In this document: in pieces, positions 1 to 64,000 of the stretch
Position numbering within the stretch: the stretch's first letter is position 1
Layout of the letters: every line of letters begins with the position of its first letter
Source: Chitinophaga niabensis
GTDB lineage: Bacteria > Bacteroidota > Bacteroidia > Chitinophagales > Chitinophagaceae
Assembly: GCA_017849435.1 (NCBI GenBank)
Contig: JAFIGY010000005.1
Location: forward strand, 124,001-188,000
DNA: 64,000 bases
Reading direction: 5' to 3'
Notes under the pieces: model-generated
Told to the model about the DNA's origin: nothing
Database searches by the model: none
Seen by the model: the letters and a program-made list of their open reading frames with translations, nothing else
Program-made: the position numbers and the translations under genes

Positions 1-2219
1 GTTTCATAGCTCGTTTCGATGGGTTTGTCAAAGTATTTGTAGAACACACCAAATGTAAATACCTCCCCGGCTTTCGGGTACAGTTCATATCGTGCGTCTA
101 TGTTTGTGATCTTCGTTCTGGTAAGCTGTGAGTTACCATACACAAGACCATTCCTTTCAAAATCATAGAAGTTGAACGGAGATATTTCCCGGAACTCAGG
201 CCGTGATACCGTTTGTGAGGCAGCGATGCGGATGTTGGTCTTGCTGTTCAACAGATAAGTGAAGTTCAGCGAGGGCAGTACATCCGTGGCGGAATGCTCG
301 ATGGCGCTGAGCGTGGGAGATTGCAGATGCTGCAGGAAATATTCTACTCTTGCGCCCCATACCACGCGGATCTTCTCTCCGATCTGGTTGTCGAACTGCA
401 GGAAACCGGCGCCGAGATTGGCATAGGCATCGTAGCTGTCAGCAGGTCCCGTGAGATCATCGAGATAAAATTTATCCGATGCGTAATTCTCTTTTGCGAA
501 GATCTTGTCAGGAGCAAGATAGATAAGGTTATCGCTGTTGTTGCCACGGATGATGGCCAGCGCCCGCGCCCTGAACTCCCTGTCTTTCCGCTGGAACAAC
601 CCGCCTGCTTTCACCTGCTGCTGGTAGTTGCCCCATTTGAAAGTTTTGGCAACATCCACAGAACCACCAAATACTTTTTCATTCAGATCGGAGTAGAAGC
701 GGCCGGCATTGCGCGGAGCGCCGGTGTTCAACGGCACGTTCACATAGAAGTCGCCGTTATTCACCGAAGTATATTTCAACCTGCGCAAATCGGGGAGGTC
801 CTGATGCATCAGGGCTGTATTGAGATTCCAACGGATGCGGTAGTTCCCTTTGCGGAGGAAGTGATCGCCGATGAGTTGCGAGTTGAAGAGGCGATTGGAT
901 ACAAAGCTCAGCTCCTGGCTCCTTACACCATAGCGGATATCGCCGTCAATATCCTGTCCGTTACGGAGGATTGTTTGATCGTTACTGTTGATGCTGTATG
1001 CGTTCTTCCAGCTGAACTTATTGCTGCCGCTGCGGTAAGTAAGGTTGGCAATACCGCCGAACAGTACACTCTGCGCATATTGGAGGTCGTTGTAATCGAA
1101 GCGGGTGCGGCCATCCAGCTCGTAATATTTCCGGTTCACATCTATCAGGCGGTTCTGTTTGTTATAATTCACAGAGAATATTCCGCCGAAACCTTTGTTG
1201 GCGCTTTGCTTGCCGCTGAACCCGCCGCTTACCTGGAAGTTGGTGTTCAGCGGAGAGCTTTTGGTATGGGTGCCCCACACGTCATTCAGTTGCCGGCCCA
1301 GTTCAGCTCTTGCTGCGGCAGTACTGGAGCGCAGGTCCTGCGTGCCGGGGAAAGAAGAAGATAATTTACGGGATCCGTCATCCACCCCGAAGATATCCAG
1401 CTTGCCGCCGTTGTAAGTAGAGAAGTCTTTCCCGATGGTGCGGGTGTTAAAGCCGCTGCCCACGGAAAACTGCAGGAAGTTATTATCCGGAACGTCTTTT
1501 GTGTTCACCTGCACCAGACCACCCGCAAACTCGGCCGGCATTTCCGGGGTAGCGGCTTTGTTGATCACGATGTTATCTATAATGGATGCGGGGAGGATGT
1601 CGAAAGCGAAGGTTTTGCGGTCGGGTTCCGTGCTGGTCATCAGCGCACCGTTGATGGTGGCCTGGTTGTAGCGGTCCGCCAACCCCCTCACCACAAGGTA
1701 TTTCCCTTCCTGCATCGATGCACCGGACACTCTTTTCAGTACGTCCCCGGTATTGCGGTCCGGTGATTTCCGGATAGACTCTGCGGACACTACCTGCGCC
1801 ACCGTATTCGTGTTCTTCTGGTAGGTCAGCAGGGCGTTGAGGGATTCCGTACGGGCAGAGCCCTTTACGACAAATTCTTTGAGGTCCTGGGATTTGGGCT
1901 CATCCAGCACCACATCCTGAATGGATGCACCACCGTTCTTTACCACCACATCCGCAACGGATTTGGTCTGGTAACCCATCAATTTATACAACAAGGTATA
2001 GGTTCCCGGGGCAACATTCAGGATGTAACGGCCTTCCACATCCGTTACAGCTCCGGTGCCGGTGCCCTGCACCATCACCGTCACCCCGATCAATATTTCA
2101 CCTGTTCTTTTGTCTGTTACTTTTCCCGTCACCCGGCCGCCGCCTTTCTGCGCTGATTGGGCAAAGGCGCTGCCACATACTAACAACAATGCTAATAGCT
2201 GTACAATACTGCGTTTCAC
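1..2219 (-). CDS. TonB-dependent receptor, N-terminal part (runs off window)
   Basis: Outer-membrane active transporter; the substrate cannot be told. The reading frame is open on the minus strand from a GTG at 2219 to the window edge (about 739 codons, C-terminus missing). A Lys/Arg-starting signal peptide with a hydrophobic core ends near FAQ (residue 21). A carboxypeptidase-regulatory-like beta domain follows (about 30-110: VTGKVTDKRTGE, then DVEGRYILNVAPGTYTL). The TonB plug comes next (VSAESIRKSPDRNTGDVLKRV, VRGLADRYNQATINGA, EFAGGLVQVNTKDVP), then barrel strands. GTG is chosen because an in-frame TAA lies 9 bases upstream and later ATGs would lose the signal peptide. A TAGTTTTG -7 box (2241-2248) precedes it. 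The family call is secure. Confidence 0.9.
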   Translation of the reverse strand, partial: MKRSIVQLLALLLVCGSAFAQSAQKGGGRVTGKVTDKRTGEILIGVTVMVQGTGTGAVTDVEGRYILNVAPGTYTLLYKLMGYQTKSVADVVVKNGGASIQDVVLDEPKSQDLKEFVVKGSARTESLNALLTYQKNTNTVAQVVSAESIRKSPDRNTGDVLKRVSGASMQEGKYLVVRGLADRYNQATINGALMTSTEPDRKTFAFDILPASIIDNIVINKAATPEMPAEFAGGLVQVNTKDVPDNNFLQFSVGSGFNTRTIGKDFSTYNGGKLDIFGVDDGSRKLSSSFPGTQDLRSSTAAARAELGRQLNDVWGTHTKSSPLNTNFQVSGGFSGKQSANKGFGGIFSVNYNKQNRLIDVNRKYYELDGRTRFDYNDLQYAQSVLFGGIANLTYRSGSNKFSWKNAYSINSNDQTILRNGQDIDGDIRYGVRSQELSFVSNRLFNSQLIGDHFLRKGNYRIRWNLNTALMHQDLPDLRRLKYTSVNNGDFYVNVPLNTGAPRNAGRFYSDLNEKVFGGSVDVAKTFKWGNYQQQVKAGGLFQRKDREFRARALAIIRGNNSDNLIYLAPDKIFAKENYASDKFYLDDLTGPADSYDAYANLGAGFLQFDNQIGEKIRVVWGARVEYFLQHLQSPTLSAIEHSATDVLPSLNFTYLLNSKTNIRIAASQTVSRPEFREISPFNFYDFERNGLVYGNSQLTRTKITNIDARYELYPKAGEVFTFGVFYKYFDKPIETSYE

Positions 2220-2240
2220 GTTCTGTTTTTATTTATGGCG

Positions 2241-2248
2241 CAAAACTA
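2241..2248 (-). promoter_or_regulatory. -7 promoter box TAGTTTTG for the TonB receptor
   Basis: Matches the Bacteroidota consensus TAnnTTTG on the minus strand, 21 bases before the GTG start. No clear -33 TTG is seen at the usual spacing. Confidence 0.4.
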
Positions 2249-2280
2249 TCAGCAGGCTATTATGCCATTGTTAAGGTAAT

Positions 2281-2402
2281 ATTACCAGAATGTTAATTGT
2301 TAAGAAATTATTAACCTATTATTAATAAGAGAGAGAAAATTTAATGTTTAATTGATGTTTTTAATATACTTATACTTTATAATTTTAATTTATATTATGT
2401 GT
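2281..2402. other. AT-rich intergenic tract
   Basis: About 120 bases made almost wholly of A and T, with several TTAATTGTTAA/TTATTAACC-like short inverted elements, between the receptor start and the stop of a small unknown gene. It contains no ORF. It probably carries upstream promoter elements of the receptor, or a weak minus-strand termination zone for the small gene. Confidence 0.4.
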
Positions 2403-2417
2403 TTTCTAATCTTATTC

Positions 2418-2813
2418 TTACACCGCGCGATTTTGCTGGTTCGATGACCGTACCTGGCGGGCCAGCAGTTCCAGGGAAATATCCAGCTGTTTTCCCGCGT
2501 CCGTTTCCTGGCAGGGCGTGATTTGGAACAATCGCAGGCTTTTGTTGGTGAAGGGTTTGGAATCCTTATTGCAAAGCTCCAGGGAGAAATTAAACTTCTC
2601 CTCCAGCTCCTCTTCAAACTCCCGGAGGCTGAGGGTTTCATCAATAGGATATTCCACCATGGCCTCTTCTATCAATCCCGCTTCGCGCAGGGTATCGAAC
2701 TTGCTGGCCAGGGAGTGATGAATATATACCGCTACGTTACAATGAAGCAAGCGCTGGATCTGCATCTGTAAGAGGGAAATGGTCATCAAAGGGTGTAATT
2801 TGAGCGTCTTCAT
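2418..2813 (-). CDS. Hypothetical protein, 131 aa
   Basis: Not recognised. No signal peptide, lipobox or clear membrane helix. The N-terminal third has a hydrophobic/His stretch (LLQMQIQRLLHCNVAVYIHH). The middle (about residues 58-75) is strongly acidic and probably helical (LREFEEELEEKF), so a small soluble cytoplasmic protein is likely. That it is a real gene is supported by a TAAGTTTG -7 box 20 bases upstream of the ATG (2834-2841). It stands alone between the receptor and the LpxH-like gene, in an unusually AT-rich neighbourhood. Function unknown. Confidence 0.6.
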   Translation of the reverse strand: MKTLKLHPLMTISLLQMQIQRLLHCNVAVYIHHSLASKFDTLREAGLIEEAMVEYPIDETLSLREFEEELEEKFNFSLELCNKDSKPFTNKSLRLFQITPCQETDAGKQLDISLELLARQVRSSNQQNRAV

Positions 2814-2833
2814 CTAAATTCATGCTGGTTTAT

Positions 2834-2841
2834 CAAACTTA
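2834..2841 (-). promoter_or_regulatory. -7 promoter box TAAGTTTG for the 131-aa gene
   Basis: Exact TAnnTTTG match on the minus strand with a 20-base leader to the ATG at 2813. Confidence 0.45.
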
Positions 2842-2935
2842 CAATCAGACAGTTAATTAAACATTAATGGCAGGTTACCATATTATGAATTAAACATTAA
2901 CTGATTGATTTATACGTAAATATCTAAATATAACA

Positions 2936-2984
2936 AAAAGCGCTGCAACTCTTCTGCGGAGAGAAGTAGTAAGTGCAGCGCTTT
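2936..2984 (-). terminator. Terminator after the LpxH-like gene
   Basis: Long interrupted hairpin: outer arms AAAAGCGCTGCA and TGCAGCGCTTT, inner arms CTTCT/AGAAG. It is placed directly after the stop of the minus-strand gene ending at 2998 and runs into an AT-rich tract. Confidence 0.65.
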
Positions 2985-2997
2985 GAGGGATTCGGGA

Positions 2998-3828
2998 TCA
3001 GGAGCCGGGAAAGGTGATGACCTTGGCCGCAGTAGCCCATTCCATCATCACATTTTCTTCTTCCTCTTCAGGCACTGCTACTTTTTTATCCGCATGCTGG
3101 TAGAGCTTCCATTCACCCTGACTGTATTCCAGGGCGGTCAGGTTCTCCACCCAGTCACCGGAGTTCATATAAGTAACGGTTTTGCCATTACTGGTCATGC
3201 TTTTTATTTCAGGTTGATGGATATGCCCGCAGCAAACAACATCGAACTGTTTGTCTACAGCTATTTCCACAACGGTCTGTTCAAAGTCGGAGATGAATTT
3301 TACAGCCTGTTTCACACTTTCCTTCACTTTCTTGGAGAAGGACATCTTCTCGCGGCCCATCTTTTCGAGCAGATGGTTTACGAGGCGGTTGAGGATAATG
3401 AGGATGTCGTACCCCTTCCCACCGAGTTTGGCCAGCCATTTGGAGTTTTTCATCGTTACGTCGTACACGTCCCCATGAAAGAACCAGTGCCGCTTGCCGT
3501 CCACTTCCAGGATGAGCTTGTTATCGATCACAAAATTGCTGAGGCCGAAGCCGGCATATTTCCGGAGAGCTTCGTCGTGATTGCCGGTGAGATAATAGAC
3601 CTCGGTGCCCTTTCCGATCATTTTCAGGATACGGCGGATCACTTTGGTGTGGGATTTCGGAAAGTAACGTTTGCTGAACTGCCAGATATCGATAATATCC
3701 CCGTTGAGAATAAGTATCCTTGGATCGATTGCGTCCAGGTAGTTCACCAGTTCCTTGGCGTGGCAGCCGTAAATCCCGAGGTGAACGTCGGAGATCACGA
3801 CAATATCTAATGGGCGTCTGTCGGACAT
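2998..3828 (-). CDS. LpxH-like metallophosphoesterase (UDP-2,3-diacylglucosamine diphosphatase family)
   Basis: Calcineurin-like phosphoesterase, 276 aa, in the family that cleaves UDP-2,3-diacylglucosamine to lipid X in lipid A synthesis. The dinuclear metal motifs are all present in order: SDVHLG (D14, H16), NGDIID (D44), GNHDE (N83, H84), FFHGD (H118, D120) and CGHIHQPE near residue 200. There is no signal peptide; a peripheral inner-membrane or cytoplasmic site is expected. It is longer than E. coli LpxH (240 aa), as is usual for Bacteroidota relatives, some of which act on other phosphoesters, so the exact substrate is inferred. It is monocistronic, divergent from the phosphate uptake pair, and has its own terminator. 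Confidence 0.8.
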   Translation of the reverse strand: MSDRRPLDIVVISDVHLGIYGCHAKELVNYLDAIDPRILILNGDIIDIWQFSKRYFPKSHTKVIRRILKMIGKGTEVYYLTGNHDEALRKYAGFGLSNFVIDNKLILEVDGKRHWFFHGDVYDVTMKNSKWLAKLGGKGYDILIILNRLVNHLLEKMGREKMSFSKKVKESVKQAVKFISDFEQTVVEIAVDKQFDVVCCGHIHQPEIKSMTSNGKTVTYMNSGDWVENLTALEYSQGEWKLYQHADKKVAVPEEEEENVMMEWATAAKVITFPGS

Positions 3829-4032
3829 TTTTCAATAAATAAGTGTACCAATCGCACCGTAACTAAACATTTTGATATAAAAACTGTTAGCTATATGATC
3901 ATGCTCATTCACGGTACGGGGAGGCTTTAAAACTCTATGCAAAGGAAAAATCGCTATATTACTTTTATATTAATCCAGTGTTACGAAATCATTAATTCCG
4001 AATTTTTCTTGGCACCTATACTTTCTGAAAGC

Positions 4033-4040
4033 TATTTTTG
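4033..4040 (+). promoter_or_regulatory. Promoter (-33 TTG / -7 TATTTTTG) of the phosphate uptake pair
   Basis: TATTTTTG matches TAnnTTTG; a TTG at 4009-4011 lies 21 bases upstream, within the range reported for Bacteroidota -33 elements. The leader to the ATG at 4071 is 30 bases. Confidence 0.55.
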
Positions 4041-4070
4041 CGGCAAATTTTTCATCTAACACGAACTTAT

Positions 4071-4721
4071 ATGGGAGGCTTTAATGCTATTATCAAGCTG
4101 TTCATGCCAAAAGACCGGGTTTTCTATTCACTTTTCGAAGATGTAGCGGCTAACCTCGTAGAAATGGGGAAAGTGCTCGTAGAGCTGGTGGAAACGAACG
4201 ATCCGCAGACGCGCAAGGACAAAGTTCATTTGATAGAGCGGCTGGAGCACAAGAACGATGACTATACCCATCGCATCTTTGTAGAACTGGGGCAGAACTT
4301 CATCACTCCCTTTGATCGTGAGGACATCCATTACCTTGCTTCCACGCTGGATGATGTGGCTGACTACATCCATGGTTCCGCCAAAAGGATAGACATGTAT
4401 AAAGTGCGGGAGATCAACGACAGTGTGCGCAAGCTGGCGGACCTGATCAACCAGGGGGTACAGGAACTGTCCCGCGCCATTCCCGAGCTGCGTAACATGA
4501 GCAATATGCGTGTGATAACAGATGCCTGCGTAAAGATCAACAGTCTGGAAAACCACGCCGACGACATTTACGACCGGGCCATTGCCGACCTGTTTGAGCT
4601 GGAAGGCAATGCAGTAGAGCTTATCAAGATGCGGGAGATCTATCAGGCTTTGGAGATCGCTACTGACAAGTGCGAAGATTCCGCCAACGTGATAGAAACC
4701 ATCATCATCAAATACGCATAG
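4071..4721 (+). CDS. DUF47 family PhoU-like phosphate transport regulator
   Basis: 216-aa all-helical protein of the DUF47/PhoU-like family. These are cytoplasmic proteins encoded with PiT transporters and thought to modulate them. The sequence has the expected pattern of long amphipathic helices with acidic metal-binding-type residues (VHLIERLEHKNDDYTHRIF, FDREDIHYLASTLDDVADY, LENHADDIYDRAI). The ATG at 4071 (MGGFNAIIKLF) is preferred over an upstream TTG at 4038, because that TTG overlaps the -7 box at 4033-4040. The stop is 22 bases before the transporter gene, so the two are cotranscribed. Confidence 0.88.
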   Translation: MGGFNAIIKLFMPKDRVFYSLFEDVAANLVEMGKVLVELVETNDPQTRKDKVHLIERLEHKNDDYTHRIFVELGQNFITPFDREDIHYLASTLDDVADYIHGSAKRIDMYKVREINDSVRKLADLINQGVQELSRAIPELRNMSNMRVITDACVKINSLENHADDIYDRAIADLFELEGNAVELIKMREIYQALEIATDKCEDSANVIETIIIKYA

Positions 4722-4743
4722 CAGCCGCCTAATTTATCCTCTC

Positions 4744-5757
4744 ATGGTCTTTCTAGTTATCATCATCATACTGGCTTTCATCTTCGATTACATCAACGGA
4801 TTCCATGATGCAGCCAACTCTATTGCCACCATTGTATCCACCAAGGTGCTCACGCCCTTTCAGGCTGTACTGTGGGCCGCGCTTTTCAACTTCGCGGCTT
4901 TTTTTGTGTCCAAATATGTGTATGGGGAGTTCAAGGTAGGGAATACCATCGCCAAGTCCGTATTTGAGCAATACATTACACTGAAGGTGATCTTCTCCGG
5001 CCTGGTAGCGGCTATTATCTGGAACCTGCTGACCTGGTGGTACGGCATCCCGTCCAGCTCCTCCCACACCCTGATCGGAGGTTTCATTGGAGCGGCCGTC
5101 ACCAATGCAGGTGGCTCTTTCGATGTTATTAATTACGCCAAAGTATTGCCCACGGTATATTTTATCGTTCTGGCGCCCTTTATAGGCATGGTGGTAGCCT
5201 TTATTATCACTGTACTCATCGTCAACATCTGTAAAAAAGCCAATCCTTACCGTGCGGACAATTGGTTCAAGCGCCTGCAACTGCTATCCTCCGCCGCTTT
5301 CAGTCTGGGCCACGGCGGTAACGATGCGCAGAAAGTGATGGGTATTGTTGCGGCTGCCATGGTAGCGCACGGAGGCATTGAAGGCGTGCATACGCTAAAG
5401 GACGTGCCGGATTGGGTGCCCTTCGCCTGCTTCACGGCTATTGGACTTGGAACGCTTAGTGGTGGCTGGAAGATCGTTAAAACGATGGGGACCCGTATCA
5501 CCAAGGTAACCCCGCTGGAAGGCGTTAGTGCGGAAACAGCCGGCGCCATTACGCTTTATCTCACGGAAAGCCTGGGCATCCCGGTAAGTACCACCCATAC
5601 CATCACCGGTTCCATCATCGGGGTAGGCGCCACCAAAAGGTTGTCGGCCGTTCGTTGGGGCGTTACCGTAAACCTGCTCTGGGCATGGATCCTGACTATT
5701 CCCATCAGCGCCCTGCTGGCGGCAGGGGTTTACTTCGTCGTGAACCTGTTCATTTAA
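4744..5757 (+). CDS. PiT family inorganic phosphate transporter
   Basis: 337-aa inner-membrane cation-coupled phosphate permease. The two inverted family signatures are present: near the N-terminus FDYINGFHDAANSIATIVST (about residues 14-33), and in the second half SLGHGGNDAQKVMG (about 184-197) with PVSTTHTITGSIIG (about 280-293). About ten hydrophobic membrane segments are visible. The short length is typical of bacterial low-affinity PiT proteins. It is the second gene of the pair with the DUF47 regulator and is followed by a strong terminator. Affinity and coupling ion (proton or sodium) cannot be read from the sequence. Confidence 0.92.
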   Translation: MVFLVIIIILAFIFDYINGFHDAANSIATIVSTKVLTPFQAVLWAALFNFAAFFVSKYVYGEFKVGNTIAKSVFEQYITLKVIFSGLVAAIIWNLLTWWYGIPSSSSHTLIGGFIGAAVTNAGGSFDVINYAKVLPTVYFIVLAPFIGMVVAFIITVLIVNICKKANPYRADNWFKRLQLLSSAAFSLGHGGNDAQKVMGIVAAAMVAHGGIEGVHTLKDVPDWVPFACFTAIGLGTLSGGWKIVKTMGTRITKVTPLEGVSAETAGAITLYLTESLGIPVSTTHTITGSIIGVGATKRLSAVRWGVTVNLLWAWILTIPISALLAAGVYFVVNLFI

Positions 5758-5781
5758 AAAAATATGTCCTGCAATGATATT

Positions 5782-5818
5782 AGGAAGGCCGCCCGGATGG
5801 GTGGCCTTCCTGTTTTTG
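5782..5818 (+). terminator. Rho-independent terminator after the PiT gene
   Basis: Hairpin with AGGAAGGCC and GGCCTTCCT arms, extended by CCC/GGG around a short loop, followed by a T-rich tract. Confidence 0.8.
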
Positions 5819-5861
5819 TAATTTTTTAAACGGAAGTTTATGCCAAGTAAGCAAGACCTCC

Positions 5862-5869
5862 TATTTTTG
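5862..5869 (+). promoter_or_regulatory. -7 promoter box TATTTTTG for rfbA
   Basis: Exact TAnnTTTG match, 23 bases before the ATG at 5893 and just after the PiT terminator. Confidence 0.5.
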
Positions 5870-5892
5870 TGCCTCCAAACGAACGACTGTCC

Positions 5893-6759
5893 ATGAAGGG
5901 AATCATTCTCGCAGGAGGTTCGGGCACCCGTCTCCACCCGATCACATATGCCATCAGCAAGCAGATCATGCCGGTGTACGACAAACCCATGATCTACTAC
6001 CCTTTATCGACCCTGATGCTGGCGGGTATCCGGGAAATACTGATCATCAGTACCCCACATGATCTGCCCGCTTTTCAGCGTTTATTTGGAGACGGTAACC
6101 AATACGGGCTGCAGCTTTCCTACGCGGAACAGGAAACCCCGAACGGGCTTGCACAGGCCTTTGTTATTGGAAAGAATTTTATCGGAAAAGATAAAGTAGC
6201 GCTGGTATTAGGTGACAATATCTTCTATGGCGCGGGATTAGGTACGCAGCTTGCAAATAACGTGGATCCCGATGGAGGGATCGTATATGCGTACCATGTG
6301 TCCGACCCGGAACGGTACGGTGTAGTGGAGTTCGATGGCGGCATGCAGGCAATTTCCATCGAGGAGAAACCCGTCCATCCCAAATCCAGCTATGCTGTGC
6401 CCGGACTCTATTTCTACGATAATGAAGTGGTGAACATTGCCCGGGAGCTGCAACCCAGTCCCCGCGGAGAGTACGAGATCACGGATGTGAACAGGGAATA
6501 CCTCCGCCGCGGGAAACTGAAAGTATCTATCCTGCCCCGCGGCACTGCATGGCTGGATACCGGTACCTTCGATTCCCTGATGCAGGCATCGCAATTTGTA
6601 CAGGTAATCGAACAGCGGCAGGGCATTAAGATCGCCTGCATTGAAGAGATCGCCTACCGTAAAGGCTTTATCGGGAAGGAAGAACTGGAGAAGCTGGCAA
6701 AGCCGCTGGTGAAGAGCGGATACGGCGAATATCTGATGAAACTATTGAAACAATCATAA
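5893..6759 (+). CDS. rfbA: Glucose-1-phosphate thymidylyltransferase RfbA (RmlA)
   Basis: Makes dTDP-glucose from dTTP and glucose-1-phosphate, the first step toward dTDP-L-rhamnose and other dTDP-sugars; cytoplasmic. 288 aa, the normal RmlA length. The nucleotidyltransferase signature [11 protein letters not shown] is at residues 6-16. VLGDNIFYG (metal-binding Asp), VEEKP-type [17 protein letters not shown] and [13 protein letters not shown] follow. The ATG at 5893 is chosen; an upstream GTG overlaps the promoter box. galE follows after 18 bases. The companion genes rfbB, rfbC and rfbD are not in the window, so the final sugar is unknown. Confidence 0.95.
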
Positions 6760-6777
6760 AGCACAAATCATTCAGCA

Positions 6778-7809
6778 ATGCAAAAAGTCCTCGTCACAGG
6801 AGGTTGTGGATACATTGGATCCCATACCATCGTAGATCTGATCAATAATGGATTTGACGTAGTATCCGTAGACAGCAATATCCGCAGCAGTACACAGTTG
6901 CTGGATGGTGTTGAGAAGATCACCGGCCGGAAGGTGCGTAACTACAAGGTGGACCTGTGCAACCTGGAAGATACCCATGCGGTTTTCCATGAGAACCGGG
7001 ATATTGTGGGTGTGATCCATTTTGCCGCGCTCAAAAGCGTGGGAGAATCCGTATTTGATCCATTGTATTACTTCCAGAACAACCTTACTTCCCTGATCAA
7101 TATCCTGAAGTGCATCAAGGAATTCAACATCCCGAATTTCGTGTTCTCTTCTTCCTGCTCCGTATACGGCAATACCAAAGCCTTGCCGGTAGTGGAAGAA
7201 ACCCCGCTCGGCGAGGCACAGTCGCCCTACGCCCGCACCAAACAAATGGGGGAACAGATCATTGAGGACTATAGCCGTGTGAATACCACGCAGAGCATCC
7301 TGCTCCGCTATTTCAATCCCGTTGGCGCCCACCCGTCCGCACTGATCGGGGAATTGCCGCTGGGTAAGCCGGACAATCTCGTGCCGGTGATCACGCAAAC
7401 CGCTATTGGCAAGCTGCCAAAAGTGACCGTATTCGGCACCCGCTACGATACCCGCGATGGTTCCGCCATCCGCGATTACATCCACGTGATGGATATCGCC
7501 AACGCCCATACGAAAGCATTGCAATACCTGTTGGAGAAACGGAACAATCAGAACTGTGAAGTCTTCAATCTCGGTACCGGCACCGGCGTGACCGTACTGG
7601 AAGCCATCAGGGCCTTTGAAAAGGTTTCCGGCGTGAAGCTGAACTACGAACTGGGCGCAGAACGCCCCGGGGACGTGATCGCCATTTACGCCAACAATAC
7701 AAAGGCGAAAGAAAAGCTCGGCTGGGACCCGAAAGCAGGGATCGAAGACATGATGCGCACTGCCTGGCAGTGGGAAGTGGCGATGCGCGACAGGGTTTTA
7801 AGTAATTAA
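6778..7809 (+). CDS. galE: UDP-glucose 4-epimerase GalE
   Basis: Interconverts UDP-glucose and UDP-galactose; extended short-chain dehydrogenase fold, cytoplasmic, NAD-dependent. 343 aa. Visible are the Rossmann motif GGCGYIGSH (8-16), the active-site serine/threonine region FSSSCSVYGN, the catalytic SPYARTK (YxxxK), LRYFNPVGAHPSALIGE and the substrate-binding YDTRDGSAIRDYIHVMDIA. It overlaps no neighbour and shares a transcript with rfbA, so together they supply dTDP- and UDP-activated hexoses for surface glycans. The start is supported by family length and the immediate Rossmann strand. Confidence 0.93.
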   Translation: MQKVLVTGGCGYIGSHTIVDLINNGFDVVSVDSNIRSSTQLLDGVEKITGRKVRNYKVDLCNLEDTHAVFHENRDIVGVIHFAALKSVGESVFDPLYYFQNNLTSLINILKCIKEFNIPNFVFSSSCSVYGNTKALPVVEETPLGEAQSPYARTKQMGEQIIEDYSRVNTTQSILLRYFNPVGAHPSALIGELPLGKPDNLVPVITQTAIGKLPKVTVFGTRYDTRDGSAIRDYIHVMDIANAHTKALQYLLEKRNNQNCEVFNLGTGTGVTVLEAIRAFEKVSGVKLNYELGAERPGDVIAIYANNTKAKEKLGWDPKAGIEDMMRTAWQWEVAMRDRVLSN

Positions 7810-7823
7810 TTTCTTTATTTTGC

Positions 7824-7831
7824 TAGCTTTG
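7824..7831 (+). promoter_or_regulatory. -7 promoter box TAGCTTTG for the transketolase subunit
   Basis: Exact TAnnTTTG match with a 20-base leader to the ATG at 7852. It suggests the gene can be transcribed independently of rfbA-galE. Confidence 0.45.
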
Positions 7832-7851
7832 CGGCACAAATCTCAGGCACA

Positions 7852-8814
7852 ATGGTAAAAGACATACAAGTACTGAATGAAAAGGAAACCCGCGGCGGAT
7901 TCGGTGAAGGCATCCTCGAGGCGGGCAGAAAGAATCCGAACGTGATCGCGCTGACGGCGGATCTGCTCGGCTCCCTGAAACTGCAGGCTTTCATCAAGGA
8001 ATTTCCCGATCGCTTTGTACAATGCGGTATTGCGGAGGCCAATATGATCGGGATAGCAGCCGGTATGACCATTGGTGGCAAGATCCCGTATACCACCACT
8101 TTTGCCAACTTCTCCACCGGTCGCGTTTACGATCAGATCCGGCAGTCTGTTGCCTATTCCGGCAAGAACGTGAAGATATGCGCTTCCCACGCCGGTCTTA
8201 CCCTTGGTGAAGACGGCGCTACCCACCAGATCCTCGAAGACATCGGGTTGATGAAGATGCTGCCGGGGATGACGGTGATTGTGCCCTGCGACTTCAATCA
8301 AACCAAAGCTGCCACCATCGCGATCGCTGATTATGAAGGACCGGTTTACCTCCGGTTCGGCCGTCCGAAATGGCCTAATTTTACGCCTGAGGGGCAGGAA
8401 TTCCAGATCGGCAAGGCCCAGGTACTGAATGAAGGTACTGATATCACACTCTTCGCCTGCGGCCACCTGGTGTGGAAATGCGTGGAAGCCGGCCGTATCC
8501 TCGAGGAAAAAGGCTACAGTGTGGAGCTGATCAATATACATACTATCAAACCGCTGGATGAGGAAGCCGTGCTGAAATCCATCTCCAAAACCCGTTGTGC
8601 TGTTACTGCGGAAGAACACAATGTGCTGGGAGGTCTGGGGGACAGTATTGCACAGGTGGCAGCCCGTCATCTTCCCATCCCCATTGAATACGTTGGCACC
8701 AACGATACCTTTGGCGAAAGCGGCAAACCTACCGAACTGCTCACCAAATACGGACTGGATACACCCAATATCGTGGCGGCGGCAGAAAAAGCAATTGCCA
8801 GAAAAAAAGGTTAA
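7852..8814 (+). CDS. Transketolase, C-terminal (pyrimidine-binding plus C-domain) subunit
   Basis: 320 aa, matching only the second half of a full transketolase (about 660 aa). The pyrimidine-binding domain covers about residues 8-175 (RGGFGEGI, FVQCGIAEANMIGIAAGM with the cofactor-activating Glu, HAGLTLGEDGATHQ). The transketolase C-domain covers about 190-320 (LFACGHLVWKC, EEHNVLGGLGDSIA). In split enzymes a separate N-terminal subunit binds the thiamine diphosphate diphosphate group. No such gene is adjacent; galE lies upstream and an ECF sigma operon downstream. Role: pentose-phosphate or related ketol transfer, provided the partner is encoded elsewhere. A 1-deoxyxylulose-5-phosphate synthase-like half is a less likely alternative. 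Confidence 0.85.
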   Translation: MVKDIQVLNEKETRGGFGEGILEAGRKNPNVIALTADLLGSLKLQAFIKEFPDRFVQCGIAEANMIGIAAGMTIGGKIPYTTTFANFSTGRVYDQIRQSVAYSGKNVKICASHAGLTLGEDGATHQILEDIGLMKMLPGMTVIVPCDFNQTKAATIAIADYEGPVYLRFGRPKWPNFTPEGQEFQIGKAQVLNEGTDITLFACGHLVWKCVEAGRILEEKGYSVELINIHTIKPLDEEAVLKSISKTRCAVTAEEHNVLGGLGDSIAQVAARHLPIPIEYVGTNDTFGESGKPTELLTKYGLDTPNIVAAAEKAIARKKG

Positions 8815-8843
8815 AAGTTATAAGCGGATTAAACTTCCAGCGC

Positions 8844-8871
8844 AAAAAACCATCTTAACAGATGGTTTTTT
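8844..8871 (+). terminator. Terminator after the transketolase subunit
   Basis: Perfect hairpin with arms AAAAAACCATCT and AGATGGTTTTTT around a TAAC loop, ending in a T run. Confidence 0.8.
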
Positions 8872-8900
8872 TGTGTGTGGAGGGTCGTTTAAGGAATATT

Positions 8901-8916
8901 TGTTATATTTATAACA
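8901..8916. promoter_or_regulatory. 16-bp perfect palindrome upstream of the ECF sigma gene
   Basis: TGTTATA and TATAACA arms separated by TT form a perfect dyad about 45 bases before the sigma factor ATG. There is no T-run, so a DNA-binding site is more likely than a terminator. It includes TATATTTA, one base off the TAnnTTTG box, so the palindrome may overlap the promoter. Confidence 0.4.
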
Positions 8917-8960
8917 TACATCCTCACTCATGCAAATATCATTTTACCGTTTAACCATAT

Positions 8961-9512
8961 ATGTCCGTAACGCAAGAAGATAAGGAATTACTAGCGCTAT
9001 ACGGGCAGCCGGATACAAGGGAAAAGGGATTTACGCTGATCGTGCGGAAGTACCAGGAGAGATTGTATTGGCATATCCGGCGGCTTGTGATAGACCACGA
9101 GGATGCAAATGATGTATTACAGAATGTGTTCATAAAGGTTTGGAAGAACCTGGACACGTTCCGGGAAGATGCCCGGCTGTATACCTGGCTGTACAAGATT
9201 GCCACCAATGAATGCCTGACCTTCCTGGAGCAACAAAAGCGGAAATCCGCTATCTCCCTGTCTGACGTAGAAACCGGCCTGAGTAACAAATTACAGGCAG
9301 ACAGTCAGTTTGATGCGAACAAAATAGAATGGAAACTGCAAAAAGCCATCCTCAGCCTTCCGGAAAAACAACGGGTCGTGTTTAATCTCCGCTATTACGA
9401 CGAGATGCCATATGAAGAAATGAGCAGGATATTGGATACCTCCGAGGGGGCGCTGAAAGCATCGTACCATCACGCAGTAAAGAAGGTGGAAGATTTCATG
9501 AAAAATAATTAA
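8961..9512 (+). CDS. ECF-type RNA polymerase sigma factor
   Basis: 183 aa. Region 2 covers about residues 22-90 (LIVRKYQERLYWHIRRLV, DHEDANDVLQNVFIKVWKNL, TWLYKIATNECLTFL). Region 4 covers about 120-178 (LSLPEKQRVVFNLRYYDEMPYEEMSRIL, then the helix-turn-helix TSEGALKASYHHAVKKVE). It directs RNA polymerase to alternative promoters in the cytoplasm. Its gene is followed after 30 bases by a membrane protein that is probably its anti-sigma factor, and then by a periplasmic LTxxQ-type protein. The three genes form a compact signalling operon. The signal sensed is unknown. A palindrome upstream may serve autoregulation. Confidence 0.93.
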   Translation: MSVTQEDKELLALYGQPDTREKGFTLIVRKYQERLYWHIRRLVIDHEDANDVLQNVFIKVWKNLDTFREDARLYTWLYKIATNECLTFLEQQKRKSAISLSDVETGLSNKLQADSQFDANKIEWKLQKAILSLPEKQRVVFNLRYYDEMPYEEMSRILDTSEGALKASYHHAVKKVEDFMKNN

Positions 9513-9542
9513 ACCATCCGGTAGAATTATCGTCTTACTACT

Positions 9543-10166
9543 ATGACGCACAAAGGAAAAGAAATAGCGGAAGAATTGAGGCAGGCAGCCCCTGCCCTGG
9601 GATCTTTGGGCGATCCCCCGGCTTACGAAGTGCCGGAGGGTTATTTTGAAGGATTTCCGGAGCGGATCATGGAGCAGATCAAAGCCCAGGAGAGCAGGAA
9701 GATGATTGCAGACGAGCTGTCCGAGCTCTCTCCTTTTCTGGCAGCCATACCCCGCAGCATCCCTTTTACCGTCCCGGAGGGTTATTTAGAGGGCCTTACC
9801 CGGAAAGTAGCGGCCCGTAAATACGAAGAGCGCCCCGGCCGCGTGGTACATATGACCCGCCGGCTGCGCTTGTACAAGCGATGCCTGGCTGCCGCAGCTA
9901 TTGCCGGCGCCATCAGCGTAGGCGCCGTGCTGCTGTTCAAACATTATAGCAGTACTTCGCTGGACCGGCAACTGGCAAAGCTCAGCGACCAGGAGATCAT
10001 CGATTACCTGCAATACAGAACGGATGCATTTGATAATGACCATATCTTTGCCAATGTTTCGCTGGAAGAGGAAACACCCTCCGTACTGCCGGAAGATTTG
10101 TCAGAAAAGGATATAGACAGATACCTGGAAGAGAATTTATTAAAGGACATCCCACTTAAACAATGA
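9543..10166 (+). CDS. Probable anti-sigma factor, single-pass membrane protein
   Basis: 207 aa, with one hydrophobic helix at about residues 114-132 (CLAAAAIAGAISVGAVLLF) preceded by Arg/Lys, so the N-terminal 110 residues should be cytoplasmic and the C-terminal 70 periplasmic. The cytoplasmic part holds a duplicated element: YEVPEGYFEGFPERI (about 28-42) and FTVPEGYLEGLTRKV (about 75-89). Similar VPEGYFE motifs are common in Bacteroidota proteins encoded next to ECF sigma factors. The acidic C-terminus (SEKDIDRYLEENLL) is predicted helical. No classical zinc anti-sigma HxxxCxxC motif is seen. The role is inferred from gene order and topology. Confidence 0.65.
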   Translation: MTHKGKEIAEELRQAAPALGSLGDPPAYEVPEGYFEGFPERIMEQIKAQESRKMIADELSELSPFLAAIPRSIPFTVPEGYLEGLTRKVAARKYEERPGRVVHMTRRLRLYKRCLAAAAIAGAISVGAVLLFKHYSSTSLDRQLAKLSDQEIIDYLQYRTDAFDNDHIFANVSLEEETPSVLPEDLSEKDIDRYLEENLLKDIPLKQ

Positions 10167-10173
10167 GATAAGC

Positions 10174-10665
10174 ATGAAGCGAATAAACCTGAATTGGCTA
10201 TTGATCGGATGCCTGCTATGCCTGCTGTTGCCCGCCAAAAGCATGCTCGCGCAAGATGCTGCACAGGATGAGGCTTCCAAGCAGGACAAGATCAAATCTC
10301 TGGAAGTTGCTTACATTACGCGGGAACTGGACCTCACTCCCCAGGAAGCAGAGAAATTCTGGCCTGTCTATAACAAATATTCCAAAGAAGTGAATGACCT
10401 CATTGCCGAACGCAAACGCAAAGTGCAGGCACTGAAAGGCCAGCCGCGCACGGACGAGGGAGCAGAAGATGCACTGGACAAGGAATTGGGCTATGAACGG
10501 AGAATGCTGGATATCAAAACCCGCTATAAACAGGAATTCATGAAAGTATTACCCGCCCGGAAAGTCGGGAACATCTACCGCGCAGAACGGGAATTCCGGG
10601 GTATGATGATCCGGCAGCTGAAAGAACGAAAAGAGAACCGGATGATGCGGAAATTCAGACAATAG
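10174..10665 (+). CDS. Periplasmic LTxxQ/Spy-like protein in the ECF operon
   Basis: 163 aa with a signal peptide (WLLIGCLLCLLLPAKSMLAQ, cleavage near residue 26) and an otherwise very charged, helical mature part. The motif LDLTPQEAEKFWPVYNKY (about 50-67) is of the LTxxQ kind seen in CpxP/Spy-like stress sensors and in Bacteroidota proteins often labelled sensor of ECF-type sigma factor. It starts 7 bases after the anti-sigma candidate, so it is translationally close to it. It may bind unfolded protein or modulate the anti-sigma factor in the periplasm; that is inference. A bidirectional terminator follows. Confidence 0.7.
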   Translation: MKRINLNWLLIGCLLCLLLPAKSMLAQDAAQDEASKQDKIKSLEVAYITRELDLTPQEAEKFWPVYNKYSKEVNDLIAERKRKVQALKGQPRTDEGAEDALDKELGYERRMLDIKTRYKQEFMKVLPARKVGNIYRAEREFRGMMIRQLKERKENRMMRKFRQ

Positions 10666-10667
10666 CT

Positions 10668-10702
10668 AAAAAAGGATGTATCTCACGATACATCCTTTTT
10701 TT
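10668..10702. terminator. Bidirectional terminator between convergent genes
   Basis: Perfect hairpin of GGATGTATC and GATACATCC around TCAC, flanked by A-run and T-run, serving the ECF operon (plus) and the NTF2-like gene (minus). Confidence 0.85.
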
Positions 10703-11045
10703 ATTGCTCTTTATAATGCGCTCTTACTTCTTTGACCTTCCCCTCCGCATTCAGTACCATCATTTCCGCAGACAGCCTGTTACCAACGCTCTTATAGTAC
10801 AACACCACGGAATCAACCCCTTCCAGCACATGGTACAGTTCAAAATGCAGATCGGTGTAAGCGGTCAGCGCCCGGCTGAAATAGGCCCTCAGTGCTTCTT
10901 TACCGGTGATTCTGCCGCTGGGATCATTATTTATCTTTTTGATAAAGGGAGAATAGAATACAATGTCTTCCGCATAGTGTTCCATCACGGCTTCCAGGTC
11001 ATGCGCATTCCATGCCTGTACCCATTCGTTGGCAAAATTGCTCAT
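10701..11045 (-). CDS. NTF2-like (SnoaL-type) protein
   Basis: 114-aa cone-shaped alpha+beta barrel candidate. The opening WVQAWNAHDLEAVMEHYAEDIVFYSPF is typical of the SnoaL/NTF2-like fold, followed by ITGKEALRAYFSRAL and beta strands (LHFELYHVLEGVDSVVLYY). These proteins bind small hydrophobic ligands or act as small isomerases; the substrate cannot be inferred. No signal peptide, so cytoplasmic. It starts 12 bases after the stop of the metallo-hydrolase gene and is probably cotranscribed with it. Confidence 0.8.
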   Translation of the reverse strand: MSNFANEWVQAWNAHDLEAVMEHYAEDIVFYSPFIKKINNDPSGRITGKEALRAYFSRALTAYTDLHFELYHVLEGVDSVVLYYKSVGNRLSAEMMVLNAEGKVKEVRAHYKEQ

Positions 11046-11057
11046 AAGATCGTTGAT

Positions 11058-11804
11058 TTAAAATTTAGTGGTAGGTAGCTTGGTGTCGTGGTAAAAGAGG
11101 AAAGTCCAGCCTTCAGCCGTACCTCTTTCGAGATATTCCTGACGCAGTTCCATTGTACGTTTGCCGTCATAATCGTATTTGGCGATGAAGCGGCTTTTCA
11201 TCATGGAGATCTGGGGGGCTACATCGCCGCCGAAGAAAACCTTGTCTTCCCCGTCATCGATGAGGAACACCTGATGATAAGGGCAGTGTCCGCCGGTCCA
11301 TTCGTAATGAATATATCCGTCTATCGTTCCTTTCCCTTCCGTAAACACCACATTATCGCGTTTGGGCAACAGGTTCACTTCCTCCGCCAGATAAGATTTC
11401 CCATCGTGCTCCAGGGCATAAGCCAGTTCCTGTTTGTTGACATAGTAAGTGGCATGCGGAAAACTGAGAGAGCGTTCACGGGTGATAAGGTCTTCCACGC
11501 TTACTCCCCCGGCATGATCCTTATGCAGGTGGCTCATCAGCACTTTGGTCACCTCCATGGGGTTGATGCCGTTATCGATGAGGTTCTGGTGTAACTGGAG
11601 GATGCCGTCCGTATTGCGGAAACCAAGACCGGTATCCAGCAGCAGGATGTCCTTGTCCGTAATAACGAGGAAAGGCTGGATCTCTACCAGCAGGGAGCCG
11701 GCGCTGCGATCCTTCATACTATCCTTATGATCATCGAAAGGGATGAATTTCTTGGTTCCGTCTACTGTAAAACTTCCTTCAGACAAGGGGATGATTCGTG
11801 CCAT
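11058..11804 (-). CDS. Metallo-beta-lactamase-fold hydrolase
   Basis: 248 aa. The dinuclear zinc motif HLHKDHAGG is at residues 92-100. Further metal ligands are expected in TGGHCPYHQ and FFGGDVAP. The N-terminus reads as the family's first strand (IIPLSEGSFTVDG), and there is no signal peptide, so a cytoplasmic enzyme is likely. The lactonase/glyoxalase-II-like subgroup is possible but not resolved. The ATG at 11804 is preferred to one at 11855 inside rodA, because a TAATTTTG -7 box (11813-11820) lies 8 bases upstream and the extra 17 residues look unlike the family. Confidence 0.82.
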   Translation of the reverse strand: MARIIPLSEGSFTVDGTKKFIPFDDHKDSMKDRSAGSLLVEIQPFLVITDKDILLLDTGLGFRNTDGILQLHQNLIDNGINPMEVTKVLMSHLHKDHAGGVSVEDLITRERSLSFPHATYYVNKQELAYALEHDGKSYLAEEVNLLPKRDNVVFTEGKGTIDGYIHYEWTGGHCPYHQVFLIDDGEDKVFFGGDVAPQISMMKSRFIAKYDYDGKRTMELRQEYLERGTAEGWTFLFYHDTKLPTTKF

Positions 11805-11812
11805 ATCGTTTT

Positions 11813-11820
11813 CAAAATTA
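11813..11820 (-). promoter_or_regulatory. -7 promoter box TAATTTTG for the metallo-hydrolase
   Basis: TAnnTTTG match in the minus-strand rodA/hydrolase junction, only 8 bases before the ATG at 11804; predicts a very short leader. Confidence 0.4.
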
Positions 11821-11826
11821 CGGCTT

Positions 11827-13113
11827 TTACCGCAATACCATTTGCCTGTCCGCATCCAGCCGTAACATCACAAATATGAGCATGGTAAATGTCATCAATG
11901 AAGAACCGCCGTAACTCACCAGCGGCAAGGGAATACCGATCACCGGGGCGAGACCGATGGTCATGGATACGTTGATGGCCAGGTGAAAAAAGATGATGCT
12001 GGCCACACCGTAAGCATAAACACGACTGAATGTCGATCGCTGTCGTTCTGCCACATAAATGATCCGGAACATCAGCGCCACATAGAGGCCGATGAAAAGC
12101 ATGCTGCCTACGAAGCCGAAGTCTTCCCCGATGGTACAGAAGATGAAGTCAGTGCTTTGTTCCGGTACAAAATCGAAGCGGGTTTGTGTGCCTTTCAGGT
12201 ACCCTTTCCCCCAGAACCCTCCCGAACCGATGGCGATCATACTCTGACGGGTATTGTACGTGGCCTTGGGATCATTCTCTTTCCCCAGCATCACTTCAAT
12301 CCGGCGCACCTGGTATTCTTTCAGCACTTTGGTGAAAGCAAAAGGCACGATGAAAATAACAAAGGCAGAGCAGAAAGCCCATATGGTAATGATCAGCGCC
12401 AGCCGGGAGCGTTTGCGCCGGATCTCGCGGCGGCTGAAATAGATAACCAGCGCGGCCAGACCGGTGAAGATGTATAAGAGGATGTATTTATCCACCAGCA
12501 AGGCTGACAGCAATAACACGATGCCGGAGAATGCAATCACCAGCAGGATGCCCGGCAGACCTTCGCGGTACATGACAAGAAAGAACGAGAAATATACCAG
12601 TGCAAGACCTGTTTCGTTCTGCAGGATGATGATAGCGCAGGGTAAGAGCACCATGGCTGCGGCGATCAGGCGGGAACGGAGTTTGGAAAAATCCGTTTCC
12701 ACGGACGACAGGTATTTGGCTAACGCCAGATTGGTACAGAGTTTCGTAAGTTCGGCCGGTTGAAAGCGGAACCCGCCAACGGCCAGCCATGAACTCGAAC
12801 CCTTTACATCCGTTCCCATCGCCAGCACCAGCAAGAGCAACAGGATACCGAATGCGTAGAGGAGATTGGCCGTGGCGGTGAAGAATTTACTGTCCGTCAG
12901 CCAGATGCCGAGGGCCAGTATGGCGCAAATACTCAGCCAGAGCACTTGTCGCGCCCAGTTCTTGTTCTGGTGCAGAATGTTCTGCACAATATTATCTCCG
13001 TCGCGATACTCTGCCGCAAATATGGCCATTATCCCGATCACCACGAGGGCCAGGTACATCCCGAAAATGGGCCAGTCGATTCCAGTTGTGAGTTTCGCTT
13101 GCGGGCGATTCAT
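11827..13113 (-). CDS. rodA: Rod-shape peptidoglycan polymerase RodA
   Basis: SEDS-family glycosyltransferase that polymerises lipid II during cell elongation, partnered with PBP2. 428 aa with about ten membrane helices (for example IFGMYLALVVIGIMAIFAAEY, YAFGILLLLLVLAMG). Family motifs include GSSSWLAVGGFRFQPAELTKL (about residues 105-125), QSMIAIGSGGFWGKGYLKG and DFIFCTIGEDFGFVG. The C-terminal signature PVIGIPLPLVSYGGSS is also present. It begins 9 bases after the stop of mrdA, so it is the last member of the mreBCD-mrdA-rodA operon. The FtsW alternative is disfavoured by this context. Confidence 0.95.
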   Translation of the reverse strand: MNRPQAKLTTGIDWPIFGMYLALVVIGIMAIFAAEYRDGDNIVQNILHQNKNWARQVLWLSICAILALGIWLTDSKFFTATANLLYAFGILLLLLVLAMGTDVKGSSSWLAVGGFRFQPAELTKLCTNLALAKYLSSVETDFSKLRSRLIAAAMVLLPCAIIILQNETGLALVYFSFFLVMYREGLPGILLVIAFSGIVLLLSALLVDKYILLYIFTGLAALVIYFSRREIRRKRSRLALIITIWAFCSAFVIFIVPFAFTKVLKEYQVRRIEVMLGKENDPKATYNTRQSMIAIGSGGFWGKGYLKGTQTRFDFVPEQSTDFIFCTIGEDFGFVGSMLFIGLYVALMFRIIYVAERQRSTFSRVYAYGVASIIFFHLAINVSMTIGLAPVIGIPLPLVSYGGSSLMTFTMLIFVMLRLDADRQMVLR

Positions 13114-13122
13114 GGCTGTCTG

Positions 13123-15084
13123 TTAATGTGATATGATTTTTTTCAGAAGGTCTTCTCCGCTGGTGGCGATATAACTTACACTATTCAGAGAATCCAGTTT
13201 TGATTTTGTTCTCATGCGCGGCGACATGGTCACTGTTTCCATCATCTTCTGCAAAATGGGTCTGCGTTTAACGGAAATGGTGTCTGTCAGGTATTTTTCC
13301 ATGAGGATGCTCGCGATAGGTACCGCATAAGTCGCGCCAAAACCGGCATTCTCCACGATCACGGCGATCGCGATCTTCGGATCATCTTTTGGCGCGAAGC
13401 CTACGAACAGCGAGTGGTTGGGCTGTTTAGTCAGCACTCCGTCAATCTTCGCATAGTTCTCGGCCGTACCTGTTTTACCGCAAACGGCGATCCCGTCTAT
13501 CTGTGCGCCACGCGCCGTTCCGGCTCTTACCACGTCTTCCATACCAAGGATCACCGAGTTGAAGGCGGTATCGGAGATATGGGTGGCTACATCGTGGCGT
13601 TCTTTGTATTTCTGGAGGCGGGCCGACTTGTCGTTATCGATGCTTTCCACGAAGTGTGGAATGAAATAGGAACCCCTGTTCGCGATGATGCACATGGCGT
13701 TGGCCATCTGGAGCGGCGTAAGGTCGAGGTAACCCTGCCCCATCCCCACATATACTTCAGAGCAGGAATTCCATCTGCCGGCGTACACCCTGTTAAGAGC
13801 GGCCGTATCCGGGATCTTGCCGGCTTTTTCGCTCGGGATATCGATCCCCAGGCGATGTCCTAAGCCCATCGTCCGCAAGTATTCCGTCCATTTCACCTGT
13901 CCCTTTACAACACCACCCCATTTCCCGTTGTCTACAGACAGCCGGTAAAGGTGCATGAAATAGGAGTTACAGGAGTTGGCCATGGCAACGCGAAGGTTGG
14001 CAGCGTGACCGGGATTGGAGTGCGTACATTTGATGAAGCGTCCGCATTGTGCGTAACCGCCGTGACAAGGGTAACCAAAGCTCGGATTGATCACTCCTTC
14101 GTCCAGCGCGATCAGGCCCGTGATGGGTTTGAAGGTGGAGCCGGGAGGATACGTTGCCTGAATGGCCCTGTTCATCGTAGGTTTGGTGGTATCTACGTTC
14201 AGCTTTCCGAGGTTGAGGCCCTTGTAGGAGCCGGACAGCAAGTTCGGGTCGAAGGTGGGACCGCTGACCATGGCGAGTATACCGCCGGTCTTAGGATCGA
14301 TGGCCACAATGCTTCCCACTTTCCCTTTCATCATCTTTTCCCCGAGCAGTTGTAGTTCTATATCCAGCGCGAGGCGCAGGTTCTTGCCTGCGATAGCGGC
14401 GGTATCGAATTCTCCGTTCTCCAAAGGTCCCTGCGGGCGGTTGAGGTTGTCTTTTACCAGGTACTGGATACCGCGCTGGCCCATCAGGATGTCTTCATAC
14501 GTATTCTCAAGTCCGCTTAACCCTACATAGTCCCCTTGCTGATAGGAGCTATAGGCGGGGTTCTTCAGCTGGGTAGGGGAGATCTCTCCGATGTATCCCA
14601 GGAAGCTGGCGCCTGCGCCGTACGGATAAGATCTTACCGGGCGGAGCACCAGCTCGAAGCCGGGCTGAAAGAGGTACATGCTTTCCTGCATTTTGCCGTA
14701 AGTCTCCGGAGTGAGGAGGCTTGCAAACACGGAGGCGCGCACCCTTCCTTCGCGCCGGATCGCATTTGCAATCCGCCTGTCAAACTCATCTTTGTCGATC
14801 CCCAGTATGTGACACAAATAAGCCGTATCGATCTTCTTTACGCTGGCGGGCGTCACCATCAGATCATACAAGGCTTCATTGCGCAGGATGCTCCTGCTTT
14901 TACGATCGTAGATCATGCCACGGCTCGGGTATACGACCTTCTTCAGTACTGCATTCGCATCCGCCAGCTTGGAGTATTTCTTGTCCACCAGCTGCAAAAA
15001 AAACAACCTGGACACGATAAGTGCTATCATGCCAAGGATGATCAGTTGGATAACTCTTTTTCTGGGCTGATTGTAAACGGACAT
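13123..15084 (-). CDS. mrdA: Penicillin-binding protein 2 (elongasome transpeptidase)
   Basis: 653-aa class B PBP that crosslinks peptidoglycan with RodA; anchored by one N-terminal helix (VIQLIILGMIALIVSRLFFLQL). The pedestal/dimerisation region is about 45-220. The transpeptidase domain carries the SxxK motif STFK near residue 314, SxN (SCN in MANSCNSYF) near 371 and KTG in CGKTGTAENY near 536. The length matches other Bacteroidota PBP2. It sits between mreD and rodA on one transcript. It is the expected target of amdinocillin-type beta-lactams in this operon. Confidence 0.95.
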   Translation of the reverse strand: MSVYNQPRKRVIQLIILGMIALIVSRLFFLQLVDKKYSKLADANAVLKKVVYPSRGMIYDRKSRSILRNEALYDLMVTPASVKKIDTAYLCHILGIDKDEFDRRIANAIRREGRVRASVFASLLTPETYGKMQESMYLFQPGFELVLRPVRSYPYGAGASFLGYIGEISPTQLKNPAYSSYQQGDYVGLSGLENTYEDILMGQRGIQYLVKDNLNRPQGPLENGEFDTAAIAGKNLRLALDIELQLLGEKMMKGKVGSIVAIDPKTGGILAMVSGPTFDPNLLSGSYKGLNLGKLNVDTTKPTMNRAIQATYPPGSTFKPITGLIALDEGVINPSFGYPCHGGYAQCGRFIKCTHSNPGHAANLRVAMANSCNSYFMHLYRLSVDNGKWGGVVKGQVKWTEYLRTMGLGHRLGIDIPSEKAGKIPDTAALNRVYAGRWNSCSEVYVGMGQGYLDLTPLQMANAMCIIANRGSYFIPHFVESIDNDKSARLQKYKERHDVATHISDTAFNSVILGMEDVVRAGTARGAQIDGIAVCGKTGTAENYAKIDGVLTKQPNHSLFVGFAPKDDPKIAIAVIVENAGFGATYAVPIASILMEKYLTDTISVKRRPILQKMMETVTMSPRMRTKSKLDSLNSVSYIATSGEDLLKKIISH

Positions 15085-15113
15085 GCAGGTTACTAAATTA
15101 AAGAATTACCGGT

Positions 15114-15623
15114 TCACTTCCTGCTGAAGAACAACAATTCGTAGATCAGTATCAGGAAGAGGCTTACCGCCGTAGACAGCAAGATTTTCATCAACAGGTA
15201 CAAGGGATCGGAAAAGCTGAAAACGGACAGGCAAAAATATACAATGTTATGCAAGAGCACGAGCACTGAAACGTAAATCGCGAACTGGGAAGTTCCCATA
15301 CTGGTAACGGATGGCGTGCGTTGGGTGATCTCAAAGCCGCCCTGAGGGGAGAGGATGTTCAGTATGAAAGGCCGTAGGTACGCGATAAACACACAGGCTG
15401 CTGCATGTACGCCCATCGTATCTGAAAACATATCGAGCGTAAGCCCGAGAAAGAATCCCAGCAGCTGCAACGCCGGCCTCGGAAGGTTGAACGGCAGCAG
15501 CAGGATGAAGAGCATGTAGAGATAAGGGTTAACCAGCTGATGAATGAGTATCTGATCAAGTACCAGCACCTGGAACAGGATCAGTAATACGAAACGGATG
15601 ATATTTTTTAAGAGTACGCTCAT
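15114..15623 (-). CDS. mreD: Rod shape-determining protein MreD
   Basis: 169-aa integral membrane protein linking MreC to the elongation machinery. It is almost entirely hydrophobic with about five helices (for example LLFQVLVLDQILIHQL, LYMLFILLLPFNLP, LLGFFLGLTLDMFSD). Sequence conservation is low in MreD, so the call relies on topology, size and position between mreC and mrdA. Its ATG overlaps the mreC stop by 4 bases, which implies translational coupling. Confidence 0.85.
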   Translation of the reverse strand: MSVLLKNIIRFVLLILFQVLVLDQILIHQLVNPYLYMLFILLLPFNLPRPALQLLGFFLGLTLDMFSDTMGVHAAACVFIAYLRPFILNILSPQGGFEITQRTPSVTSMGTSQFAIYVSVLVLLHNIVYFCLSVFSFSDPLYLLMKILLSTAVSLFLILIYELLFFSRK

Positions 15624-16525
15624 TTTAGCAGGTTGCGTGTTGAATCTTCCAGCCTGGTCTGCTCATCGCGCAACAGGTTTTCGATCACATACACATATTG
15701 CAGGTTGTAAAAGTTGGTCGCGAATTTGAAACGGATACTGTAAGCCGTGCTGGATTTATCTGCCAGGCGGAAAGTATCAACATATCCGATGGGAATATCT
15801 TCCGGGAAAACGGCCGAGTAGCCGCTGGTAACGATCGTATCTCCGCGGTGCAGTTTGGCGCTGCGGGGTACATCTTTCATCTGCCCGAACTCTGCGCTGC
15901 CGCCGTCCCAGTACGCAGTACCAATCTCCCCGGAATTCCGGAGCCGGGCGCTGAATCCGAAGTTGGATGAAGTGGCGGAGGCGGTGGATTTATACAGCAT
16001 GGAGATCACTACGGCATAATTCTCGCTCACGCTCCGTACCACGCCTACCGCACCGTTAGGCCCTATCACCCCCATATTCGGCCGGATGCCATCTTTACTG
16101 CCCCGGCGGATAGTAATGGTATTGGCTTCGCGGCTCACAGAGTTATTGATCACTTTGGCTTCGCGGAAAAGGAATTTGCGCACTTCTGTGCTGAGCAGCT
16201 TGCGGGTAGAATCGTTGCTGAACTTGCGGAGGGTATCCCGTTTTATGAAGGATGTGGTATCGCGGGTATCGTAGCTGGACTTTATCTCGTTGTGAAGTCG
16301 CATGTTTTCCGCTACCAGACTGTCGTTCGTGGCTTTCAGGTGAAAGTAATACTGAACATCGTTGTATTTTGTATAGAGCTTACCGCTGACGCTGCTGGCG
16401 GAGTTGAGGTATACGGTACGCTGGAAGTTGTTGTTCCGGAATACGAATATAAAGCAAATCACTTCCAGCAGCATAAACAGAAAGAAGTTGAAATACCGCC
16501 TAAAGAAAATGATCAGATTTCGCAC
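15620..16525 (-). CDS. mreC: Rod shape-determining protein MreC
   Basis: 301 aa. An N-terminal membrane anchor (FNFFLFMLLEVICFIFVF) is followed by a coiled coil (about 60-85, KATNDSLVAENMRLHNEI) and the two beta-barrel MreC domain (about 125-285; GSKDGIRPNMGVIGPNGAVGVV, DIPIGYVDTFRL). It scaffolds PBP2/RodA in the periplasm. It overlaps mreD by 4 bases and follows mreB by 54 bases. The family call is strong. Confidence 0.92.
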   Translation of the reverse strand: MRNLIIFFRRYFNFFLFMLLEVICFIFVFRNNNFQRTVYLNSASSVSGKLYTKYNDVQYYFHLKATNDSLVAENMRLHNEIKSSYDTRDTTSFIKRDTLRKFSNDSTRKLLSTEVRKFLFREAKVINNSVSREANTITIRRGSKDGIRPNMGVIGPNGAVGVVRSVSENYAVVISMLYKSTASATSSNFGFSARLRNSGEIGTAYWDGGSAEFGQMKDVPRSAKLHRGDTIVTSGYSAVFPEDIPIGYVDTFRLADKSSTAYSIRFKFATNFYNLQYVYVIENLLRDEQTRLEDSTRNLLK

Positions 16526-16579
16526 TTGGTTCTAAGTCTTTGGATTCCGGATTGCAGGCCCCGCGAGGGGCCTGTGTGT

Positions 16580-17602
16580 TTATTGCATCAGGAAAGGATA
16601 CTTGCCGATATGTTTGAGCGCGATACCGGTGCCCCTTACTACGGCGCGCAGCGGGTCGTCTGCTACATGTACCGGCAGCTTGATCTTCTGGGACAGGCGT
16701 TTGTCCAATCCGCGCAACAGCGCCCCGCCACCTGTGAGGTACAGGCCACGGCGGTAAATATCGGATGCCAGTTCCGGCGGCGTTGTTTCCAGCGCTTTCA
16801 GGATCGCTTCTTCTATTTTGAAAATGGATTTGTCCAACGCTTCCGCGATCTCCTGGTAAGATACCATGATCTGCTTGGGAATGCCGGTCACGAGGTCACG
16901 CCCGTTCACGGGTATCTCATCCGGCGGATTGTCCAGCTCCTTCAGCGCAGAACCGATTTGGATCTTAATCTGCTCGGCGGTTCTTTCACCGATGAGCAGG
17001 CTATGGTAGCGGCGCAGGGCTTCCATGATATCTGCCGTGAATTCATCACCGGCAATACGGATACTCTGGTCGCACACAATACCGGCCAGGGCGATCACGG
17101 AGATACCGGTGGTACCCCCTCCGATATCGATGATCATGTTACCTACCGGTTCTTCCACATCTATGCCAATACCGAGGGCGGCAGCCATCGGTTCGTGAAT
17201 GAGGTATACTTCTTTGGCCCCGGCCTGTTCGGCAGAGTCGCGCACCGCACGTTTTTCCACTTCCGTGATACTGGAAGGGATACAGATCACCATGCGCCAG
17301 CTGGGGGCGAATAACGGCTTCTTGGGGTATATCATTTTGATAAGCTCCCGGATCATGCCCTCTGCAGCATTGAAATCCGCGATCACACCGTCTTTCAGCG
17401 GACGGATGGTGCGCAGGTATTCATGCGTTTTCTCGTGCATCATCATCGCCTTTTTGCCTACGGCAACGATCTTGCCGCTGGCTCTTTCTATCGCTACGAT
17501 GGAAGGTTCGTCCACCACTACGGAATCATTATGGATGATCAGCGTGTTGGCTGTTCCAAGGTCGATTGCAATCTCCTGAGTTAAAAAGTTAAAGAAGCCC
17601 AT
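16580..17602 (-). CDS. mreB: Actin-like cell-shape protein MreB
   Basis: 340-aa bacterial actin that forms membrane-associated filaments and orients wall synthesis. Visible are the phosphate 1 motif AIDLGTANTLI (about 12-22), the phosphate 2 motif MIIDIGGGTTGISVIAL, the adenosine motif YLTGGGALLRGL (near residue 289) and the connective LIHEPMAAALG. It is the first gene of the mre operon and is preceded by a TATTTTTG -7 box 13 bases before the ATG. The N-terminal FFNFLTQEI is a plausible amphipathic membrane-binding segment. Confidence 0.97.
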   Translation of the reverse strand: MGFFNFLTQEIAIDLGTANTLIIHNDSVVVDEPSIVAIERASGKIVAVGKKAMMMHEKTHEYLRTIRPLKDGVIADFNAAEGMIRELIKMIYPKKPLFAPSWRMVICIPSSITEVEKRAVRDSAEQAGAKEVYLIHEPMAAALGIGIDVEEPVGNMIIDIGGGTTGISVIALAGIVCDQSIRIAGDEFTADIMEALRRYHSLLIGERTAEQIKIQIGSALKELDNPPDEIPVNGRDLVTGIPKQIMVSYQEIAEALDKSIFKIEEAILKALETTPPELASDIYRRGLYLTGGGALLRGLDKRLSQKIKLPVHVADDPLRAVVRGTGIALKHIGKYPFLMQ

Positions 17603-17615
17603 TGTTTGATACGGT

Positions 17616-17623
17616 CAAAAATA
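17616..17623 (-). promoter_or_regulatory. -7 promoter box TATTTTTG of the mre operon
   Basis: Exact TAnnTTTG match on the minus strand, 13 bases before the mreB ATG. Confidence 0.5.
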
Positions 17624-17686
17624 TTTGAATGCAAAAATGAATAATTCTAACGAATATACGATGCAATTATTGGATTATTCAAGCAG

Positions 17687-18967
17687 TTATCCAACAAATT
17701 CATATCCAATATCTCTCCTGTAATACTTACCCTCGAACTGAATAGTTGCGGCAGTTTGTTTGGAGTGAGTCAGTGCTGACAGCAAATCACTTGCCAAAGA
17801 TGTTACGGTAAGCACACGACCACCATTGGTGAGCACTTTACCGTTCTCTGCTTTGGTGCCTGCGTGAAACACAAGCTGTTCCTGTGTAGGAGCGGGCACT
17901 TCCGTGATCGCTTTCCCTTTTTCATAGGTTTCCGGGTATCCTTTGCTCACCAGCATAACGGTGGCGGCTGCCCGGGGATCTTCGTGGATAGTCTGCTGAT
18001 CCAGGCGCTGCTGCTGCACGGCAGTGAAGAGCTCCAGCAGATCATTCTGCAGGCGCGGAATCACTACTTCCGTTTCCGGATCGCCCATCCTGCAATTATA
18101 CTCGATCACATAAGGATCGCCTTCTACATTGATCAGGCCAAAGAAGATAAAGCCCTGGTATTCCAGCCCCTCTTTCTCCAATCCCTCTACCGTAGGCCGG
18201 ATGATGCAGTCTTCCACTTTCTGCATGAAAGCGCCCTGCGCGAAGGGAACGGGAGACACCGCCCCCATGCCGCCGGTGTTGAGACCGGTATCCCCTTCTC
18301 CGATGCGTTTATAATCCTTGGCGGTAGGCAGTATGCAGTAATGCTTTCCATCCGTCAGCACAAAAACAGACAATTCAATACCGGTAAGGAATTGCTCGAC
18401 CACCACCTTCTTGCCGGCATCCCCGAATTTGGCGGAACGGATCATCTCTTTGAACTCTTCTACCGCTTCGTTGTGAGAAGAAGTGATCACCACCCCTTTA
18501 CCCGCGGCCAGTCCGTCTGCCTTCAATACAATAGGCACAGTATGTTGACGGAGATAAGCCACCCCTTCATCGAAACTGGTTTCAGAGAATTCCCGGTAAG
18601 CGGCGGTAGGGATGTTGTGCCGTAGCATGAATTCCTTGGCGAAGGCTTTGCTGCCCTCCAGCCGGGCACCAGCGGCCGAGGGGCCGATAACGGGGATATG
18701 CTGTAACGCAGGATCTGCCTTGAAGAAATCGTACACCCCCTTTACCAGCGGCTCTTCCGAGCCCGGCACAAGCATATCCACCTGGTGCTCCAGGCAGAAG
18801 GCCCTGATCTGCTCAAAATCACTCACGGCAATGTTCACATTTGTACCATGAGCCGCCGTTCCGGCATTCCCGGGGGCAATGTAAAGTGCTGTGCATGCAG
18901 GGCTTTGTGCCATCTTCCAGGCCAGGGCATGCTCCCGGCCACCACTACCTAACAGTAAAATCTTCAT
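17687..18967 (-). CDS. purD: Phosphoribosylamine-glycine ligase PurD
   Basis: ATP-grasp enzyme joining phosphoribosylamine and glycine to form GAR in de novo purine synthesis; cytoplasmic. 426 aa. The N-domain starts with MKILLLGSGGREHALAWK. The ATP-grasp core includes VLKADGLAAGKGVVI, LNTGGMGAVSP, GFIFFGLINVEGDPYVIEYNCRMGDPETE and LVSKGYPE. The ATG at 18967 is chosen, since the 17-residue longer reading lacks family similarity. It lies 84 bases upstream of mreB on the same strand, but mreB has its own promoter box. Confidence 0.96.
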   Translation of the reverse strand: MKILLLGSGGREHALAWKMAQSPACTALYIAPGNAGTAAHGTNVNIAVSDFEQIRAFCLEHQVDMLVPGSEEPLVKGVYDFFKADPALQHIPVIGPSAAGARLEGSKAFAKEFMLRHNIPTAAYREFSETSFDEGVAYLRQHTVPIVLKADGLAAGKGVVITSSHNEAVEEFKEMIRSAKFGDAGKKVVVEQFLTGIELSVFVLTDGKHYCILPTAKDYKRIGEGDTGLNTGGMGAVSPVPFAQGAFMQKVEDCIIRPTVEGLEKEGLEYQGFIFFGLINVEGDPYVIEYNCRMGDPETEVVIPRLQNDLLELFTAVQQQRLDQQTIHEDPRAAATVMLVSKGYPETYEKGKAITEVPAPTQEQLVFHAGTKAENGKVLTNGGRVLTVTSLASDLLSALTHSKQTAATIQFEGKYYRRDIGYEFVG

Positions 18968-19139
18968 ATTGGATTGAAACGTAATGATATGAGGGGAATC
19001 CTTCGTAAAGTTTTGCAAAGTAAGGTCAAAAAAGCCAGTTTTTTCATGCGGATACCTGATTTTCTTTATCTTTCAGCCCTGATTTTTTATTGATACTGCT
19101 TTATACGCAAGAAAACAGCAAAAACTAAACTAACCATCT

Positions 19140-20846
19140 ATGCAGCAAAAGGCTACTCAGTCGGGCCACCCGAAAGGGTTGTATGTATTATTCACCACAG
19201 AAATGTGGGAGCGTTTCAACTATTACGGGATGCGGGCCATCCTGGTCCTTTTTCTCACCAAGGCCCTCGCCTTCGACAAAGTCTTTGCCTCCGGATTATA
19301 TGGCAGCTATACCAGCCTCAGTTACCTGACCCCGCTTATCGGTGGCTTTGTGGCGGACCGTTACTGGGGTAACCGCAGGTCTATCATCACGGGCGGGCTG
19401 CTGATGGCCCTCGGAGAGTTCCTCCTCTTCGGCTGCGCATCGTTATACAATTCTTCCACACAACTTTCCACTTTCCTGTTCTTTTCCGGACTGGGTGTGA
19501 TGATCACCGGGAACGGCTTCTTCAAGCCGAATATCTCATCCATGGTAGGACAACTATACCCGGAAGGCGATCGCAGGATAGATGCGGCGTATACTATTTT
19601 CTATATGGGTATCAACGTGGGCGGCGCCCTCGGTCCCGCCATTTGCGGCGCTGTGGGAGACACGGGCAACCCGGCCGACTTCAAATGGTCCTTCCTCGCC
19701 GCGGGCATCGCCATGCTGCTGAGCGTGATCGTATTTGCCTGGCTGAAAGATCATTATATCCGCAGGCCTGACGGCACCCCGCTGGGTGTGGCGCCGGACG
19801 GGGCGAAACAAGGCAAGGCCGGCCTGGTATACGGCGGACTTTTCATCATGGCCTGCGCCATGATCGGGATGCTGTATGTGGATACAAAAGTATGGCCCTT
19901 CCTCAGTTACCTGCTTTTACTGGCCGTTGTGATCATCGCGGCGATGATATTTTTTGATAAAAAGCTTACCATTGCAGAGAAGAAGAAAGTAGCGGTGATC
20001 TTCATCGTGTCTTTCTTCGTAATCTTCTTCTGGGCTGCATTTGAGCAGGCGGGTGCATCGCTTACCTTCTTTGCGGACGAGCAGACCAACCGGGAACTCA
20101 ACTGGAATATTCCGGGATGGCTGATCTCTCTGCTCACCGCGGGGCTGCTTTACCTGATCTACAAGGCTTTTGTGGGCGTGCGTAAGCATATGCAAACAGA
20201 CCCACCGGGTGTAAGATGGATCATTAATGGATTATTACTTGTCTCCACGATTTATCTTTTATATGCCAACATAGGACTGTACACCAAAGGCAATAGCAGT
20301 GTTTTTATCAGAGAGCTCCCTGCCAGCACCTTCCAGTCCCTCAACTCTATTTTCGTAGTTTCATTCGCCCCCATGTTCGCTTTCCTCTGGCTGAAGCTGG
20401 GTAAATATGAACCTTCCTCCCCCACCAAAATGGCCATGGGCCTCCTGTTACTTGCCATCGGTTACCTGGTGATCGCATTCGGGGTGAAAGATGTGGCGCC
20501 CGGGGTGAAGGTGACCATGATGTACCTGATTGGTATGTACGCCCTGCACACCTGGGGTGAGCTGTGCCTCTCTCCCATCGGACTGGCGCTGGTGAACAAG
20601 CTTGCTCCGCTGAAATACGCTTCCCTGCTGATGGCCGTGTGGTTCCTCGCCAACTCTATCGCCAACAGCCTCGCCGGAAAACTGAGCGCGCTCTATCCGG
20701 AGCCCGGCAAGCCCACACACTTCCTGGGTTATCACATGACCAACCTGTACGAGTTCTTCATGTTGTTTGTAGGCATGGCCGGAGTTGCTTCCCTGATTCT
20801 CTTCGGGCTTAGCAAACAACTCCAGAAGATGATGAACGCAAAATAA
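19140..20846 (+). CDS. Proton-coupled peptide transporter, POT/PTR2 family
   Basis: 568-aa MFS permease importing di- and tripeptides with protons. The E1xxE2R-type proton motif appears in TTEMWERFNYYGMRAI (residues about 19-34). GGFVADRYWGNRRSII follows transmembrane helix 2, and the PTR2 signature FYMGINVGGALGPAICG is near 160-176. About fourteen helices are visible, as in bacterial POTs. The WGELCLSPIGLALVNKLAP motif is in the C-half. It is followed by a strong terminator, then by an OPT transporter, so the two make a peptide-uptake locus. Confidence 0.93.
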   Translation: MQQKATQSGHPKGLYVLFTTEMWERFNYYGMRAILVLFLTKALAFDKVFASGLYGSYTSLSYLTPLIGGFVADRYWGNRRSIITGGLLMALGEFLLFGCASLYNSSTQLSTFLFFSGLGVMITGNGFFKPNISSMVGQLYPEGDRRIDAAYTIFYMGINVGGALGPAICGAVGDTGNPADFKWSFLAAGIAMLLSVIVFAWLKDHYIRRPDGTPLGVAPDGAKQGKAGLVYGGLFIMACAMIGMLYVDTKVWPFLSYLLLLAVVIIAAMIFFDKKLTIAEKKKVAVIFIVSFFVIFFWAAFEQAGASLTFFADEQTNRELNWNIPGWLISLLTAGLLYLIYKAFVGVRKHMQTDPPGVRWIINGLLLVSTIYLLYANIGLYTKGNSSVFIRELPASTFQSLNSIFVVSFAPMFAFLWLKLGKYEPSSPTKMAMGLLLLAIGYLVIAFGVKDVAPGVKVTMMYLIGMYALHTWGELCLSPIGLALVNKLAPLKYASLLMAVWFLANSIANSLAGKLSALYPEPGKPTHFLGYHMTNLYEFFMLFVGMAGVASLILFGLSKQLQKMMNAK

Positions 20847-20861
20847 GATAACGATCATACG

Positions 20862-20888
20862 GGGCCGACTTTTTGGTCGGCCCTTTAT
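20862..20888 (+). terminator. Terminator after the POT gene
   Basis: GGGCCGAC and GTCGGCCC arms with a 6-base T-rich loop, followed by TTTATTT. Confidence 0.85.
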
Positions 20889-20957
20889 TTATCGACACAC
20901 CATTAAAAATCACTATATTTAAATAATTCTACAACCTCGGATAATTACTGATCTCTT

Positions 20958-23027
20958 ATGTCTGACAACAAATTCAAACCCTTTGTTGCGCCGGAAGTCA
21001 AGATGAAAGAGCTGACCCTCAAGTCCATCCTCCTGGGATGTGTTGCGGGTGTGATCTTCGGCGCCGCCACCGTATATCTGGCACTGAAAGCCGGATTGAC
21101 CGTTTCAGCTTCTATACCTATCGCGGTGATCGCGATCACCCTTGGACGGAAATTCTTCAAAACCACCATCCTCGAGAACAACATCATCCAAACTACCGGC
21201 TCTGCCGGGGAATCCATTGCCGCAGGTGTGGTTTTCACCCTGCCGGGCTTCCTTTTCCTCTCTGCCAATGAGCTTGGCGGCAGCAGCGGAGAAGCATATT
21301 TCGATTATATCACTATCCTGATACTGGCCATTTTCGGAGGCATCCTGGGTACACTCATGATGATCCCGCTGCGGCGCTCCCTGATCGTGAAAGAACATGA
21401 TACATTACCTTATCCCGAGGGCACTGCCTGCGGCTCCGTGTTGAAAGCCGGGGAAAAGGGCGGTGAATTTGCTAAAACGGCCTTCCTTGGACTGGGCTTT
21501 GCCCTGGCTTATGCCATGCTGCAAAAGGTGTTTCACGTGATCGCGGAAACGCCCACCTTTCTAACCAAACAGGCGAACAAGATATTCCCTTCCGCCAAAG
21601 TGAGCGGCGAGATCACGCCGGAATATATGGGTGTGGGTTATATCATCGGACCGAAGATCGCCGGTGTGCTGGTAGCAGGGGGCGTATTGGCATGGCTTTG
21701 CCTGATACCGCTGCTGGCTTCGCTGATCCCGGGAGAGGTGATCGCCGCACAGCTGGTGAAACTCGGCCTCCTTGCGAATCTGGATACTACCGGTGGGCCG
21801 GGCACCTGGAACCCTGCCGCCAAAATCTTTACAGATCATTCCGCCGCCATTTACCAGGCGTTCGTGAAGCAGATTGGTGCCGGCGCAGTGGCCGCAGGCG
21901 GATTCATCACTTTGCTGAAAACGATTCCCACTATCATTTCTTCTTTCAAGGACAGTCTGGGTTCCCTGAAAGAGAAAGGAGAAGGAGGAACAGTGCCCAG
22001 AACAGAGAAAGATATTTCCTTCCGGTTCGTGATCTTCGGCAGTATCGCCCTGATCCTGCTGATGGCACTGCTGCCGCAGCTTCCCGGCGATTCTATCTGG
22101 AATAAACTGCTGATCGGTATACTGGTGGTGATCTTCGGTGCATTCTTCGTGACCGTGAGCAGCCGTATCGTGGGCCTGATCGGCAGCAGTAACAACCCGA
22201 TCTCCGGGATGACCATCGCTACCATCATGGGTACCTGTTTGATATTCATCGCTGTTGGCTGGACGGGGAAAGTGTTTGAACCGATGGCGCTGGTAGTGGG
22301 CGGCATGATCTGCATCGCTGCCGCGAACGCAGGTGCTACTTCGCAGGACCTGAAATCAGGATACATCGTGGGAGCAACGCCGCGCAACCAGCAGATCGCC
22401 CTGTTCATCGGCGCGATCGTTTCTTCGCTGGTGATCGGATGGACGGTCCACATCCTTGATACACCCACCGCGGATATGGCGGCCCAGGGGATCAAACATG
22501 CTATCGGAACAGAGAAATATGCAGCGCCACAGGCAACCCTGATGGCTACGCTGGTGAAAGGGATTCTTTCTTATAATCTCGACTGGCAATTTGTGCTGGT
22601 AGGTGTATTCATCGCTATCACGCTGGAGCTTTGCGGCGTAAAATCCTTATCTTTTGCTGTAGGTGCATACCTGCCGCTTTCCACTACCCTTCCGATCTTT
22701 ATAGGCGGTGTGATACGCGGACTGGTAGAATGGAAACAAAAACGATCCGGCGTAAAGCTCACCGCGGAAGAAGAAGAACTGGGCAAGGGCAACCTCTTTG
22801 CAACCGGGCTGGTGGCAGGCGGCGCCGTGGCAGGTGTGATTGTGGCCATCCTTTCCGTGAACGACAACGTTTCCAAAAGCCTGGCGAATGTGAACGCGGA
22901 ACATGGTTTGTCCGAATCCCTCGGCAAAGGCGGATATCAACTCCTCGGCGTAATTTTCTTCGCGCTGATGGGATATACGCTGTACCGCATCGGAAGACAG
23001 AAACAGGCTTCTATCGACAAATTGTAG
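20958..23027 (+). CDS. OPT family oligopeptide transporter
   Basis: 689-aa integral membrane protein of the oligopeptide transporter family, with roughly 14-16 hydrophobic segments. Family-like features: EMTLK-type opening (VKMKELTLKSILLGCVAGVIFGA), FGGILGTLMMIPLRRSLIVKEHDTLPYPEGTACGSVLKAGE (about 130-175; split here over several helices) and AAANAGATSQDLKSGYIVGATPRNQQ (about 455-480). Prokaryotic members may move peptides or metal chelates, so the substrate is not certain. The neighbouring POT gene favours peptides. A small lipoprotein follows after 19 bases. Confidence 0.9.
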   Translation: MSDNKFKPFVAPEVKMKELTLKSILLGCVAGVIFGAATVYLALKAGLTVSASIPIAVIAITLGRKFFKTTILENNIIQTTGSAGESIAAGVVFTLPGFLFLSANELGGSSGEAYFDYITILILAIFGGILGTLMMIPLRRSLIVKEHDTLPYPEGTACGSVLKAGEKGGEFAKTAFLGLGFALAYAMLQKVFHVIAETPTFLTKQANKIFPSAKVSGEITPEYMGVGYIIGPKIAGVLVAGGVLAWLCLIPLLASLIPGEVIAAQLVKLGLLANLDTTGGPGTWNPAAKIFTDHSAAIYQAFVKQIGAGAVAAGGFITLLKTIPTIISSFKDSLGSLKEKGEGGTVPRTEKDISFRFVIFGSIALILLMALLPQLPGDSIWNKLLIGILVVIFGAFFVTVSSRIVGLIGSSNNPISGMTIATIMGTCLIFIAVGWTGKVFEPMALVVGGMICIAAANAGATSQDLKSGYIVGATPRNQQIALFIGAIVSSLVIGWTVHILDTPTADMAAQGIKHAIGTEKYAAPQATLMATLVKGILSYNLDWQFVLVGVFIAITLELCGVKSLSFAVGAYLPLSTTLPIFIGGVIRGLVEWKQKRSGVKLTAEEEELGKGNLFATGLVAGGAVAGVIVAILSVNDNVSKSLANVNAEHGLSESLGKGGYQLLGVIFFALMGYTLYRIGRQKQASIDKL

Positions 23028-23046
23028 CGAACGTAAACCGTTACCT

Positions 23047-23559
23047 ATGTATAAAAGATTATCCCTGTCTGCCATCGCAGCCACCATGTTGCTGATGGCC
23101 GCATGCAAGAACAATGAAGACGTTACGCCGCGGCGTAAATTCATCTCTTTCAAGCTGGATGATAAAGTGGTTTTGTCCGAACAAAGCCACAGCGCCCTTT
23201 ATGCTCCGGGTGATCCTGCGGATCCCAACCCACAGAATCATCATGCCGAGATGCTGATCACCGGGTATAGTTATAACAAGGATGTGATCAACATTCACAT
23301 CACCTCGCCCACTACGGAGATCACACCGGGCGTGTACCGCAACGCCTCAACCGGCAACGGCTTCGCGATGCAAATGAATCTTTCACGCGAGGTCATTACA
23401 GCGAATGATCTTTTCGGCGATCTGACTGTTACGGTACATTCCATGAAGGATTCCGTCATTACCGGGTCTTTCAACGGCACCCTGGTGAGCATGGACGACG
23501 GGTCGTTGAAAACCGTGAAGGATGGTTATTTTAGAATGATCTACAGAAAATATCCATAA
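23047..23559 (+). CDS. Hypothetical lipoprotein, 170 aa
   Basis: A signal peptide with lipobox (LLMAAC, Cys at residue 19) predicts a lipid-anchored envelope protein. The mature part is beta-rich (FISFKLDDKVVLSEQ, INIHITSPTTEITPGVYRN, DLTVTVHSMKDSVITGSFNGTLVS). It resembles the small DUF-type lipoproteins of Bacteroidota that end in strands with a GSFNGTL-like motif. No enzymatic motif is seen. It is probably cotranscribed with the OPT transporter (19-base gap) and ends at a perfect bidirectional terminator. Function unknown. Confidence 0.7.
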   Translation: MYKRLSLSAIAATMLLMAACKNNEDVTPRRKFISFKLDDKVVLSEQSHSALYAPGDPADPNPQNHHAEMLITGYSYNKDVINIHITSPTTEITPGVYRNASTGNGFAMQMNLSREVITANDLFGDLTVTVHSMKDSVITGSFNGTLVSMDDGSLKTVKDGYFRMIYRKYP

Positions 23560-23591
23560 TCAAAGAGGCGGTAATGATACCGCCTCTTTGA
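23560..23591. terminator. Bidirectional terminator between convergent genes
   Basis: Perfect 14-bp stem TCAAAGAGGCGGTA / TACCGCCTCTTTGA with an ATGA loop, between the lipoprotein stop and the stop of the 617-aa minus-strand gene. Confidence 0.85.
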
Positions 23592-23594
23592 TTA

Positions 23595-25448
23595 TTATCT
23601 GATCTGTTTGCCGATGTTCCCTTTACCGGCTATTCCCTGCGCAGCCTGATGGAAGCTGTTCTGCAGGTCTATCTGGTAGGCAGCATAAGGAGGAGGATCA
23701 GGGATGGGCTTCCTGAAAGGCCAACCCTGAATTACTGCATAATGTGATACCCTTTCAAGAAGGTCATGCAGCTGATCCTGACCGGGGAAGTCGCGGAGTT
23801 TACCGCTAACAGCGATCAAAGCCGTTTTGGACTTGGCAAACCCGTCCGCACCTCTTACCATGGCCCTGATAACACCCGTCACTGCGTCCCCCGTTTGCGT
23901 TTGTACGGTGCACTTATTGCCCGCTACCGCGTAACTGATTGTCCTGCCGTTAAGCGACATGCTGCCATTGCCGGTAACATGTGTATTGCCGATGTACCAG
24001 CTGACCGTTAACGGCAATTTGAAGAAGCTGCCGGTTGCGCTGAACACAGCCTGGGTAGCCGTATTGTAATCGATATAAGCCCCCAGATAACCTGATCCTC
24101 CCGAACCGGCCTCTACCCGGTTAGTGATCGTATCTGTTTCCGTGATAGAAACATGAGGCGTTGCATGCGGGTTCATGAATCCCTGCATGGCAAAATCATC
24201 GAGTATTACCTGCTGGCATCTTATTTCACCCAACACCTGCAGCAATGCCGGAGGCGCCATCTGGTAGCCCTGTGAAACAGACTGGTTCAATGATTGAGAC
24301 AAGCCTGAAAGTGCGTTCCTTGCTATCGCATTGCCGATTACCGAAGCTATGGGGCCCAGCAGCGCAACAACAATACTCAGAATAATGCCGACCAACGGAC
24401 CCAGTACAATGCCGGCAATGGCTGCGGCGGCAAATCCCACCAGGTATACCCACCAGTCAAAGCTGATATGGACGTTGGTCTGTACATTATTGGGATCGAA
24501 GATGGGGAAGATAGTTCCGTCTGCATGACAATCAAACCCTATCGGGGCGCTGAAGCTGCCTGTAGCAGAATAACCCGTGCCGCTGGTGGCTGCATTGCCG
24601 GATACGACCAGTTGATTTCCCACCACACATATCCTGAGGTTGGATACATCAATATCATGGCCGCCGGCGTTGACGTGCTTATGCCCTTGCATGGTAGTGC
24701 AGGTGCCGGAAGTAACAAAGTGTGTGCCTTGCAGGGGACTGATCGGATCCTGCCCGATAAAGCAGGCAGCTATAGCCAATAGGGCATCGTTGGCCAGCAC
24801 CAGCACCGAGTCTCTGCCACCTCTCAATGAGGTTGTGAATGCAGCGGCATTCAGCGCTACCAGGGGTATGCCCGCGCCTGAGAATTGCAGCAGGATGAAC
24901 AGGGAGTTTGTGATGGTATGTAAATCTATCCTGTTCAGCGATATAGCGCAGGGACCGGAGTTGAATGGCATTCCAACGGGTATATTGGGCAGGCTGAAGC
25001 TGTTCTGCAATACGGAAAGCAGGTTCTGGGCTCCCATCTGTAACATCTGCGCTACCGTGAAACTGGTACTGTTCACTGAATTAGCCAGCGTTACAAGATT
25101 CTGCAGTGTAGTCTGGTCTCCCGGAGTGTCAGCAGTGATCACCGGTGCGGAAGGGTAGTTAAGACTGATCTGCCCTCCGTTGACGTTCAGGTGTGCCTGC
25201 AGACTTACTCTTATGTTGAACTGGAAGGTGAGTATCTGGATGCGGCGCACCGCGCTTACGGAAAAGGTATTGCCGGAAACAATCGTTACTGTAGAGGGCC
25301 TTCCCGGTATTTTGGAGGCTGTAGCATCGATGCCTGTTGCTATATTGAAAGATAACGGATTGGGGATAAAATCATCGATGATCCCGGCCAGCCTGTTATT
25401 GCTCAGCTCAACAACAAGGTGATATCCGTGTGTTTGTGAAATAGACAT
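23595..25448 (-). CDS. Unrecognised 617-aa protein, possible TULIP/P47-like lipid-binding fold
   Basis: No signal peptide. The opening THGYHLVVELSNNRLAGIID, and a second similar element GGRDSVLVLANDALLAIAA (about 210-228), are each followed by long low-charge beta stretches. This repeated helix-then-strands layout recalls tubular lipid-binding (TULIP, P47/OrfX-like) proteins; that is an impression, not a search result. A WW-led hydrophobic block (about residues 338-375) could be a hairpin or insertion helix. The C-terminal part (about 460-560, PLTVSWYIGNTHV, TISYAVAGNKCTVQ) looks like an Ig-like beta domain. The protein is rich in N, S, T, G and A and poor in charge. It follows the 160-aa gene by 36 bases on one transcript. 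It could instead be a cytosolic toxin or structural protein. Confidence 0.6.
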   Translation of the reverse strand: MSISQTHGYHLVVELSNNRLAGIIDDFIPNPLSFNIATGIDATASKIPGRPSTVTIVSGNTFSVSAVRRIQILTFQFNIRVSLQAHLNVNGGQISLNYPSAPVITADTPGDQTTLQNLVTLANSVNSTSFTVAQMLQMGAQNLLSVLQNSFSLPNIPVGMPFNSGPCAISLNRIDLHTITNSLFILLQFSGAGIPLVALNAAAFTTSLRGGRDSVLVLANDALLAIAACFIGQDPISPLQGTHFVTSGTCTTMQGHKHVNAGGHDIDVSNLRICVVGNQLVVSGNAATSGTGYSATGSFSAPIGFDCHADGTIFPIFDPNNVQTNVHISFDWWVYLVGFAAAAIAGIVLGPLVGIILSIVVALLGPIASVIGNAIARNALSGLSQSLNQSVSQGYQMAPPALLQVLGEIRCQQVILDDFAMQGFMNPHATPHVSITETDTITNRVEAGSGGSGYLGAYIDYNTATQAVFSATGSFFKLPLTVSWYIGNTHVTGNGSMSLNGRTISYAVAGNKCTVQTQTGDAVTGVIRAMVRGADGFAKSKTALIAVSGKLRDFPGQDQLHDLLERVSHYAVIQGWPFRKPIPDPPPYAAYQIDLQNSFHQAAQGIAGKGNIGKQIR

Positions 25449-25484
25449 AGTAATGTGTTTTAACGATGGATGATATAGTGTTAC

Positions 25485-25967
25485 TTATTTTTTAACCTGT
25501 TCTATCGAGGCCGTGATCTTTTTGAACTGTACCCCGGGAACACTGTATTTCAGCGCAGCATTGGCCTTCCGGGTTTTCTGCAGAAACTCCCTGATATCGG
25601 CGGGCAGCTGCATCTTTTTCTCTTCACAACATTGCTGTACTGCCTTTACAGGGTCGGTAACAAAATGAGCCATGTTTTGTGCATTGGCCAGCCACTCGAA
25701 AAGCACCGGTTCAATTTTTACCGCAAATTCGAGGAAGCTGTCCGGCAAACCTTTTAGCCCCGCAGGGAATAGCTTGCCGTCCGGCTTTGCGGTCATTTTT
25801 TTAAAGTTGTTCTTGTTGAACGGGTTAAGCTGGATATGGGTGTCGAATGCCAGCTGTATCGGGTTTCCTCCATTGAGCATTACAGAAGGGTCGCGCTCTG
25901 CGTTCTGCGAGCTGCCCGCCAGGCCGGATGCAGCCTCGGGTCTGATTTTATTGGGGTTCTTTTCCAT
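25485..25967 (-). CDS. Unrecognised 160-aa protein paired with the 617-aa protein
   Basis: Soluble, no signal peptide, mostly helical. The N-terminal 35 residues are Asn/Gly/Pro-rich and probably disordered. A helical part follows (about 60-140) with FVTDPVKAVQQCC and LPADIREFLQ. This FxxDPxxA...LPxD order is loosely like the helical domain of Nif11/nitrile-hydratase-type leader proteins; the similarity is weak and could be chance. It is the first gene of a two-gene unit, with a TAAGTTTG -7 box 34 bases upstream (26002-26009). It may be a chaperone, leader or partner for the larger protein. Function unknown. Confidence 0.6.
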   Translation of the reverse strand: MEKNPNKIRPEAASGLAGSSQNAERDPSVMLNGGNPIQLAFDTHIQLNPFNKNNFKKMTAKPDGKLFPAGLKGLPDSFLEFAVKIEPVLFEWLANAQNMAHFVTDPVKAVQQCCEEKKMQLPADIREFLQKTRKANAALKYSVPGVQFKKITASIEQVKK

Positions 25968-26001
25968 AAGGTTTAATTTGTAAGGTGTAAACGAATACCC
26001 A

Positions 26002-26009
26002 CAAACTTA
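26002..26009 (-). promoter_or_regulatory. -7 promoter box TAAGTTTG of the unknown two-gene unit
   Basis: Exact TAnnTTTG match on the minus strand, 34 bases before the ATG at 25967. Confidence 0.4.
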
Positions 26010-26105
26010 CCTGACGGTACCCAAAGAACAGTGAGTGCATTTACCTGATCTGGAAGCGTAGATGTACGTTATCTGTGTAGTAGTTCTGCCTGGGGTGCTG
26101 GATAT

Positions 26106-26150
26106 AACAAAAGAGGTCGTCCCCGTTGGCATTTGAGACGACCTCTTTGT
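26106..26150 (-). terminator. Terminator after the S1C protease
   Basis: Arms AAAGAGGTCGTC and GACGACCTCTTT around a 15-base loop; T-rich in the minus-strand direction. Confidence 0.75.
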
Positions 26151-26154
26151 GGCT

Positions 26155-27075
26155 TTACGCCGCCTTCTTTTCCGTGGGTGTTACCCGTAATTCCAGCAAC
26201 CGGTTTTGCCGGATCACTTTGATGTATTGGAATTGACCGATCTTGTTCCGGTCCAGTTGACGGAACAATGCGTCAGACGTTTCCACCGGCGCATTGTTGA
26301 AAGCCACCACAATATCTCCATCTTCGATACCTGCTTTACCGGCGGGGCTTCCGGCTTCAACACCGGTCACAAAGAGCGCGGTTTTGTTACGCAGTTCCAG
26401 CCCACTGCGGAGTTTGGGTACCAGCGTGATCTGTTGCAACATCAGGCCGAGGTAAGCTCTTGTAACTTTCCCGGATTGCATCAGCTCCGCTGCGATCATC
26501 TTGGCGGTATTAATGCTGATCGCGAAGCACAAACCTTGCGCACCGCGTATCATAGCGGTGTTCACGCCTACCACTTCTCCTTTGAAATTGATCAGCGGCC
26601 CGCCGGAGTTACCCGGGTTCAGGGCTGCATCAGTCTGAATAAGATCGTCGATCATACGGCCTGTTTCGCTGCGCAGGGAGCGGCCGAGAGCGCTGACTAC
26701 GCCGGCAGTAACGGTATGCTGGAAACCCATCGGGTTACCGATCGCGATCACCAGCTGCCCGATCTGCAAGTCCGGTGCATTCCCCAGCTGTGCCACCTGG
26801 AAGTCGTATGCCGTTGATTTCAGAATGGCAATATCCGTATCCGGGTCTTCTCCCGCCAGCGTTGCAGGATATACACTACCGTCATGCAGCATCACATTGA
26901 AAGCACTTCCGCCATGCACCACATGAGAGTTGGTAAAAAGATACCCATCAGAAGAAAAGAAAAACCCAGATCCGGTACCGGTTATTTTCTGTTGCGCGTC
27001 CAGCCGTTCAATTTTCACGACTGACCTGCCCGCGGCTTCTACCGCGTGATGGATGATCTCGGAATAAGCATCCAT
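26155..27075 (-). CDS. S1C (HtrA/DegP-like) serine protease with one PDZ domain
   Basis: 306 aa. Trypsin-like domain with the complete triad: H51 in TNSHVVHGG, D81 in EDPDTDIAILK and S157 in NPGNSGGPL. A single PDZ domain follows at about 210-300 (GLMLQQI, VEAGSPAGKAGIEDGDIVVAFN). Usual HtrA proteins are periplasmic, but here the start MDAYSEIIHHAVEAAGRSVV has no signal peptide or anchor, so a cytoplasmic or differently exported enzyme is implied. The ATG at 27075 is chosen because AAGGAGG lies 5 bases upstream, a rare strong Shine-Dalgarno for this phylum; the longer upstream reading is Cys-rich and unlike the family. Divergent from the beta-lactamase gene. Confidence 0.88.
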   Translation of the reverse strand: MDAYSEIIHHAVEAAGRSVVKIERLDAQQKITGTGSGFFFSSDGYLFTNSHVVHGGSAFNVMLHDGSVYPATLAGEDPDTDIAILKSTAYDFQVAQLGNAPDLQIGQLVIAIGNPMGFQHTVTAGVVSALGRSLRSETGRMIDDLIQTDAALNPGNSGGPLINFKGEVVGVNTAMIRGAQGLCFAISINTAKMIAAELMQSGKVTRAYLGLMLQQITLVPKLRSGLELRNKTALFVTGVEAGSPAGKAGIEDGDIVVAFNNAPVETSDALFRQLDRNKIGQFQYIKVIRQNRLLELRVTPTEKKAA

Positions 27076-27088
27076 ATAACCTCCTTGT
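27068..27088 (-). promoter_or_regulatory. Strong Shine-Dalgarno deciding the S1C protease start
   Basis: AAGGAGG sits just upstream of the ATG at 27075 on the minus strand and excludes the longer upstream reading. Confidence 0.6.
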
Positions 27089-27192
27089 TTACCCTGTTCA
27101 TCGCATAAAACACGCCACAAGAAAAACTTGCCAAAATGACAGCGGAGCGTATTGCAATTATCGGCTACCTTGCATGCAAATCCTTCCATTTC

Positions 27193-28125
27193 ATGAAACT
27201 CAGATATCTGCCTGCCGCGGCACTGTTGGCGTTTGCCGCATGCAATGGCCCCGCACCCTCTTCCCAAAAAACAGCGAAAAACCAGCAAACGAATGCCGAT
27301 TCCCTTCGCCTCCAGCTTGCGAATATCTCCGCTTCAGCCGGAGGCCGGGTAGGGGTGGCTATCATGAACCTGGACACCCGGGACACGCTCAGCCAGTTGC
27401 CTGATTCCGCATTCGCAATGCAAAGCACCTACAAGTTTCCCATCGCCATGGCTGTTCTCCATCAGGTGGACCTCGGCAGGCTGAAGCTGGATCAGAAAGT
27501 TCACATCACGCCCGAAATGGTAGCGCCCAAAACCTACAGCCCGCTGCGGGACTCCTTCCCCAAGGGTAACGTAGATCTGCCACTGTCCCGCCTCATCGGG
27601 CTGATGGTTTCCCAAAGCGATAACATCGCCTGCGATGCCCTTATCGACCTCGCCGGCGGAGAAGCTGCGATCAACGACTACATCCACAGCCTCGGCGTAA
27701 AAGACATTTCCATCGTTGCCAGCGAAGCCAAAATGGCCGCTTCCTGGGATGTGCAATTCACCAACTGGTGCAAACCCTTTGCCTTCATCGAACTGCTGGA
27801 TGTGCTGAACAAAGGCAAGGTGTTATCCAAAACCAGCAACGAATTCCTGTGGAAAGCATTGAAGGAAACCACTACCGGCCCGGGCCGTATCAAAGGACTG
27901 CTGCCGAAAGATGTGGTAGTGGCTCATAAAACGGGCAGCTCCGGCAGCAGAGACGGCGTATACCCTGCCACGAATGACATCGGAATCATCTTCCTGCCCA
28001 ACGGCCAGAAACTGGCGCTGGTGGTACTTGTCAGCAATGCAAAGGGAAGCGATGCGGACCGTGATGATGTGATCGCGAAGATTGCGCAGGCGGCTTATGA
28101 TGCAGCTGTTCAGCCACAACAATGA
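27193..28125 (+). CDS. bla: Class A (subclass A2) beta-lactamase, lipoprotein
   Basis: 310 aa. Hydrolyses beta-lactams through an acyl-serine. Catalytic motifs: S78-T-Y-K81 (SxxK), S142-D-N144, E178 in the omega loop (SEAKM) and K246-T-G248. The omega-loop context EAKMAASWDVQFTNWCKP matches the CfxA/PER/CGA type of class A2 enzymes common in Bacteroidota. The signal peptide ends in a lipobox-like LLAFAAC (Cys17), so it is probably membrane-anchored in the periplasm. The ATG at 27193 gives this signal peptide; an upstream ATG at 27136 would bury it. Spectrum (cephalosporinase or extended) cannot be read here. No mobile element flanks it, so it looks intrinsic. Confidence 0.92.
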   Translation: MKLRYLPAAALLAFAACNGPAPSSQKTAKNQQTNADSLRLQLANISASAGGRVGVAIMNLDTRDTLSQLPDSAFAMQSTYKFPIAMAVLHQVDLGRLKLDQKVHITPEMVAPKTYSPLRDSFPKGNVDLPLSRLIGLMVSQSDNIACDALIDLAGGEAAINDYIHSLGVKDISIVASEAKMAASWDVQFTNWCKPFAFIELLDVLNKGKVLSKTSNEFLWKALKETTTGPGRIKGLLPKDVVVAHKTGSSGSRDGVYPATNDIGIIFLPNGQKLALVVLVSNAKGSDADRDDVIAKIAQAAYDAAVQPQQ

Positions 28126-28133
28126 ATTAAAAA

Positions 28134-28158
28134 GGCGCCGGTCTCAGATGCCGGCGCC
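28134..28158. terminator. Terminator between convergent bla and DUF1501 genes
   Basis: GGCGCCGG / CCGGCGCC arms with a 9-base loop; preceded by an A-run, so it may serve the minus strand as well. Confidence 0.7.
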
Positions 28159-28194
28159 ATACAAAAGAACATAATGCTCAGGTTTTTCAACAAA

Positions 28195-29397
28195 CTATAT
28201 AAATGAAAGATATTCATACTGTTTTTTGAGGATCGCCTGATCATCCGCCCCCAGCCATTTCTTCAGGAGAGTGGCATATACATTTTTGAAGTCTACTTTA
28301 TATTTCAGGTCCCCATCCTGCAGATTCACCAGGTCCGGCCCTTCATTCAGCAGTCCTTTCTGCTGTAATCCCCCACCGATCAGGAACATGTTATTCGCTG
28401 TACCGTGGTCCGTTCCACCGCTGGCGTTCTGCCCTACCCTGCGTCCGAATTCGGAGAAGGTCATCACCAGTACATCCTGGAAGCGATTGTTCTTTTTCAG
28501 ATCGGTGGTGAACACCTGCAATGCATCGCTGAGCTGTTCAAAGAGGCGTTGCTGCTGTTGTTGCTGACCTACGTGGGTATCAAAGCTGCCGTGAGATACG
28601 TAATACACGCTGGTATTGATATCCGTCATGATCAACTCCGCAATGGTTTTCATGCTGCGGCCGAGGTCGGTAGCAGGATAGGTTTCCTTGCTTTTAAAGG
28701 TCTTGAACTGCTGCTGGATATACGCGGCCGAGGAAATGGTTTCGGCCATGGTCTTGTACAGATAATCCACGTTATGATGTTCGTCATCGTGTTGCTGTTG
28801 TGCCAGCAGTTCCTTGAAATAGCGGTCGTTGCTGGCGCCGTAGAGGCGTTGCGGATCCGTGAGGGCAAGGCCTTTTACGTGATCGCCTTTGAGCGCGAGG
28901 CTGAGGGTGTCGTCTATTTCAAGGGCCTGTGTGGGCTTGTCGCAGCCTTTGCATTGTGCATCGAGGTAACGCCCTATCCACCCCGTTCCCCAAAAATCCT
29001 TGGATTCACTCGCACTTTGCCAGATATCCATGGAACGGAAGTGTGAACGGTCAGGGTTTGGATAACCTACGCTGTTCATGATGCCCAATGCGCCATCATC
29101 GTATAATGCCTTGAAACTTTTCAGCGCGGGGTGAATGCCGAGCTCATCTGTTAAGGCCAATGCCTGTTCCCGCCTGATCCCCAGCTGTGGCCGGAGTTTG
29201 TAATAAATATCGTTGCGGTAAGGGATCACGGTATTAAGGCCGTCGTTGCCGCCGGAAAGCTGCACCACCACCAGCACTTTATTGCCGGGAGGCACCAGGT
29301 TGCCCTGTTCCATCGCTTTGAGGAACCTGGGCAGCAGCAGGCTGGCGGAAGCGATAGAGCCTACTTGTAAGAACCGTCGTCTGTTGATCACTAACAT
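28195..29397 (-). CDS. DUF1501 domain protein, Tat-exported
   Basis: 400 aa. The N-terminus has a twin-arginine signal (INRRRFLQVGSIASASLLLP) that predicts folded export to the periplasm. The DUF1501 core (sulfatase/phosphatase-like fold) shows VVQLSGGNDGLNTVIPY, HPALKSFKALYDDGALGIMNSVGYPNPDRSHF, FDTHVGQ and SEFGRRVGQNASGGTDHGTAN. The ATG at 29397 places the Arg pair correctly; the longer reading does not. It lies 17 bases after the DUF1800 gene. This gene pair recurs in Bacteroidota and Planctomycetota, but no reaction has been firmly assigned that I can state. Confidence 0.88.
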   Translation of the reverse strand: MLVINRRRFLQVGSIASASLLLPRFLKAMEQGNLVPPGNKVLVVVQLSGGNDGLNTVIPYRNDIYYKLRPQLGIRREQALALTDELGIHPALKSFKALYDDGALGIMNSVGYPNPDRSHFRSMDIWQSASESKDFWGTGWIGRYLDAQCKGCDKPTQALEIDDTLSLALKGDHVKGLALTDPQRLYGASNDRYFKELLAQQQHDDEHHNVDYLYKTMAETISSAAYIQQQFKTFKSKETYPATDLGRSMKTIAELIMTDINTSVYYVSHGSFDTHVGQQQQQQRLFEQLSDALQVFTTDLKKNNRFQDVLVMTFSEFGRRVGQNASGGTDHGTANNMFLIGGGLQQKGLLNEGPDLVNLQDGDLKYKVDFKNVYATLLKKWLGADDQAILKKQYEYLSFI

Positions 29398-29414
29398 AGT
29401 TCTGCAGATTTCGT

Positions 29415-30863
29415 TTAACACAATTGATATTCCGGCGTGCTCATTACATCGATCGTAACGGTCTTGATGTAATTGTCGCGGGAAGAACTGTCTGAATATT
29501 TTTCCAGCAATTGTTTATTGATACCGGCATTTTTGACCAGCAAAGATCCTGCGATCTGGTCGGCCAGCTTCTCCCGGGGAATGTTCCTGAATCCGTCGAG
29601 GTAGGGCTCCCAGTTAACATTGGCATTTACCTTCCGGGCGTACTGCTTCTTCAGGAATTCATTCACTTCCAGCGTCATTTTATAATTGGCTCCCTCTCCC
29701 ATTTCGGGCGTGATCTCCTTTGGACGTATGTTGAATTCCTGGGAATAGAGGATGATCTGCGGTACCCGCATCCGGAACATCAGGCTGGAGCTGTCTATCC
29801 AGCTGCGTCCGCCGGGCCATCCGGCTACGTTCGGTGGATAAAACAATACCTGTCCCATCACACGCTGGAACACGAGCATGGCTTCTTCCTGTTCGAATTG
29901 CATCGGGATGGATTTGCGTAGTCCTACCAGCAGTTCCACAGGAGATTTGATACGGTTACCGATGTTACGGGGATCGTAGAACCAGTCCGACAGAAAGATC
30001 TCCTGCATCAGTGTGCGAAGGTCGTAATTGGACTGATGGAACCTATCCGCCAGCCGGTTCACTTTATCTTCATCCACGTCGTCGTTCACGAAGTAGCGAT
30101 ATATTTTTCCGGTGATGAACTTTGCTGTTTGTTTTTGTTCCAGCAATATTTTGATTACATCATCCCCATCGAAATTGCCGGTATTACCCAGCAACGTCTT
30201 CTCATTATCATCATGCTGATTTTTTCTGAACTGGAACTGGCCCACTTCATCGAACCCCCAACCCGTAAACGCCCTCGCCGCTTCTTTCACGTCTTTCTCC
30301 GTGTAATTGCCGCGCCCCATGGTGAAGAGCTCCATCACTTCCCGCGCGAAATTCTCGTTCGGGTGTTGTTTACGGTTTTGCTGGTTGTTGAGGAAGGCGA
30401 GCATAGCAGGGGTCTTGGAAACTTCAGTGAGCAGTGTCCCGAAATTACCGAGCCCGTGTTGCCGGATCACCTGGAGGAGTTGCTGATTGTGGAGCACATT
30501 CTGTGTGCGGCAGGCGAAATGGCCGTGCCAGAAGAGGGCCATCTTTTCCCGTAGCGGATGGTCACTGTTGATCATGGAATACATCCACATCACATTCAGG
30601 TCTTTGATGCCGTCCGCGTTCATGCGCTGCACCATGCGGCGCTCTTCCGCGCCCATGTTCCGCTGCTTTTTGTAATCGGGAAGGTCTGTTTCGTCTATGA
30701 CTTTAACGGGATCCGGAGTGGTGTCTTCCGGGCCAAGCAGGATTTTCCGTACAACTGCTTTGCGTCTTTTCTTCATCCAGGAATGGATCACCGGCAGGTT
30801 TTCCCCAAATCCGGCTCTCCAGCCCAGGTGTTGCAGTTGTGTTTGTTCTGAAACAACAGCCAT
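29415..30863 (-). CDS. DUF1800 domain protein
   Basis: 482 aa. Family features: the opening LGWRAGFGENLP (matching the usual hLLrRtgFGp segment), MALFWHGHFACRTQNV, NENFAREVMELFTMGRGNYTEKDVKEAARAFTGW, and a C-terminal VAGWPGGRSWID with a MSTPEYQLC end. No signal peptide is visible, although its partner DUF1501 protein has a Tat signal; export as a complex is possible. First gene of the DUF1800-DUF1501 pair. Biochemical function is not established. Confidence 0.87.
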   Translation of the reverse strand: MAVVSEQTQLQHLGWRAGFGENLPVIHSWMKKRRKAVVRKILLGPEDTTPDPVKVIDETDLPDYKKQRNMGAEERRMVQRMNADGIKDLNVMWMYSMINSDHPLREKMALFWHGHFACRTQNVLHNQQLLQVIRQHGLGNFGTLLTEVSKTPAMLAFLNNQQNRKQHPNENFAREVMELFTMGRGNYTEKDVKEAARAFTGWGFDEVGQFQFRKNQHDDNEKTLLGNTGNFDGDDVIKILLEQKQTAKFITGKIYRYFVNDDVDEDKVNRLADRFHQSNYDLRTLMQEIFLSDWFYDPRNIGNRIKSPVELLVGLRKSIPMQFEQEEAMLVFQRVMGQVLFYPPNVAGWPGGRSWIDSSSLMFRMRVPQIILYSQEFNIRPKEITPEMGEGANYKMTLEVNEFLKKQYARKVNANVNWEPYLDGFRNIPREKLADQIAGSLLVKNAGINKQLLEKYSDSSSRDNYIKTVTIDVMSTPEYQLC

Positions 30864-30968
30864 GGGTAAAAAGGATTTATCGATTTTATTGAGACGGGTA
30901 TATTTCCGGAAAGTTTAACCCGGGCGGAAACCGCTCATCAAAAAAACACAAAATCTGTTCCGGAACGG

Positions 30969-32045
30969 TTAGTAGACGTCCATACGCTTGTCTACCTCCA
31001 GTGCCCAGGCATGAATGCCGCCGGTCACATTGAATACTTCATTGAAGCCGGATTGCAGCAAATGCTGTGCTACGGCCTTGCTACGGAGACCATGATGACA
31101 AATCACCGCTACCGGCCGTTGCTTCGTGAGCCCGGGAATGGCCGCCTGCACACGGCGCATGGGAATATGCTGCGATCCTTCAATATGGCAGATGTCCCAT
31201 TCTTCTTTCTCCCGCACGTCTATCAGCTGAAAATCATACCCTTCTTCCAGCCAGGTTTGCAATTCTTTCACCGTCAGGTGTTGCAGGGGCTGCTGGCTGC
31301 AAACATCGTCTCCGTAATTATCCCCGAGCGCCGTAATAAGATGATTGTCCGGGTTATTTTGAAAGGTGAACACCTGTTGCGTATTATCCAGTATGTTGAT
31401 GGTCATGAGCTGGTTGATGAGCGGCTCTCCGATATCGCAAAGTACTTTCACCGCCTCGTTGACCTGGTAGCAACCGATCAGGCCGGGTAAAACACCCAGC
31501 ACGCCGATGGAATTGCAATCGGGAACATCGCCCGGTTCAGGGAAAAGACAACGGTAGGTGGCGCTTCCTTTGTAATTGAATACGCTCACCTGTCCTTCAT
31601 ACTCGTAAATGGCGCCGGAAACAAAGGGTTTATTCAGGATCACGCAGGCGTCGTTGATCAGATAACGTGTTCCGAAATTGTCCGAACAGTCGATCACCAG
31701 GTCATACGGCATGAAGATCTCCAGGGCGTTGGTATTGGCCAGCCATACATTGTGGGGAACAAGCACCACATCCGGGTTCAACTCCTGCAGCCTTTCAATA
31801 GCCATATCCAGTTTAAGTTTCCCTTCATCTGAAGTACGGTACAATACCTGTCGCTGCAGATTGGTGATGGACACTTTATCCGGTTCCACAATACCGATCT
31901 TACCCACTCCCATAGCCGTCAGGTACTGCAATACAGGCACACCCAAACCACCTGCTCCTACTACAAGCACGGATGATTTCCGGAGAAGCGCCTGCTTCTC
32001 CGCACCAAACCCTTTCAGGCGTAATTGACGGTCGTAACGATCCAT
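30969..32045 (-). CDS. ThiF/MoeB/HesA-family adenylyltransferase fused to rhodanese
   Basis: 358 aa. The E1-like domain (1-240) activates the C-terminal glycine of a ThiS/MoaD-type sulfur carrier: ATP motif VVGAGGLG (28-35), NLQRQVLY, and IDCSDNFGTRY (catalytic Asp). A rhodanese domain (about 255-350) has an active-site Cys at about 316 in VICHHGLRS. The CxxC zinc pairs of E. coli MoeB are missing: the first pair reads TYRC and the second is replaced by NPDNHL. The target may be MoaD, ThiS or another carrier; none of these genes is in the window. A TAGGAGC Shine-Dalgarno precedes the ATG. Confidence 0.87.
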   Translation of the reverse strand: MDRYDRQLRLKGFGAEKQALLRKSSVLVVGAGGLGVPVLQYLTAMGVGKIGIVEPDKVSITNLQRQVLYRTSDEGKLKLDMAIERLQELNPDVVLVPHNVWLANTNALEIFMPYDLVIDCSDNFGTRYLINDACVILNKPFVSGAIYEYEGQVSVFNYKGSATYRCLFPEPGDVPDCNSIGVLGVLPGLIGCYQVNEAVKVLCDIGEPLINQLMTINILDNTQQVFTFQNNPDNHLITALGDNYGDDVCSQQPLQHLTVKELQTWLEEGYDFQLIDVREKEEWDICHIEGSQHIPMRRVQAAIPGLTKQRPVAVICHHGLRSKAVAQHLLQSGFNEVFNVTGGIHAWALEVDKRMDVY

Positions 32046-32080
32046 GCTCCTAATTTCGGAATTATTTTAATCTGCCTGTG

Positions 32081-33145
32081 TTATTTAACAAATAAGGCCT
32101 TCAGCTGCTCCCATATATGGCTGAAAGCATCGGATGGAACGGGCGGCGGCCCGGATGATAACTGTTTCCGGATATAAGCGATCCGGTTGTCCAGATCAGG
32201 ATGACTGCTGAGCCATTCAGAAGGCCCGGATGCAGTACTTTTCTTCAGGGTTTCAAACAGCAAGATATAACCCTGCCCATCGATATGTTCTTTTTCGAGC
32301 AATGCCAGTCCGTTCATATCCGCCTCCCGCTCCAGTTTGCGGGAGTATTGCAATCCCCGCAGCATATTGGCATTCTCCACGATTACTGCTCCAACACCGG
32401 TAAGATCCCCAAACACCAGGCTTACGGCCATGTAGGTGGCTAAACCTTGCATGATGGAACGTGTAGTGTGCCGCAGGGCTACATGCGAGTATTCATGCGC
32501 CAGCAGGGCGGCCAGTTCCTCAGGGTGCTGCATCTGCTTCAGCAATCCGCTGAACACCACAATATGTCCTCCGGGCACGGCAAATGCATTGGCCTGTTTT
32601 TCCTCCACCACTGTGATCCGCACAGGATAAGAAGATGTAATATGCATCGCCTGATAAAATTCGCTCACCAGCCTCGTTTCCTCCGGCAATACTTTGTAAC
32701 TGCCGATCATGGCGTTATATGCGTCGTCCCCGAATTTCACTTCATAAGATATCGGCATACTATCCGCTACACGCCCTGCCAGCCAGGGTATCAGCCAGAA
32801 ATAAAGCGTCAGCAGCAGCGCAAGGATGAAAACCCCAACGCCAGCCACTGCCGTTACTACCGCAGGGATGCTTCTTTTCTTCTTTCCTATCCGCATTTCC
32901 GCGAATGCGGCAAAATCGTTATCCGCCACCTGCAGGGTCTGCAGCGGCAATCCCGGGTAATGCAGTATGCAGCCCCCATATGTTTCCTTCCCTTTCACCA
33001 CATCCGGCCAATACCAATAAACAATACGGGAGTTGCCATCCGCATCTTTCAGATGGATCTCAATTCGTTTATTGGTTGCCGTTATAACAGCGGGTCTTAC
33101 ATTATCGGGGGAATCAAAAGAATAAGTACCCTTCCAGGTTTGCAT
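32081..33145 (-). CDS. M48 family metallopeptidase, membrane-anchored
   Basis: 354 aa. A soluble N-terminal part (1-90) precedes a membrane helix at about 94-124 (VVTAVAGVGVFILALLLTLYFW). The M48 zinc protease domain has HEYSH at 217-221 and the downstream Glu in LEREADMNGLALL. PGGHIVVFSGLL and SSHPDLDNRIAYI are also typical of Oma1/HtpX-type M48 enzymes. The protease domain is predicted periplasmic by topology. The start lies 3 bases after the acetyltransferase stop, so the two are cotranscribed. Role: probably membrane or envelope protein quality control. Confidence 0.87.
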   Translation of the reverse strand: MQTWKGTYSFDSPDNVRPAVITATNKRIEIHLKDADGNSRIVYWYWPDVVKGKETYGGCILHYPGLPLQTLQVADNDFAAFAEMRIGKKKRSIPAVVTAVAGVGVFILALLLTLYFWLIPWLAGRVADSMPISYEVKFGDDAYNAMIGSYKVLPEETRLVSEFYQAMHITSSYPVRITVVEEKQANAFAVPGGHIVVFSGLLKQMQHPEELAALLAHEYSHVALRHTTRSIMQGLATYMAVSLVFGDLTGVGAVIVENANMLRGLQYSRKLEREADMNGLALLEKEHIDGQGYILLFETLKKSTASGPSEWLSSHPDLDNRIAYIRKQLSSGPPPVPSDAFSHIWEQLKALFVK

Positions 33146-33148
33146 AGG

Positions 33149-33691
33149 TCAGGGTTTGATACGTTTGCTCATGATCACAAGATCTACCATGGAGCCGTCC
33201 GGCTGGCGGATACCTCCGGGCATGCGGCCATGTTCCGAAAAATTAAAATTGCGGTACAGCTGAATGGCCCTTTCATTGGTAGCCAGCACGTCAAAATGAA
33301 TGGTAGTGATCTTCGGATGCTCCTCCGCCCAACGGATCGCTGCTGTCAGCAATCGTCTCCCGATCCCCATATTCCAGTATTTATGCAATACGGCAATGCC
33401 CAGCAAAGCCATATGATGCTGCTTCCGGAACCGGCTCTGGTTCAGACTTACAGAGCCTACCACCATTCCATCCACTTCTGCCACCAGGAAAAGATTATCC
33501 GGGTTATGCTCATAAGCCTTGATGAAAGCCTCTTCCGACGGCAGGTCAAAAGTCCGCGCCTCTTCATGGGTGTACAGCAGGAAGTCGGTTTCCTTCGTCA
33601 GCTGCAGGAAGCAATGCAGGCATGCAGCCGCATCCTTCACGGAAGGGCGGCGGATCACCAGTTGTTGACCGTTGGGAAGAAAGTGCTGCAT
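33149..33691 (-). CDS. GNAT family N-acetyltransferase
   Basis: 180 aa. The acetyl-CoA site is seen in IAVLHKYWNMGIGRRLL (R/QxxGxG/A type, about residues 96-112), and the fold's later strands in TTIHFDVLATNERAIQLYRNFNF. The layout resembles RimJ/RimL- or SpeG-like enzymes; the substrate is unknown. The ATG at 33691 is chosen over an upstream one at 33769, because the terminator of the cytochrome gene and a TATATTTG box (33697-33704) lie between them. That box is just 5 bases before the ATG. Confidence 0.85.
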   Translation of the reverse strand: MQHFLPNGQQLVIRRPSVKDAAACLHCFLQLTKETDFLLYTHEEARTFDLPSEEAFIKAYEHNPDNLFLVAEVDGMVVGSVSLNQSRFRKQHHMALLGIAVLHKYWNMGIGRRLLTAAIRWAEEHPKITTIHFDVLATNERAIQLYRNFNFSEHGRMPGGIRQPDGSMVDLVIMSKRIKP

Positions 33692-33696
33692 ATTCG

Positions 33697-33704
33697 CAAA
33701 TATA
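33697..33704 (-). promoter_or_regulatory. -7 promoter box TATATTTG for the acetyltransferase-M48 pair
   Basis: Exact TAnnTTTG on the minus strand, 5 bases before the ATG at 33691; predicts a leaderless transcript. Confidence 0.45.
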
Positions 33705-33705
33705 A

Positions 33706-33727
33706 AGAAGGCGGCCGAGGCCGCCTT
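33706..33727 (-). terminator. Terminator after the small cytochrome c gene
   Basis: AAGGCGGC and GCCGCCTT arms with a CGAG loop, followed in the minus direction by TTCTTTATATTT. Confidence 0.7.
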
Positions 33728-33752
33728 GAATGTCTTGTTCGGAGGATGTAAC

Positions 33753-34049
33753 TCAGGATGCCTTGGCATGCTTGGTCACAAAAGCCAGCACCGCCGCTTT
33801 CTGATCGTCGGAGAGCTTCGCTTTGCGGGCCATTTTGTCTACAATACCAGGCCAGGAACTGGCGGTATGGGTTTCCGGCAGTTTGTACCTGTGACATTTG
33901 CCACATTTCTCGCGGAAAACGGATTTGCCTTCGGAATCCTCATACTTTGAGAAAGCCGCTTCTGTAGCGGCGGGAGAGGTTGATTTGGAACATCCCCACA
34001 CCAGAATGGCCAGCAGCATCAGTGAACCAAGTGTTTTCATAATTTGCAT
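33753..34049 (-). CDS. Small class I cytochrome c, lipoprotein
   Basis: 98 aa. A signal peptide with lipobox (ILVWGC) anchors it in the envelope. One heme c site CGKCH is followed by a short helical domain with a likely Met axial ligand (DKMARKAKL). It is probably a periplasmic electron carrier. ATG codons at 34049 and 34040 are both possible (MQIMKTLG or MKTLG); neither has a clear Shine-Dalgarno. Its electron partners are not apparent from the neighbours. Confidence 0.82.
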   Translation of the reverse strand: MQIMKTLGSLMLLAILVWGCSKSTSPAATEAAFSKYEDSEGKSVFREKCGKCHRYKLPETHTASSWPGIVDKMARKAKLSDDQKAAVLAFVTKHAKAS

Positions 34050-34088
34050 TTTTAGGACCTGATAACAATGTAAGATAAAAAAATCAAA

Positions 34089-34117
34089 AAAAGCGTACAG
34101 GTATGCTGTACGCTTTA
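34089..34117 (-). terminator. Terminator after serS
   Basis: AAAGCGTACAG and CTGTACGCTTT arms with a GTATG loop, T-rich in the minus direction. Confidence 0.8.
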
Positions 34118-34151
34118 AAACTTAATACGATGTTATAGTCGTGTACGTTGC

Positions 34152-35423
34152 TTATGCAATCCGGTCTCCTCCAAAATACGGATGCAATACAGCCGGCAGA
34201 AGAATTCCTCCGGGCGTCTGGTTATTTTCCAGTAGACAGGCCACTATACGGGGTAACGCGAGGGAACTGCCGTTCAGGGAATGTACCAGCTGATTCTTGC
34301 CCTGTTCGTCTTTATAACGAATCTTCATCCGGTTGGTTTGATAGCTCTCGAAATTGGATACGGAGCTTACTTCCAGCCATTTGTCCTGCGCTGCGGAATA
34401 CACTTCAAAATCGTAGGTCTGTGCGGAAGTGAAGCCCATGTCGCCGCCACAAAGGTTGAGGATGCGATAAGGCAGGCCGAGGGACTGTATCAGCCTCTCC
34501 ACATGCGCTACCATCTCTTCCAGCACAGTATATGACTGATCAGGCCGTACGAGCTGCACTACTTCTACTTTTTCAAACTGGTGCAAACGGTTCAGGCCGC
34601 GTACATCCTTGCCGTAAGAACCGGCTTCCCGGCGGAAACAGGGCGTATAGGCGGTCATCCTCACGGGGAGATCGGATTCTTTCAGGATCTCGTCCCGGTA
34701 GATATTCGTGACGGGTACTTCTGCGGTGGGTATCAGGTAGAGACTGTCTTCATTCACGAAGTACATCTGTCCTTCTTTATCGGGCAGCTGCCCCGTTCCG
34801 TAAGCGGAAGCTTCGTTCACCACGTAAGGCGGCAGCATTTCCGTATAGCCGTTAGCGGTATTGAAGTCCAGGAAATAGCTGACCAGCGCTCTTTGCAGGC
34901 GCGCGCCCTTGTTTTTGTACACAGGGAAACCGCTGCCGGTGATCTTGTTACCCAGCTCAAAATCGATCAGGTCGTATTTTTTGGCGAGATCCCAGTGTGG
35001 AACGGCATCTGCCGCCAGTGATGGTTTGGCGCCACCGCCACGAACCTCCACATTTTCTTCGGGCGTTTTCCCGACGGGGACGTTAGGGCCCGGGAGGTTA
35101 GGGAGTTTTACAAGGGTATCGTGCAACAACTTTTCCGTTGACCGCAACGCTTCATCAATCGGTCCCAGGGCTTGTTTCAGCGATGCCACCTCCTGTTTCC
35201 GGGCTTCGGCAGCGGCCTTATCGCCCGATGCCATCAGCTTCCCGATCTCTTTGGATGCGGCATTCACTTTTGCCTGCGTTTCATCATACTCCAGTGTCAG
35301 CTTCTTGCGTTGATCATCCAGCGCCAGCACTTCATCTACGATACCGGGCTCTTTGAACTGTTTAACGCCCAGCCGCTCCAGTACCAGTGCTTTGTTCTGA
35401 CGGATAAATTGTACCTGTAACAT
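34152..35423 (-). CDS. serS: Serine-tRNA ligase
   Basis: Class II aminoacyl-tRNA synthetase charging tRNA-Ser (and tRNA-Sec where present); cytoplasmic. 423 aa. The N-terminal coiled-coil arm covers about 30-105. The catalytic core shows motif 2 (TPCFRREAGSYGKDVRGLNRLHQFEKVE, split over two strands), serine-binding TAEVPVTN, and motif 3 in LNGSSLALPRIVACLLENNQ. The ATG at 35423 gives the family's MLQVQFIRQNK start. A TATCTTTG box lies 21 bases upstream. Confidence 0.97.
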   Translation of the reverse strand: MLQVQFIRQNKALVLERLGVKQFKEPGIVDEVLALDDQRKKLTLEYDETQAKVNAASKEIGKLMASGDKAAAEARKQEVASLKQALGPIDEALRSTEKLLHDTLVKLPNLPGPNVPVGKTPEENVEVRGGGAKPSLAADAVPHWDLAKKYDLIDFELGNKITGSGFPVYKNKGARLQRALVSYFLDFNTANGYTEMLPPYVVNEASAYGTGQLPDKEGQMYFVNEDSLYLIPTAEVPVTNIYRDEILKESDLPVRMTAYTPCFRREAGSYGKDVRGLNRLHQFEKVEVVQLVRPDQSYTVLEEMVAHVERLIQSLGLPYRILNLCGGDMGFTSAQTYDFEVYSAAQDKWLEVSSVSNFESYQTNRMKIRYKDEQGKNQLVHSLNGSSLALPRIVACLLENNQTPGGILLPAVLHPYFGGDRIA

Positions 35424-35444
35424 GTAATTCCTGTTGAATTTGGA

Positions 35445-35452
35445 CAAAGATA
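35445..35452 (-). promoter_or_regulatory. -7 promoter box TATCTTTG of serS
   Basis: Exact TAnnTTTG match with a 21-base leader. Confidence 0.5.
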
Positions 35453-35465
35453 ACGGGCTTCTCCC

Positions 35466-37136
35466 TTAACTCAAATATTTCCCTACGATCGGCACCCTCC
35501 GGCCCACGCCAAAGGCTTTGGACGATACGCGGATGATAGGGCAGAACTGGTTCCGCTTGTACTCGTTGGTATTCACCATTTTGAGCGTGCGGGTCACCAG
35601 CGCCGCATCAAAGCCCTGGGCAATGATTTCCCGTGGTCCCTGGCGGCGTTCGATGTACTGATAGAGTATCTTGTCCAACACGGCATAGTCCGGCAGACTG
35701 TCGCTGTCCTTCTGATTGGGCCGCAGTTCCGCCGAAGGCGCCTTATCGATAATATTCCGGGGAATGATCTCTTTTTCGCGATTGATGTATTCCGCCAGCG
35801 CGTAGACCTGCATCTTGTATACATCTCCCAGCACGGAAAGACCGCCGGCCATATCTCCGTACAACGTGCCGTAACCGGTGCTGAGCTCACTTTTATTGGA
35901 AGTGTTCAGGAGGATGTAACCGAATTTGTTGGCCAGGCCCATCAACAGGTTGCCGCGGATGCGCGATTGGGTATTCTCTTCCGCCACATTGAAAGGAAGG
36001 CCGTTGAAATAGGGTTCCAGCGTTTGCAGGAAGGTTTCGTAGATATCGTTGATACGGATGATGTTGTAAGGATTATCCAGGTTCCGGGACAAGGCCACGG
36101 CATCATCCACGGAATGATCAGTGGAATAGGGAGATGGCATGAGGATGGCCCTGACATTCTCTTTTCCCAGCGCCTCCACAGCCAGCACCAGCGTCACAGC
36201 ACTGTCGATCCCGCCGGAAGAGCCCAGTATGGCCTGTTTGAAGCCCATCTTCCGGAAATAGTCCCGGATCCCCATCACGATGGCATCGTGGATGCGGTGG
36301 ATGTTGTGGCTGAATACCAGTTCGGTAAGATCAGATGCGGCGTGGAAGGGCATCAGCTGACTTTCGCCCGCTTTAGCTAAAGTATCCAGATCCACATATT
36401 CCATCGCTTCTTCAAAGAAGGGAAGCTGCTTCATGATGTTCCCCTGTGCGTCAAATACCATAGATCCGCCATCGAACACGATCTCCGTCTGCGATCCTAC
36501 CGCATTGCAATAGTACATGGGAAGGCGGTATTTCTTCACGTTGGCGCGGATGATCTCCTTGCGGCTTTCCGCATGGTCGTAATCGAAAGGGGATGCGGAG
36601 AGATTGATCATGACGTCCGGTTGCTGGTTCATGAGCATATCCATAGGGCATATGCGGTAGAGGGGGTTGTCTCCGAGGTTCCAGATATCTTCGCAGATGG
36701 TCACCGCCAGTTTCTTTCCTTTGAAAGGGATCACGTTCCAGGTATAGGCCGGTTCAAAGTAGCGGTATTCATCAAAAACATCGTAAGTAGGCAACAGGGT
36801 TTTATGGATCACCTGCTTCACTTCACCTTCGTAGAGGAACCAGGCGGCATTGAAGAGGTCTTTCCCCTCTGCCACAGGATTCCTGCAGGGACTGCCCACT
36901 AACACCGCCGTACGCTTCGTATAGCCCTTGATCTCATCAATGGCTGCATAACATTTGGTGATAAAATCCTCAAACTCCAGGAAATCCCGCGGAGGATATC
37001 CGCAAACACTCAGTTCCGAGAACACCACGAGATCCGCCCCCTGCTGCTCCGCTTCCCTGACCACGCTGATGATCTTTGCCGTATTCGCTTCAAAATTTCC
37101 GATGTGATAATTCTGCTGGGCTAAAAAGATTTTCAT
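35466..37136 (-). CDS. nadE: Glutamine-dependent NAD+ synthetase
   Basis: 556 aa. Amidates nicotinic acid adenine dinucleotide with glutamine-derived ammonia. The N-terminal nitrilase-type amidase domain has the triad E41 (FSELSVCGYPP), K112 (HKTLLP) and C148 (TICEDIW). The C-terminal synthetase domain has the ATP loop LGSSGGIDSAVTL (about 287-299) and YGTLYGDMAGGLSVLGDVYK. Both active sites are intact, so it is the glutaminase-type enzyme. The TACCTTTG box (37141-37148) is only 4 bases before the ATG. Confidence 0.96.
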   Translation of the reverse strand: MKIFLAQQNYHIGNFEANTAKIISVVREAEQQGADLVVFSELSVCGYPPRDFLEFEDFITKCYAAIDEIKGYTKRTAVLVGSPCRNPVAEGKDLFNAAWFLYEGEVKQVIHKTLLPTYDVFDEYRYFEPAYTWNVIPFKGKKLAVTICEDIWNLGDNPLYRICPMDMLMNQQPDVMINLSASPFDYDHAESRKEIIRANVKKYRLPMYYCNAVGSQTEIVFDGGSMVFDAQGNIMKQLPFFEEAMEYVDLDTLAKAGESQLMPFHAASDLTELVFSHNIHRIHDAIVMGIRDYFRKMGFKQAILGSSGGIDSAVTLVLAVEALGKENVRAILMPSPYSTDHSVDDAVALSRNLDNPYNIIRINDIYETFLQTLEPYFNGLPFNVAEENTQSRIRGNLLMGLANKFGYILLNTSNKSELSTGYGTLYGDMAGGLSVLGDVYKMQVYALAEYINREKEIIPRNIIDKAPSAELRPNQKDSDSLPDYAVLDKILYQYIERRQGPREIIAQGFDAALVTRTLKMVNTNEYKRNQFCPIIRVSSKAFGVGRRVPIVGKYLS

Positions 37137-37140
37137 GGTG

Positions 37141-37148
37141 CAAAGGTA
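37141..37148 (-). promoter_or_regulatory. -7 promoter box TACCTTTG of nadE
   Basis: Exact TAnnTTTG on the minus strand, 4 bases from the nadE ATG; predicts a leaderless mRNA. Confidence 0.4.
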
Positions 37149-37161
37149 CGGGGAAAGGGCA

Positions 37162-37887
37162 TCAAAAATAAACCCCTAACCGCAAAACGAAATTGTTCAC
37201 ATTCACCTTCCCGTCATTCCATTTCGCATTCCTCGTCACATCCACGAACCCGTTCTGGAAGGTGAATCCCACCACGCCGGTGAGCGTTTCCGTCAGCGGA
37301 TATTCCACACCCGCGCCAATGATCATCCCGGCATTGATGGGCGTGATCTCCCGCAATACATTTTCCTTGTCAAACTTCTGCGTTCCACTGATGACGTTGG
37401 CCCTGGCCCGCACAGGGAAACCGGCAAAGCCGCCGAACTGACCGTATATGTCAACGCCGCCGGCGGTGGCTGTTTTGAGTTTGAGGGTGAAGGGCACTTC
37501 TACATATTGCAACCGCAGATCATATTCACTGGGCGCACTGTTGAAACGGCTGAGACCTTTACCCACGGCATATTTGAGCACACTGCCCATATGGCTGATC
37601 TGCAAACCGGAGGCGATAGCATAATTACCGGAAGCATCCAGTAGAAAATCGGCCAGCACACCATAGCTGAAATAGAATTTCCCGCTGTTCCGGTCCACGC
37701 CGGTCTCCTGCGGACGCATTACGGAAGCGCCGGGATCCAGCTTGAAACCCAAACGTACCTTGCGGCCCATGTGGCCGGACATCCGGTCGCTGAAGCTCTG
37801 GGCGGAAGCGCCGTTATACCATGCCAGGCCGGCAAACAGCAGCAGCAAAGATTTCAATAATACGCGCCGATACAATATTTTTACCAT
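37162..37887 (-). CDS. Outer-membrane beta-barrel protein (PorT-like)
   Basis: 241 aa with a signal peptide (LLKSLLLLFAGLAWYNGASA, cleavage near AQS) and alternating-polarity strands typical of an eight-stranded outer-membrane barrel (KFYFSYGVLADFLLDASG, GVVGFTFQNGFVDV, VNNFVLRLGVYF C-terminal strand). It resembles the OMP_b-brl_2/PorT group of Bacteroidota. The ATG at 37887 is chosen. A TATTTTTG box at 37911-37918 lies inside the first codons of the divergent gldB gene. Function unknown; PorT itself works in type IX secretion, but that role is not shown here. Confidence 0.75.
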   Translation of the reverse strand: MVKILYRRVLLKSLLLLFAGLAWYNGASAQSFSDRMSGHMGRKVRLGFKLDPGASVMRPQETGVDRNSGKFYFSYGVLADFLLDASGNYAIASGLQISHMGSVLKYAVGKGLSRFNSAPSEYDLRLQYVEVPFTLKLKTATAGGVDIYGQFGGFAGFPVRARANVISGTQKFDKENVLREITPINAGMIIGAGVEYPLTETLTGVVGFTFQNGFVDVTRNAKWNDGKVNVNNFVLRLGVYF

Positions 37888-37907
37888 TTCTAAAGTTTTT
37901 ACAGGCA

Positions 37908-38951
37908 ATGCAAAAATACCTGAATAAAAATATCCCCGGCCGGATCGGCCTTATCTTGACAAGCTGGCTGCTGCTGACAGGCTGCGGCGGCAGCAAGCCC
38001 CGGATCCCCGATGTCAGCCACATCCCCATCAACGTCACCATCCATCGATTCGATAAAGATTTCTTCAGGATCGATACCAATAACGTTCTGCAAGGGATAA
38101 AATTGCTGGATAATACCTATCCAAACTTCGTTCCTACTTATATACAGCAGATCATGAATTTCGGTCCGTTGTCGGATACGAACCGCCTGCTACAGCCGCA
38201 ACTGGTGAGTTTCCTCACCAATAAAGATTTTCGCGCGTTACAGGATTCCGTGGAAGTGCATTTCAAAGATGTACGGCCGTTGGAAAAGGAGCTCACCCGC
38301 ACATTCCGCCTTACAAAATATTACCTGCCCTATTTCAAAGCCCCGCGGGTGATCACCTTCATGTCTGCGATCGGCAACTACGGCGCGGTTACCATTGATT
38401 CGATCGTAGGGATAGGACTGGATATGTATATGGGCGCAGAATTCCCAGTCTACCGCCTGTTGCCGGATTATCCGGATTACATCATCAAAAAATTTACACC
38501 CGCCTACATCACCGTGAATGTGATGAAAGTGCTTTCCCAGCACTACTTCCCGCAGCACAAAGATGGCAGTAAGCTGGTAGAATATTTCATGGACCTGGGG
38601 GTGCAACAGTATTTCCTGGAGAAAGTACTGCCGGAAACACCCGAATATATCAGGCTCGGCTATACGAAAGAGCAGCTGGATTTCTGTAACGAAAGTGAAG
38701 AGATGATCTGGCAGTATTTCGTTCAGAACAAATTGCTTTTTACTACAGATTGGCAGGAAGTGACGCGATATGTGGGAGAAGGGCCGTCTACACAAGGCTT
38801 ACCGAAGGAAGTACCGGGACAGATAGGCGCATTCGTGGGTTACCGCATTGTGCAGCAGTTTATGAAAAAACATCCGGATATGACGCTGGAAAAACTGGTG
38901 AATACACAGAATGTGCTGGGTATCTTTAATGAAACAAAGTACAGACCGTAG
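37908..38951 (+). CDS. gldB: Gliding motility lipoprotein GldB
   Basis: 347-aa lipoprotein required for gliding in Flavobacterium. Lipobox LLLTGC (Cys at about residue 25). The mature part matches the family in VTIHRFDKDFFRIDTNN, YPNFVPTYIQQIMNFG, the central PDYIIKKFTPAYITVNVMKVL and the C-terminal PGQIGAFVGYRIVQQFMKKHPD with LEKLVNTQNVLGIFNETKYRP (each as separate conserved blocks). The ATG at 37908 is chosen; upstream codons belong to the divergent gene. It is divergent from the PorT-like gene with only 20 bases between starts. gldF and gldG lie 7 kb away in the same window. Confidence 0.9.
   Translation: MQKYLNKNIPGRIGLILTSWLLLTGCGGSKPRIPDVSHIPINVTIHRFDKDFFRIDTNNVLQGIKLLDNTYPNFVPTYIQQIMNFGPLSDTNRLLQPQLVSFLTNKDFRALQDSVEVHFKDVRPLEKELTRTFRLTKYYLPYFKAPRVITFMSAIGNYGAVTIDSIVGIGLDMYMGAEFPVYRLLPDYPDYIIKKFTPAYITVNVMKVLSQHYFPQHKDGSKLVEYFMDLGVQQYFLEKVLPETPEYIRLGYTKEQLDFCNESEEMIWQYFVQNKLLFTTDWQEVTRYVGEGPSTQGLPKEVPGQIGAFVGYRIVQQFMKKHPDMTLEKLVNTQNVLGIFNETKYRP
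37911..37918 (-). promoter_or_regulatory. -7 box TATTTTTG for the PorT-like gene, inside gldB
   Basis: Exact TAnnTTTG on the minus strand, 23 bases before the ATG at 37887 and within codons 2-4 of gldB on the other strand. Confidence 0.4.
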
Positions 38952-38959
38952 GGCGGTGG

Positions 38960-39346
38960 TCAGTTCATCTTGAAAGGAACGACCATCTGGAATTCGGGTA
39001 TTTTTACTTCGAAGAGTTTCTTGTTCAGCTGGTTCTCCATCTGGTAAGTACCGTACATTTTGCCGATTTCCGTACGCAGGTTGGAACCTGACACATATTG
39101 ATAGCTTTCACCGGGAGCCAGCAGCGGCTGCACACCCACAACGCCTTCACCTTCCACCTCGCGGTGAGAACCGTTCGAATCTATGATATACCAGTGCCGC
39201 CTTAACAGCTTGATCGGGAACGTATTGTTATTCTCAATGGTGATGCGGTATGCAAACATGAATTCGCTGCCGATTGGATTGGAATAATCAGGTTGGTAGA
39301 ACGTTTCCACGCTGATGGTGATGCCCTCTGTTACCTTCTTAACCAT
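38960..39346 (-). CDS. apaG: ApaG protein
   Basis: 128-aa fibronectin-III-like beta sandwich. Family features: VTEGITISVETFYQPDYS, FAYRITIENN, LLRRHWYIIDSNG, EGVVGVQPLLAPGESYQYVSG and MYGTYQM. In Proteobacteria ApaG is linked to cobalt/magnesium phenotypes and diadenosine metabolism; its molecular role is unclear. The ATG at 39346 is used; the longer reading adds 49 residues unlike the family. It is convergent with gldB, with 8 bases between stops. Confidence 0.92.
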   Translation of the reverse strand: MVKKVTEGITISVETFYQPDYSNPIGSEFMFAYRITIENNNTFPIKLLRRHWYIIDSNGSHREVEGEGVVGVQPLLAPGESYQYVSGSNLRTEIGKMYGTYQMENQLNKKLFEVKIPEFQMVVPFKMN

Positions 39347-39428
39347 GTGATCAACCTTTAACGTAAAAATAAGGAAAATAACCGCGTTGCAACTTTTTTT
39401 TCCGGGATGGGCTTTTTTTAACGATTCT

Positions 39429-39755
39429 TTAGATGATTTCCACACCGTCCAGTTCCTGCATATTGCTTTCCGCTTGCCTGGCGGCCCTTTCAAAGCGATT
39501 TTCCTGGTATCCGTTCCGCATCCAGTCTATTACATACAACCAGAGGAACCCCCAGAAGCCATGTTCCCTGTATTGCCTGACGTGACGCACCTCATGCCGG
39601 ACCCAGTCCGTTTCCGCCAGGAATACTTCCCGACTCACGCCGTACAAATGGATCACGCGCCCGAAAACGATGGCCACGCGACTGCTGTTCAGCTTCCATG
39701 CTGCTATGCGGGCCAGGCCCGAGTTCTCCCTGATGCGGCAACGGATGATCTCCAT
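39429..39755 (-). CDS. Small HExxH-motif protein (DUF4157-like), 108 aa
   Basis: A compact protein with HEVRH (residues 54-58) followed by RQY, a zinc-metallopeptidase-type helix, and an aromatic stretch FWGFLWLYVIDWMRNGYQENRFERAARQAE. This last part fits the conserved N-x-x-E-x-x-A pattern of DUF4157-type peptidase-like proteins. There is no signal peptide. The HExxH plus downstream Glu layout suggests metal binding, but activity is unproven in this family. It lies alone between apaG and the DUF5777 gene, 12 bases from the latter's stop. Confidence 0.72.
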   Translation of the reverse strand: MEIIRCRIRENSGLARIAAWKLNSSRVAIVFGRVIHLYGVSREVFLAETDWVRHEVRHVRQYREHGFWGFLWLYVIDWMRNGYQENRFERAARQAESNMQELDGVEII

Positions 39756-39767
39756 GTCCGCAATTTA

Positions 39768-40694
39768 CTATCGCCCGAGCGAAAAGCGCCGGGAAATGTT
39801 AAAGCCCCACCTGAACTGTCCCTGCAGCCAGGAAGTAGTGGTTTCGGGGATGAACTGGTTCTCCAATACAGCTGTTGAATTGGTGAAGTTCACGTGAAAC
39901 ACGTGCCCGCCGGTCTCGATCTCCAGTCCTACTCCCAACGGATTATAGAATTCGATGCCCCGGGTCTTGAAATAATCCTTGCTGGCCTGATCCCGGAAGG
40001 GCAGGAAATAATCTACCACCAGCGCCACGCGGTGAGAAAAACGCAGGCGCCCGCCCACACCCAGCGCGAACATATCGTTCATATCCATATATCCAACCCT
40101 GTTACGGTGGATATAGGTGGGCAACAAAGCGAGGGAAAGCCCGTCGCCAAACTTGCGGGCGAGAATGACCTGGCCGGTATAAGTGAGGCGGTGGCTGAAT
40201 TGACTGAAATGCGCGGCGTCGGATTCAACCGGACTGCTTTTCATGGATGTTACCGCCGCATTCCCGAAGAGGGTAACCCCAATGGGTACACGATTATCCA
40301 TCGTCTGCTGCAGTAGTTTGAACTTAGCGAGCAGCTCATACAACTGGGAGAAATTACCGCTCCCTTTAGTACGGCCAAGACCTATCATCAACTGGTCTGT
40401 AATACCATACTCAAAGGCAATACGGATATCCGTGGAGTTATCGATCCCGAAGAAGGTCTTGGCGCCGCCTGCCGAGCCGCCGATATCTCCAAAACGGTGT
40501 GCCACACGAAAGTCCAGCTCCCCTTTCTTGAGCGTTTCGTTGGAGTGGCCGTTAATGATACGGGTGCTTTTGAAAGTAGCGATCACGGGTTGACGATTGA
40601 CAGAATCTTTCCCGAACAGATCGCTAAGATTGTTCTGCGCCATGGCAGCAGGGGCAAAGAGAAGCAAGGCGAACAGCGTACGGAAATGCAGCAT
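39768..40694 (-). CDS. DUF5777-type outer-membrane beta-barrel protein
   Basis: 308 aa with a signal peptide (LLLFAPAAMAQ) and a porin-like barrel. The opening VIATFKSTRIINGHSNETLKKGELDFRVAHRFG is characteristic of Bacteroidota DUF5777 proteins, followed by paired strands (DIRIAFEYGITDQLMIGLGR, HRVALVVDYFLPF). It lies just downstream of a YceI gene and a cytochrome-like lipoprotein on the same strand, an arrangement I recall as recurrent in this phylum. A role with lipid or quinone-linked electron transfer across the outer membrane is speculation. Confidence 0.82.
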   Translation of the reverse strand: MLHFRTLFALLLFAPAAMAQNNLSDLFGKDSVNRQPVIATFKSTRIINGHSNETLKKGELDFRVAHRFGDIGGSAGGAKTFFGIDNSTDIRIAFEYGITDQLMIGLGRTKGSGNFSQLYELLAKFKLLQQTMDNRVPIGVTLFGNAAVTSMKSSPVESDAAHFSQFSHRLTYTGQVILARKFGDGLSLALLPTYIHRNRVGYMDMNDMFALGVGGRLRFSHRVALVVDYFLPFRDQASKDYFKTRGIEFYNPLGVGLEIETGGHVFHVNFTNSTAVLENQFIPETTTSWLQGQFRWGFNISRRFSLGR

Positions 40695-40710
40695 ATTTTC
40701 AGTTTGAATG

Positions 40711-41256
40711 TTATTTGGCAGGTTGATAATCGGCGGCTACGGTCACATCCACTACTTCGGCAATATTCTTCACAACCAGGCTCGGGATCTTGATCTTATG
40801 ATCCGCTACCCGCACTTTGAATTTCGAGGTCACGGAAAGTTTCCCGCCGGCAACGGTAATGGTGCCATTCATCTTATAACTCTTTTCCACACCGTGAATG
40901 TTTAGCGTGCCTTCCACATTTACAGGATAGGAGCCGTCTTTCGTAAGATCCACATCATCGGTGATTTTTCCTTTGAATTCTGCATGCGGATATTTGTTGC
41001 TTTCCAGATAATTTTCGTTGAAGTGTTCCTGCATCAGCTTTTTCCGGAACTGAAAAGTGTTAATGGGGACTTTGAAATATACCGCTTTCGTTTTGAGGTT
41101 GATGGCGGAAACGCCCTGACTGGTCTTTGCTTCGATATCCTCCAGTGGAGCGCTGGAAAAGAAACTGAGGGAAACGTTCCGGCAAGATTGTACATCCTGT
41201 GACCGGCCTGTAAGGCCCCATAACAGTAGGCTGATAATACATAGCAATTGTTTCAT
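40711..41256 (-). CDS. YceI family periplasmic isoprenoid-binding protein
   Basis: 181 aa with a signal peptide (CIISLLLWGLTGRSQ). Lipocalin-like YceI fold: VYFKVPINTFQFRKKLMQEHFNENYLESNKYPHAEFKGKI (matching the family's FxxxxLMdxHmnedylevdkyPt region), VEGTLNIHGVEKSYKM and SKFKVRVADHKIKIP. Members bind polyisoprenoids or amide lipids. It sits 16 bases upstream of the DUF5777 barrel and 35 bases after the cytochrome-like lipoprotein, so the three are likely one operon. Confidence 0.88.
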   Translation of the reverse strand: MKQLLCIISLLLWGLTGRSQDVQSCRNVSLSFFSSAPLEDIEAKTSQGVSAINLKTKAVYFKVPINTFQFRKKLMQEHFNENYLESNKYPHAEFKGKITDDVDLTKDGSYPVNVEGTLNIHGVEKSYKMNGTITVAGGKLSVTSKFKVRVADHKIKIPSLVVKNIAEVVDVTVAADYQPAK

Positions 41257-41291
41257 CCGTTCATAGTTTAGTTTTCAATAGCCGCATGTTG

Positions 41292-41669
41292 TCAGTCCGG
41301 CATCCCCTTTCCGATCCAGCATGCAATGGAATCGCGGGTGGCACGGGATAACGGCGGAAATCCCTGGGACTGCGGCATATCAGCATTCAGACCGGTCACC
41401 CGTAACTGGAATTCGGAACCATATGTACCAATATAACTTTTTAACCGGGCAACACTGGAGAAGTCCGCCTTTACCGGCGATCCCCCGCCCGGATGACAGG
41501 CATAATTAGTGCAGTTAGCCTGTATGATGGCGTATATGCGGGCGCTGCTAACGTTCACCGTATCGCAGCTCAGCCCTTTGTCTTTCGGGGCCGGCGCCTT
41601 CTCGGAAGTACAGCTCCAGCAGCTGATGCAGAACAGTACGAAAATCCCTCCTGTCGATATTGATCTCAT
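41292..41669 (-). CDS. Cytochrome c-like lipoprotein with a CX4CH heme motif
   Basis: 125 aa. Signal peptide with lipobox (FCISCWSC). The motif IYAIIQANCTNYACHPGG holds Cys-X4-Cys-His, one residue or two longer than the classical CxxCH; this variant appears in Bacteroidota and Planctomycetota cytochrome-like domains. The distal MPQSQGFPPLSRATRDSIACWIGKGMPD has the usual Met ligand and final helix. It probably binds one heme in the periplasm. First gene of the likely operon with YceI and DUF5777. Confidence 0.75.
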   Translation of the reverse strand: MRSISTGGIFVLFCISCWSCTSEKAPAPKDKGLSCDTVNVSSARIYAIIQANCTNYACHPGGGSPVKADFSSVARLKSYIGTYGSEFQLRVTGLNADMPQSQGFPPLSRATRDSIACWIGKGMPD

Positions 41670-41779
41670 ACTTTATGGAATTGATGATGTGGCGATTTTC
41701 ATGGATTTGTATACGCAGGCAGACAGGCAACGGTTGCCTTACTGGAAAGATAATAAAGAAAATGAGGGATTCCATTCCT

Positions 41780-41787
41780 TATTTTTG
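41780..41787 (+). promoter_or_regulatory. -7 promoter box TATTTTTG of murF
   Basis: Exact TAnnTTTG match, 9 bases before the murF ATG at 41797. Confidence 0.45.
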
Positions 41788-41796
41788 CAGGCAAAC

Positions 41797-43080
41797 ATGC
41801 TTTCCGTGAACATCGAACAACTTTACGCGGTCTACCGCCAGCATCCTTCCGTACAGACAGACACTCGCAAGCTTCAGCCCGGCGATATCTTCTTCGCATT
41901 ACGCGGGCCCAATTTCAACGGTAACGAATATGCCGCGGCGGCCTTGCAGGCAGGGGCTTCCTTTGCAGTGATCGACGATGCCGCGTACCATACCGTTCCG
42001 GAAAGAATGATGCTGGTGGCCGATGTACTGGATACCCTGCAAGCGCTGGCCTTGCATCACCGGAAGCAGTTCAGCATCCCTTTTATCGCCATCACAGGCA
42101 CTAACGGGAAGACCACTACGAAGGAGATGATCCGTACCGTACTGGGTGCTGCGTTCCGCACATATGCTACGGTGGGCAATCTCAATAATCATATCGGCGT
42201 ACCGCTGACCATCCTCAGCATTCCTGTGGATGCGGAAATGGCGGTGATAGAAATGGGCGCCAATCATCAGCAAGAAATTGCAGGATACTGCAAGGTGGCA
42301 TTACCCACGCACGGGCTGATCACCAACATCGGAAAGGCACACCTGGAAGGCTTTGGCAGCGAAGCGGGTGTTCGTATCGCCAAAGGCGAACTGTACGATC
42401 ATCTGCGGGCGAATGCCGGCACCGTGTTCGTTTGCAGGGACTATCCCTATCTCGTGGAAATGAGCAAAGGCATCCCGCATATCATCACATATGGACGGGA
42501 ACAGGCGGATTACACCGGAAGCCCTTTCCCCGGAACTGCCTTGCTGGAACTGGAAGCCGCCGGCATAGGGCGGATCGCCACTCATCTCGTAGGTGACTAC
42601 AATTTCCCAAACGTGATGGCCGCCATTGCCATCGGCCTGCATTTCAAGATGCGACCGGAACAGATCAGGTCAGCCATCGAAGGATATGCACCCTCCAACA
42701 ACCGCTCGCAGGTGATACAGCGAGGCAGCAATGTTTTCATCATGGATGCCTACAATGCCAACCCCTCCAGTATGAAAGCAGCAGTGGAAAACTTCGCTAC
42801 CATCAAAGCCCCGCAAAAGGTGTTGTTACTCGGCGCCATGAAAGAACTGGGAGAAGACAGCGATCGGGAGCATCAGGCACTTGCAGACCTTTTACAGCAA
42901 CATCCGTGGAAGGCTGTTGTATTGGTGGGCCGGGAGTTTGAAAAGGTACATCATCCTTATGTTTACCTGCAAACGGCGGAAGAAGCCGGCAAATGGCTGA
43001 CAGCGCAGCATTTCGAGCACACATACTTGTTGGTGAAAGGCTCCCGGAGCGTGGGCATGGAAAAAGTAATGCCGGAATGA
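41797..43080 (+). CDS. murF: UDP-N-acetylmuramoyl-tripeptide--D-Ala-D-Ala ligase MurF
   Basis: 427 aa. Adds D-Ala-D-Ala to the UDP-MurNAc tripeptide in the cytoplasm. All Mur-ligase motifs are canonical: ITGTNGKTTTKEM (P-loop, about 99-111), VIEMGANHQQEIAGY, TNIGKAHLEGFGS, FIMDAYNANPSSMKA and LLGAMKELGEDSDREH. The ATG at 41797 is chosen. Upstream codons overlap the divergent cytochrome-like gene, and a -7 box lies 9 bases before the ATG. A second MurF domain exists in the window as a fusion with alanine racemase (49060-51558). Confidence 0.95.
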   Translation: MLSVNIEQLYAVYRQHPSVQTDTRKLQPGDIFFALRGPNFNGNEYAAAALQAGASFAVIDDAAYHTVPERMMLVADVLDTLQALALHHRKQFSIPFIAITGTNGKTTTKEMIRTVLGAAFRTYATVGNLNNHIGVPLTILSIPVDAEMAVIEMGANHQQEIAGYCKVALPTHGLITNIGKAHLEGFGSEAGVRIAKGELYDHLRANAGTVFVCRDYPYLVEMSKGIPHIITYGREQADYTGSPFPGTALLELEAAGIGRIATHLVGDYNFPNVMAAIAIGLHFKMRPEQIRSAIEGYAPSNNRSQVIQRGSNVFIMDAYNANPSSMKAAVENFATIKAPQKVLLLGAMKELGEDSDREHQALADLLQQHPWKAVVLVGREFEKVHHPYVYLQTAEEAGKWLTAQHFEHTYLLVKGSRSVGMEKVMPE

Positions 43081-43095
43081 GGTCCAAAAAAAAAC

Positions 43096-43126
43096 AAACC
43101 TGCGAGTTAAAAAACCCACAGGTTTT
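43096..43126 (+). terminator. Probable terminator after murF
   Basis: Short stem AACCTG / CAGGTT with an A-rich loop and TTTT after it; weaker than others in the window. Confidence 0.5.
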
Positions 43127-43287
43127 CATAACCTATGCCAACTTTAGAGTATCTTAAAAGCCCGGGGGCTTGTATTCTCATATACACTTACTACAACATT
43201 CAACAACAGGAAATGTTCGGGGTGCAGGTTATTTTTTTCGAAAAAATTTCAACTGCCTGATTTCCAAAGCCTATGCTGATGCGGCGT

Positions 43288-43692
43288 TCAGGCTTTTCTC
43301 TCCTGCGTTAATTCAATTAAAATTCCGTTCGTGCTTTTCGGATGCAGGAAACAAACTTGTTTGTTATCCGCGCCCGGCCTGGGTTCCGGATGAACGAGCG
43401 TAAACCCCTCGGCCTCCAGTCTCCTCATTTCCGCATAGATATCATCCACCTCAAACGCAATGTGGTGCACGCCTTCGCCCTTTCTATCCAGGAACTTCGC
43501 GATCGTGCTGCCGGCCTCCAATGCCTGCAGCAACTCTATCTTCGTTTCCCCCTGCCGGAAAAAGGCTGTAGCAACACCTTCCGTAGCTACTTCTTCGGTT
43601 TTGTAACAGGGTGTGTTTAACAATTTCTCGAATAAAGGCACAGATACCGCCAGCGATTTTACAGCAATCCCGATATGTTCCACTTTCAGCAT
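43288..43692 (-). CDS. mce: Methylmalonyl-CoA epimerase
   Basis: 134 aa, vicinal-oxygen-chelate fold, interconverting (R)- and (S)-methylmalonyl-CoA in propionate metabolism. The metal and catalytic residues are visible as H6 (VEHIGIAVKSL), then GVHHIAFEVDDI (His near residue 76), and E in TNGILIELTQE. The N-terminal EHIGIAV and FLHPKSTNGILIELTQ are diagnostic. Monocistronic. A stand-alone B12-binding domain of methylmalonyl-CoA mutase type is encoded 17 kb away (60030-60449). Confidence 0.93.
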   Translation of the reverse strand: MLKVEHIGIAVKSLAVSVPLFEKLLNTPCYKTEEVATEGVATAFFRQGETKIELLQALEAGSTIAKFLDRKGEGVHHIAFEVDDIYAEMRRLEAEGFTLVHPEPRPGADNKQVCFLHPKSTNGILIELTQERKA

Positions 43693-43779
43693 GATGAATA
43701 TTGATTGGGTTATAGACAGCGCTTATCGCTCCATCAGATTATACAATTGGTGCAACCCGGTAAAAATAGAACTTTATCG

Positions 43780-43787
43780 TAAATTTG
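43780..43787 (+). promoter_or_regulatory. -7 promoter box TAAATTTG of the cysteine desulfurase
   Basis: Exact TAnnTTTG, 6 bases before the ATG at 43794; predicts a leaderless transcript. Confidence 0.4.
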
Positions 43788-43793
43788 CAGGTG

Positions 43794-44996
43794 ATGCTGC
43801 AATTACCGATCTATCTGGACAATAACGCTACAACGCCCTGCGATCCAAGGGTGGTGGAAGCGATGTTGCCTTATTTCACCACCCATTTCGGTAATGCGGC
43901 CAGCCGCACTCATCCATTTGGCTGGACCGCCGCAGCGGCAGTGGATCATGCACGGGAACAGGTGGCGGCATTGATCGGCGCGGAAACGCAGGAGATCATT
44001 TTCACCTCCGGCGCCACAGAAGCGGATAACCTCGCCCTTAAAGGCATGTTTGAAGCCTACGCCGGCAAAGGGAACCACATTATTACAGTCGCCACGGAAC
44101 ACAAAGCTGTGCTGGACACCTGCCTCCATCTGGAGAAACAGGGCGCTTCCGTGACCCGGCTGGAAGTGGATCATGCAGGAATGATCAGTCCTGAAACCCT
44201 TGAAGCCGCCATCACACCTCAAACCATTGGCATCGCCGTGATGTACGCCAATAACGAAACCGGCGCTATACAGCCCATCTCCGCTATCAGTCGCATCGCC
44301 CGCAAACATGATGTGCTGTTAATGACAGACGCCACGCAGGCTGTAGGCAAGATCCCGGTGGATGTACAACAGGACGGTATTGACCTGATGGCCTTCAGCG
44401 CACACAAGCTATACGGCCCCAAAGGTGTGGGTGCCCTGTACGTACGCAGGAAACAGCCGCGCGTACGGCTGATAGCGCAGCTGGACGGTGGCGGTCATGA
44501 AAGAGGGCTCCGGTCAGGCACCCTGAACGTACCCGGCATCGCAGGGTTCGGGAAAGCCTGCGAGCTTGCAGGTGCCGAAATGACAGCCGAAGGGCCGCGA
44601 CTTGCCGCGCTTCGCGACAAACTGGAAAAAGCCCTGCTGGAACTGGAAGCTGTTTCCGTGAACGGCCCCCTCACCCACCGGCTCCCCCACGTCAGCAACA
44701 TTTCCTTCCAACACACGGAAAATGAAGCACTTCTGGCCGGTTTCAACAGAACAATAGCCGTAGCAACCGGCTCCGCCTGCACTTCCGCCAGTATGGAACC
44801 CAGCCATGTGCTGAAAGCCATGGGCCTGAGCGATGATCTGGCACGCTCTTCGCTGAGGTTTAGCCTGGGCAGGTTCACCACCGCCGAAGAAATCGATCAG
44901 GCGATCCGGATCGTGCAGGAAACGGTGAATAACGTACGGAAAATGAGTCCCTTATGGGAAATGTACCAGGAAACAACAACTTTACGTCCATCATAA
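43794..44996 (+). CDS. Cysteine desulfurase (IscS/NifS family)
   Basis: 400-aa PLP enzyme that takes sulfur from cysteine for Fe-S clusters and thiolation. YLDNNATTPCDPRV opens the fold; the PLP lysine is K205 in FSAHKLYGPKGVG. The catalytic loop cysteine is C329 in ATGSACTSASMEPSH, the short-insert group I type. The ATG at 43794 is chosen over TTG (43785) and GTG (43791), because the TTG lies inside the -7 box. An A-type Fe-S carrier gene follows after 25 bases, which supports a role in Fe-S assembly. Confidence 0.94.
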   Translation: MLQLPIYLDNNATTPCDPRVVEAMLPYFTTHFGNAASRTHPFGWTAAAAVDHAREQVAALIGAETQEIIFTSGATEADNLALKGMFEAYAGKGNHIITVATEHKAVLDTCLHLEKQGASVTRLEVDHAGMISPETLEAAITPQTIGIAVMYANNETGAIQPISAISRIARKHDVLLMTDATQAVGKIPVDVQQDGIDLMAFSAHKLYGPKGVGALYVRRKQPRVRLIAQLDGGGHERGLRSGTLNVPGIAGFGKACELAGAEMTAEGPRLAALRDKLEKALLELEAVSVNGPLTHRLPHVSNISFQHTENEALLAGFNRTIAVATGSACTSASMEPSHVLKAMGLSDDLARSSLRFSLGRFTTAEEIDQAIRIVQETVNNVRKMSPLWEMYQETTTLRPS

Positions 44997-45021
44997 ACGT
45001 TTTATAAAAAAGGAGGACAAT

Positions 45022-45348
45022 ATGATCTATATAAGCGATAAAGCAAGGCAAAAGGTAGAATCCCTGCGGGCCGAAGGCGCCCTCGGGCCGGATTTTTTCC
45101 TGCGGGTGTCCGTTGTAGGCGGCGGCTGTTCCGGATTGAGCTATAAGCTGGACTTCGATAACGAGCCGAAACCGAAAGACCAGGTGTTTGAACATGACGG
45201 GATCAAGGTGGTGACCGACCTGAAGAGCTTCCTTTATCTGTGCAATACCACGCTCGAATTTTCAGAGGGATTGAACGGTAAAGGGTTCTATTTCAATAAC
45301 CCGAACGCTACCCGCACCTGTGGCTGCGGAGAAAGCTTCGCGGTATAA
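45022..45348 (+). CDS. A-type iron-sulfur carrier (IscA/ErpA/HesB family)
   Basis: 108 aa. The three conserved cysteines are present: C36 (VVGGGCSGLSY), C100 and C102 (TCGCGESFAV). It accepts and delivers Fe-S clusters in the cytoplasm. The start is well supported by a strong AAGGAGG Shine-Dalgarno 7 bases before the ATG. Cotranscribed with the upstream cysteine desulfurase and ended by a GC-rich terminator. No iscU/nifU scaffold gene is nearby. Confidence 0.94.
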   Translation: MIYISDKARQKVESLRAEGALGPDFFLRVSVVGGGCSGLSYKLDFDNEPKPKDQVFEHDGIKVVTDLKSFLYLCNTTLEFSEGLNGKGFYFNNPNATRTCGCGESFAV

Positions 45349-45368
45349 TTTTCACAGCATACTTTTTT

Positions 45369-45405
45369 GAAGGCCGTCCGGATCTGTTATCCGGGCGGCC
45401 TTTTA
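45369..45405 (+). terminator. Terminator after the Fe-S carrier gene
   Basis: AAGGCCGTCCGGAT and ATCCGGGCGGCCTT arms (one G-T wobble) with a CTGTT loop, followed by TTTT. Confidence 0.8.
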
Positions 45406-45494
45406 CATTTCCGGCCTCTCCACACATACCAAAAAATCATCAACCCATAACCAATTGTCTCAAAATACTCCATCAAAAAAACCGTATAAGACAA

Positions 45495-45529
45495 CATTCG
45501 TAATTCGTAATTGATAATTCCTAATTATA
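45495..45529. repeat. Five tandem 7-bp units in the gldF promoter region
   Basis: Units read CATTCGT, AATTCGT, AATTGAT, AATTCCT, AATTATA, sharing AATT in 7-bp phase. They end at the -7 box 45528-45535. Confidence 0.6.
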
Positions 45530-45535
45530 TATTTG
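45528..45535 (+). promoter_or_regulatory. -7 promoter box TATATTTG of gldF-gldG
   Basis: Exact TAnnTTTG match, 8 bases before the gldF ATG at 45544. Confidence 0.45.
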
Positions 45536-45543
45536 CCTTTGCC

Positions 45544-46281
45544 ATGTTAGCAATCTTCAAAAAAGAACTTTTCCAATTCTTCAGCAGTATCACAGGATAT
45601 GTAGCCATCATCCTGTTCCTGCTGGCCAATGGACTGTTCCTCTTCGTATTCCCTGATACCAGCCTGTTCAACGCCGGTTTTGCCAACCTGGACGGACTAT
45701 TTGAGCTCGCTCCCCTGATCTTTCTGCTGCTTGTGCCCGCCATCACCATGCGCAGCCTCGCAGACGAGTTCAAAAGCGGCACGATGGAACTGCTCAGCAC
45801 CAAGCCCGTCACCTGGTGGCAGATCGTGTGGGGCAAGTTCTGGGCCTGTACCATGATCGTGCTGATCTCCCTGCTCCCAACCATCGTGTATTACGTGGCG
45901 ATGACCCGGCTGGCCGCTTCCGGCGCGGGCCTCGACGGTGGCAGCACGATTGGCTCCTACATCGGGTTGTTCCTGCTCGGCAGTACATTCACCGCCATTG
46001 GCATCTGGGCTTCCTCCTTCACAACAAACGCCGTGGTCGCCTTCCTGGTTGCCATCTTCACCTGTTATATATTTTACAACGGTTTTGATGCACTGAGCAA
46101 GGTACCGGTGTTCTCCGGCGGCGCGGATTACTATCTGCAAATGGCCGGCATCCGCTATCATTACAATTCCATCAGTCGCGGTGTGGTAGACAGCCGGGAT
46201 ATCATCTATTTCTTCAGTGTAACGGGCCTGATGCTCTATCTCACTAAAATTTCGCTGGAACGCAAGATCTGGCAGGGTTAA
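45544..46281 (+). CDS. gldF: Gliding-associated ABC transporter permease GldF
   Basis: 245-aa inner-membrane permease with six hydrophobic helices. MLAIFKKELFQFFSSITGYVAI and FELAPLIFLLLVPAITMRSLADEFKSGTMELLSTKPVT are typical of GldF/ABC-2 permeases. The ATG at 45544 is chosen over an upstream in-frame codon that lies within the repeat and promoter. gldG follows after 2 bases. In Flavobacterium GldF, GldG and the ATPase GldA act together; no gldA gene lies in this window. Confidence 0.92.
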   Translation: MLAIFKKELFQFFSSITGYVAIILFLLANGLFLFVFPDTSLFNAGFANLDGLFELAPLIFLLLVPAITMRSLADEFKSGTMELLSTKPVTWWQIVWGKFWACTMIVLISLLPTIVYYVAMTRLAASGAGLDGGSTIGSYIGLFLLGSTFTAIGIWASSFTTNAVVAFLVAIFTCYIFYNGFDALSKVPVFSGGADYYLQMAGIRYHYNSISRGVVDSRDIIYFFSVTGLMLYLTKISLERKIWQG

Positions 46282-46283
46282 TT

Positions 46284-47999
46284 ATGGAAACAACCAGAAC
46301 GGATAAACGAAAAAAATACCTGCAGCGTACACTTGGCATCCTCGTGGTGCTGATAGCAGTGAACGTGGCAGCTTCGTATATACATAAACGTTGGGATCTC
46401 ACTGCGGAAAAGCGTTACACGCTGGCCCCCTCCACCCGCAACCTCCTTCGCAACCTGGATGCTCCTGTGCATATAGAAGTCTACCTCAAAGGCAACTATC
46501 CCGCCGGTTTTCGTCAGCTGGCGGACGCTACGCGCGAGCTGCTGGAAGAATTCCAGCAATACGGCGGGAACAACGTGCGCTTCAGTTTCGTGAACCCGGG
46601 CACCGATCTGCCGGATTCGCTCCGGGCTGGTTTCCAGGATTCCCTTATGGCCAAGGGCATTCTGCCTTTTAACCTGCAGGTACAGGAAGGAGGGAATGAC
46701 TCCTATGCCGAAAAACTCATCTTTCCCGGTGCGCTGATCCGGTATAAAGACCGGGAGACCGGTATCAATCTGTTGAAAAGTCAGGGTGGCCTTGACCCCA
46801 TGCAGGCGCTCAACAGCTCCGAAGCATTGCTGGAATATAAATTCACCAACGCCATCTGTCAGCTGCAACGCAAACAGCCGCCGCTGATCGGCTATATGCT
46901 GGGCCATGGAGAGCCGGAAGGCATTACTATATATGACGCTCTCAAAACCCTGCATGAGATCTACCGGGTAGATACCATCAACCTCAAACAGGAAAACTTT
47001 ATCCCGCGCGAGTTTGATGCCGTTCTCTTCGTACGTCCGCTCGAAACCTTCACAGACGCGGATAAACTGAAAATAGACCAGTATGTGATGAACGGAGGAA
47101 AAGTGATCTGGTTCATCGATCAACTCACGGCATCCGCAGACAGCCTGCGGGGGAAGAGTTTTGTGGCATTTAACAGGAACCTCCAGCTGGAAGACCTCCT
47201 CTTCAAATACGGCGCCCGGGTAAATCTGGACCTGGTCCAGGACCTGCAAAGCGATATGATCCCGCTGGTAGTAGGCAATATTGGCGACAAACCACAGATC
47301 CGGCCGGTGCCTTTCCCCTATTTTCCCCTGCTGACGCCCACCAACGCTCATCCCATCGTAAAGAATATGGATCTGGTGATGAGCCGTTTCGCGAATTCCG
47401 TGGATACCATCACCGGTGGAGACATTCGCAAAACCGTCCTGCTGGCCGGTTCCAATCATGGCCGCACCGTAACGGGACCGGTGGAGATCAGCCTGGAAAG
47501 CCTTCAGCAGCAGCCCAATCCCCGTGAATACCGGCAAAAGAACATTCCCGTAGCCGTATTGCTGGAAGGGCGCTTTCCTTCCCTGTTCCACCACCGCCTT
47601 GGCACGGCTGAGCAACAAGCCCTGCAATCCGCCAGTGGCCGGCCTTTCAAGGATATGGCTGATACTGTGAACCGGATGATCGTGGTAGGCGATGCGGATA
47701 TTGTGACCAATACGTTCTCCCAGAAGAGCGGCCCCATGCAGATGGGCGTAAATGAGTACAATCCGCAATATGTGTTCGCTAACAAGGAATTCTTCCTCAA
47801 TTGCATGGAATACCTCACCAATACCTCCCCCGTTATGGATACCCGCAATAAGGAGCTGACCCTCCGCCTGCTGGATGCGGAAAAAGTGAAACGGGAGAAG
47901 ACCAAATGGCAGCTGATCGCTTTCATAGTGCCTATTGGAGCGGTATTGCTGTTTGCCATGATTTTCCAGTTCATCCGGCAACGCAGGTATACTTCCTAA
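46284..47999 (+). CDS. gldG: Gliding-associated ABC transporter substrate-binding protein GldG
   Basis: 571 aa. One N-terminal membrane helix (LGILVVLIAVNVAASYI) and one C-terminal (WQLIAFIVPIGAVLLFAMIFQFI) flank a large periplasmic part of the auxiliary ABC-transport type (LTAEKRYTLAPSTRNLLRNLDAPVHIEVYLKG, QPPLIGYMLGHGEPE, NGGKVIWFIDQL). It starts 2 bases after gldF, so translation is coupled. The function is inferred from the Flavobacterium gliding system. Confidence 0.93.
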   Translation: METTRTDKRKKYLQRTLGILVVLIAVNVAASYIHKRWDLTAEKRYTLAPSTRNLLRNLDAPVHIEVYLKGNYPAGFRQLADATRELLEEFQQYGGNNVRFSFVNPGTDLPDSLRAGFQDSLMAKGILPFNLQVQEGGNDSYAEKLIFPGALIRYKDRETGINLLKSQGGLDPMQALNSSEALLEYKFTNAICQLQRKQPPLIGYMLGHGEPEGITIYDALKTLHEIYRVDTINLKQENFIPREFDAVLFVRPLETFTDADKLKIDQYVMNGGKVIWFIDQLTASADSLRGKSFVAFNRNLQLEDLLFKYGARVNLDLVQDLQSDMIPLVVGNIGDKPQIRPVPFPYFPLLTPTNAHPIVKNMDLVMSRFANSVDTITGGDIRKTVLLAGSNHGRTVTGPVEISLESLQQQPNPREYRQKNIPVAVLLEGRFPSLFHHRLGTAEQQALQSASGRPFKDMADTVNRMIVVGDADIVTNTFSQKSGPMQMGVNEYNPQYVFANKEFFLNCMEYLTNTSPVMDTRNKELTLRLLDAEKVKREKTKWQLIAFIVPIGAVLLFAMIFQFIRQRRYTS

Positions 48000-48015
48000 G
48001 GAAACCGGAAACCAT

Positions 48016-48023
48016 TATCTTTG
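48016..48023 (+). promoter_or_regulatory. -7 promoter box TATCTTTG of terC
   Basis: Exact TAnnTTTG with a 26-base leader that includes CCTCC but no convincing Shine-Dalgarno. Confidence 0.45.
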
Positions 48024-48049
48024 CTCTTCATTAAATTTTTCCTCCTGGC

Positions 48050-49003
48050 ATGACACCGCAACAATGGACGTACGCTGTATTTGGTATCGTGATCGTCCTG
48101 GCTCTTATCTTCGACCTCGGTCTCCTCAGCAAAAAAGGCCAGGTGATGTCCATCAAGAAAGCATTGTTGCAAACATGCTTCTGGGTTACGCTGTCACTGG
48201 GGTTCTTTGCATTCATCTGGTATGAGGACGGTTCCAGAACGGCCGTGGAATATCTCAGCGCCTATCTCATGGAATGGTCGCTTTCCGTTGATAATATTTT
48301 CGTGTTCATCCTCATTTTCGGCTTCTTCAAGATCAGGGAAACCAACTATGCCCGGGTGCTGCTCATCGGCATCCTCATGGCTATCATCTTCCGCGCCATC
48401 TTCATCACTGTGGGTGTGGCGCTGATCTCCCAGTTCAGCTGGATCCTGTACATCTTCGGCGCCATTCTCGTGTATACCGGCATCAAAATGTTTGTGGTGG
48501 ATCAGGAAGAGGAATTCAAACCGGAAGAGAATTTTGCGTACCGTTTCATGCAGAAGTACATGCGGATCTCGCATGCAGACCCGCACGGGAAGTTTACGAT
48601 CAAACATGGTAACAAAGTATATTTCACTACGCTCTCCGTGGTAGTGGTGATGCTGGCCGTTACCGACCTTATTTTCGCACTGGATTCCATTCCCGCGGTC
48701 TTTGCCATTTCCAAAGAACCGCTGGTAGTGTATACGTCCAATATATTTGCTGTTCTGGGCCTGCGCTCGCTGTTCTTTTTACTGCGCGGCGCGGTGGATA
48801 AGTTCGATTACCTGCAGCAGGGCATTGCCATTGTGCTGATCTTCATCGGGTTGAAAATGCTCGCGGAGATCTTCCACTTCAAGCTGCCGGTGTGGATATC
48901 ACTGGTGGTGATCGTGGTCTGCCTGGCGGGTTCCGTACTTTACTCGATCTATCATCAGAAAAAAATACCGGCGCAGCCGGAAGAAAGTACCGTTGAAAGT
49001 TAG
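48050..49003 (+). CDS. TerC/Alx family membrane protein
   Basis: 317 aa, about eight or nine helices. Family signatures with acidic residues inside membrane segments: EWSLSVDNIFVFILIF (about 76-91), FWVTLSLGFFAFIWYEDG, VVVMLAVTDLIFALDSIPAVFAIS (about 198-221) and NIFAVLGLRSLFFLLRG. Relatives export Mn2+ or support metal loading of exported proteins, and some are linked to tellurite resistance. No other ter genes are nearby, so metal homeostasis is more likely. A strong terminator follows. Confidence 0.9.
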   Translation: MTPQQWTYAVFGIVIVLALIFDLGLLSKKGQVMSIKKALLQTCFWVTLSLGFFAFIWYEDGSRTAVEYLSAYLMEWSLSVDNIFVFILIFGFFKIRETNYARVLLIGILMAIIFRAIFITVGVALISQFSWILYIFGAILVYTGIKMFVVDQEEEFKPEENFAYRFMQKYMRISHADPHGKFTIKHGNKVYFTTLSVVVVMLAVTDLIFALDSIPAVFAISKEPLVVYTSNIFAVLGLRSLFFLLRGAVDKFDYLQQGIAIVLIFIGLKMLAEIFHFKLPVWISLVVIVVCLAGSVLYSIYHQKKIPAQPEESTVES

Positions 49004-49015
49004 TTGATCCATAAA

Positions 49016-49051
49016 AGCGTCCGGGTAAGAGAGTCCCCGGACGTTTTTTTT
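49016..49051 (+). terminator. Terminator after terC
   Basis: CGTCCGGG / CCCGGACG stem with a 10-base loop, then eight T residues. Confidence 0.85.
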
Positions 49052-49059
49052 AAAACCAT

Positions 49060-51558
49060 ATGAAATTGTATACCGCAGAAAGTATCAGCAAGATCCTGAA
49101 AGGTGAATTGTTGCAAAAGACCGGGTATCCGGAGATCGAGCATATTTTGCTGGACAGCCGTAAACTGCTTGTTGCAGAAACCTCCCTTTTCATCCCGCTT
49201 GTAAGCGAACGCCGCAATGCCCATCATTACATTGACGAGCTGTATCAGAAAGGGGTTAGTAATTTTGTGGTAAGCGAGCCCTTGCCCGTAGGTCTCTACC
49301 CGAAAGCCAACATCATCCTCGTCAAAAACACCATGCAGGCCCTGCACACGCTGGTGGCCTGGCATCGCCAGCAGTTCCACATCCCGGTGATCGGCATCAC
49401 CGGCAGCAACGGGAAAACCATCGTGAAAGAATGGTTGTATCAGCTGCTGGAAAAAGATTATAACATCGTACGGAGCCCGAAGAGCTACAACTCCCAGATC
49501 GGCGTGCCGCTTTCCGTGTGGCAGATGCGGGAAGAACATCAGCTCGCCATTTTCGAGGCCGGCATTTCACAGCCCGGTGAAATGGTGAACCTGGAAAAAA
49601 TCATCCGCCCTACCATCGGCATTTTCACCAACATCGGGGAAGCGCATAACGAAGGGTTCCTCAACATCCGCCAGAAAGTGAATGAAAAGCTGATCCTCTT
49701 CATGAAGAGCGATGTGCTGATCTATTGCAAAGACTATCTTGCCCTCAACGAATGTGTCAATACCTTCCACAACCAGGTAGGCAAGCGCGAAATCGATAAC
49801 GCATTGCAATTGCTCACCTGGAGCCGCAAGACGGACGCCGATCTGCGCATTATCAGCGTGGATAAGAATCATAATCATACCCGGATAGATGCACTCTATA
49901 AACAGGAGCCGGTATTCATCCGCATTCCTTTTGTGGATGAGGGTTCCATTGAGAATGCCATCCACTGCTGGGCGCTCATGCTGTACCTCGGCAAACCGCA
50001 GCAGGTGATCCAGGAACGCATGGAACACCTCAGCAACATCGCTATGCGGCTGGAGATGAAACAGGGGATCAACAACTGCAGCATCATCAACGACAGTTAT
50101 AACTCCGACCTCGGATCCCTGGCCATCGCCCTCGAATTCCTGCAGCAACAGCGCCAGCACCCTACCCGCACGGTGATCCTCAGCGACATCCTGCAGAGCG
50201 GTAAAAGCGAAGGCTCCCTCTACGAAGAAGTAGCCGGCATGCTGGAGAAGAAAGGCATCCAGAAATTCATTGGCATCGGAAAGAATATCATCCGCGAAAA
50301 GCAAAGCTTCCGCAATGTGAAAAGCAGCTTCTTCGCCACCACGGAAGAATTCCTTAGCCAGTTCAATCCCGCCGATTTCCAGAACGAAACCATCCTCGTG
50401 AAAGGTGCGCGGATATTCCAGTTCGAACGCATCGGTAAACTGCTGGAACAAAAAGCGCATCAGACCATCCTCGAGATCAATCTCAACGCCATCGCCCATA
50501 ATATCAAACAATACCAGGCGCTGCTCAGGCCCGGTACCAAACTCATGGCAATGGTGAAGGCTTTTTCGTATGGCAGCGGCAGTTACGAGATTGCGAGCCT
50601 GTTGCAGTTCCATGGCGTAGATTACCTCGCGGTAGCGTATGCGGACGAAGGTGTGGAGCTACGCCGTGCGGGCATCACCGTACCCATCATGGTCATGAAT
50701 CCCGAACCCAGCACGTTCGATGCCATCCTGCAATGGAACCTCGAGCCGGAGCTCTATTCCATGCACATCCTCGAACAGTTCGAGGAAGTAGTGCGCTACG
50801 CCAATAAATCACACTATCCCGTACATATTAAGCTGGACACCGGCATGCACCGCCTCGGCTTCGAGCAGCAGGATATCGCCCCGCTGGCACAAAGGCTCAA
50901 TGCCGAAGGGCTTTTCAAAGTACAGTCCATTTTCAGCCACCTCGCCGCCAGTGAAGATGATGACATGGACGGATTCACCCGCAGGCAGGCGGACCTGTTC
51001 GCAGCCATGAGCGCCGCGCTGCAACAACAGCTCGGCTACGCCGTTATCCGCCACATTGCCAATAGTGCGGCTATTCACCGGCACCCGGACCTTCAGCTGG
51101 ATATGGTGCGCCTGGGGATAGGGATGTACGGGATCGACAGTGCAGAAAGTTTCCAGGACAAGCTGCGGAACGTCAGCACCCTCAAGACCACCGTAGCCCA
51201 GCTCAAACGCATCCCTGCCGGAGATACCGTGGGATACGGCGGAAAATGGAAAGCGAAAGAACCGTCCGTGATCGCTACCGTTCGCATCGGTTATGCAGAT
51301 GGTTACTCCCGGCGCCTCGGGAACGGCAAAGGGAAAATGACCGTCCGCAACAAAACCGCACCGGTAGCAGGCGTTGTGGCCATGGATATGCTCATGCTCG
51401 ATGTTACCCACATCCCGGATGTACAGGAAGGCGATGAAGTGATCGTTTTCGGGGAATCCCCCACCGTACAGGAACTCGCCGGATGGGCGGACACCATTCC
51501 CTACGAGGTACTTACCGGAATTTCCCAACGGGTAAAACGGGTTTATTTCCAGGAATAA
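49060..51558 (+). CDS. Bifunctional MurF-type ligase / alanine racemase fusion
   Basis: 832 aa. The N-terminal Mur-ligase domain covers 1-455 and the PLP alanine racemase about 465-832. The racemase is intact: INLNAIAHNIKQYQ, the PLP lysine near residue 500 (MVKAFSYGSG), the catalytic Tyr near 724 (TVGYGGKW) and RIGYADGYSRRLG. The Mur-ligase motifs are altered relative to the separate MurF: GITGSNGKTIVKEW for the P-loop, FEAGISQPGEM, TNIGEAHNEGF, NDSYNSDLGS and ILSDILQSGKSEG. The fusion is known from Bacteroidota; it would make D-Ala next to the D-Ala-D-Ala ligase step. Whether the ligase half is active is open. Confidence 0.93.
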   Translation: MKLYTAESISKILKGELLQKTGYPEIEHILLDSRKLLVAETSLFIPLVSERRNAHHYIDELYQKGVSNFVVSEPLPVGLYPKANIILVKNTMQALHTLVAWHRQQFHIPVIGITGSNGKTIVKEWLYQLLEKDYNIVRSPKSYNSQIGVPLSVWQMREEHQLAIFEAGISQPGEMVNLEKIIRPTIGIFTNIGEAHNEGFLNIRQKVNEKLILFMKSDVLIYCKDYLALNECVNTFHNQVGKREIDNALQLLTWSRKTDADLRIISVDKNHNHTRIDALYKQEPVFIRIPFVDEGSIENAIHCWALMLYLGKPQQVIQERMEHLSNIAMRLEMKQGINNCSIINDSYNSDLGSLAIALEFLQQQRQHPTRTVILSDILQSGKSEGSLYEEVAGMLEKKGIQKFIGIGKNIIREKQSFRNVKSSFFATTEEFLSQFNPADFQNETILVKGARIFQFERIGKLLEQKAHQTILEINLNAIAHNIKQYQALLRPGTKLMAMVKAFSYGSGSYEIASLLQFHGVDYLAVAYADEGVELRRAGITVPIMVMNPEPSTFDAILQWNLEPELYSMHILEQFEEVVRYANKSHYPVHIKLDTGMHRLGFEQQDIAPLAQRLNAEGLFKVQSIFSHLAASEDDDMDGFTRRQADLFAAMSAALQQQLGYAVIRHIANSAAIHRHPDLQLDMVRLGIGMYGIDSAESFQDKLRNVSTLKTTVAQLKRIPAGDTVGYGGKWKAKEPSVIATVRIGYADGYSRRLGNGKGKMTVRNKTAPVAGVVAMDMLMLDVTHIPDVQEGDEVIVFGESPTVQELAGWADTIPYEVLTGISQRVKRVYFQE

Positions 51559-51587
51559 ATGATCATATCATCTTTCGAAGAATACGT

Positions 51588-51595
51588 TATTTTTG
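51588..51595 (+). promoter_or_regulatory. -7 promoter box TATTTTTG of lspA
   Basis: Exact TAnnTTTG. It covers the TTG at 51593 that would otherwise be the furthest start of lspA, so translation must begin downstream. Confidence 0.4.
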
Positions 51596-51610
51596 AGAAA
51601 ATTTGAAGTT

Positions 51611-52279
51611 TTGAAATATCGTCACGTTGTTCTTATTGTCGTGCTAATCCTGCTGGTGGATCAGGTTCTGAAGTTCTGGATCAAGACGCATATGACCATT
51701 GCCGAGCAATTCCCGGTTATCTCCAATTGGTTTTACATTCATTTCATTGAAAATGAAGGGATGGCGTATGGCCTCACTTTCGGCGGGGAATTCGGGAAGA
51801 TCGCGCTCACGCTCTTCCGCCTGATAGCTGTTGTGCTCGGTTTCATCTACATGAAAAAACTGGTAAAAGAACAATATCACAAAGGCCTGCTGGTATGCGG
51901 CGCCCTCATCCTCGCAGGTGCGGCCGGCAACCTGATAGACAGTATGTTCTATGGCCTTATCTTCTCAGACAGCAGTCGTTATGAAATAGCGCAATTCATG
52001 CCTCCCGGCGGTGGCTATGGTACCTTTCTCCATGGCAATGTGGTGGATATGCTGTATTTCCCGCTGTTTGACGGCACTTTGCCCAAGTGGGTGCCCATCT
52101 GGGGCGGCGAGCATTTCATCTTTTTCCGCCCGGTGTTCAATGTTGCCGATGCAGCTATCTCCGTAGGCGTGATCACCATCCTGCTTTTCCAGCGGAGATT
52201 CCTCACCAAAAAGACGGAAGCGGTTGACGCGCCGATAGAAACCAATTCTATCGTGGATGATACCCGGCATGTGATGTGA
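51611..52279 (+). CDS. lspA: Lipoprotein signal peptidase LspA
   Basis: 222 aa from a TTG start. Aspartyl protease of the inner membrane that cleaves lipoprotein signal peptides before the lipidated Cys. Catalytic pair D110 (AGAAGNLID) and D180 (FNVADAAIS). Four membrane helices are visible. TTG at 51611 gives KYRHVVLIVVLILLVDQ, like relatives that start MKYRH; TTG at 51593 lies in the -7 box, and the first ATG would delete helix 1. It is longer than Proteobacterial LspA (about 165 aa) through a periplasmic insertion (about 118-165), as in other Bacteroidota. Confidence 0.9.
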   Translation: MKYRHVVLIVVLILLVDQVLKFWIKTHMTIAEQFPVISNWFYIHFIENEGMAYGLTFGGEFGKIALTLFRLIAVVLGFIYMKKLVKEQYHKGLLVCGALILAGAAGNLIDSMFYGLIFSDSSRYEIAQFMPPGGGYGTFLHGNVVDMLYFPLFDGTLPKWVPIWGGEHFIFFRPVFNVADAAISVGVITILLFQRRFLTKKTEAVDAPIETNSIVDDTRHVM

Positions 52280-52301
52280 TTGCATGCTCAAAAAGATATA
52301 G

Positions 52302-52334
52302 AAAGGCGCCGGTATGTATCGGCGCCTTTTTTTA
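52302..52334 (+). terminator. Terminator after lspA
   Basis: AAAGGCGCCG / CGGCGCCTTT stem with an 8-base loop, then a run of T. Confidence 0.85.
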
Positions 52335-52478
52335 TGTGTGTATATTATTGGGTGATGAGCGATACGTTTTCAACTGCACGCTCCCCGCAGTTCTCCAATC
52401 CCTCCAAATCCTCCACCAATAACAGTTCTGAGATTTTATTCTTAAAATGTTTGCAAAATCATTATTTCCCATTTACAT

Positions 52479-52501
52479 TTGTCTACAAATCCTATAGACT
52501 A
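52479..52501. promoter_or_regulatory. 23-bp near-palindrome, copy A, upstream of the TonB receptor
   Basis: Half-sites TTGTCTACA and TATAGACTA flank AATCC. It lies 24 bases before the ATG at 52526. It matches copy B (55644-55666) at 19 of 23 positions. Probable operator of an unidentified regulator. Confidence 0.55.
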
Positions 52502-52525
52502 ATAGTATTTATCAACTAAATCAAC

Positions 52526-55390
52526 ATGAAACGTTCTATTTATAGTCTTACTGCTACCTCCCTGCTATTCCTGTTGTTATTCCCTGCCGTCATTTTTGCA
52601 CAGGAAAGCAACATTGTTCAGATATCCGGAAAAGTAAAAGATCAGCGCACCGGGGAAAGCCTTCCCGGCGTAAATATCCAGATCAAGGGAACCATTGCCG
52701 GCACTACCACGGATAATAACGGCGCCTTTGTATTGAAAACACGGCTCAAATTTCCATTTACACTGATGTTCTCCAGCCTGGGGTTTCAGTCGCAGGAGTT
52801 TGAGGTAACCGGCTCCGGCTCCAAACTGGATATTGCGCTGGCCACACAAACACTACTTGGAAAAGAAGTGGTGGTAACCGCTTCCCGAGTGGAAGAGGCC
52901 GCCCTTCGTTCTCCTGTAGCCATCGAAAAGCTGGATATCCGTACGATCAGGGAATCCCCCGCCCCCAGCTTCTATGATGCGCTGGAGAATGTAAAAGGCG
53001 TACAGATGACCACTTCCAGTCTCACCTTCAAAGTCCCCAACACCAGGGGTTTCAACATCCCCAACAATTTCCGCTTCATGCAACTGGTGGATGGGGTGGA
53101 CATGCAGGCGGCTACGCTCGGCGTACCGCTGGGCAATGCGATCGGTCCCACCGAACTGGATATCGCCAGCGTGGAAATCACTCCCGGCGCCGCTTCCGCA
53201 CTTTACGGCATGAACGCGATCAATGGTATGGCCAACCTCCAGACCAAAAGCGCTTTCCTCTACCAGGGCCTCAGCATCTACCAGAAAATAGGAGTGAACC
53301 ATGTAGATGGTATCGACTACGATCCGGCTGTATTAACGGAAACGGCTATACGTTATGCAACGTCTTTTCATGATAAATTCGCATTCAAGATAAATGCCAG
53401 CTACCTGCGCGGTACAGACTGGCGGGCCAGCACGGCCACAGATCAGAACCCGGCTGCCAACAGCCGCTTCCCGGCATTGAACGGCGCCGGGAATAATCCC
53501 GCCTACGATGCCTGGAACAAGTATGGCGACGAAAACAATAACAACGTATCCGTTGGCGTGATGCTGAATGGTAAGAACGAAACCTTCAACGTGCGCCGCA
53601 CCGGTTACTGGGAGAAAGATCTCGTCAATCCCGTGGTAAAGAATATCAAGGCGGATCTGGGCTTATATTGGCGGATAACACCCAAAGCAGAACTTTCTTA
53701 TACTTACCGTCGCGGCCAGATGGACGGCCTCTTTCAGCGTGGTAACAAGATACAGCTGGATGGCGTAGTGGTACAGAATCACAAACTGGAACTGAAAGGC
53801 ACGGATTACTTTATCCGCGGATATGTAATGCTGGAAAGCACCGGCAATTCCTACAACCTGAAACCGCTGGCAGATAACCTGGACCTGACGAACAAATCCA
53901 ACAATGCCTGGCGGGATGCCTTCAAGGCCAAACTGCAATCGGAGATCAACACAGGCACGGAACTGGCGGAAGCCATGCGCAGGGCGCGCGCGGAAGCGGA
54001 TAAAGGCCGTGTGCAACCCGGCACACCGGAGTTTGAAACATTGAAAAATACGATCACAGGCATCAACAACTGGGACCATGCCAGTATAGTAGCCGGCGCA
54101 CCCGCCACAGGCGGCGCCTGGCTGGATCAACACAGCAGGGTATATCACGTGGAAGGGCAATGGGATCTGTCGCAAAGAATAGGTCTCTTTAACCTGCTCA
54201 TAGGCGCGGATGGCCGTGTATACGAAGTGATCCCGGACGGTAACAATTTCGTGGATTTCACGAAACCTCTGGAGAAACGCACAGAACCTGGCGGCAACAA
54301 CGTGTACTACAGGAAATATGGTGGGTTTGCGCAGGCCAGTAAAACATTCTTTGACGAGAAACTCAAACTGGTAGGTTCTATCCGTGTGGACTATAACCCG
54401 GAGTTCGACCCCAGAGTCAATCCCCGTATCGCTGTTGTGTACACCCTGTCGCAAAAGCACAACTTCCGCGCATCCTGGCAGAATGGTTTCCGCTTCCCTG
54501 CATTGTTTGAAGCGCTTTCTTTCGTGAACAACGGAAATGTAAGAAGGGTCGGCGGTCTGGCTTACATCAATGAGGGACTGGGCTATCTTGATAATTCCTA
54601 CACGCTCGCTTCCGTGAATACTTTCAATAATGCCGTGAATAAAGATGTTGCGGACGGACTTACCGTGAACGATGCCGCCCTGAAGAACAAGGCCCTGCTG
54701 GAGATCACCAACCTCGCCCCTACCCGCCCTGAACGCATCAATTCCTTTGAAGCAGGCTACCGAAGCGTATTACTCGGCCATAAAGTAGTGGTTGATGCCG
54801 ATGCTTACTACAACCGCTATGATGGCTTCCTTGGTCAGGTGGAAGTAGCTGTGCCTGTAAGCGGGAAAGTAGGTACAGACCCCTCTGTGCTGGATATGCT
54901 GGCCGCCAATCGTACCAAACAAACCCGCTATCGTGTATACACCAATGCGAAAAATAAATATGATAACTATGGCGCATCGCTCGGCCTGACCTATAATTTC
55001 TATAAAAAATGGACCATTGCAGGTAATGTGAATTACAACAAACTGATTGAAAACAAACAGAAAGATGTTTTCGCTACCGGCTTTAACACCCCCAACTGGG
55101 TATCCAATCTCTCTCTCGGGAACCGCGAGCTGGTCAAGAACTTCGGCTTCAATATAGTGTGGAGATGGCAGAACGCCTTCTACTGGGAAAGCCCGCTGGC
55201 AAACGGAGATGTAGCGGCCTACAACACTGTAGATGCACAGGTGAACTATCGCGTCCCGAAGATCAGAACCACCATTAAAGTGGGTGGTTCCAATCTGCTG
55301 AACCATCGGTATATCCAATACGCAGCCGGACCTACCATAGGAGGACTATACTACGCCTCCTTCACCATAGACGGCCTGCTGACGAAATGA
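52526..55390 (+). CDS. TonB-dependent receptor with carboxypeptidase-regulatory-like domain
   Basis: 954-aa outer-membrane active transporter. Signal peptide (LLFLLLFPAVIFAQ). Regulatory-like beta domain about 33-115 (ISGKVKDQRTGESLPGVNIQIKGT, NNGAFVLKTRLKF). Plug about 118-225 (VVVTASRVEEAALRSPVAIEKLD, VPNTRGFNIPNNFRF, ASVEITPGAASALYGMNAING). The barrel ends in GGLYYASFTIDGLLTK, with a C-terminal strand rather than the classical terminal Phe. There is no SusD-like gene beside it, so it is probably not a SusC-type polysaccharide importer. It shares an upstream palindrome with the following TauE/SafE gene. Substrate unknown. Confidence 0.92.
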   Translation: MKRSIYSLTATSLLFLLLFPAVIFAQESNIVQISGKVKDQRTGESLPGVNIQIKGTIAGTTTDNNGAFVLKTRLKFPFTLMFSSLGFQSQEFEVTGSGSKLDIALATQTLLGKEVVVTASRVEEAALRSPVAIEKLDIRTIRESPAPSFYDALENVKGVQMTTSSLTFKVPNTRGFNIPNNFRFMQLVDGVDMQAATLGVPLGNAIGPTELDIASVEITPGAASALYGMNAINGMANLQTKSAFLYQGLSIYQKIGVNHVDGIDYDPAVLTETAIRYATSFHDKFAFKINASYLRGTDWRASTATDQNPAANSRFPALNGAGNNPAYDAWNKYGDENNNNVSVGVMLNGKNETFNVRRTGYWEKDLVNPVVKNIKADLGLYWRITPKAELSYTYRRGQMDGLFQRGNKIQLDGVVVQNHKLELKGTDYFIRGYVMLESTGNSYNLKPLADNLDLTNKSNNAWRDAFKAKLQSEINTGTELAEAMRRARAEADKGRVQPGTPEFETLKNTITGINNWDHASIVAGAPATGGAWLDQHSRVYHVEGQWDLSQRIGLFNLLIGADGRVYEVIPDGNNFVDFTKPLEKRTEPGGNNVYYRKYGGFAQASKTFFDEKLKLVGSIRVDYNPEFDPRVNPRIAVVYTLSQKHNFRASWQNGFRFPALFEALSFVNNGNVRRVGGLAYINEGLGYLDNSYTLASVNTFNNAVNKDVADGLTVNDAALKNKALLEITNLAPTRPERINSFEAGYRSVLLGHKVVVDADAYYNRYDGFLGQVEVAVPVSGKVGTDPSVLDMLAANRTKQTRYRVYTNAKNKYDNYGASLGLTYNFYKKWTIAGNVNYNKLIENKQKDVFATGFNTPNWVSNLSLGNRELVKNFGFNIVWRWQNAFYWESPLANGDVAAYNTVDAQVNYRVPKIRTTIKVGGSNLLNHRYIQYAAGPTIGGLYYASFTIDGLLTK

Positions 55391-55430
55391 TCTTCCTGAA
55401 GACCCGGATCAAAATTCAACCCTGCTACCT

Positions 55431-55464
55431 GATGGAGGCTCACCCTGGCCTCCATCTTTTTTTC
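55431..55464 (+). terminator. Terminator after the second TonB receptor
   Basis: GATGGAGGC / GCCTCCATC stem with an 8-base loop, followed by TTTTTTTC. It separates the receptor and TauE/SafE transcripts. Confidence 0.85.
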
Positions 55465-55643
55465 AAAACCCGGTTCCCGAAGTTTTTTAGCCCCTGCCAC
55501 TTTCCCGGAGCCACTTTCCAGCTGCCTGCCGCGTTAACACCGCATCAGTCCCACTACCGGTAACGCCCCCTTTTTTAGATCAGTACGAAATTTTAGCCTC
55601 TCCGGTTAAAATATTTGGATATACCGGAGATTAGACCTACTTT

Positions 55644-55666
55644 TAGTCCACAATTCCTGTAGACTA
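55644..55666. promoter_or_regulatory. 23-bp near-palindrome, copy B, upstream of TauE/SafE
   Basis: Half-sites TAGTCCACA and TGTAGACTA flank ATTCC; arms complementary at 8 of 9 positions. It lies 17 bases before the ATG at 55684. A further TAGAC half-site-like element sits at 55632-55636. Confidence 0.6.
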
Positions 55667-55683
55667 TATTACTCTTATAATTT

Positions 55684-56652
55684 ATGTCGCATAATGAGGT
55701 GATCGATAAAGTTGAGCAACGCGTAGCTACCGTTGAAACACAGAATGTGCTCATTGATCTTGTGAATGAGGACAACAAACGGCAGTACTGGATATGGGCG
55801 TTGATTGGGATATCTGTCGCAGCCCTGGCAGGTGGCCTTTGGTTCACATATAACTACGGCATCTCGCATGACGCCCAAACACGCATTGCCCATTTCGTAC
55901 AAATTACTTTCACGGAACGGCTGCTTTTCTTTGTAGGCGTAGGTCTGGTAGCGCAAATGATCGATGGTGCGCTGGGAATGGCTTATGGTGCCAGTTCCTC
56001 CTCCCTGCTACTGGGACTCGGCGTATCCCCTGCCATGACGAGCACCAGCGTACACGTAGCAGAAGTGTTCACCACCGGCGCCTCCGGTATCGCGCACTTC
56101 AAGCTCGGTAACGTGAACAAAAAACTCTTCCTGAACCTCCTCATCCCCGGGATGATCGGGGCAGTCATCGGCGCCTATCTCCTGTCTGACAGAATAGACG
56201 GGGCTGTGATCAAACCCTTCATGAGCGCATATCTCATGATACTCGGCATACTCATCCTCCGTAAAGCATTTCAAACGAACAAACCCAAGAGCAAAACACG
56301 CAGACTGGGTCCCCTGGCCTTCTTCGGCGGGTTCATGGACGCTATCGGCGGCGGCGGATGGGGGCCTATTGTAACCTCCACGCTCCTTAGCAAAGGCCGT
56401 ACTGTGAGCTATACCATTGGCTCTGTGAATGCGGCGGAGTTCTTCATCTCGCTTTCCAGTGCCGGCACTTTTCTGCTGTTCAACGGTATTGACAGCTGGC
56501 AGGTGATCATCGGCCTGATCATTGGCGGGGTGATCGCATCGCCCTTTGCTGCAGTGCTGGTCAGGAAACTGAAACGGAAGCCGCTGATGATCATGGTAGG
56601 CATTCTCGTGATCCTGCTCAGTATCCGCACCATCCTCATGGCGATCCTCTAA
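55684..56652 (+). CDS. TauE/SafE (TSUP) family anion exporter
   Basis: 322 aa. Family members move sulfite, sulfoacetate, sulfolactate or related organic anions across the inner membrane. A cytosolic N-terminal part (1-33) and an extra helix (YWIWALIGISVAALAGGLWF) precede the duplicated TSUP core: FFVGVGLVAQMIDGALGMAYGASSSSLLLGLGVSPAMTSTSVHVAEV, then LAFFGGFMDAIGGGGWGPIVTSTLLSKG (both signature stretches seen in pieces). The promoter region carries the same palindrome as the preceding receptor gene. Sulfur-compound transport is inferred from the family only. Confidence 0.88.
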   Translation: MSHNEVIDKVEQRVATVETQNVLIDLVNEDNKRQYWIWALIGISVAALAGGLWFTYNYGISHDAQTRIAHFVQITFTERLLFFVGVGLVAQMIDGALGMAYGASSSSLLLGLGVSPAMTSTSVHVAEVFTTGASGIAHFKLGNVNKKLFLNLLIPGMIGAVIGAYLLSDRIDGAVIKPFMSAYLMILGILILRKAFQTNKPKSKTRRLGPLAFFGGFMDAIGGGGWGPIVTSTLLSKGRTVSYTIGSVNAAEFFISLSSAGTFLLFNGIDSWQVIIGLIIGGVIASPFAAVLVRKLKRKPLMIMVGILVILLSIRTILMAIL

Positions 56653-56687
56653 TTAAACTGTTGAGTCATTTTTTGCCTGTATAAAAA

Positions 56688-56715
56688 AAGCGCACGTTTT
56701 GGATGACGTGCGCTT
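56688..56715. terminator. Bidirectional terminator between TauE/SafE and fumC
   Basis: AAGCGCACGT / ACGTGCGCTT stem with an 8-base loop, preceded by an A-run and followed by a T-rich tract. Confidence 0.8.
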
Positions 56716-56742
56716 CTTAATTTTATTTCGATGATCGCAGGA

Positions 56743-58140
56743 TCATATCTTACCTACCATCTTGCTCGGATCTACCCACAGATCAAACTCTGCTTCGGGC
56801 ACATATCCCAGTCGCACTGCCATCTCCTTCAGCGTAGTGCCCTCTTTATGCGCTTTCTGCGCGATCTCTGCCGCTTTATAGTATCCGATCTTCGTGTTCA
56901 ATGCGGTCACCAGCATCAGGGAATTCTCCACGTGTTTTTTGATATTGGCTTCGATGGGCATAATACCTTCCGCACATTTATCATTGAAGCTTACACAACC
57001 ATCCCCGATAAGGCGGGCAGAGTGCAGGAAATTGTAGATCATCATCGGCTTGAACACGTTCAGTTCAAAGTGACCGGTGGCGCCGCCAATGTTGATGGCT
57101 ACGTCATTCCCCAGTACCTGCGCGGCAATCATGGTGAGCGCTTCGCATTGGGTGGGGTTCACTTTACCGGGCATGATAGAAGAACCGGGTTCGTTATCAG
57201 GGATGTGCAGTTCGCCGATGCCGGAACGCGGACCGGAGCTGAGCATCCGGATGTCGTTCGCGATCTTCATCAGGCTCACGGCTACTGTTTTCAGGGCACC
57301 ATGCGTTTCTACAATGGCATCGTGCGCGGCCAGTGATTCGAATTTATTTTCAGCGGTCATGAAGGGAAGTCCTGTCAATTCCGCAATCTTCTTCGCTACG
57401 TTCTCTGCATATCCTTCCGGTGTATTGATCCCGGTACCTACAGCCGTACCGCCCAACGCCAACTCGCTCAGATGGGGAAGGGTATTATTGATGGCGCGCA
57501 GCCCGTGATCCAGCTGGGAAACGTACCCGCTCAACTCCTGCCCTACCGTCAGCGGCGTGGCATCCATGAAATGCGTGCGGCCGATCTTGACGATGTGCAT
57601 GAACGCTTTCGATTTCTCTGCCAGGGTATCCCGCAGCTTCCTGATACCAGGGATCGTCACTTCCACCAGCATCTTATACGCTGCGATGTGCATGGCAGTA
57701 GGGAAAGTGTCGTTGGAAGACTGGGATTTGTTCACATCATCGTTCGGGTGAACTGCTTTCTCTTTATCTGTCAGCTGACCGCCGTTGATCACATGGGCGC
57801 GGTAGGCTACCACTTCGTTTACATTCATATTGGATTGAGTACCGGAGCCGGTTTGCCAAACCACCAGCGGAAATTCCGCATCCAGCTTGCCTTCCAGGAT
57901 CTCATCGCACACCTTGCCGATGAGCGCTGCCTTCTCCGGGGCTAGTACGCCTGCATCCTGGTTGGTAAGAGCGGCGGCTTTCTTCAGATAAGCAAATGCC
58001 CGGATGATCTCCTTCGGCATTTTGTTAATATCCTGGGCGATCCTGAAATTGTCGATGGAGCGCTGGGTCTGTGCACCATAATAAGCATTGGCCGGCACCT
58101 TCACCTCTCCCATCGTGTCTTTCTCTATCCTGAAATCCAT
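56743..58140 (-). CDS. fumC: Class II fumarate hydratase
   Basis: 465 aa. Interconverts fumarate and malate in the TCA cycle; iron-free tetramer. Signatures: [14 protein letters not shown] (about 99-112), [18 protein letters not shown] and the catalytic loop [16 protein letters not shown] (about 318-333) with its Ser. The length equals that of E. coli FumC. A TATTTTTG box lies 19 bases before the ATG (58160-58167). Convergent with TauE/SafE and monocistronic. Confidence 0.97.
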
Positions 58141-58159
58141 ATGATATAATTTTGGGCCA

Positions 58160-58167
58160 CAAAAATA
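58160..58167 (-). promoter_or_regulatory. -7 promoter box TATTTTTG of fumC
   Basis: Exact TAnnTTTG on the minus strand with a 19-base leader to the ATG at 58140. Confidence 0.5.
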
Positions 58168-58182
58168 ATCAATTCAGGCTTA

Positions 58183-58959
58183 TCATCTTCCTTTAAAATT
58201 CGCTGTCCGCTTCTCTATGAAGGCCGTGGCACCTTCCGTCAGATCTTCCGTGGCAAAGCACTCTGCAAATTCAACGATCTCTGCTTCGTACCCTTTACTG
58301 GCATATTTGAAATGCGCATTTACACATTTGATGACCCGGGCAATGGCCAGCGGTGCTTTGGTATGGATTTTCCGGAGCAGGGAACGGGTTTTTTCGAGCA
58401 ATTCTTCGGGTGGGGTGACGTGGTTCACCAATCCCCATTGCAAGGCTTCATCCGCACCAATCATATCCGCCGTCATCATCAGTTCCAGCGCTTTCCCTTT
58501 CCCGATCAGCTCTACCAGTCGCTGCGTACCGCCATACCCGGGAATGATCCCCAGGTTCACTTCCGGCTGTCCGAACTTCGCATTATTGCTGGCAACCCGG
58601 AAATGACAAGCCATGGCCAGCTCACAGCCCCCGCCCAGCGCAAAGCCGTTCACAGCCGCCGCAATGGGTTTGGGACAGTCTTCAATCCGCTTGAATACGG
58701 CATGCCCGCGCCGGGAGAGTACAGCACCCTGTTCGGGTGAAAGGGAGAGGAATTCTGAAATATCCGCTCCGGCGATGAACGCCTTGGAACCTGCGCCCGT
58801 AACGATCGCGCTTTTGACCGCATCGTTGAAATAAACCTCATCGATGGCCAGTGCCAGCTCCTGCATCACCTCCGTGTTGAGCGCATTCATCTTGTCGGGC
58901 CGGTTGATCGTGATCTCGAGGATGCCCTCCTGGAGACTTGTCGTCAATGTCTTGTACAT
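58183..58959 (-). CDS. Enoyl-CoA hydratase/isomerase family protein
   Basis: 258-aa crotonase-fold enzyme. Both catalytic glutamates of true enoyl-CoA hydratases are present: GGGCELAMACHF (about 110-121) and FGQPEVNLGIIPGYGGTQRL (about 133-152). The oxyanion-hole element AGADISEFL is at about 64-72. It probably hydrates short-chain 2-enoyl-CoA in beta-oxidation or amino-acid breakdown. It lies 42 bases upstream of fumC on the same strand, but fumC has its own promoter box. Other crotonase activities cannot be excluded. Confidence 0.9.
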   Translation of the reverse strand: MYKTLTTSLQEGILEITINRPDKMNALNTEVMQELALAIDEVYFNDAVKSAIVTGAGSKAFIAGADISEFLSLSPEQGAVLSRRGHAVFKRIEDCPKPIAAAVNGFALGGGCELAMACHFRVASNNAKFGQPEVNLGIIPGYGGTQRLVELIGKGKALELMMTADMIGADEALQWGLVNHVTPPEELLEKTRSLLRKIHTKAPLAIARVIKCVNAHFKYASKGYEAEIVEFAECFATEDLTEGATAFIEKRTANFKGR

Positions 58960-59020
58960 ATCGCGAGTAGTTTTTTGTCTGCTACTAAATTAACGCTTTA
59001 ACCCGCCACGCCGAAATCAA

Positions 59021-59047
59021 AAAGGGACAGCTTTTCAGCTGCCCCTT
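59021..59047 (-). terminator. Terminator after the 272-aa barrel gene
   Basis: AAGGGACAGCT and AGCTGCCCCTT arms (one mismatch) around TTTC, just after the minus-strand stop at 59074. Confidence 0.65.
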
Positions 59048-59073
59048 CCTGCTCATTTTATTGGAAGTTGGTA

Positions 59074-59892
59074 TTATTCTTTATCGATCACGGTTCTTTT
59101 CTCAATGATCAATTTGGAGCCTCCTCCACGGTACTTTTTCGTGGAGCGCTCATAATGGCAGCTACGGTGTGTGCCGAAATTATAGCTCAGGGTCACGAAC
59201 AGCATTTTAGCCTCCATATCCTTGTAGGGCTGGGTTTTCACGCCATTCACCGTTTGTGAGTAATCTTTATTGAAGAAATCATTCAGGTAATACTGCACTT
59301 TCACGCCAAAACCAGGCTGGAAGCGCACACCGGCAAACACAGATGGCATCAGCAGCGGCGTACGGTCGCTAAACCATTCATTGAATTTGCTCTTTTTATG
59401 GCCGTCCAGAAAATATTTCTCCTTGTAATTAAAGGCCAGATCATATTCCCCGCCGAAAAAGAAAAAGTACCCGTTCCGGATATCCCCCACCTTGAGCCCC
59501 AGCGGCACACCCAGGGTATATACCCTTTGCTTCAGCTTTACGGAATCGTTCGGTTTGCTGATAAGGCCGATGTTCTTGATGTTCAGGCCGGTGAATATCC
59601 CGATGTTGTTGGTAAAATCGTAGTTATAGTTAGTACCGACGTTGAAGAACATGGTGAACCGGGGGATGTTCCGGATATGCTCCCCATTATTCTTCATGCT
59701 GGCGAAAGACAGCAACGGACCGTTACCACCGGCAGTGATGTAACCTTTGCCGGGTTTAGGCGTGGTATAAAAGTGAAAATGATAGGTGATCTTTTTCTTC
59801 ACCTCAGTGCTCTCAGCCGGCTTGTCCTGTGCATATAAGGCGGAAGAACCTGCCAGCAGGAGGAGTAACATAGTGTAGCGGATAACGTTCAT
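59074..59892 (-). CDS. Hypothetical outer-membrane beta-barrel protein
   Basis: 272 aa. Signal peptide (LLLLLAGSSALYAQ). The mature part alternates polar and hydrophobic/aromatic residues in barrel-like strands (RFTMFFNVGTNYNYDFTNNIGIFTGLNI, GYFFFFGGEYDLAFNYKEKYF, MLFVTLSYNFGT). An unusual basic tail (about 30 residues, HRSCHYERSTKKYRGGGSKLIIEKRT) follows the last strand. It resembles OMP_b-brl_2-type barrels of Bacteroidota. No functional motif is visible. Monocistronic. Confidence 0.65.
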   Translation of the reverse strand: MNVIRYTMLLLLLAGSSALYAQDKPAESTEVKKKITYHFHFYTTPKPGKGYITAGGNGPLLSFASMKNNGEHIRNIPRFTMFFNVGTNYNYDFTNNIGIFTGLNIKNIGLISKPNDSVKLKQRVYTLGVPLGLKVGDIRNGYFFFFGGEYDLAFNYKEKYFLDGHKKSKFNEWFSDRTPLLMPSVFAGVRFQPGFGVKVQYYLNDFFNKDYSQTVNGVKTQPYKDMEAKMLFVTLSYNFGTHRSCHYERSTKKYRGGGSKLIIEKRTVIDKE

Positions 59893-60029
59893 ACATTCAA
59901 CTTTTGCATGGTGATTAATGGTAAAACGACATCTCTATCTTTATCTAGTCTCCGGATGCTGCATACGCAGACCGGAGCATGCTGCCGTTTGAGGTAAGAC
60001 GACCGGGTTTCGAAAATGTTTCAAAAAAG

Positions 60030-60449
60030 TTAAAAATTCCGGTGTTTTTTTGTCCAGTCGCTGATATACCCCGCAATTTCCCCTGTATGGGTGCCCGGCG
60101 GGAACAGTTTTCCCACCCCCAGGGCATACAGCTCCTCCATGTCCGGGTCCGGGATAATGCCGCCGCCGGTCAGCAGTACGTCGTCCATCCCTTTTTCTTT
60201 CATCAGGGAAATGATCTTGGGGAAAACCGTCATATGCGCACCGGAGAGGATACTGATGCCGATGGCATCCACATCTTCCTGTAAAGCAGCATTCACGACC
60301 ATTTCCGGCGTTTGCCGGAGACCGGTGTAGATCACCTCCATCCCGGCGTCCCGGAGAGCGGCCGCTATCACTTTGGCGCCCCGGTCATGGCCATCAAGAC
60401 CTACTTTGGCTACCAATACACGGATGGGGCGTTGATTCGGGTTGACCAT
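60030..60449 (-). CDS. Stand-alone cobalamin-binding domain protein (methylmalonyl-CoA mutase C-terminal type)
   Basis: 139 aa. The B12 fold shows [17 protein letters not shown] with the DxHxxG cobalt-coordinating motif (LDGHDRG, about 15-21), then GISILSGAH and [12 protein letters not shown]. It corresponds to the C-terminal domain of methylmalonyl-CoA or related acyl-CoA mutases and would need a separate catalytic subunit. ATG codons at 60455 and 60449 are both possible; the shorter gives [13 protein letters not shown], close to relatives. It is divergent from glnS. The epimerase of the same pathway is at 43288-43692. Confidence 0.85.
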
Positions 60450-60500
60450 ATGCATTAATTGGATTGTAAATGTATGATTTTCCGGCTTCCCCATTTATCT

Positions 60501-60508
60501 TACATTTG
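60501..60508 (+). promoter_or_regulatory. -7 promoter box TACATTTG of glnS
   Basis: Exact TAnnTTTG with a 23-base leader to the ATG at 60532. Confidence 0.5.
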
Positions 60509-60531
60509 CAATTCGGTAAAAGCTACAATAT

Positions 60532-62199
60532 ATGAGTGAAGAAAGATCCCTGAATTTTCTGGAACAGATCGTAGAAGAAGACATCACCAACGGCGTGAAC
60601 GGCGGCCGGGTACTCACCCGCTTCCCGCCCGAGCCGAACGGCTACCTCCACATCGGCCATGCTAAAAGCATCTGCCTGAATTTCGGCCTTGCGCAGAAAT
60701 ATAACGGGCAAACCAACCTCCGCTTTGATGATACCAACCCGGTAACGGAAGAAACGGAGTATGTGGAGTCCATCAAAGCAGATATCCAGTGGCTGGGTTT
60801 CCAGTGGGCCAATGAACTATACGCATCTGATTACTTCGCGCAGCTGTACGAATTTGCCGTTACCCTGATCAAAAAAGGCCTGGCTTACGTGGATGACTCT
60901 ACCCCCTCGGAGATCGCAGCGTTGAAAGGCACGCCCACGGAACCGGGAAAGAACAGTCCGTACCGGGATCGCAGCGTGGAAGAGAATCTGCAATTGTTTG
61001 CCGATATGAAGGCCGGGAAATACCCTGACGGTGCAAAAGTGTTGCGGGCCAAGGTAGACATGGCTTCTCCCAACATGCACCTCCGCGACCCGCTCATGTA
61101 TCGCATCAAACATGCACATCACCACCGCACCGGCGATGCCTGGTGTATTTACCCGATGTACGACTTTGCCCACGGGCAGAGCGACAGCATCGAGCATATC
61201 ACCCATTCCATCTGCACGCTGGAATTCGTACCGCATCGTCCGTTGTACGACTGGTTTATTGAAAAACTGGAGATATTCCCCTCCCATCAATATGAATTTG
61301 CCCGCCTGGCCCTCAATTACACCGTTACCAGCAAGCGAAAGCTGCTGCAACTCGTGAATGAAGGGTACGTAAGCGGATGGGACGATCCGCGCATGCCTAC
61401 GCTCAGCGGTTACCGCCGCCGCGGGTATACACCCTCCAGCATCCGCACTTTTGCGGAAAGAGTAGGTGTTCAGAAAAGGGATAACCTCATTGACGTGGGG
61501 CTGCTGGAGTTCTGTATCCGGGAGGAGCTGAACAAATCCGCCAACCGCGTGATGGCAGTCATGGATCCTGTGAAACTCGTGATCACCAATTATCCGGAAG
61601 GACAAACGGAAACACTGGATGCTGAAAATAACCCGGAAGATGAAAGTGCCGGCCACCGGAACGTTACTTTCAGCAATACGCTGTACATCGAGCGCGATGA
61701 TTTTATGGAGAACCCTCCCAAGAAATTCTTCCGCCTTGGTCCCGGTTTGTTCGTGCGGCTGAAATACGCTTATATCATCAAATGCGAAAGCTTTGAGAAA
61801 GATGCGGCCGGAAATGTGACCACCATCTACTGCACTTATCTCCCCGAAAGCAGAAGCGGCGGGGATACCAGCGGCATCAACGTAAAAGGGACCATTCACT
61901 GGGTAAGCGCGGCGCATGCGGCCAAGGCGGAAGTGCGGCTGTATGACCGGCTGTTTTCTGTTGAGAACCCTGCTTCCGAAGAAGGCGACTTCAAATCGTT
62001 CGTCAACCCGAACTCTCTCAAAGTAGTTCCTGAGGCCTACGTTGAGCCCTCACTCCTGAACGTCAAAGCAGGTGATCGCTTCCAATTCCTGCGGCTGGGG
62101 TATTTCTGTGCCGATCCGGATTCTACGCCCGATAAACCGGTGTTCAACCGCACCGTGACGCTGAAAGATACCTGGGCTAAAGAAAAAGTTAAAAATTAA
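60532..62199 (+). CDS. glnS: Glutamine-tRNA ligase
   Basis: 555-aa class I synthetase making Gln-tRNA directly; cytoplasmic. HIGH at 40-43 ([15 protein letters not shown]), the KMSKS-type loop as [10 protein letters not shown] near residue 263, and [18 protein letters not shown] for ATP and tRNA contacts. The anticodon-binding beta barrels fill the last 200 residues ([24 protein letters not shown]). Its presence, next to convergent gltX, means this organism probably does not depend on the Glu-tRNA-Gln amidotransferase route for glutamine. Confidence 0.97.
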
Positions 62200-62206
62200 C
62201 GGGTAT

Positions 62207-62245
62207 AAAAAACGGGGAACACTTTGAAGTGCTCCCCGTTTTTCT
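62207..62245. terminator. Bidirectional terminator between glnS and gltX
   Basis: AAACGGGGAACACTT / AAGTGCTCCCCGTTT arms (one bulge), A-run before and T-run after. Confidence 0.85.
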
Positions 62246-62252
62246 TTTATGG

Positions 62253-63785
62253 TTACGCCTGAATGGCCGCCAATCCAAGTTTGATCCGTTCCAGCGTTTC
62301 CTTCTTCCCCAACGTTTCCGCGATCACAAACACCGGCGGTCCGAATTTTCCGCCGCACAGCATGATCCGGAAAGGCAACTGCAACTCACCGGGCTTGATG
62401 TTCTTTTCCACAGCCAGTTGCTTGAAATGCTCTTCGAGAGTGTGGAATGTAAAGTCCTCCAGATCATTTAACGCTGCGGTCCAGGTTTCAAAGAAGGCTT
62501 GTTTCTCCGCCGTCCATTTGGGTTTCACGGCATCTGTATCATATTTCTCCGGGCGGGTGAAGAAGAAGAATCCATGGTCCCATATCTCGTTCACAAAATG
62601 ACAGCGTTCTTTCACCAATCCGGCTATACGGGCTGTATACGCGGGATCGGGATGCAGTCCTTTTTCTTCCAGCACAGGCTGGAAGAGGGTTGCCAGTGCG
62701 GCATCATCTTTCTTCACGATATACTGGTGATTGAACCATTTTGCTTTTTCATAATCGAATTTGGCGCCGCCTTTATGCACCCGCTCGATGCTAAATTTCT
62801 GTACCAGCTCATCCAGCGAGAACAGCTCCTGCCCGGAGCCGTCGTTCCAGCCGAGCATAGCCAGCATGTTCACAAAAGCTTCCGGCAGAAATCCTCTTTC
62901 CCGGAATCCCTGCGTGAGTTCGTTCGTTTTCGGGTCCAGCCAGTTCATCGCATATACGGGGAAGCCTAAACGATCTCCGTCGCGTTTACTGAGTTTTCCG
63001 TTCCCGTCGGGTTTAAGGATCAGCGGGAGGTGGGCCCATTCCGGCATGGAGGACTCCCAGCCCAGGTACTTCCAGAGCAGGATGTGCACCGGTGCGGACG
63101 GCAGCCATTCTTCCCCGCGGAAAGCATGCGTGATCTTCATCAGGTAGTCGTCTACCACTACCGCGAGATGGTAAGTAGGCATCCCATCAGCCTTCAACAA
63201 CACTTTATCGTCCACAATATCCGTCTGGAAGCTCACTTCCCCGCGGATCATATCCGTGAACCGCACTTCCGCATGCTCCGGCATTTTGATACGGATCACA
63301 TGCGGTGTGCCTTTATCCAGCAAGGCCTTTACCTCTGCGGCTTCCAGCGTGAGGGAATTGTGCATCGTTCTACGTATCCGCTGATTATATTGCGGAGAGT
63401 GATTGCCCCTTGATTTCTCCAGTTCCCGCATGGCCTCCAGCTCCTCCGGCGTGTCAAAAGCATAATAAGCGTGACCGGAAGCGACCAATTGCTCCGCATA
63501 TTGACGGTACAGGGCTTTCCGCTCACTCTGGCGGTATGGGCCGTAAGGGCCACCCTTATGCGGCCCTTCATCAGCATCCAACCCGCACCAGCGGAGACAT
63601 TCAATGATATATTCTTCCGCCCCCGGCACATACCGGGTTTGGTCCGTATCCTCGATCCGCAGCACAAATTCACCGCCATGATGGCGGGCAAACAGGTAAT
63701 TGAACAGCACCGTGCGTACGCCGCCCAGGTGCAAACCGCCCGTAGGGCTGGGTGCAAAGCGCACCCTCACTTTTTTATGGCTCAT
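62253..63785 (-). CDS. gltX: Glutamate-tRNA ligase
   Basis: 510-aa class I synthetase charging tRNA-Glu. The HIGH motif variant is HLGG in APSPTGGLHLGGVRT (about 17-20) and the KMSKS loop is KLSKRDGDRLG near residue 266. RIEDTDQTRYVPGAEEYI is the glutamate/tRNA-Glu signature. The ATG at 63785 is chosen over one at 63839, because a TATTTTTG box (63792-63799) lies only 6 bases upstream of it. The protein otherwise has full family length. Confidence 0.97.
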   Translation of the reverse strand: MSHKKVRVRFAPSPTGGLHLGGVRTVLFNYLFARHHGGEFVLRIEDTDQTRYVPGAEEYIIECLRWCGLDADEGPHKGGPYGPYRQSERKALYRQYAEQLVASGHAYYAFDTPEELEAMRELEKSRGNHSPQYNQRIRRTMHNSLTLEAAEVKALLDKGTPHVIRIKMPEHAEVRFTDMIRGEVSFQTDIVDDKVLLKADGMPTYHLAVVVDDYLMKITHAFRGEEWLPSAPVHILLWKYLGWESSMPEWAHLPLILKPDGNGKLSKRDGDRLGFPVYAMNWLDPKTNELTQGFRERGFLPEAFVNMLAMLGWNDGSGQELFSLDELVQKFSIERVHKGGAKFDYEKAKWFNHQYIVKKDDAALATLFQPVLEEKGLHPDPAYTARIAGLVKERCHFVNEIWDHGFFFFTRPEKYDTDAVKPKWTAEKQAFFETWTAALNDLEDFTFHTLEEHFKQLAVEKNIKPGELQLPFRIMLCGGKFGPPVFVIAETLGKKETLERIKLGLAAIQA

Positions 63786-63791
63786 ACGCCG

Positions 63792-63799
63792 CAAAAATA
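63792..63799 (-). promoter_or_regulatory. -7 promoter box TATTTTTG of gltX
   Basis: Exact TAnnTTTG on the minus strand, 6 bases from the ATG at 63785; predicts a leaderless mRNA. Confidence 0.45.
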
Positions 63800-63841
63800 A
63801 TAATTTCGGGCTAGGGAACGAGACATCTAATATCATCACAC

Positions 63842-64000
63842 ATGTTCTATTTTACGAAAACACCTGCTTTCCTGAAATCACTGTACAAAAGCTGCATCTG
63901 GAACTTCTCCCCGGCGCAGCCTGTGGTTTACCTTACTTTTGATGATGGCCCGCATCCCAAAGCCACTCCTTTCGTACTGGAACAGCTCAAAAAATACAGC
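63842..64000 (+). CDS. Polysaccharide deacetylase, N-terminal part (runs off window)
   Basis: 53 codons are visible. After a short aromatic/basic lead (FYFTKTPAFLKSLYKSCIWNF), VVYLTFDDGPHPKATPFVL contains the NodB-homology motif 1 (TFDDGP) with the catalytic base Asp and metal-binding Asp. Members remove N- or O-acetyl groups from chitin, peptidoglycan or surface polysaccharide. No signal peptide is evident in the visible part. Divergent from gltX, with 56 bases between starts. Confidence 0.85.
   Translation, partial: MFYFTKTPAFLKSLYKSCIWNFSPAQPVVYLTFDDGPHPKATPFVLEQLKKYS

Follow-up and report, generated by a model that had tools for sequence, protein, structure and literature searches.

CymR, the Rrf2-family sulfur regulator of Bacillus and Staphylococcus, controls a regulon of cysteine and methionine supply genes, and in Bacillus its repression is relieved by sulfur limitation via O-acetylserine and CysK. 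The Fe-S sensors IscR, RirA and NsrR belong to the same family and carry several cysteines in their C-terminal half. Elsewhere, the proteobacterial sulfate-ester receptor SftP is part of a sulfur-starvation regulon under the LysR-family protein SftR, and mycobacteria possess attenuators with cysteine-codon leader ORFs. A literature search centred on Rrf2 recovered no sulfur regulator of such kind in Bacteroidota. The housekeeping promoter consensus of Bacteroidetes is TTTG followed by TAnnTTTG, the two boxes lying about 20 bases apart.

The window analyzed here, a stretch of 64,000 nucleotides from Chitinophaga niabensis, contains two related 23-mers upstream of a TonB-dependent receptor and a TauE/SafE transporter. 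We propose that both are operators of a sulfur-supply regulon, for which the likeliest regulator is an Rrf2-family protein encoded near cysH-cysD-cysN on contig C15 of the same genome; on the sequence evidence this reading is probable. The features concerned are:

52450..52453, + strand: -33-like TTTG of the TonB-receptor promoter (from the sequence and the consensus above)
52474..52481, + strand: -7 box TACATTTG of the TonB-receptor promoter, a perfect TAnnTTTG (from the sequence)
52479..52501, + strand: operator 1, TTGTCTACAAATCCTATAGACTA, a candidate by its pattern, cross-genome conservation and offset to the -7 box
52526..55390, + strand: TonB-dependent receptor with a CarboxypepD_reg-like N-terminal domain (Pfam PF13715, PF07715, PF00593)
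55431..55456, + strand: terminator-like hairpin, followed by TTTTTTT (hairpin scan)
55614..55617, + strand: -33-like TTTG of the TauE promoter (from the sequence)
55638..55645, + strand: -7-like box TACTTTTA of the TauE promoter, matching at 5 of 6 fixed positions
55644..55666, + strand: operator 2, TAGTCCACAATTCCTGTAGACTA, a candidate by its pattern and cross-genome conservation
55684..56652, + strand: TauE/SafE (TSUP) transporter of 322 aa (Pfam PF01925, 122.3 bits)
56688..56715, + strand: terminator-like hairpin 3' of TauE (hairpin scan)

Examination of the protein products bears out the gene identities given in the initial annotation. The plug and β-barrel domains of the first (PF07715 and PF00593) score above their cut-offs, as expected of a TonB-dependent receptor, which falls short of the SusC/RagA type (TIGR04056, 85.7 bits, below the cut-off of 368.25) and is followed by TauE rather than by a SusD. 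The second belongs to the TSUP family (PF01925 cut-off 32.6 bits). Its description as an exporter of sulfite and organosulfonates holds as regards the TauE/SafE family, while the export role had the family name as its sole basis. In relatives, TauE and a siroheme-synthase domain form a fusion encoded beside sulfite reductase, so that participation in assimilation, possibly as an importer, would be as likely as export. The terminator claimed between the two genes corresponds to the hairpin and T run at 55431-55456, in a scan that found 9 such hairpins in the window against 5.9 expected from shuffles. The view that the genes form two transcription units under one putative regulator is supported.

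The two 23-mers are identical at 19 of 23 positions, and each is an inverted repeat around a 5-base centre, with self-complementary arm positions amounting to 7 of 9 in operator 1 and 8 of 9 in operator 2; as previously described, they lie 17-24 bases ahead of a start codon (24 bp to the ATG at 52526 and 17 bp to that at 55684). The same description held that neither promoter has a TAnnTTTG box, which is incorrect: the receptor box is perfect and the TauE box deviates at a single fixed position, and with a spacer of 20 bases between TTTG and -7 box in both cases, each has the two-box architecture of a Bacteroidetes promoter. Furthermore, the last three bases of the TACATTTG box are the first three of operator 1, and the TACTTTTA box covers the first 2 bases of operator 2. 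This arrangement recurs across genomes: in 41 of 44 TTG-type sites a perfect -7 box starts at offset -5 to the operator, and 23 of 30 congeneric TauE loci have a TAnnTTT box with a TTTG 18-22 bases 5' of it. Since the -7 box is thus fused to the operator, a repressor acting at these sites is favored and the activator, earlier entertained alongside it, is disfavored.

Lone palindromes with at least 7 of 9 complementary arm positions and the same spacing are frequent in the window (125 positions), so two AT-rich palindromes might be alike by chance. Yet among the 117 same-strand pairs of 23-mers identical at no fewer than 19 positions (counting overlapping offsets), only the 52479/55644 pair has at least 7 of 9 complementary arms on both sides, and a combined pattern allowing up to 3 mismatches retrieves these two sites alone from the 64-kb window (mean of 100 shuffles, 0.00). 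Conservation likewise speaks against chance, and confirms that the motif persists in orthologous promoters: at up to 3 mismatches all 79 congeneric genomes contain it, whereas the reversed control has one match each in 10 of the 79; of the 30 best congeneric loci, 29 have a site with at most 1 mismatch 13-35 bp 5' of TauE, against 0 of 30 at up to 3 mismatches in an in-gene control; and the exact motif occurs in 38 of 85 genomes of the family, its reversed control in 11 of the 85, all these counts ignoring relatedness. Chance similarity can therefore be dismissed as practically nil in probability. The repeats could instead serve as RNA hairpins of the 5' leader, in keeping with their palindromic form and their ends 24 and 17 bp before start codons. 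Against this, the repeat of TTG-type sites starts, at a constant offset, within the -7 box, and its first part would thus be untranscribed; moreover, both half-sites are constant between genes while the central bases vary; we regard hairpins as very improbable.

The genes marked by the motif point to a wider sulfur-supply regulon, one that would include outer-membrane uptake, as had been suggested. In the same genome, an exact site precedes metY and a site with 2 mismatches is found at metH; searches of the metH and metY stretches against Rfam gave no match at the gathering threshold, and a riboswitch was rejected as the explanation for either gene. Weaker, degenerate sites lie 5' of cysHDN and sulfite reductase in this genome and in four relatives (5 of 5 genomes), the relaxed cysH pattern having been set after the first five cysH sites were seen. 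Because matches at up to 3 mismatches are noise in this genome (72, the reversed control giving 242), we accepted weak sites only where the relatives agree. The further copies at sulfur genes that had been anticipated are thus present, and sites also occur at metN and cysH in other genera. In presumed function, if not by membership, this content of cysteine/methionine and sulfate-reduction genes is CymR-like. Other 2-mismatch matches in the genome are C8:94407, C5:403062 and C13:305846, the last lying within a long coding frame and being taken as chance.

Across other genera of the family, 14 of 40 motif loci contain genes of the assimilation, methionine or Rrf2 classes, as against 1 of 40 random stretches drawn from the same contigs (p=0.0003). 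The comparison was confined to these three classes (the motif-derived classes, TonB receptors and TauE, being left out) and to loci that we picked from among the sites listed by the genome scan. In it, L206 matches itself as the source of the sulfite-reductase and siroheme references, the random stretches L300 and L322 run into the ends of the motif loci L200 and L222, respectively, and the single control match (L298) is on a contig carrying two motif sites. The DUF2490 and PhyH references similarly came from L192 and L190, which match themselves. The remaining 26 of the 40 loci had none of the listed sulfur genes in the stretch examined. Nine motif loci outside the genus sit 5' of SusC-like receptors. 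Sulfatase-like genes lie 3' of some SusC-linked sites (L329, L338 and L340) and are also seen in L208; they are absent at most, and we do not claim a sulfatase link since its frequency is 1 of 40 motif loci and 1 of 40 random stretches. The Dyadobacter pattern was drawn up after its TauE promoters were seen, and just its other matches are independent.

The candidate regulator, encoded at 46159-46623 on the minus strand of contig C15, is a clear member of the Rrf2 family (PF02082, 124.6 bits against a cut-off of 30; TIGR00738, 113.3 against 73.3). In the family, the exact motif is found in 37 of 66 genomes with this Rrf2 and 1 of 19 without it (p=5e-5, relatedness ignored), and with the genus removed in 31 of 60 and 1 of 19 (p=0.0003); 29 of the 66 Rrf2-positive genomes have no exact motif. 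Outside the family, 7 of 81 Rrf2-positive and 9 of 132 Rrf2-negative genomes have it, which amounts to no association (p=0.61), and the exact pattern is at control level (16 of 213 genomes, 13 of 213 for the reversed control), so that the order-wide association (298 genomes, p=1.4e-7) reflects the family effect alone; beyond the family, either a changed motif or a failing link to Rrf2 would account for this. All five genomes with the weaker site before cysH carry the gene 5' of cysHDN; in C. niabensis it is about 1.1 kb from cysH, with an opposite-strand ORF in between.

The Rrf2 gene might merely neighbor cysHDN, the sites being bound by an unlinked transcription factor, as could be read from 10 motif-positive genomes of the order in which this Rrf2 is absent at E<=1e-20. 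However, 9 of these 10 fall outside the family, and within it motif and Rrf2 co-occur; moreover, a site lies 1 bp 5' of an Rrf2 homologue in L202, others are near another homologue in L192, and in distant genera Rrf2-type genes are found near receptor and TauE (L122) or near TauE (L125, L127, L128 and L132), 5 among the 27 TauE loci listed of 80. We consider an unlinked factor unlikely; one draft genome (G072) has the motif and no such Rrf2 at E<=1e-40. The linked Rrf2 could, in turn, be an IscR/RirA-like sensor, with the sulfur genes responding as part of cluster supply. All 11 aligned sulfur-linked Rrf2s share a C-x8-C-x2-C-x5-C pattern (in L202 the final gap is shorter by one residue) that is absent from the two other Rrf2s of the genome; if these four cysteines hold an Fe-S cluster, the signal would be Fe-S or redox status. 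Sites at peroxiredoxin-like genes (L202, L352 and, with 3 mismatches, C2:216351) are in line with this, as are near-equal scores in NCBIfam, where the best subfamily match is CymR at 74.3 bits and IscR follows at 72.6. The PDB matches are headed by 4cic and 3lwf, with the CymR chains 3t8r and 2y75 third and fourth. Conversely, the IscR score lies below the equivalog cut-off of 207.55 (TIGR02010), and the marked genes recognized, in a survey made without an isc/suf family search, are those of sulfate reduction, methionine and uptake, with no isc or suf among them. An Fe-S sensor is a less likely account than sulfur-supply control, but a more serious one than the unlinked factor.

Under sulfur-supply control, we propose that an Rrf2 dimer binds the palindrome TAGTCTAC-N7-GTAGACTA, which, starting within the -7 box and spanning the presumed transcription start, would block RNA polymerase for as long as cysteine or reduced sulfur suffices. 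Upon sulfur limitation the protein would release DNA, allowing joint transcription of the genes for the receptor, TauE, MetY and the reduction of sulfate and sulfite, together with further uptake genes and perhaps that for MetH. The receptor would bring a sulfur source through the outer membrane, and TauE might move a sulfur oxyanion or sulfonate across the inner one. As with CymR, an Rrf2 protein is linked to cysteine/methionine supply genes with palindromic promoter sites, the function here being read from sequence. Unlike CymR, the candidate is far under the equivalog cut-off (NF047409, 195 bits) and bears a four-cysteine C-terminal patch, the operator is fused to the Bacteroidetes -7 box, and the marked genes include TonB and SusC-like receptors. 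From IscR, RirA and NsrR it differs in cysteine spacing (as compared with that of IscR), in its sulfate-assimilation targets and in falling below the equivalog cut-offs. The inclusion of a TonB receptor in sulfur scavenging resembles the SftP/SftR regulon, whose regulator is of the LysR rather than the Rrf2 family. With an operator, a candidate repressor and a gene list named, the question becomes directly testable; these also offer a handle on the sulfur sources of TonB receptors, DUF2490 proteins and other uncharacterized genes in these bacteria, and an example of an operator fused to the promoter box of its own phylum.

A second control layer, formed by conserved cysteine-codon leader ORFs in related promoters, is possible. 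More tentatively, and with somewhat less than even likelihood, Chitinophaga and its relatives might have a two-layer sulfur switch in which a promoter-embedded Rrf2 operator is followed, in some promoters, by a leader ORF that senses cysteine, its peptide containing a Cys cluster or ending in Arg-Cys(-Cys). Translation of this ORF would be coupled to expression of sulfite reductase and an outer-membrane receptor; the receptor in the window would have the operator layer only. Short ORFs with clustered Cys codons 5' of sulfite reductase and, in relatives, of the receptor recall the mycobacterial attenuators; they differ in occurring in another phylum and in being paired with an operator, and they lie outside the window. 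Comparisons with NCBIfam and Rfam gave nothing convincing, the few matches being weak and below cut-off, and a hairpin spanning the Cys codons in the leader of the receptor was set aside, being strong in just some of 19 leaders. All five Chitinophaga genomes examined, C. niabensis among them, have such an ORF 5' of sulfite reductase. Among distinct receptor leaders of at least 60 nt in relatives, loci whose best site exceeded 2 mismatches having been dropped beforehand, 20 of 23 contain one, and Arg-Cys stands near the peptide end in 18 of 23, against at most 1 of 23 over 200 shuffle rounds.

Examination of the window recovers two paired sites, here called operators 1 and 2, at the places where the initial annotation had put them:

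52479..52501 (+), operator 1
52526..55390, TonB-dependent receptor gene
55644..55666 (+), operator 2
55684..56652, TauE/SafE transporter gene

The operators are identical at 19 of 23 positions, as claimed, and the arms of their inverted repeats are complementary at 7/9 (operator 1) and 8/9 (operator 2) positions. The ATGs of the receptor and the transporter follow them after 24 and 17 bp, and a terminator-like hairpin lies between the two genes, both in agreement with the initial annotation. Lone palindromes of such quality (at least 7/9 at the same spacing) are frequent in the window, with 125 positions, but among the 117 same-strand pairs of 23-mers that share at least 19 bases (overlapping offsets included) the operator pair alone is palindromic on both sides. 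With 3 mismatches allowed, a pattern combined from both sites matches these two places alone in the window, and 100 dinucleotide shuffles gave 0.00 matches on average.

Promoters of Bacteroidetes follow the consensus TTTG ... TAnnTTTG. The earlier statement that both promoters lack a TAnnTTTG box does not hold: the receptor promoter shows TTTG, 20 bases and then TACATTTG, the last three bases of which are the first three of operator 1, and the TauE promoter shows TTTG, 20 bases and TACTTTTA, which extends into operator 2. We surveyed 132 distinct oriented sites followed within 320 bp by a gene start, many of them in orthologous promoters and hence not independent. Forty-four begin with TTG (TTG-type), of which 41 have a perfect TAnnTTTG exactly at -5, versus 0/88 of the TAG-type sites, where TAnnTTT occurs at -5 or -6 in 16/88; a control stretch farther upstream had the box in 0/132. 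Thus, the T/A variation at motif position 2 reflects fusion with the -7 box. At TauE loci, TAnnTTT with TTTG 18-22 bases upstream was present in 23/30, the other seven failing that rule. A protein on the operator would mask the -7 box together with the presumed start, in keeping with a repressor.

The proposed scan of related genomes bore out the motif: at up to 3 mismatches it occurs in 79/79 congeneric genomes (1-8 matches each; 76/76 of those of good quality), versus a single match of the reversed pattern in 10/79. Among the best 30 congeneric TauE loci from the 79 genomes with a match, many lower-ranked matches being just 41-47% identical, a site lies 13-35 bp upstream of the start with at most one mismatch in 29/30 and at most three in 30/30, while equal-length stretches within the TauE gene had no site at up to 3 mismatches in 30/30. 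Several relatives carry both sites 3.0-3.6 kb apart, like the window (loci L110, L112, L113 and L114); in another locus, L109, the TauE site is present and the receptor is absent from the lspA-TauE interval.

The C. niabensis genome itself has five sites with exact half-sites, two of them in the window. Exact sites also lie 23 bp upstream of metY, for O-acetylhomoserine sulfhydrylase (665.8 bits to TIGR01326), 11 bp upstream of a fatty-acid-hydroxylase-like membrane protein, and 115 bp upstream of an ECF sigma factor followed by SusC-like and SusD-like genes. Less exact sites were also seen: 25 bp upstream of an amino-acid permease (one mismatch), 230 bp upstream of metH and at an AhpC/TSA-like protein (two each), and 33 bp upstream of a peroxiredoxin (three). 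At the 3-mismatch level this genome gives 72 pattern matches versus 242 for the control, that is noise, and weak sites were therefore counted only if relatives agree. Upstream of its cysH-cysD-cysN stands TAGTCCATAGTTTTTATAGGATT, and in the same place in four relatives TAGTCTATCTTTTTTATAGGWTT. With a relaxed pattern drawn up after viewing the sites of the first five genomes, 21 of the 28 genus loci (from 30 around an Rrf2 gene) in which cysH is visible have a site with at most one mismatch, and seven have none. In 5/5 genomes the sulfite reductase operon is preceded, at a distance of about 200 bp, by TACTCTAC-N7-ATAGGRAA, which has 2 mismatches to the relaxed pattern and lies within a strongly conserved block of the upstream region. 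The predicted further copies at sulfur genes are thus found, exact at metY and weaker, though matched in relatives, at cysH-cysD-cysN and sulfite reductase.

Downstream of the operator-bearing permease there is a cobalamin riboswitch (L103:4358-4574, contig C18). The fatty-acid-hydroxylase-like protein repeatedly follows an operator (L054:4743-5966 on contig C20; L065, L068, L070, L197, L211, L215, L219), at 8-11 bp in the four Chitinophaga loci seen.

Across the order, the exact motif occurs in 54/298 genomes and the reversed control in 24/298. Within the family the counts are 38/85 versus 11/85, and outside it 16/213 versus 13/213, indicating that the excess is confined to the family. In 40 motif loci picked from the sites listed, representing 25 genomes from other genera of the family, assimilation, methionine or Rrf2 genes are found in 14/40, versus 1/40 stretches drawn at random from these contigs (p=0.0003). 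The other 26 lack such genes; nine of these precede SusC-like receptors, and others have a PhyH-type dioxygenase, a fatty-acid-hydroxylase-like gene or uncharacterised genes after the motif. Sulfatases are not enriched (1/40 in both sets). In L203, L206, L218 and L220 the motif lies between a siroheme-synthase/TauE fusion with sulfite reductase on one side and, on the other, a receptor closely homologous to that of the window (57-70% identity); it precedes metN in L224 and stands at the start of cysH-cysD-cysN in L198. Together with the sites at metY, cysH-cysD-cysN and sulfite reductase, these observations uphold the main idea of a sulfur regulon, and the two sites look like operators of such a regulon conserved within the family. 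In Dyadobacter (Cytophagales, outside the order), a variant defined from the TauE promoters of six genomes, TAATCTAY-N7-RTAGAKTA, precedes TauE in 6/6, and in single genomes also a peroxiredoxin (L352) and an AhpC/TSA-like gene (33% identity, L350); its reversed control had 0 matches across all 6.

In L198 (2930-2986) the operator overlaps the called cysH start, so that cysH probably begins further downstream than called. PhyH-type dioxygenases lie near the operator in L190, L201, L208, L211, L221 and L059, and in several of these loci a short-chain-dehydrogenase-like gene comes next (5/40 for the dioxygenase in motif loci, the reference L190 itself counted, versus 0/40 random). DUF2490 proteins occur in 7/40 motif loci (the reference L192 itself counted) versus 0/40 random stretches:

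L192:3902-4678 and L122:6222-6977, DUF2490, the only two confirmed by Pfam
L194, L199, L207, L218, L220 and L222, DUF2490-type proteins

This uncharacterised family may belong to sulfur uptake; of the two open-licence papers listed for DUF2490, neither concerns sulfur, judging by the opening of its abstract.

Three C. niabensis proteins score above the Rrf2 cut-off. One, encoded on contig C15 (the sulfur-linked Rrf2), is separated from cysH by about 1.1 kb that include an opposite-strand ORF, and is upstream of cysH-cysD-cysN in 5/5 genomes viewed. It is present at E<=1e-40 in 78/79 congeneric genomes, the lone exception being a draft, G072, that is yet motif-positive. In the family sample the exact motif occurs in 37/66 Rrf2-positive versus 1/19 Rrf2-negative genomes (p=5e-5), and with the genus removed in 31/60 versus 1/19 (p=0.0003), p values that ignore kinship. 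No association is seen outside the family (7/81 versus 9/132, p=0.61), and hence an order-wide p adds nothing; the reversed pattern is not associated with Rrf2 over the order (p=0.83). An Rrf2-type gene neighbors receptor and TauE in L122, and TauE in L125, L127, L128 and L132 (5 of the 27 TauE loci shown, from 80 fetched), and in L192 the motif is near an Rrf2 paralogue. In L202 (4382-4863) the operator lies between divergent Rrf2 homologue and peroxiredoxin genes, 1 bp before the former, likely reflecting autoregulation along with a link to redox.

Among characterised subfamilies CymR comes closest (74.3 bits, cut-off 195), with IscR just behind (72.6, cut-off 207.55), neither cut-off being reached; the first PDB matches are 4cic and 3lwf, followed by CymR of Staphylococcus and Bacillus. 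The pattern C-x8-C-x2-C-x5-C is present in 11/11 aligned sulfur-linked Rrf2s, the last gap being one shorter in L202, and absent from the two other C. niabensis Rrf2s. The protein is thus not a CymR by family model, but appears CymR-like in function, judging from the gene set, and is a strong candidate for the repressor of the regulon.

Operator, promoter overlap, gene set and co-occurrence within the family are established here. We propose that the sulfur-linked Rrf2 would bind the operator and repress in sulfur-replete cells, and would be released upon sulfur limitation, the signal perhaps being cysteine, one of its precursors, or a cluster carried by the four cysteines. The receptor would take up a sulfur compound, and TauE could act as importer or exporter. 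The gene and its TauE/SafE family stand as annotated, but "exporter" is over-specific, since in relatives (L206) TauE is fused to a siroheme-synthase NAD-binding domain, which argues that it serves assimilation. Judged by titles and the beginnings of abstracts, no Rrf2 sulfur regulon in this phylum is apparent in Rrf2-centred searches of the open-licence literature; among the matches listed, no title concerns such a system for TonB-dependent receptors with sulfur starvation or TauE, or for TAnnTTTG combined with operators.

Between operator and sulfite reductase, all five genomes, C. niabensis included, have an ORF of 21-25 codons that starts 0-1 nt past the 23-base operator, contains 2-3 Cys codons with Cys-Cys in every case, and precedes a hairpin whose T-rich tail is weaker in genomes G003 and G004. 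It looks like a cysteine-responsive leader or attenuator. The C. niabensis ORF (L362:940-1005, contig C2) has 21 codons with Cys-x-Cys-Cys, and counterparts in L363-L366. Screening upstream regions at large for short ORFs with Cys codons proved non-specific: scores of at least 4 were reached by 10/24 Chitinophaga-type sulfite-reductase stretches (the above five genomes counted twice), 0/6 of the other sulfite-reductase type, 6/41 cysH, 2/20 and 4/14 of the receptor types, 2/3 metN and 19/232 random genes. The claim is accordingly limited to conserved cases. Searches of the leader ORFs against NCBIfam and Rfam gave no convincing match.

Receptor leaders were compared in 30 distinct cases, their best operator having at most 2 mismatches. 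Of the 23 that are at least 60 nt long, 20 carry a Cys-containing ORF that starts with ATG, CGATGTTG is present in 19, and in 18 Arg-Cys falls close to the peptide end, the last versus at most 1/23 in shuffles (200 rounds). The seven short leaders, including the window's own (24 nt), have no such ORF, and it is absent from the close relatives L006, L008 and L013. A cysteine-codon leader ORF may be a second control layer in relatives. The ORFs of the receptor leaders span 8-29 codons (L022, L057, L014, L030, L114, L199 and L133 among others), and in their peptides, compared with kinship ignored, the first halves diverge while the Arg-Cys end is kept.
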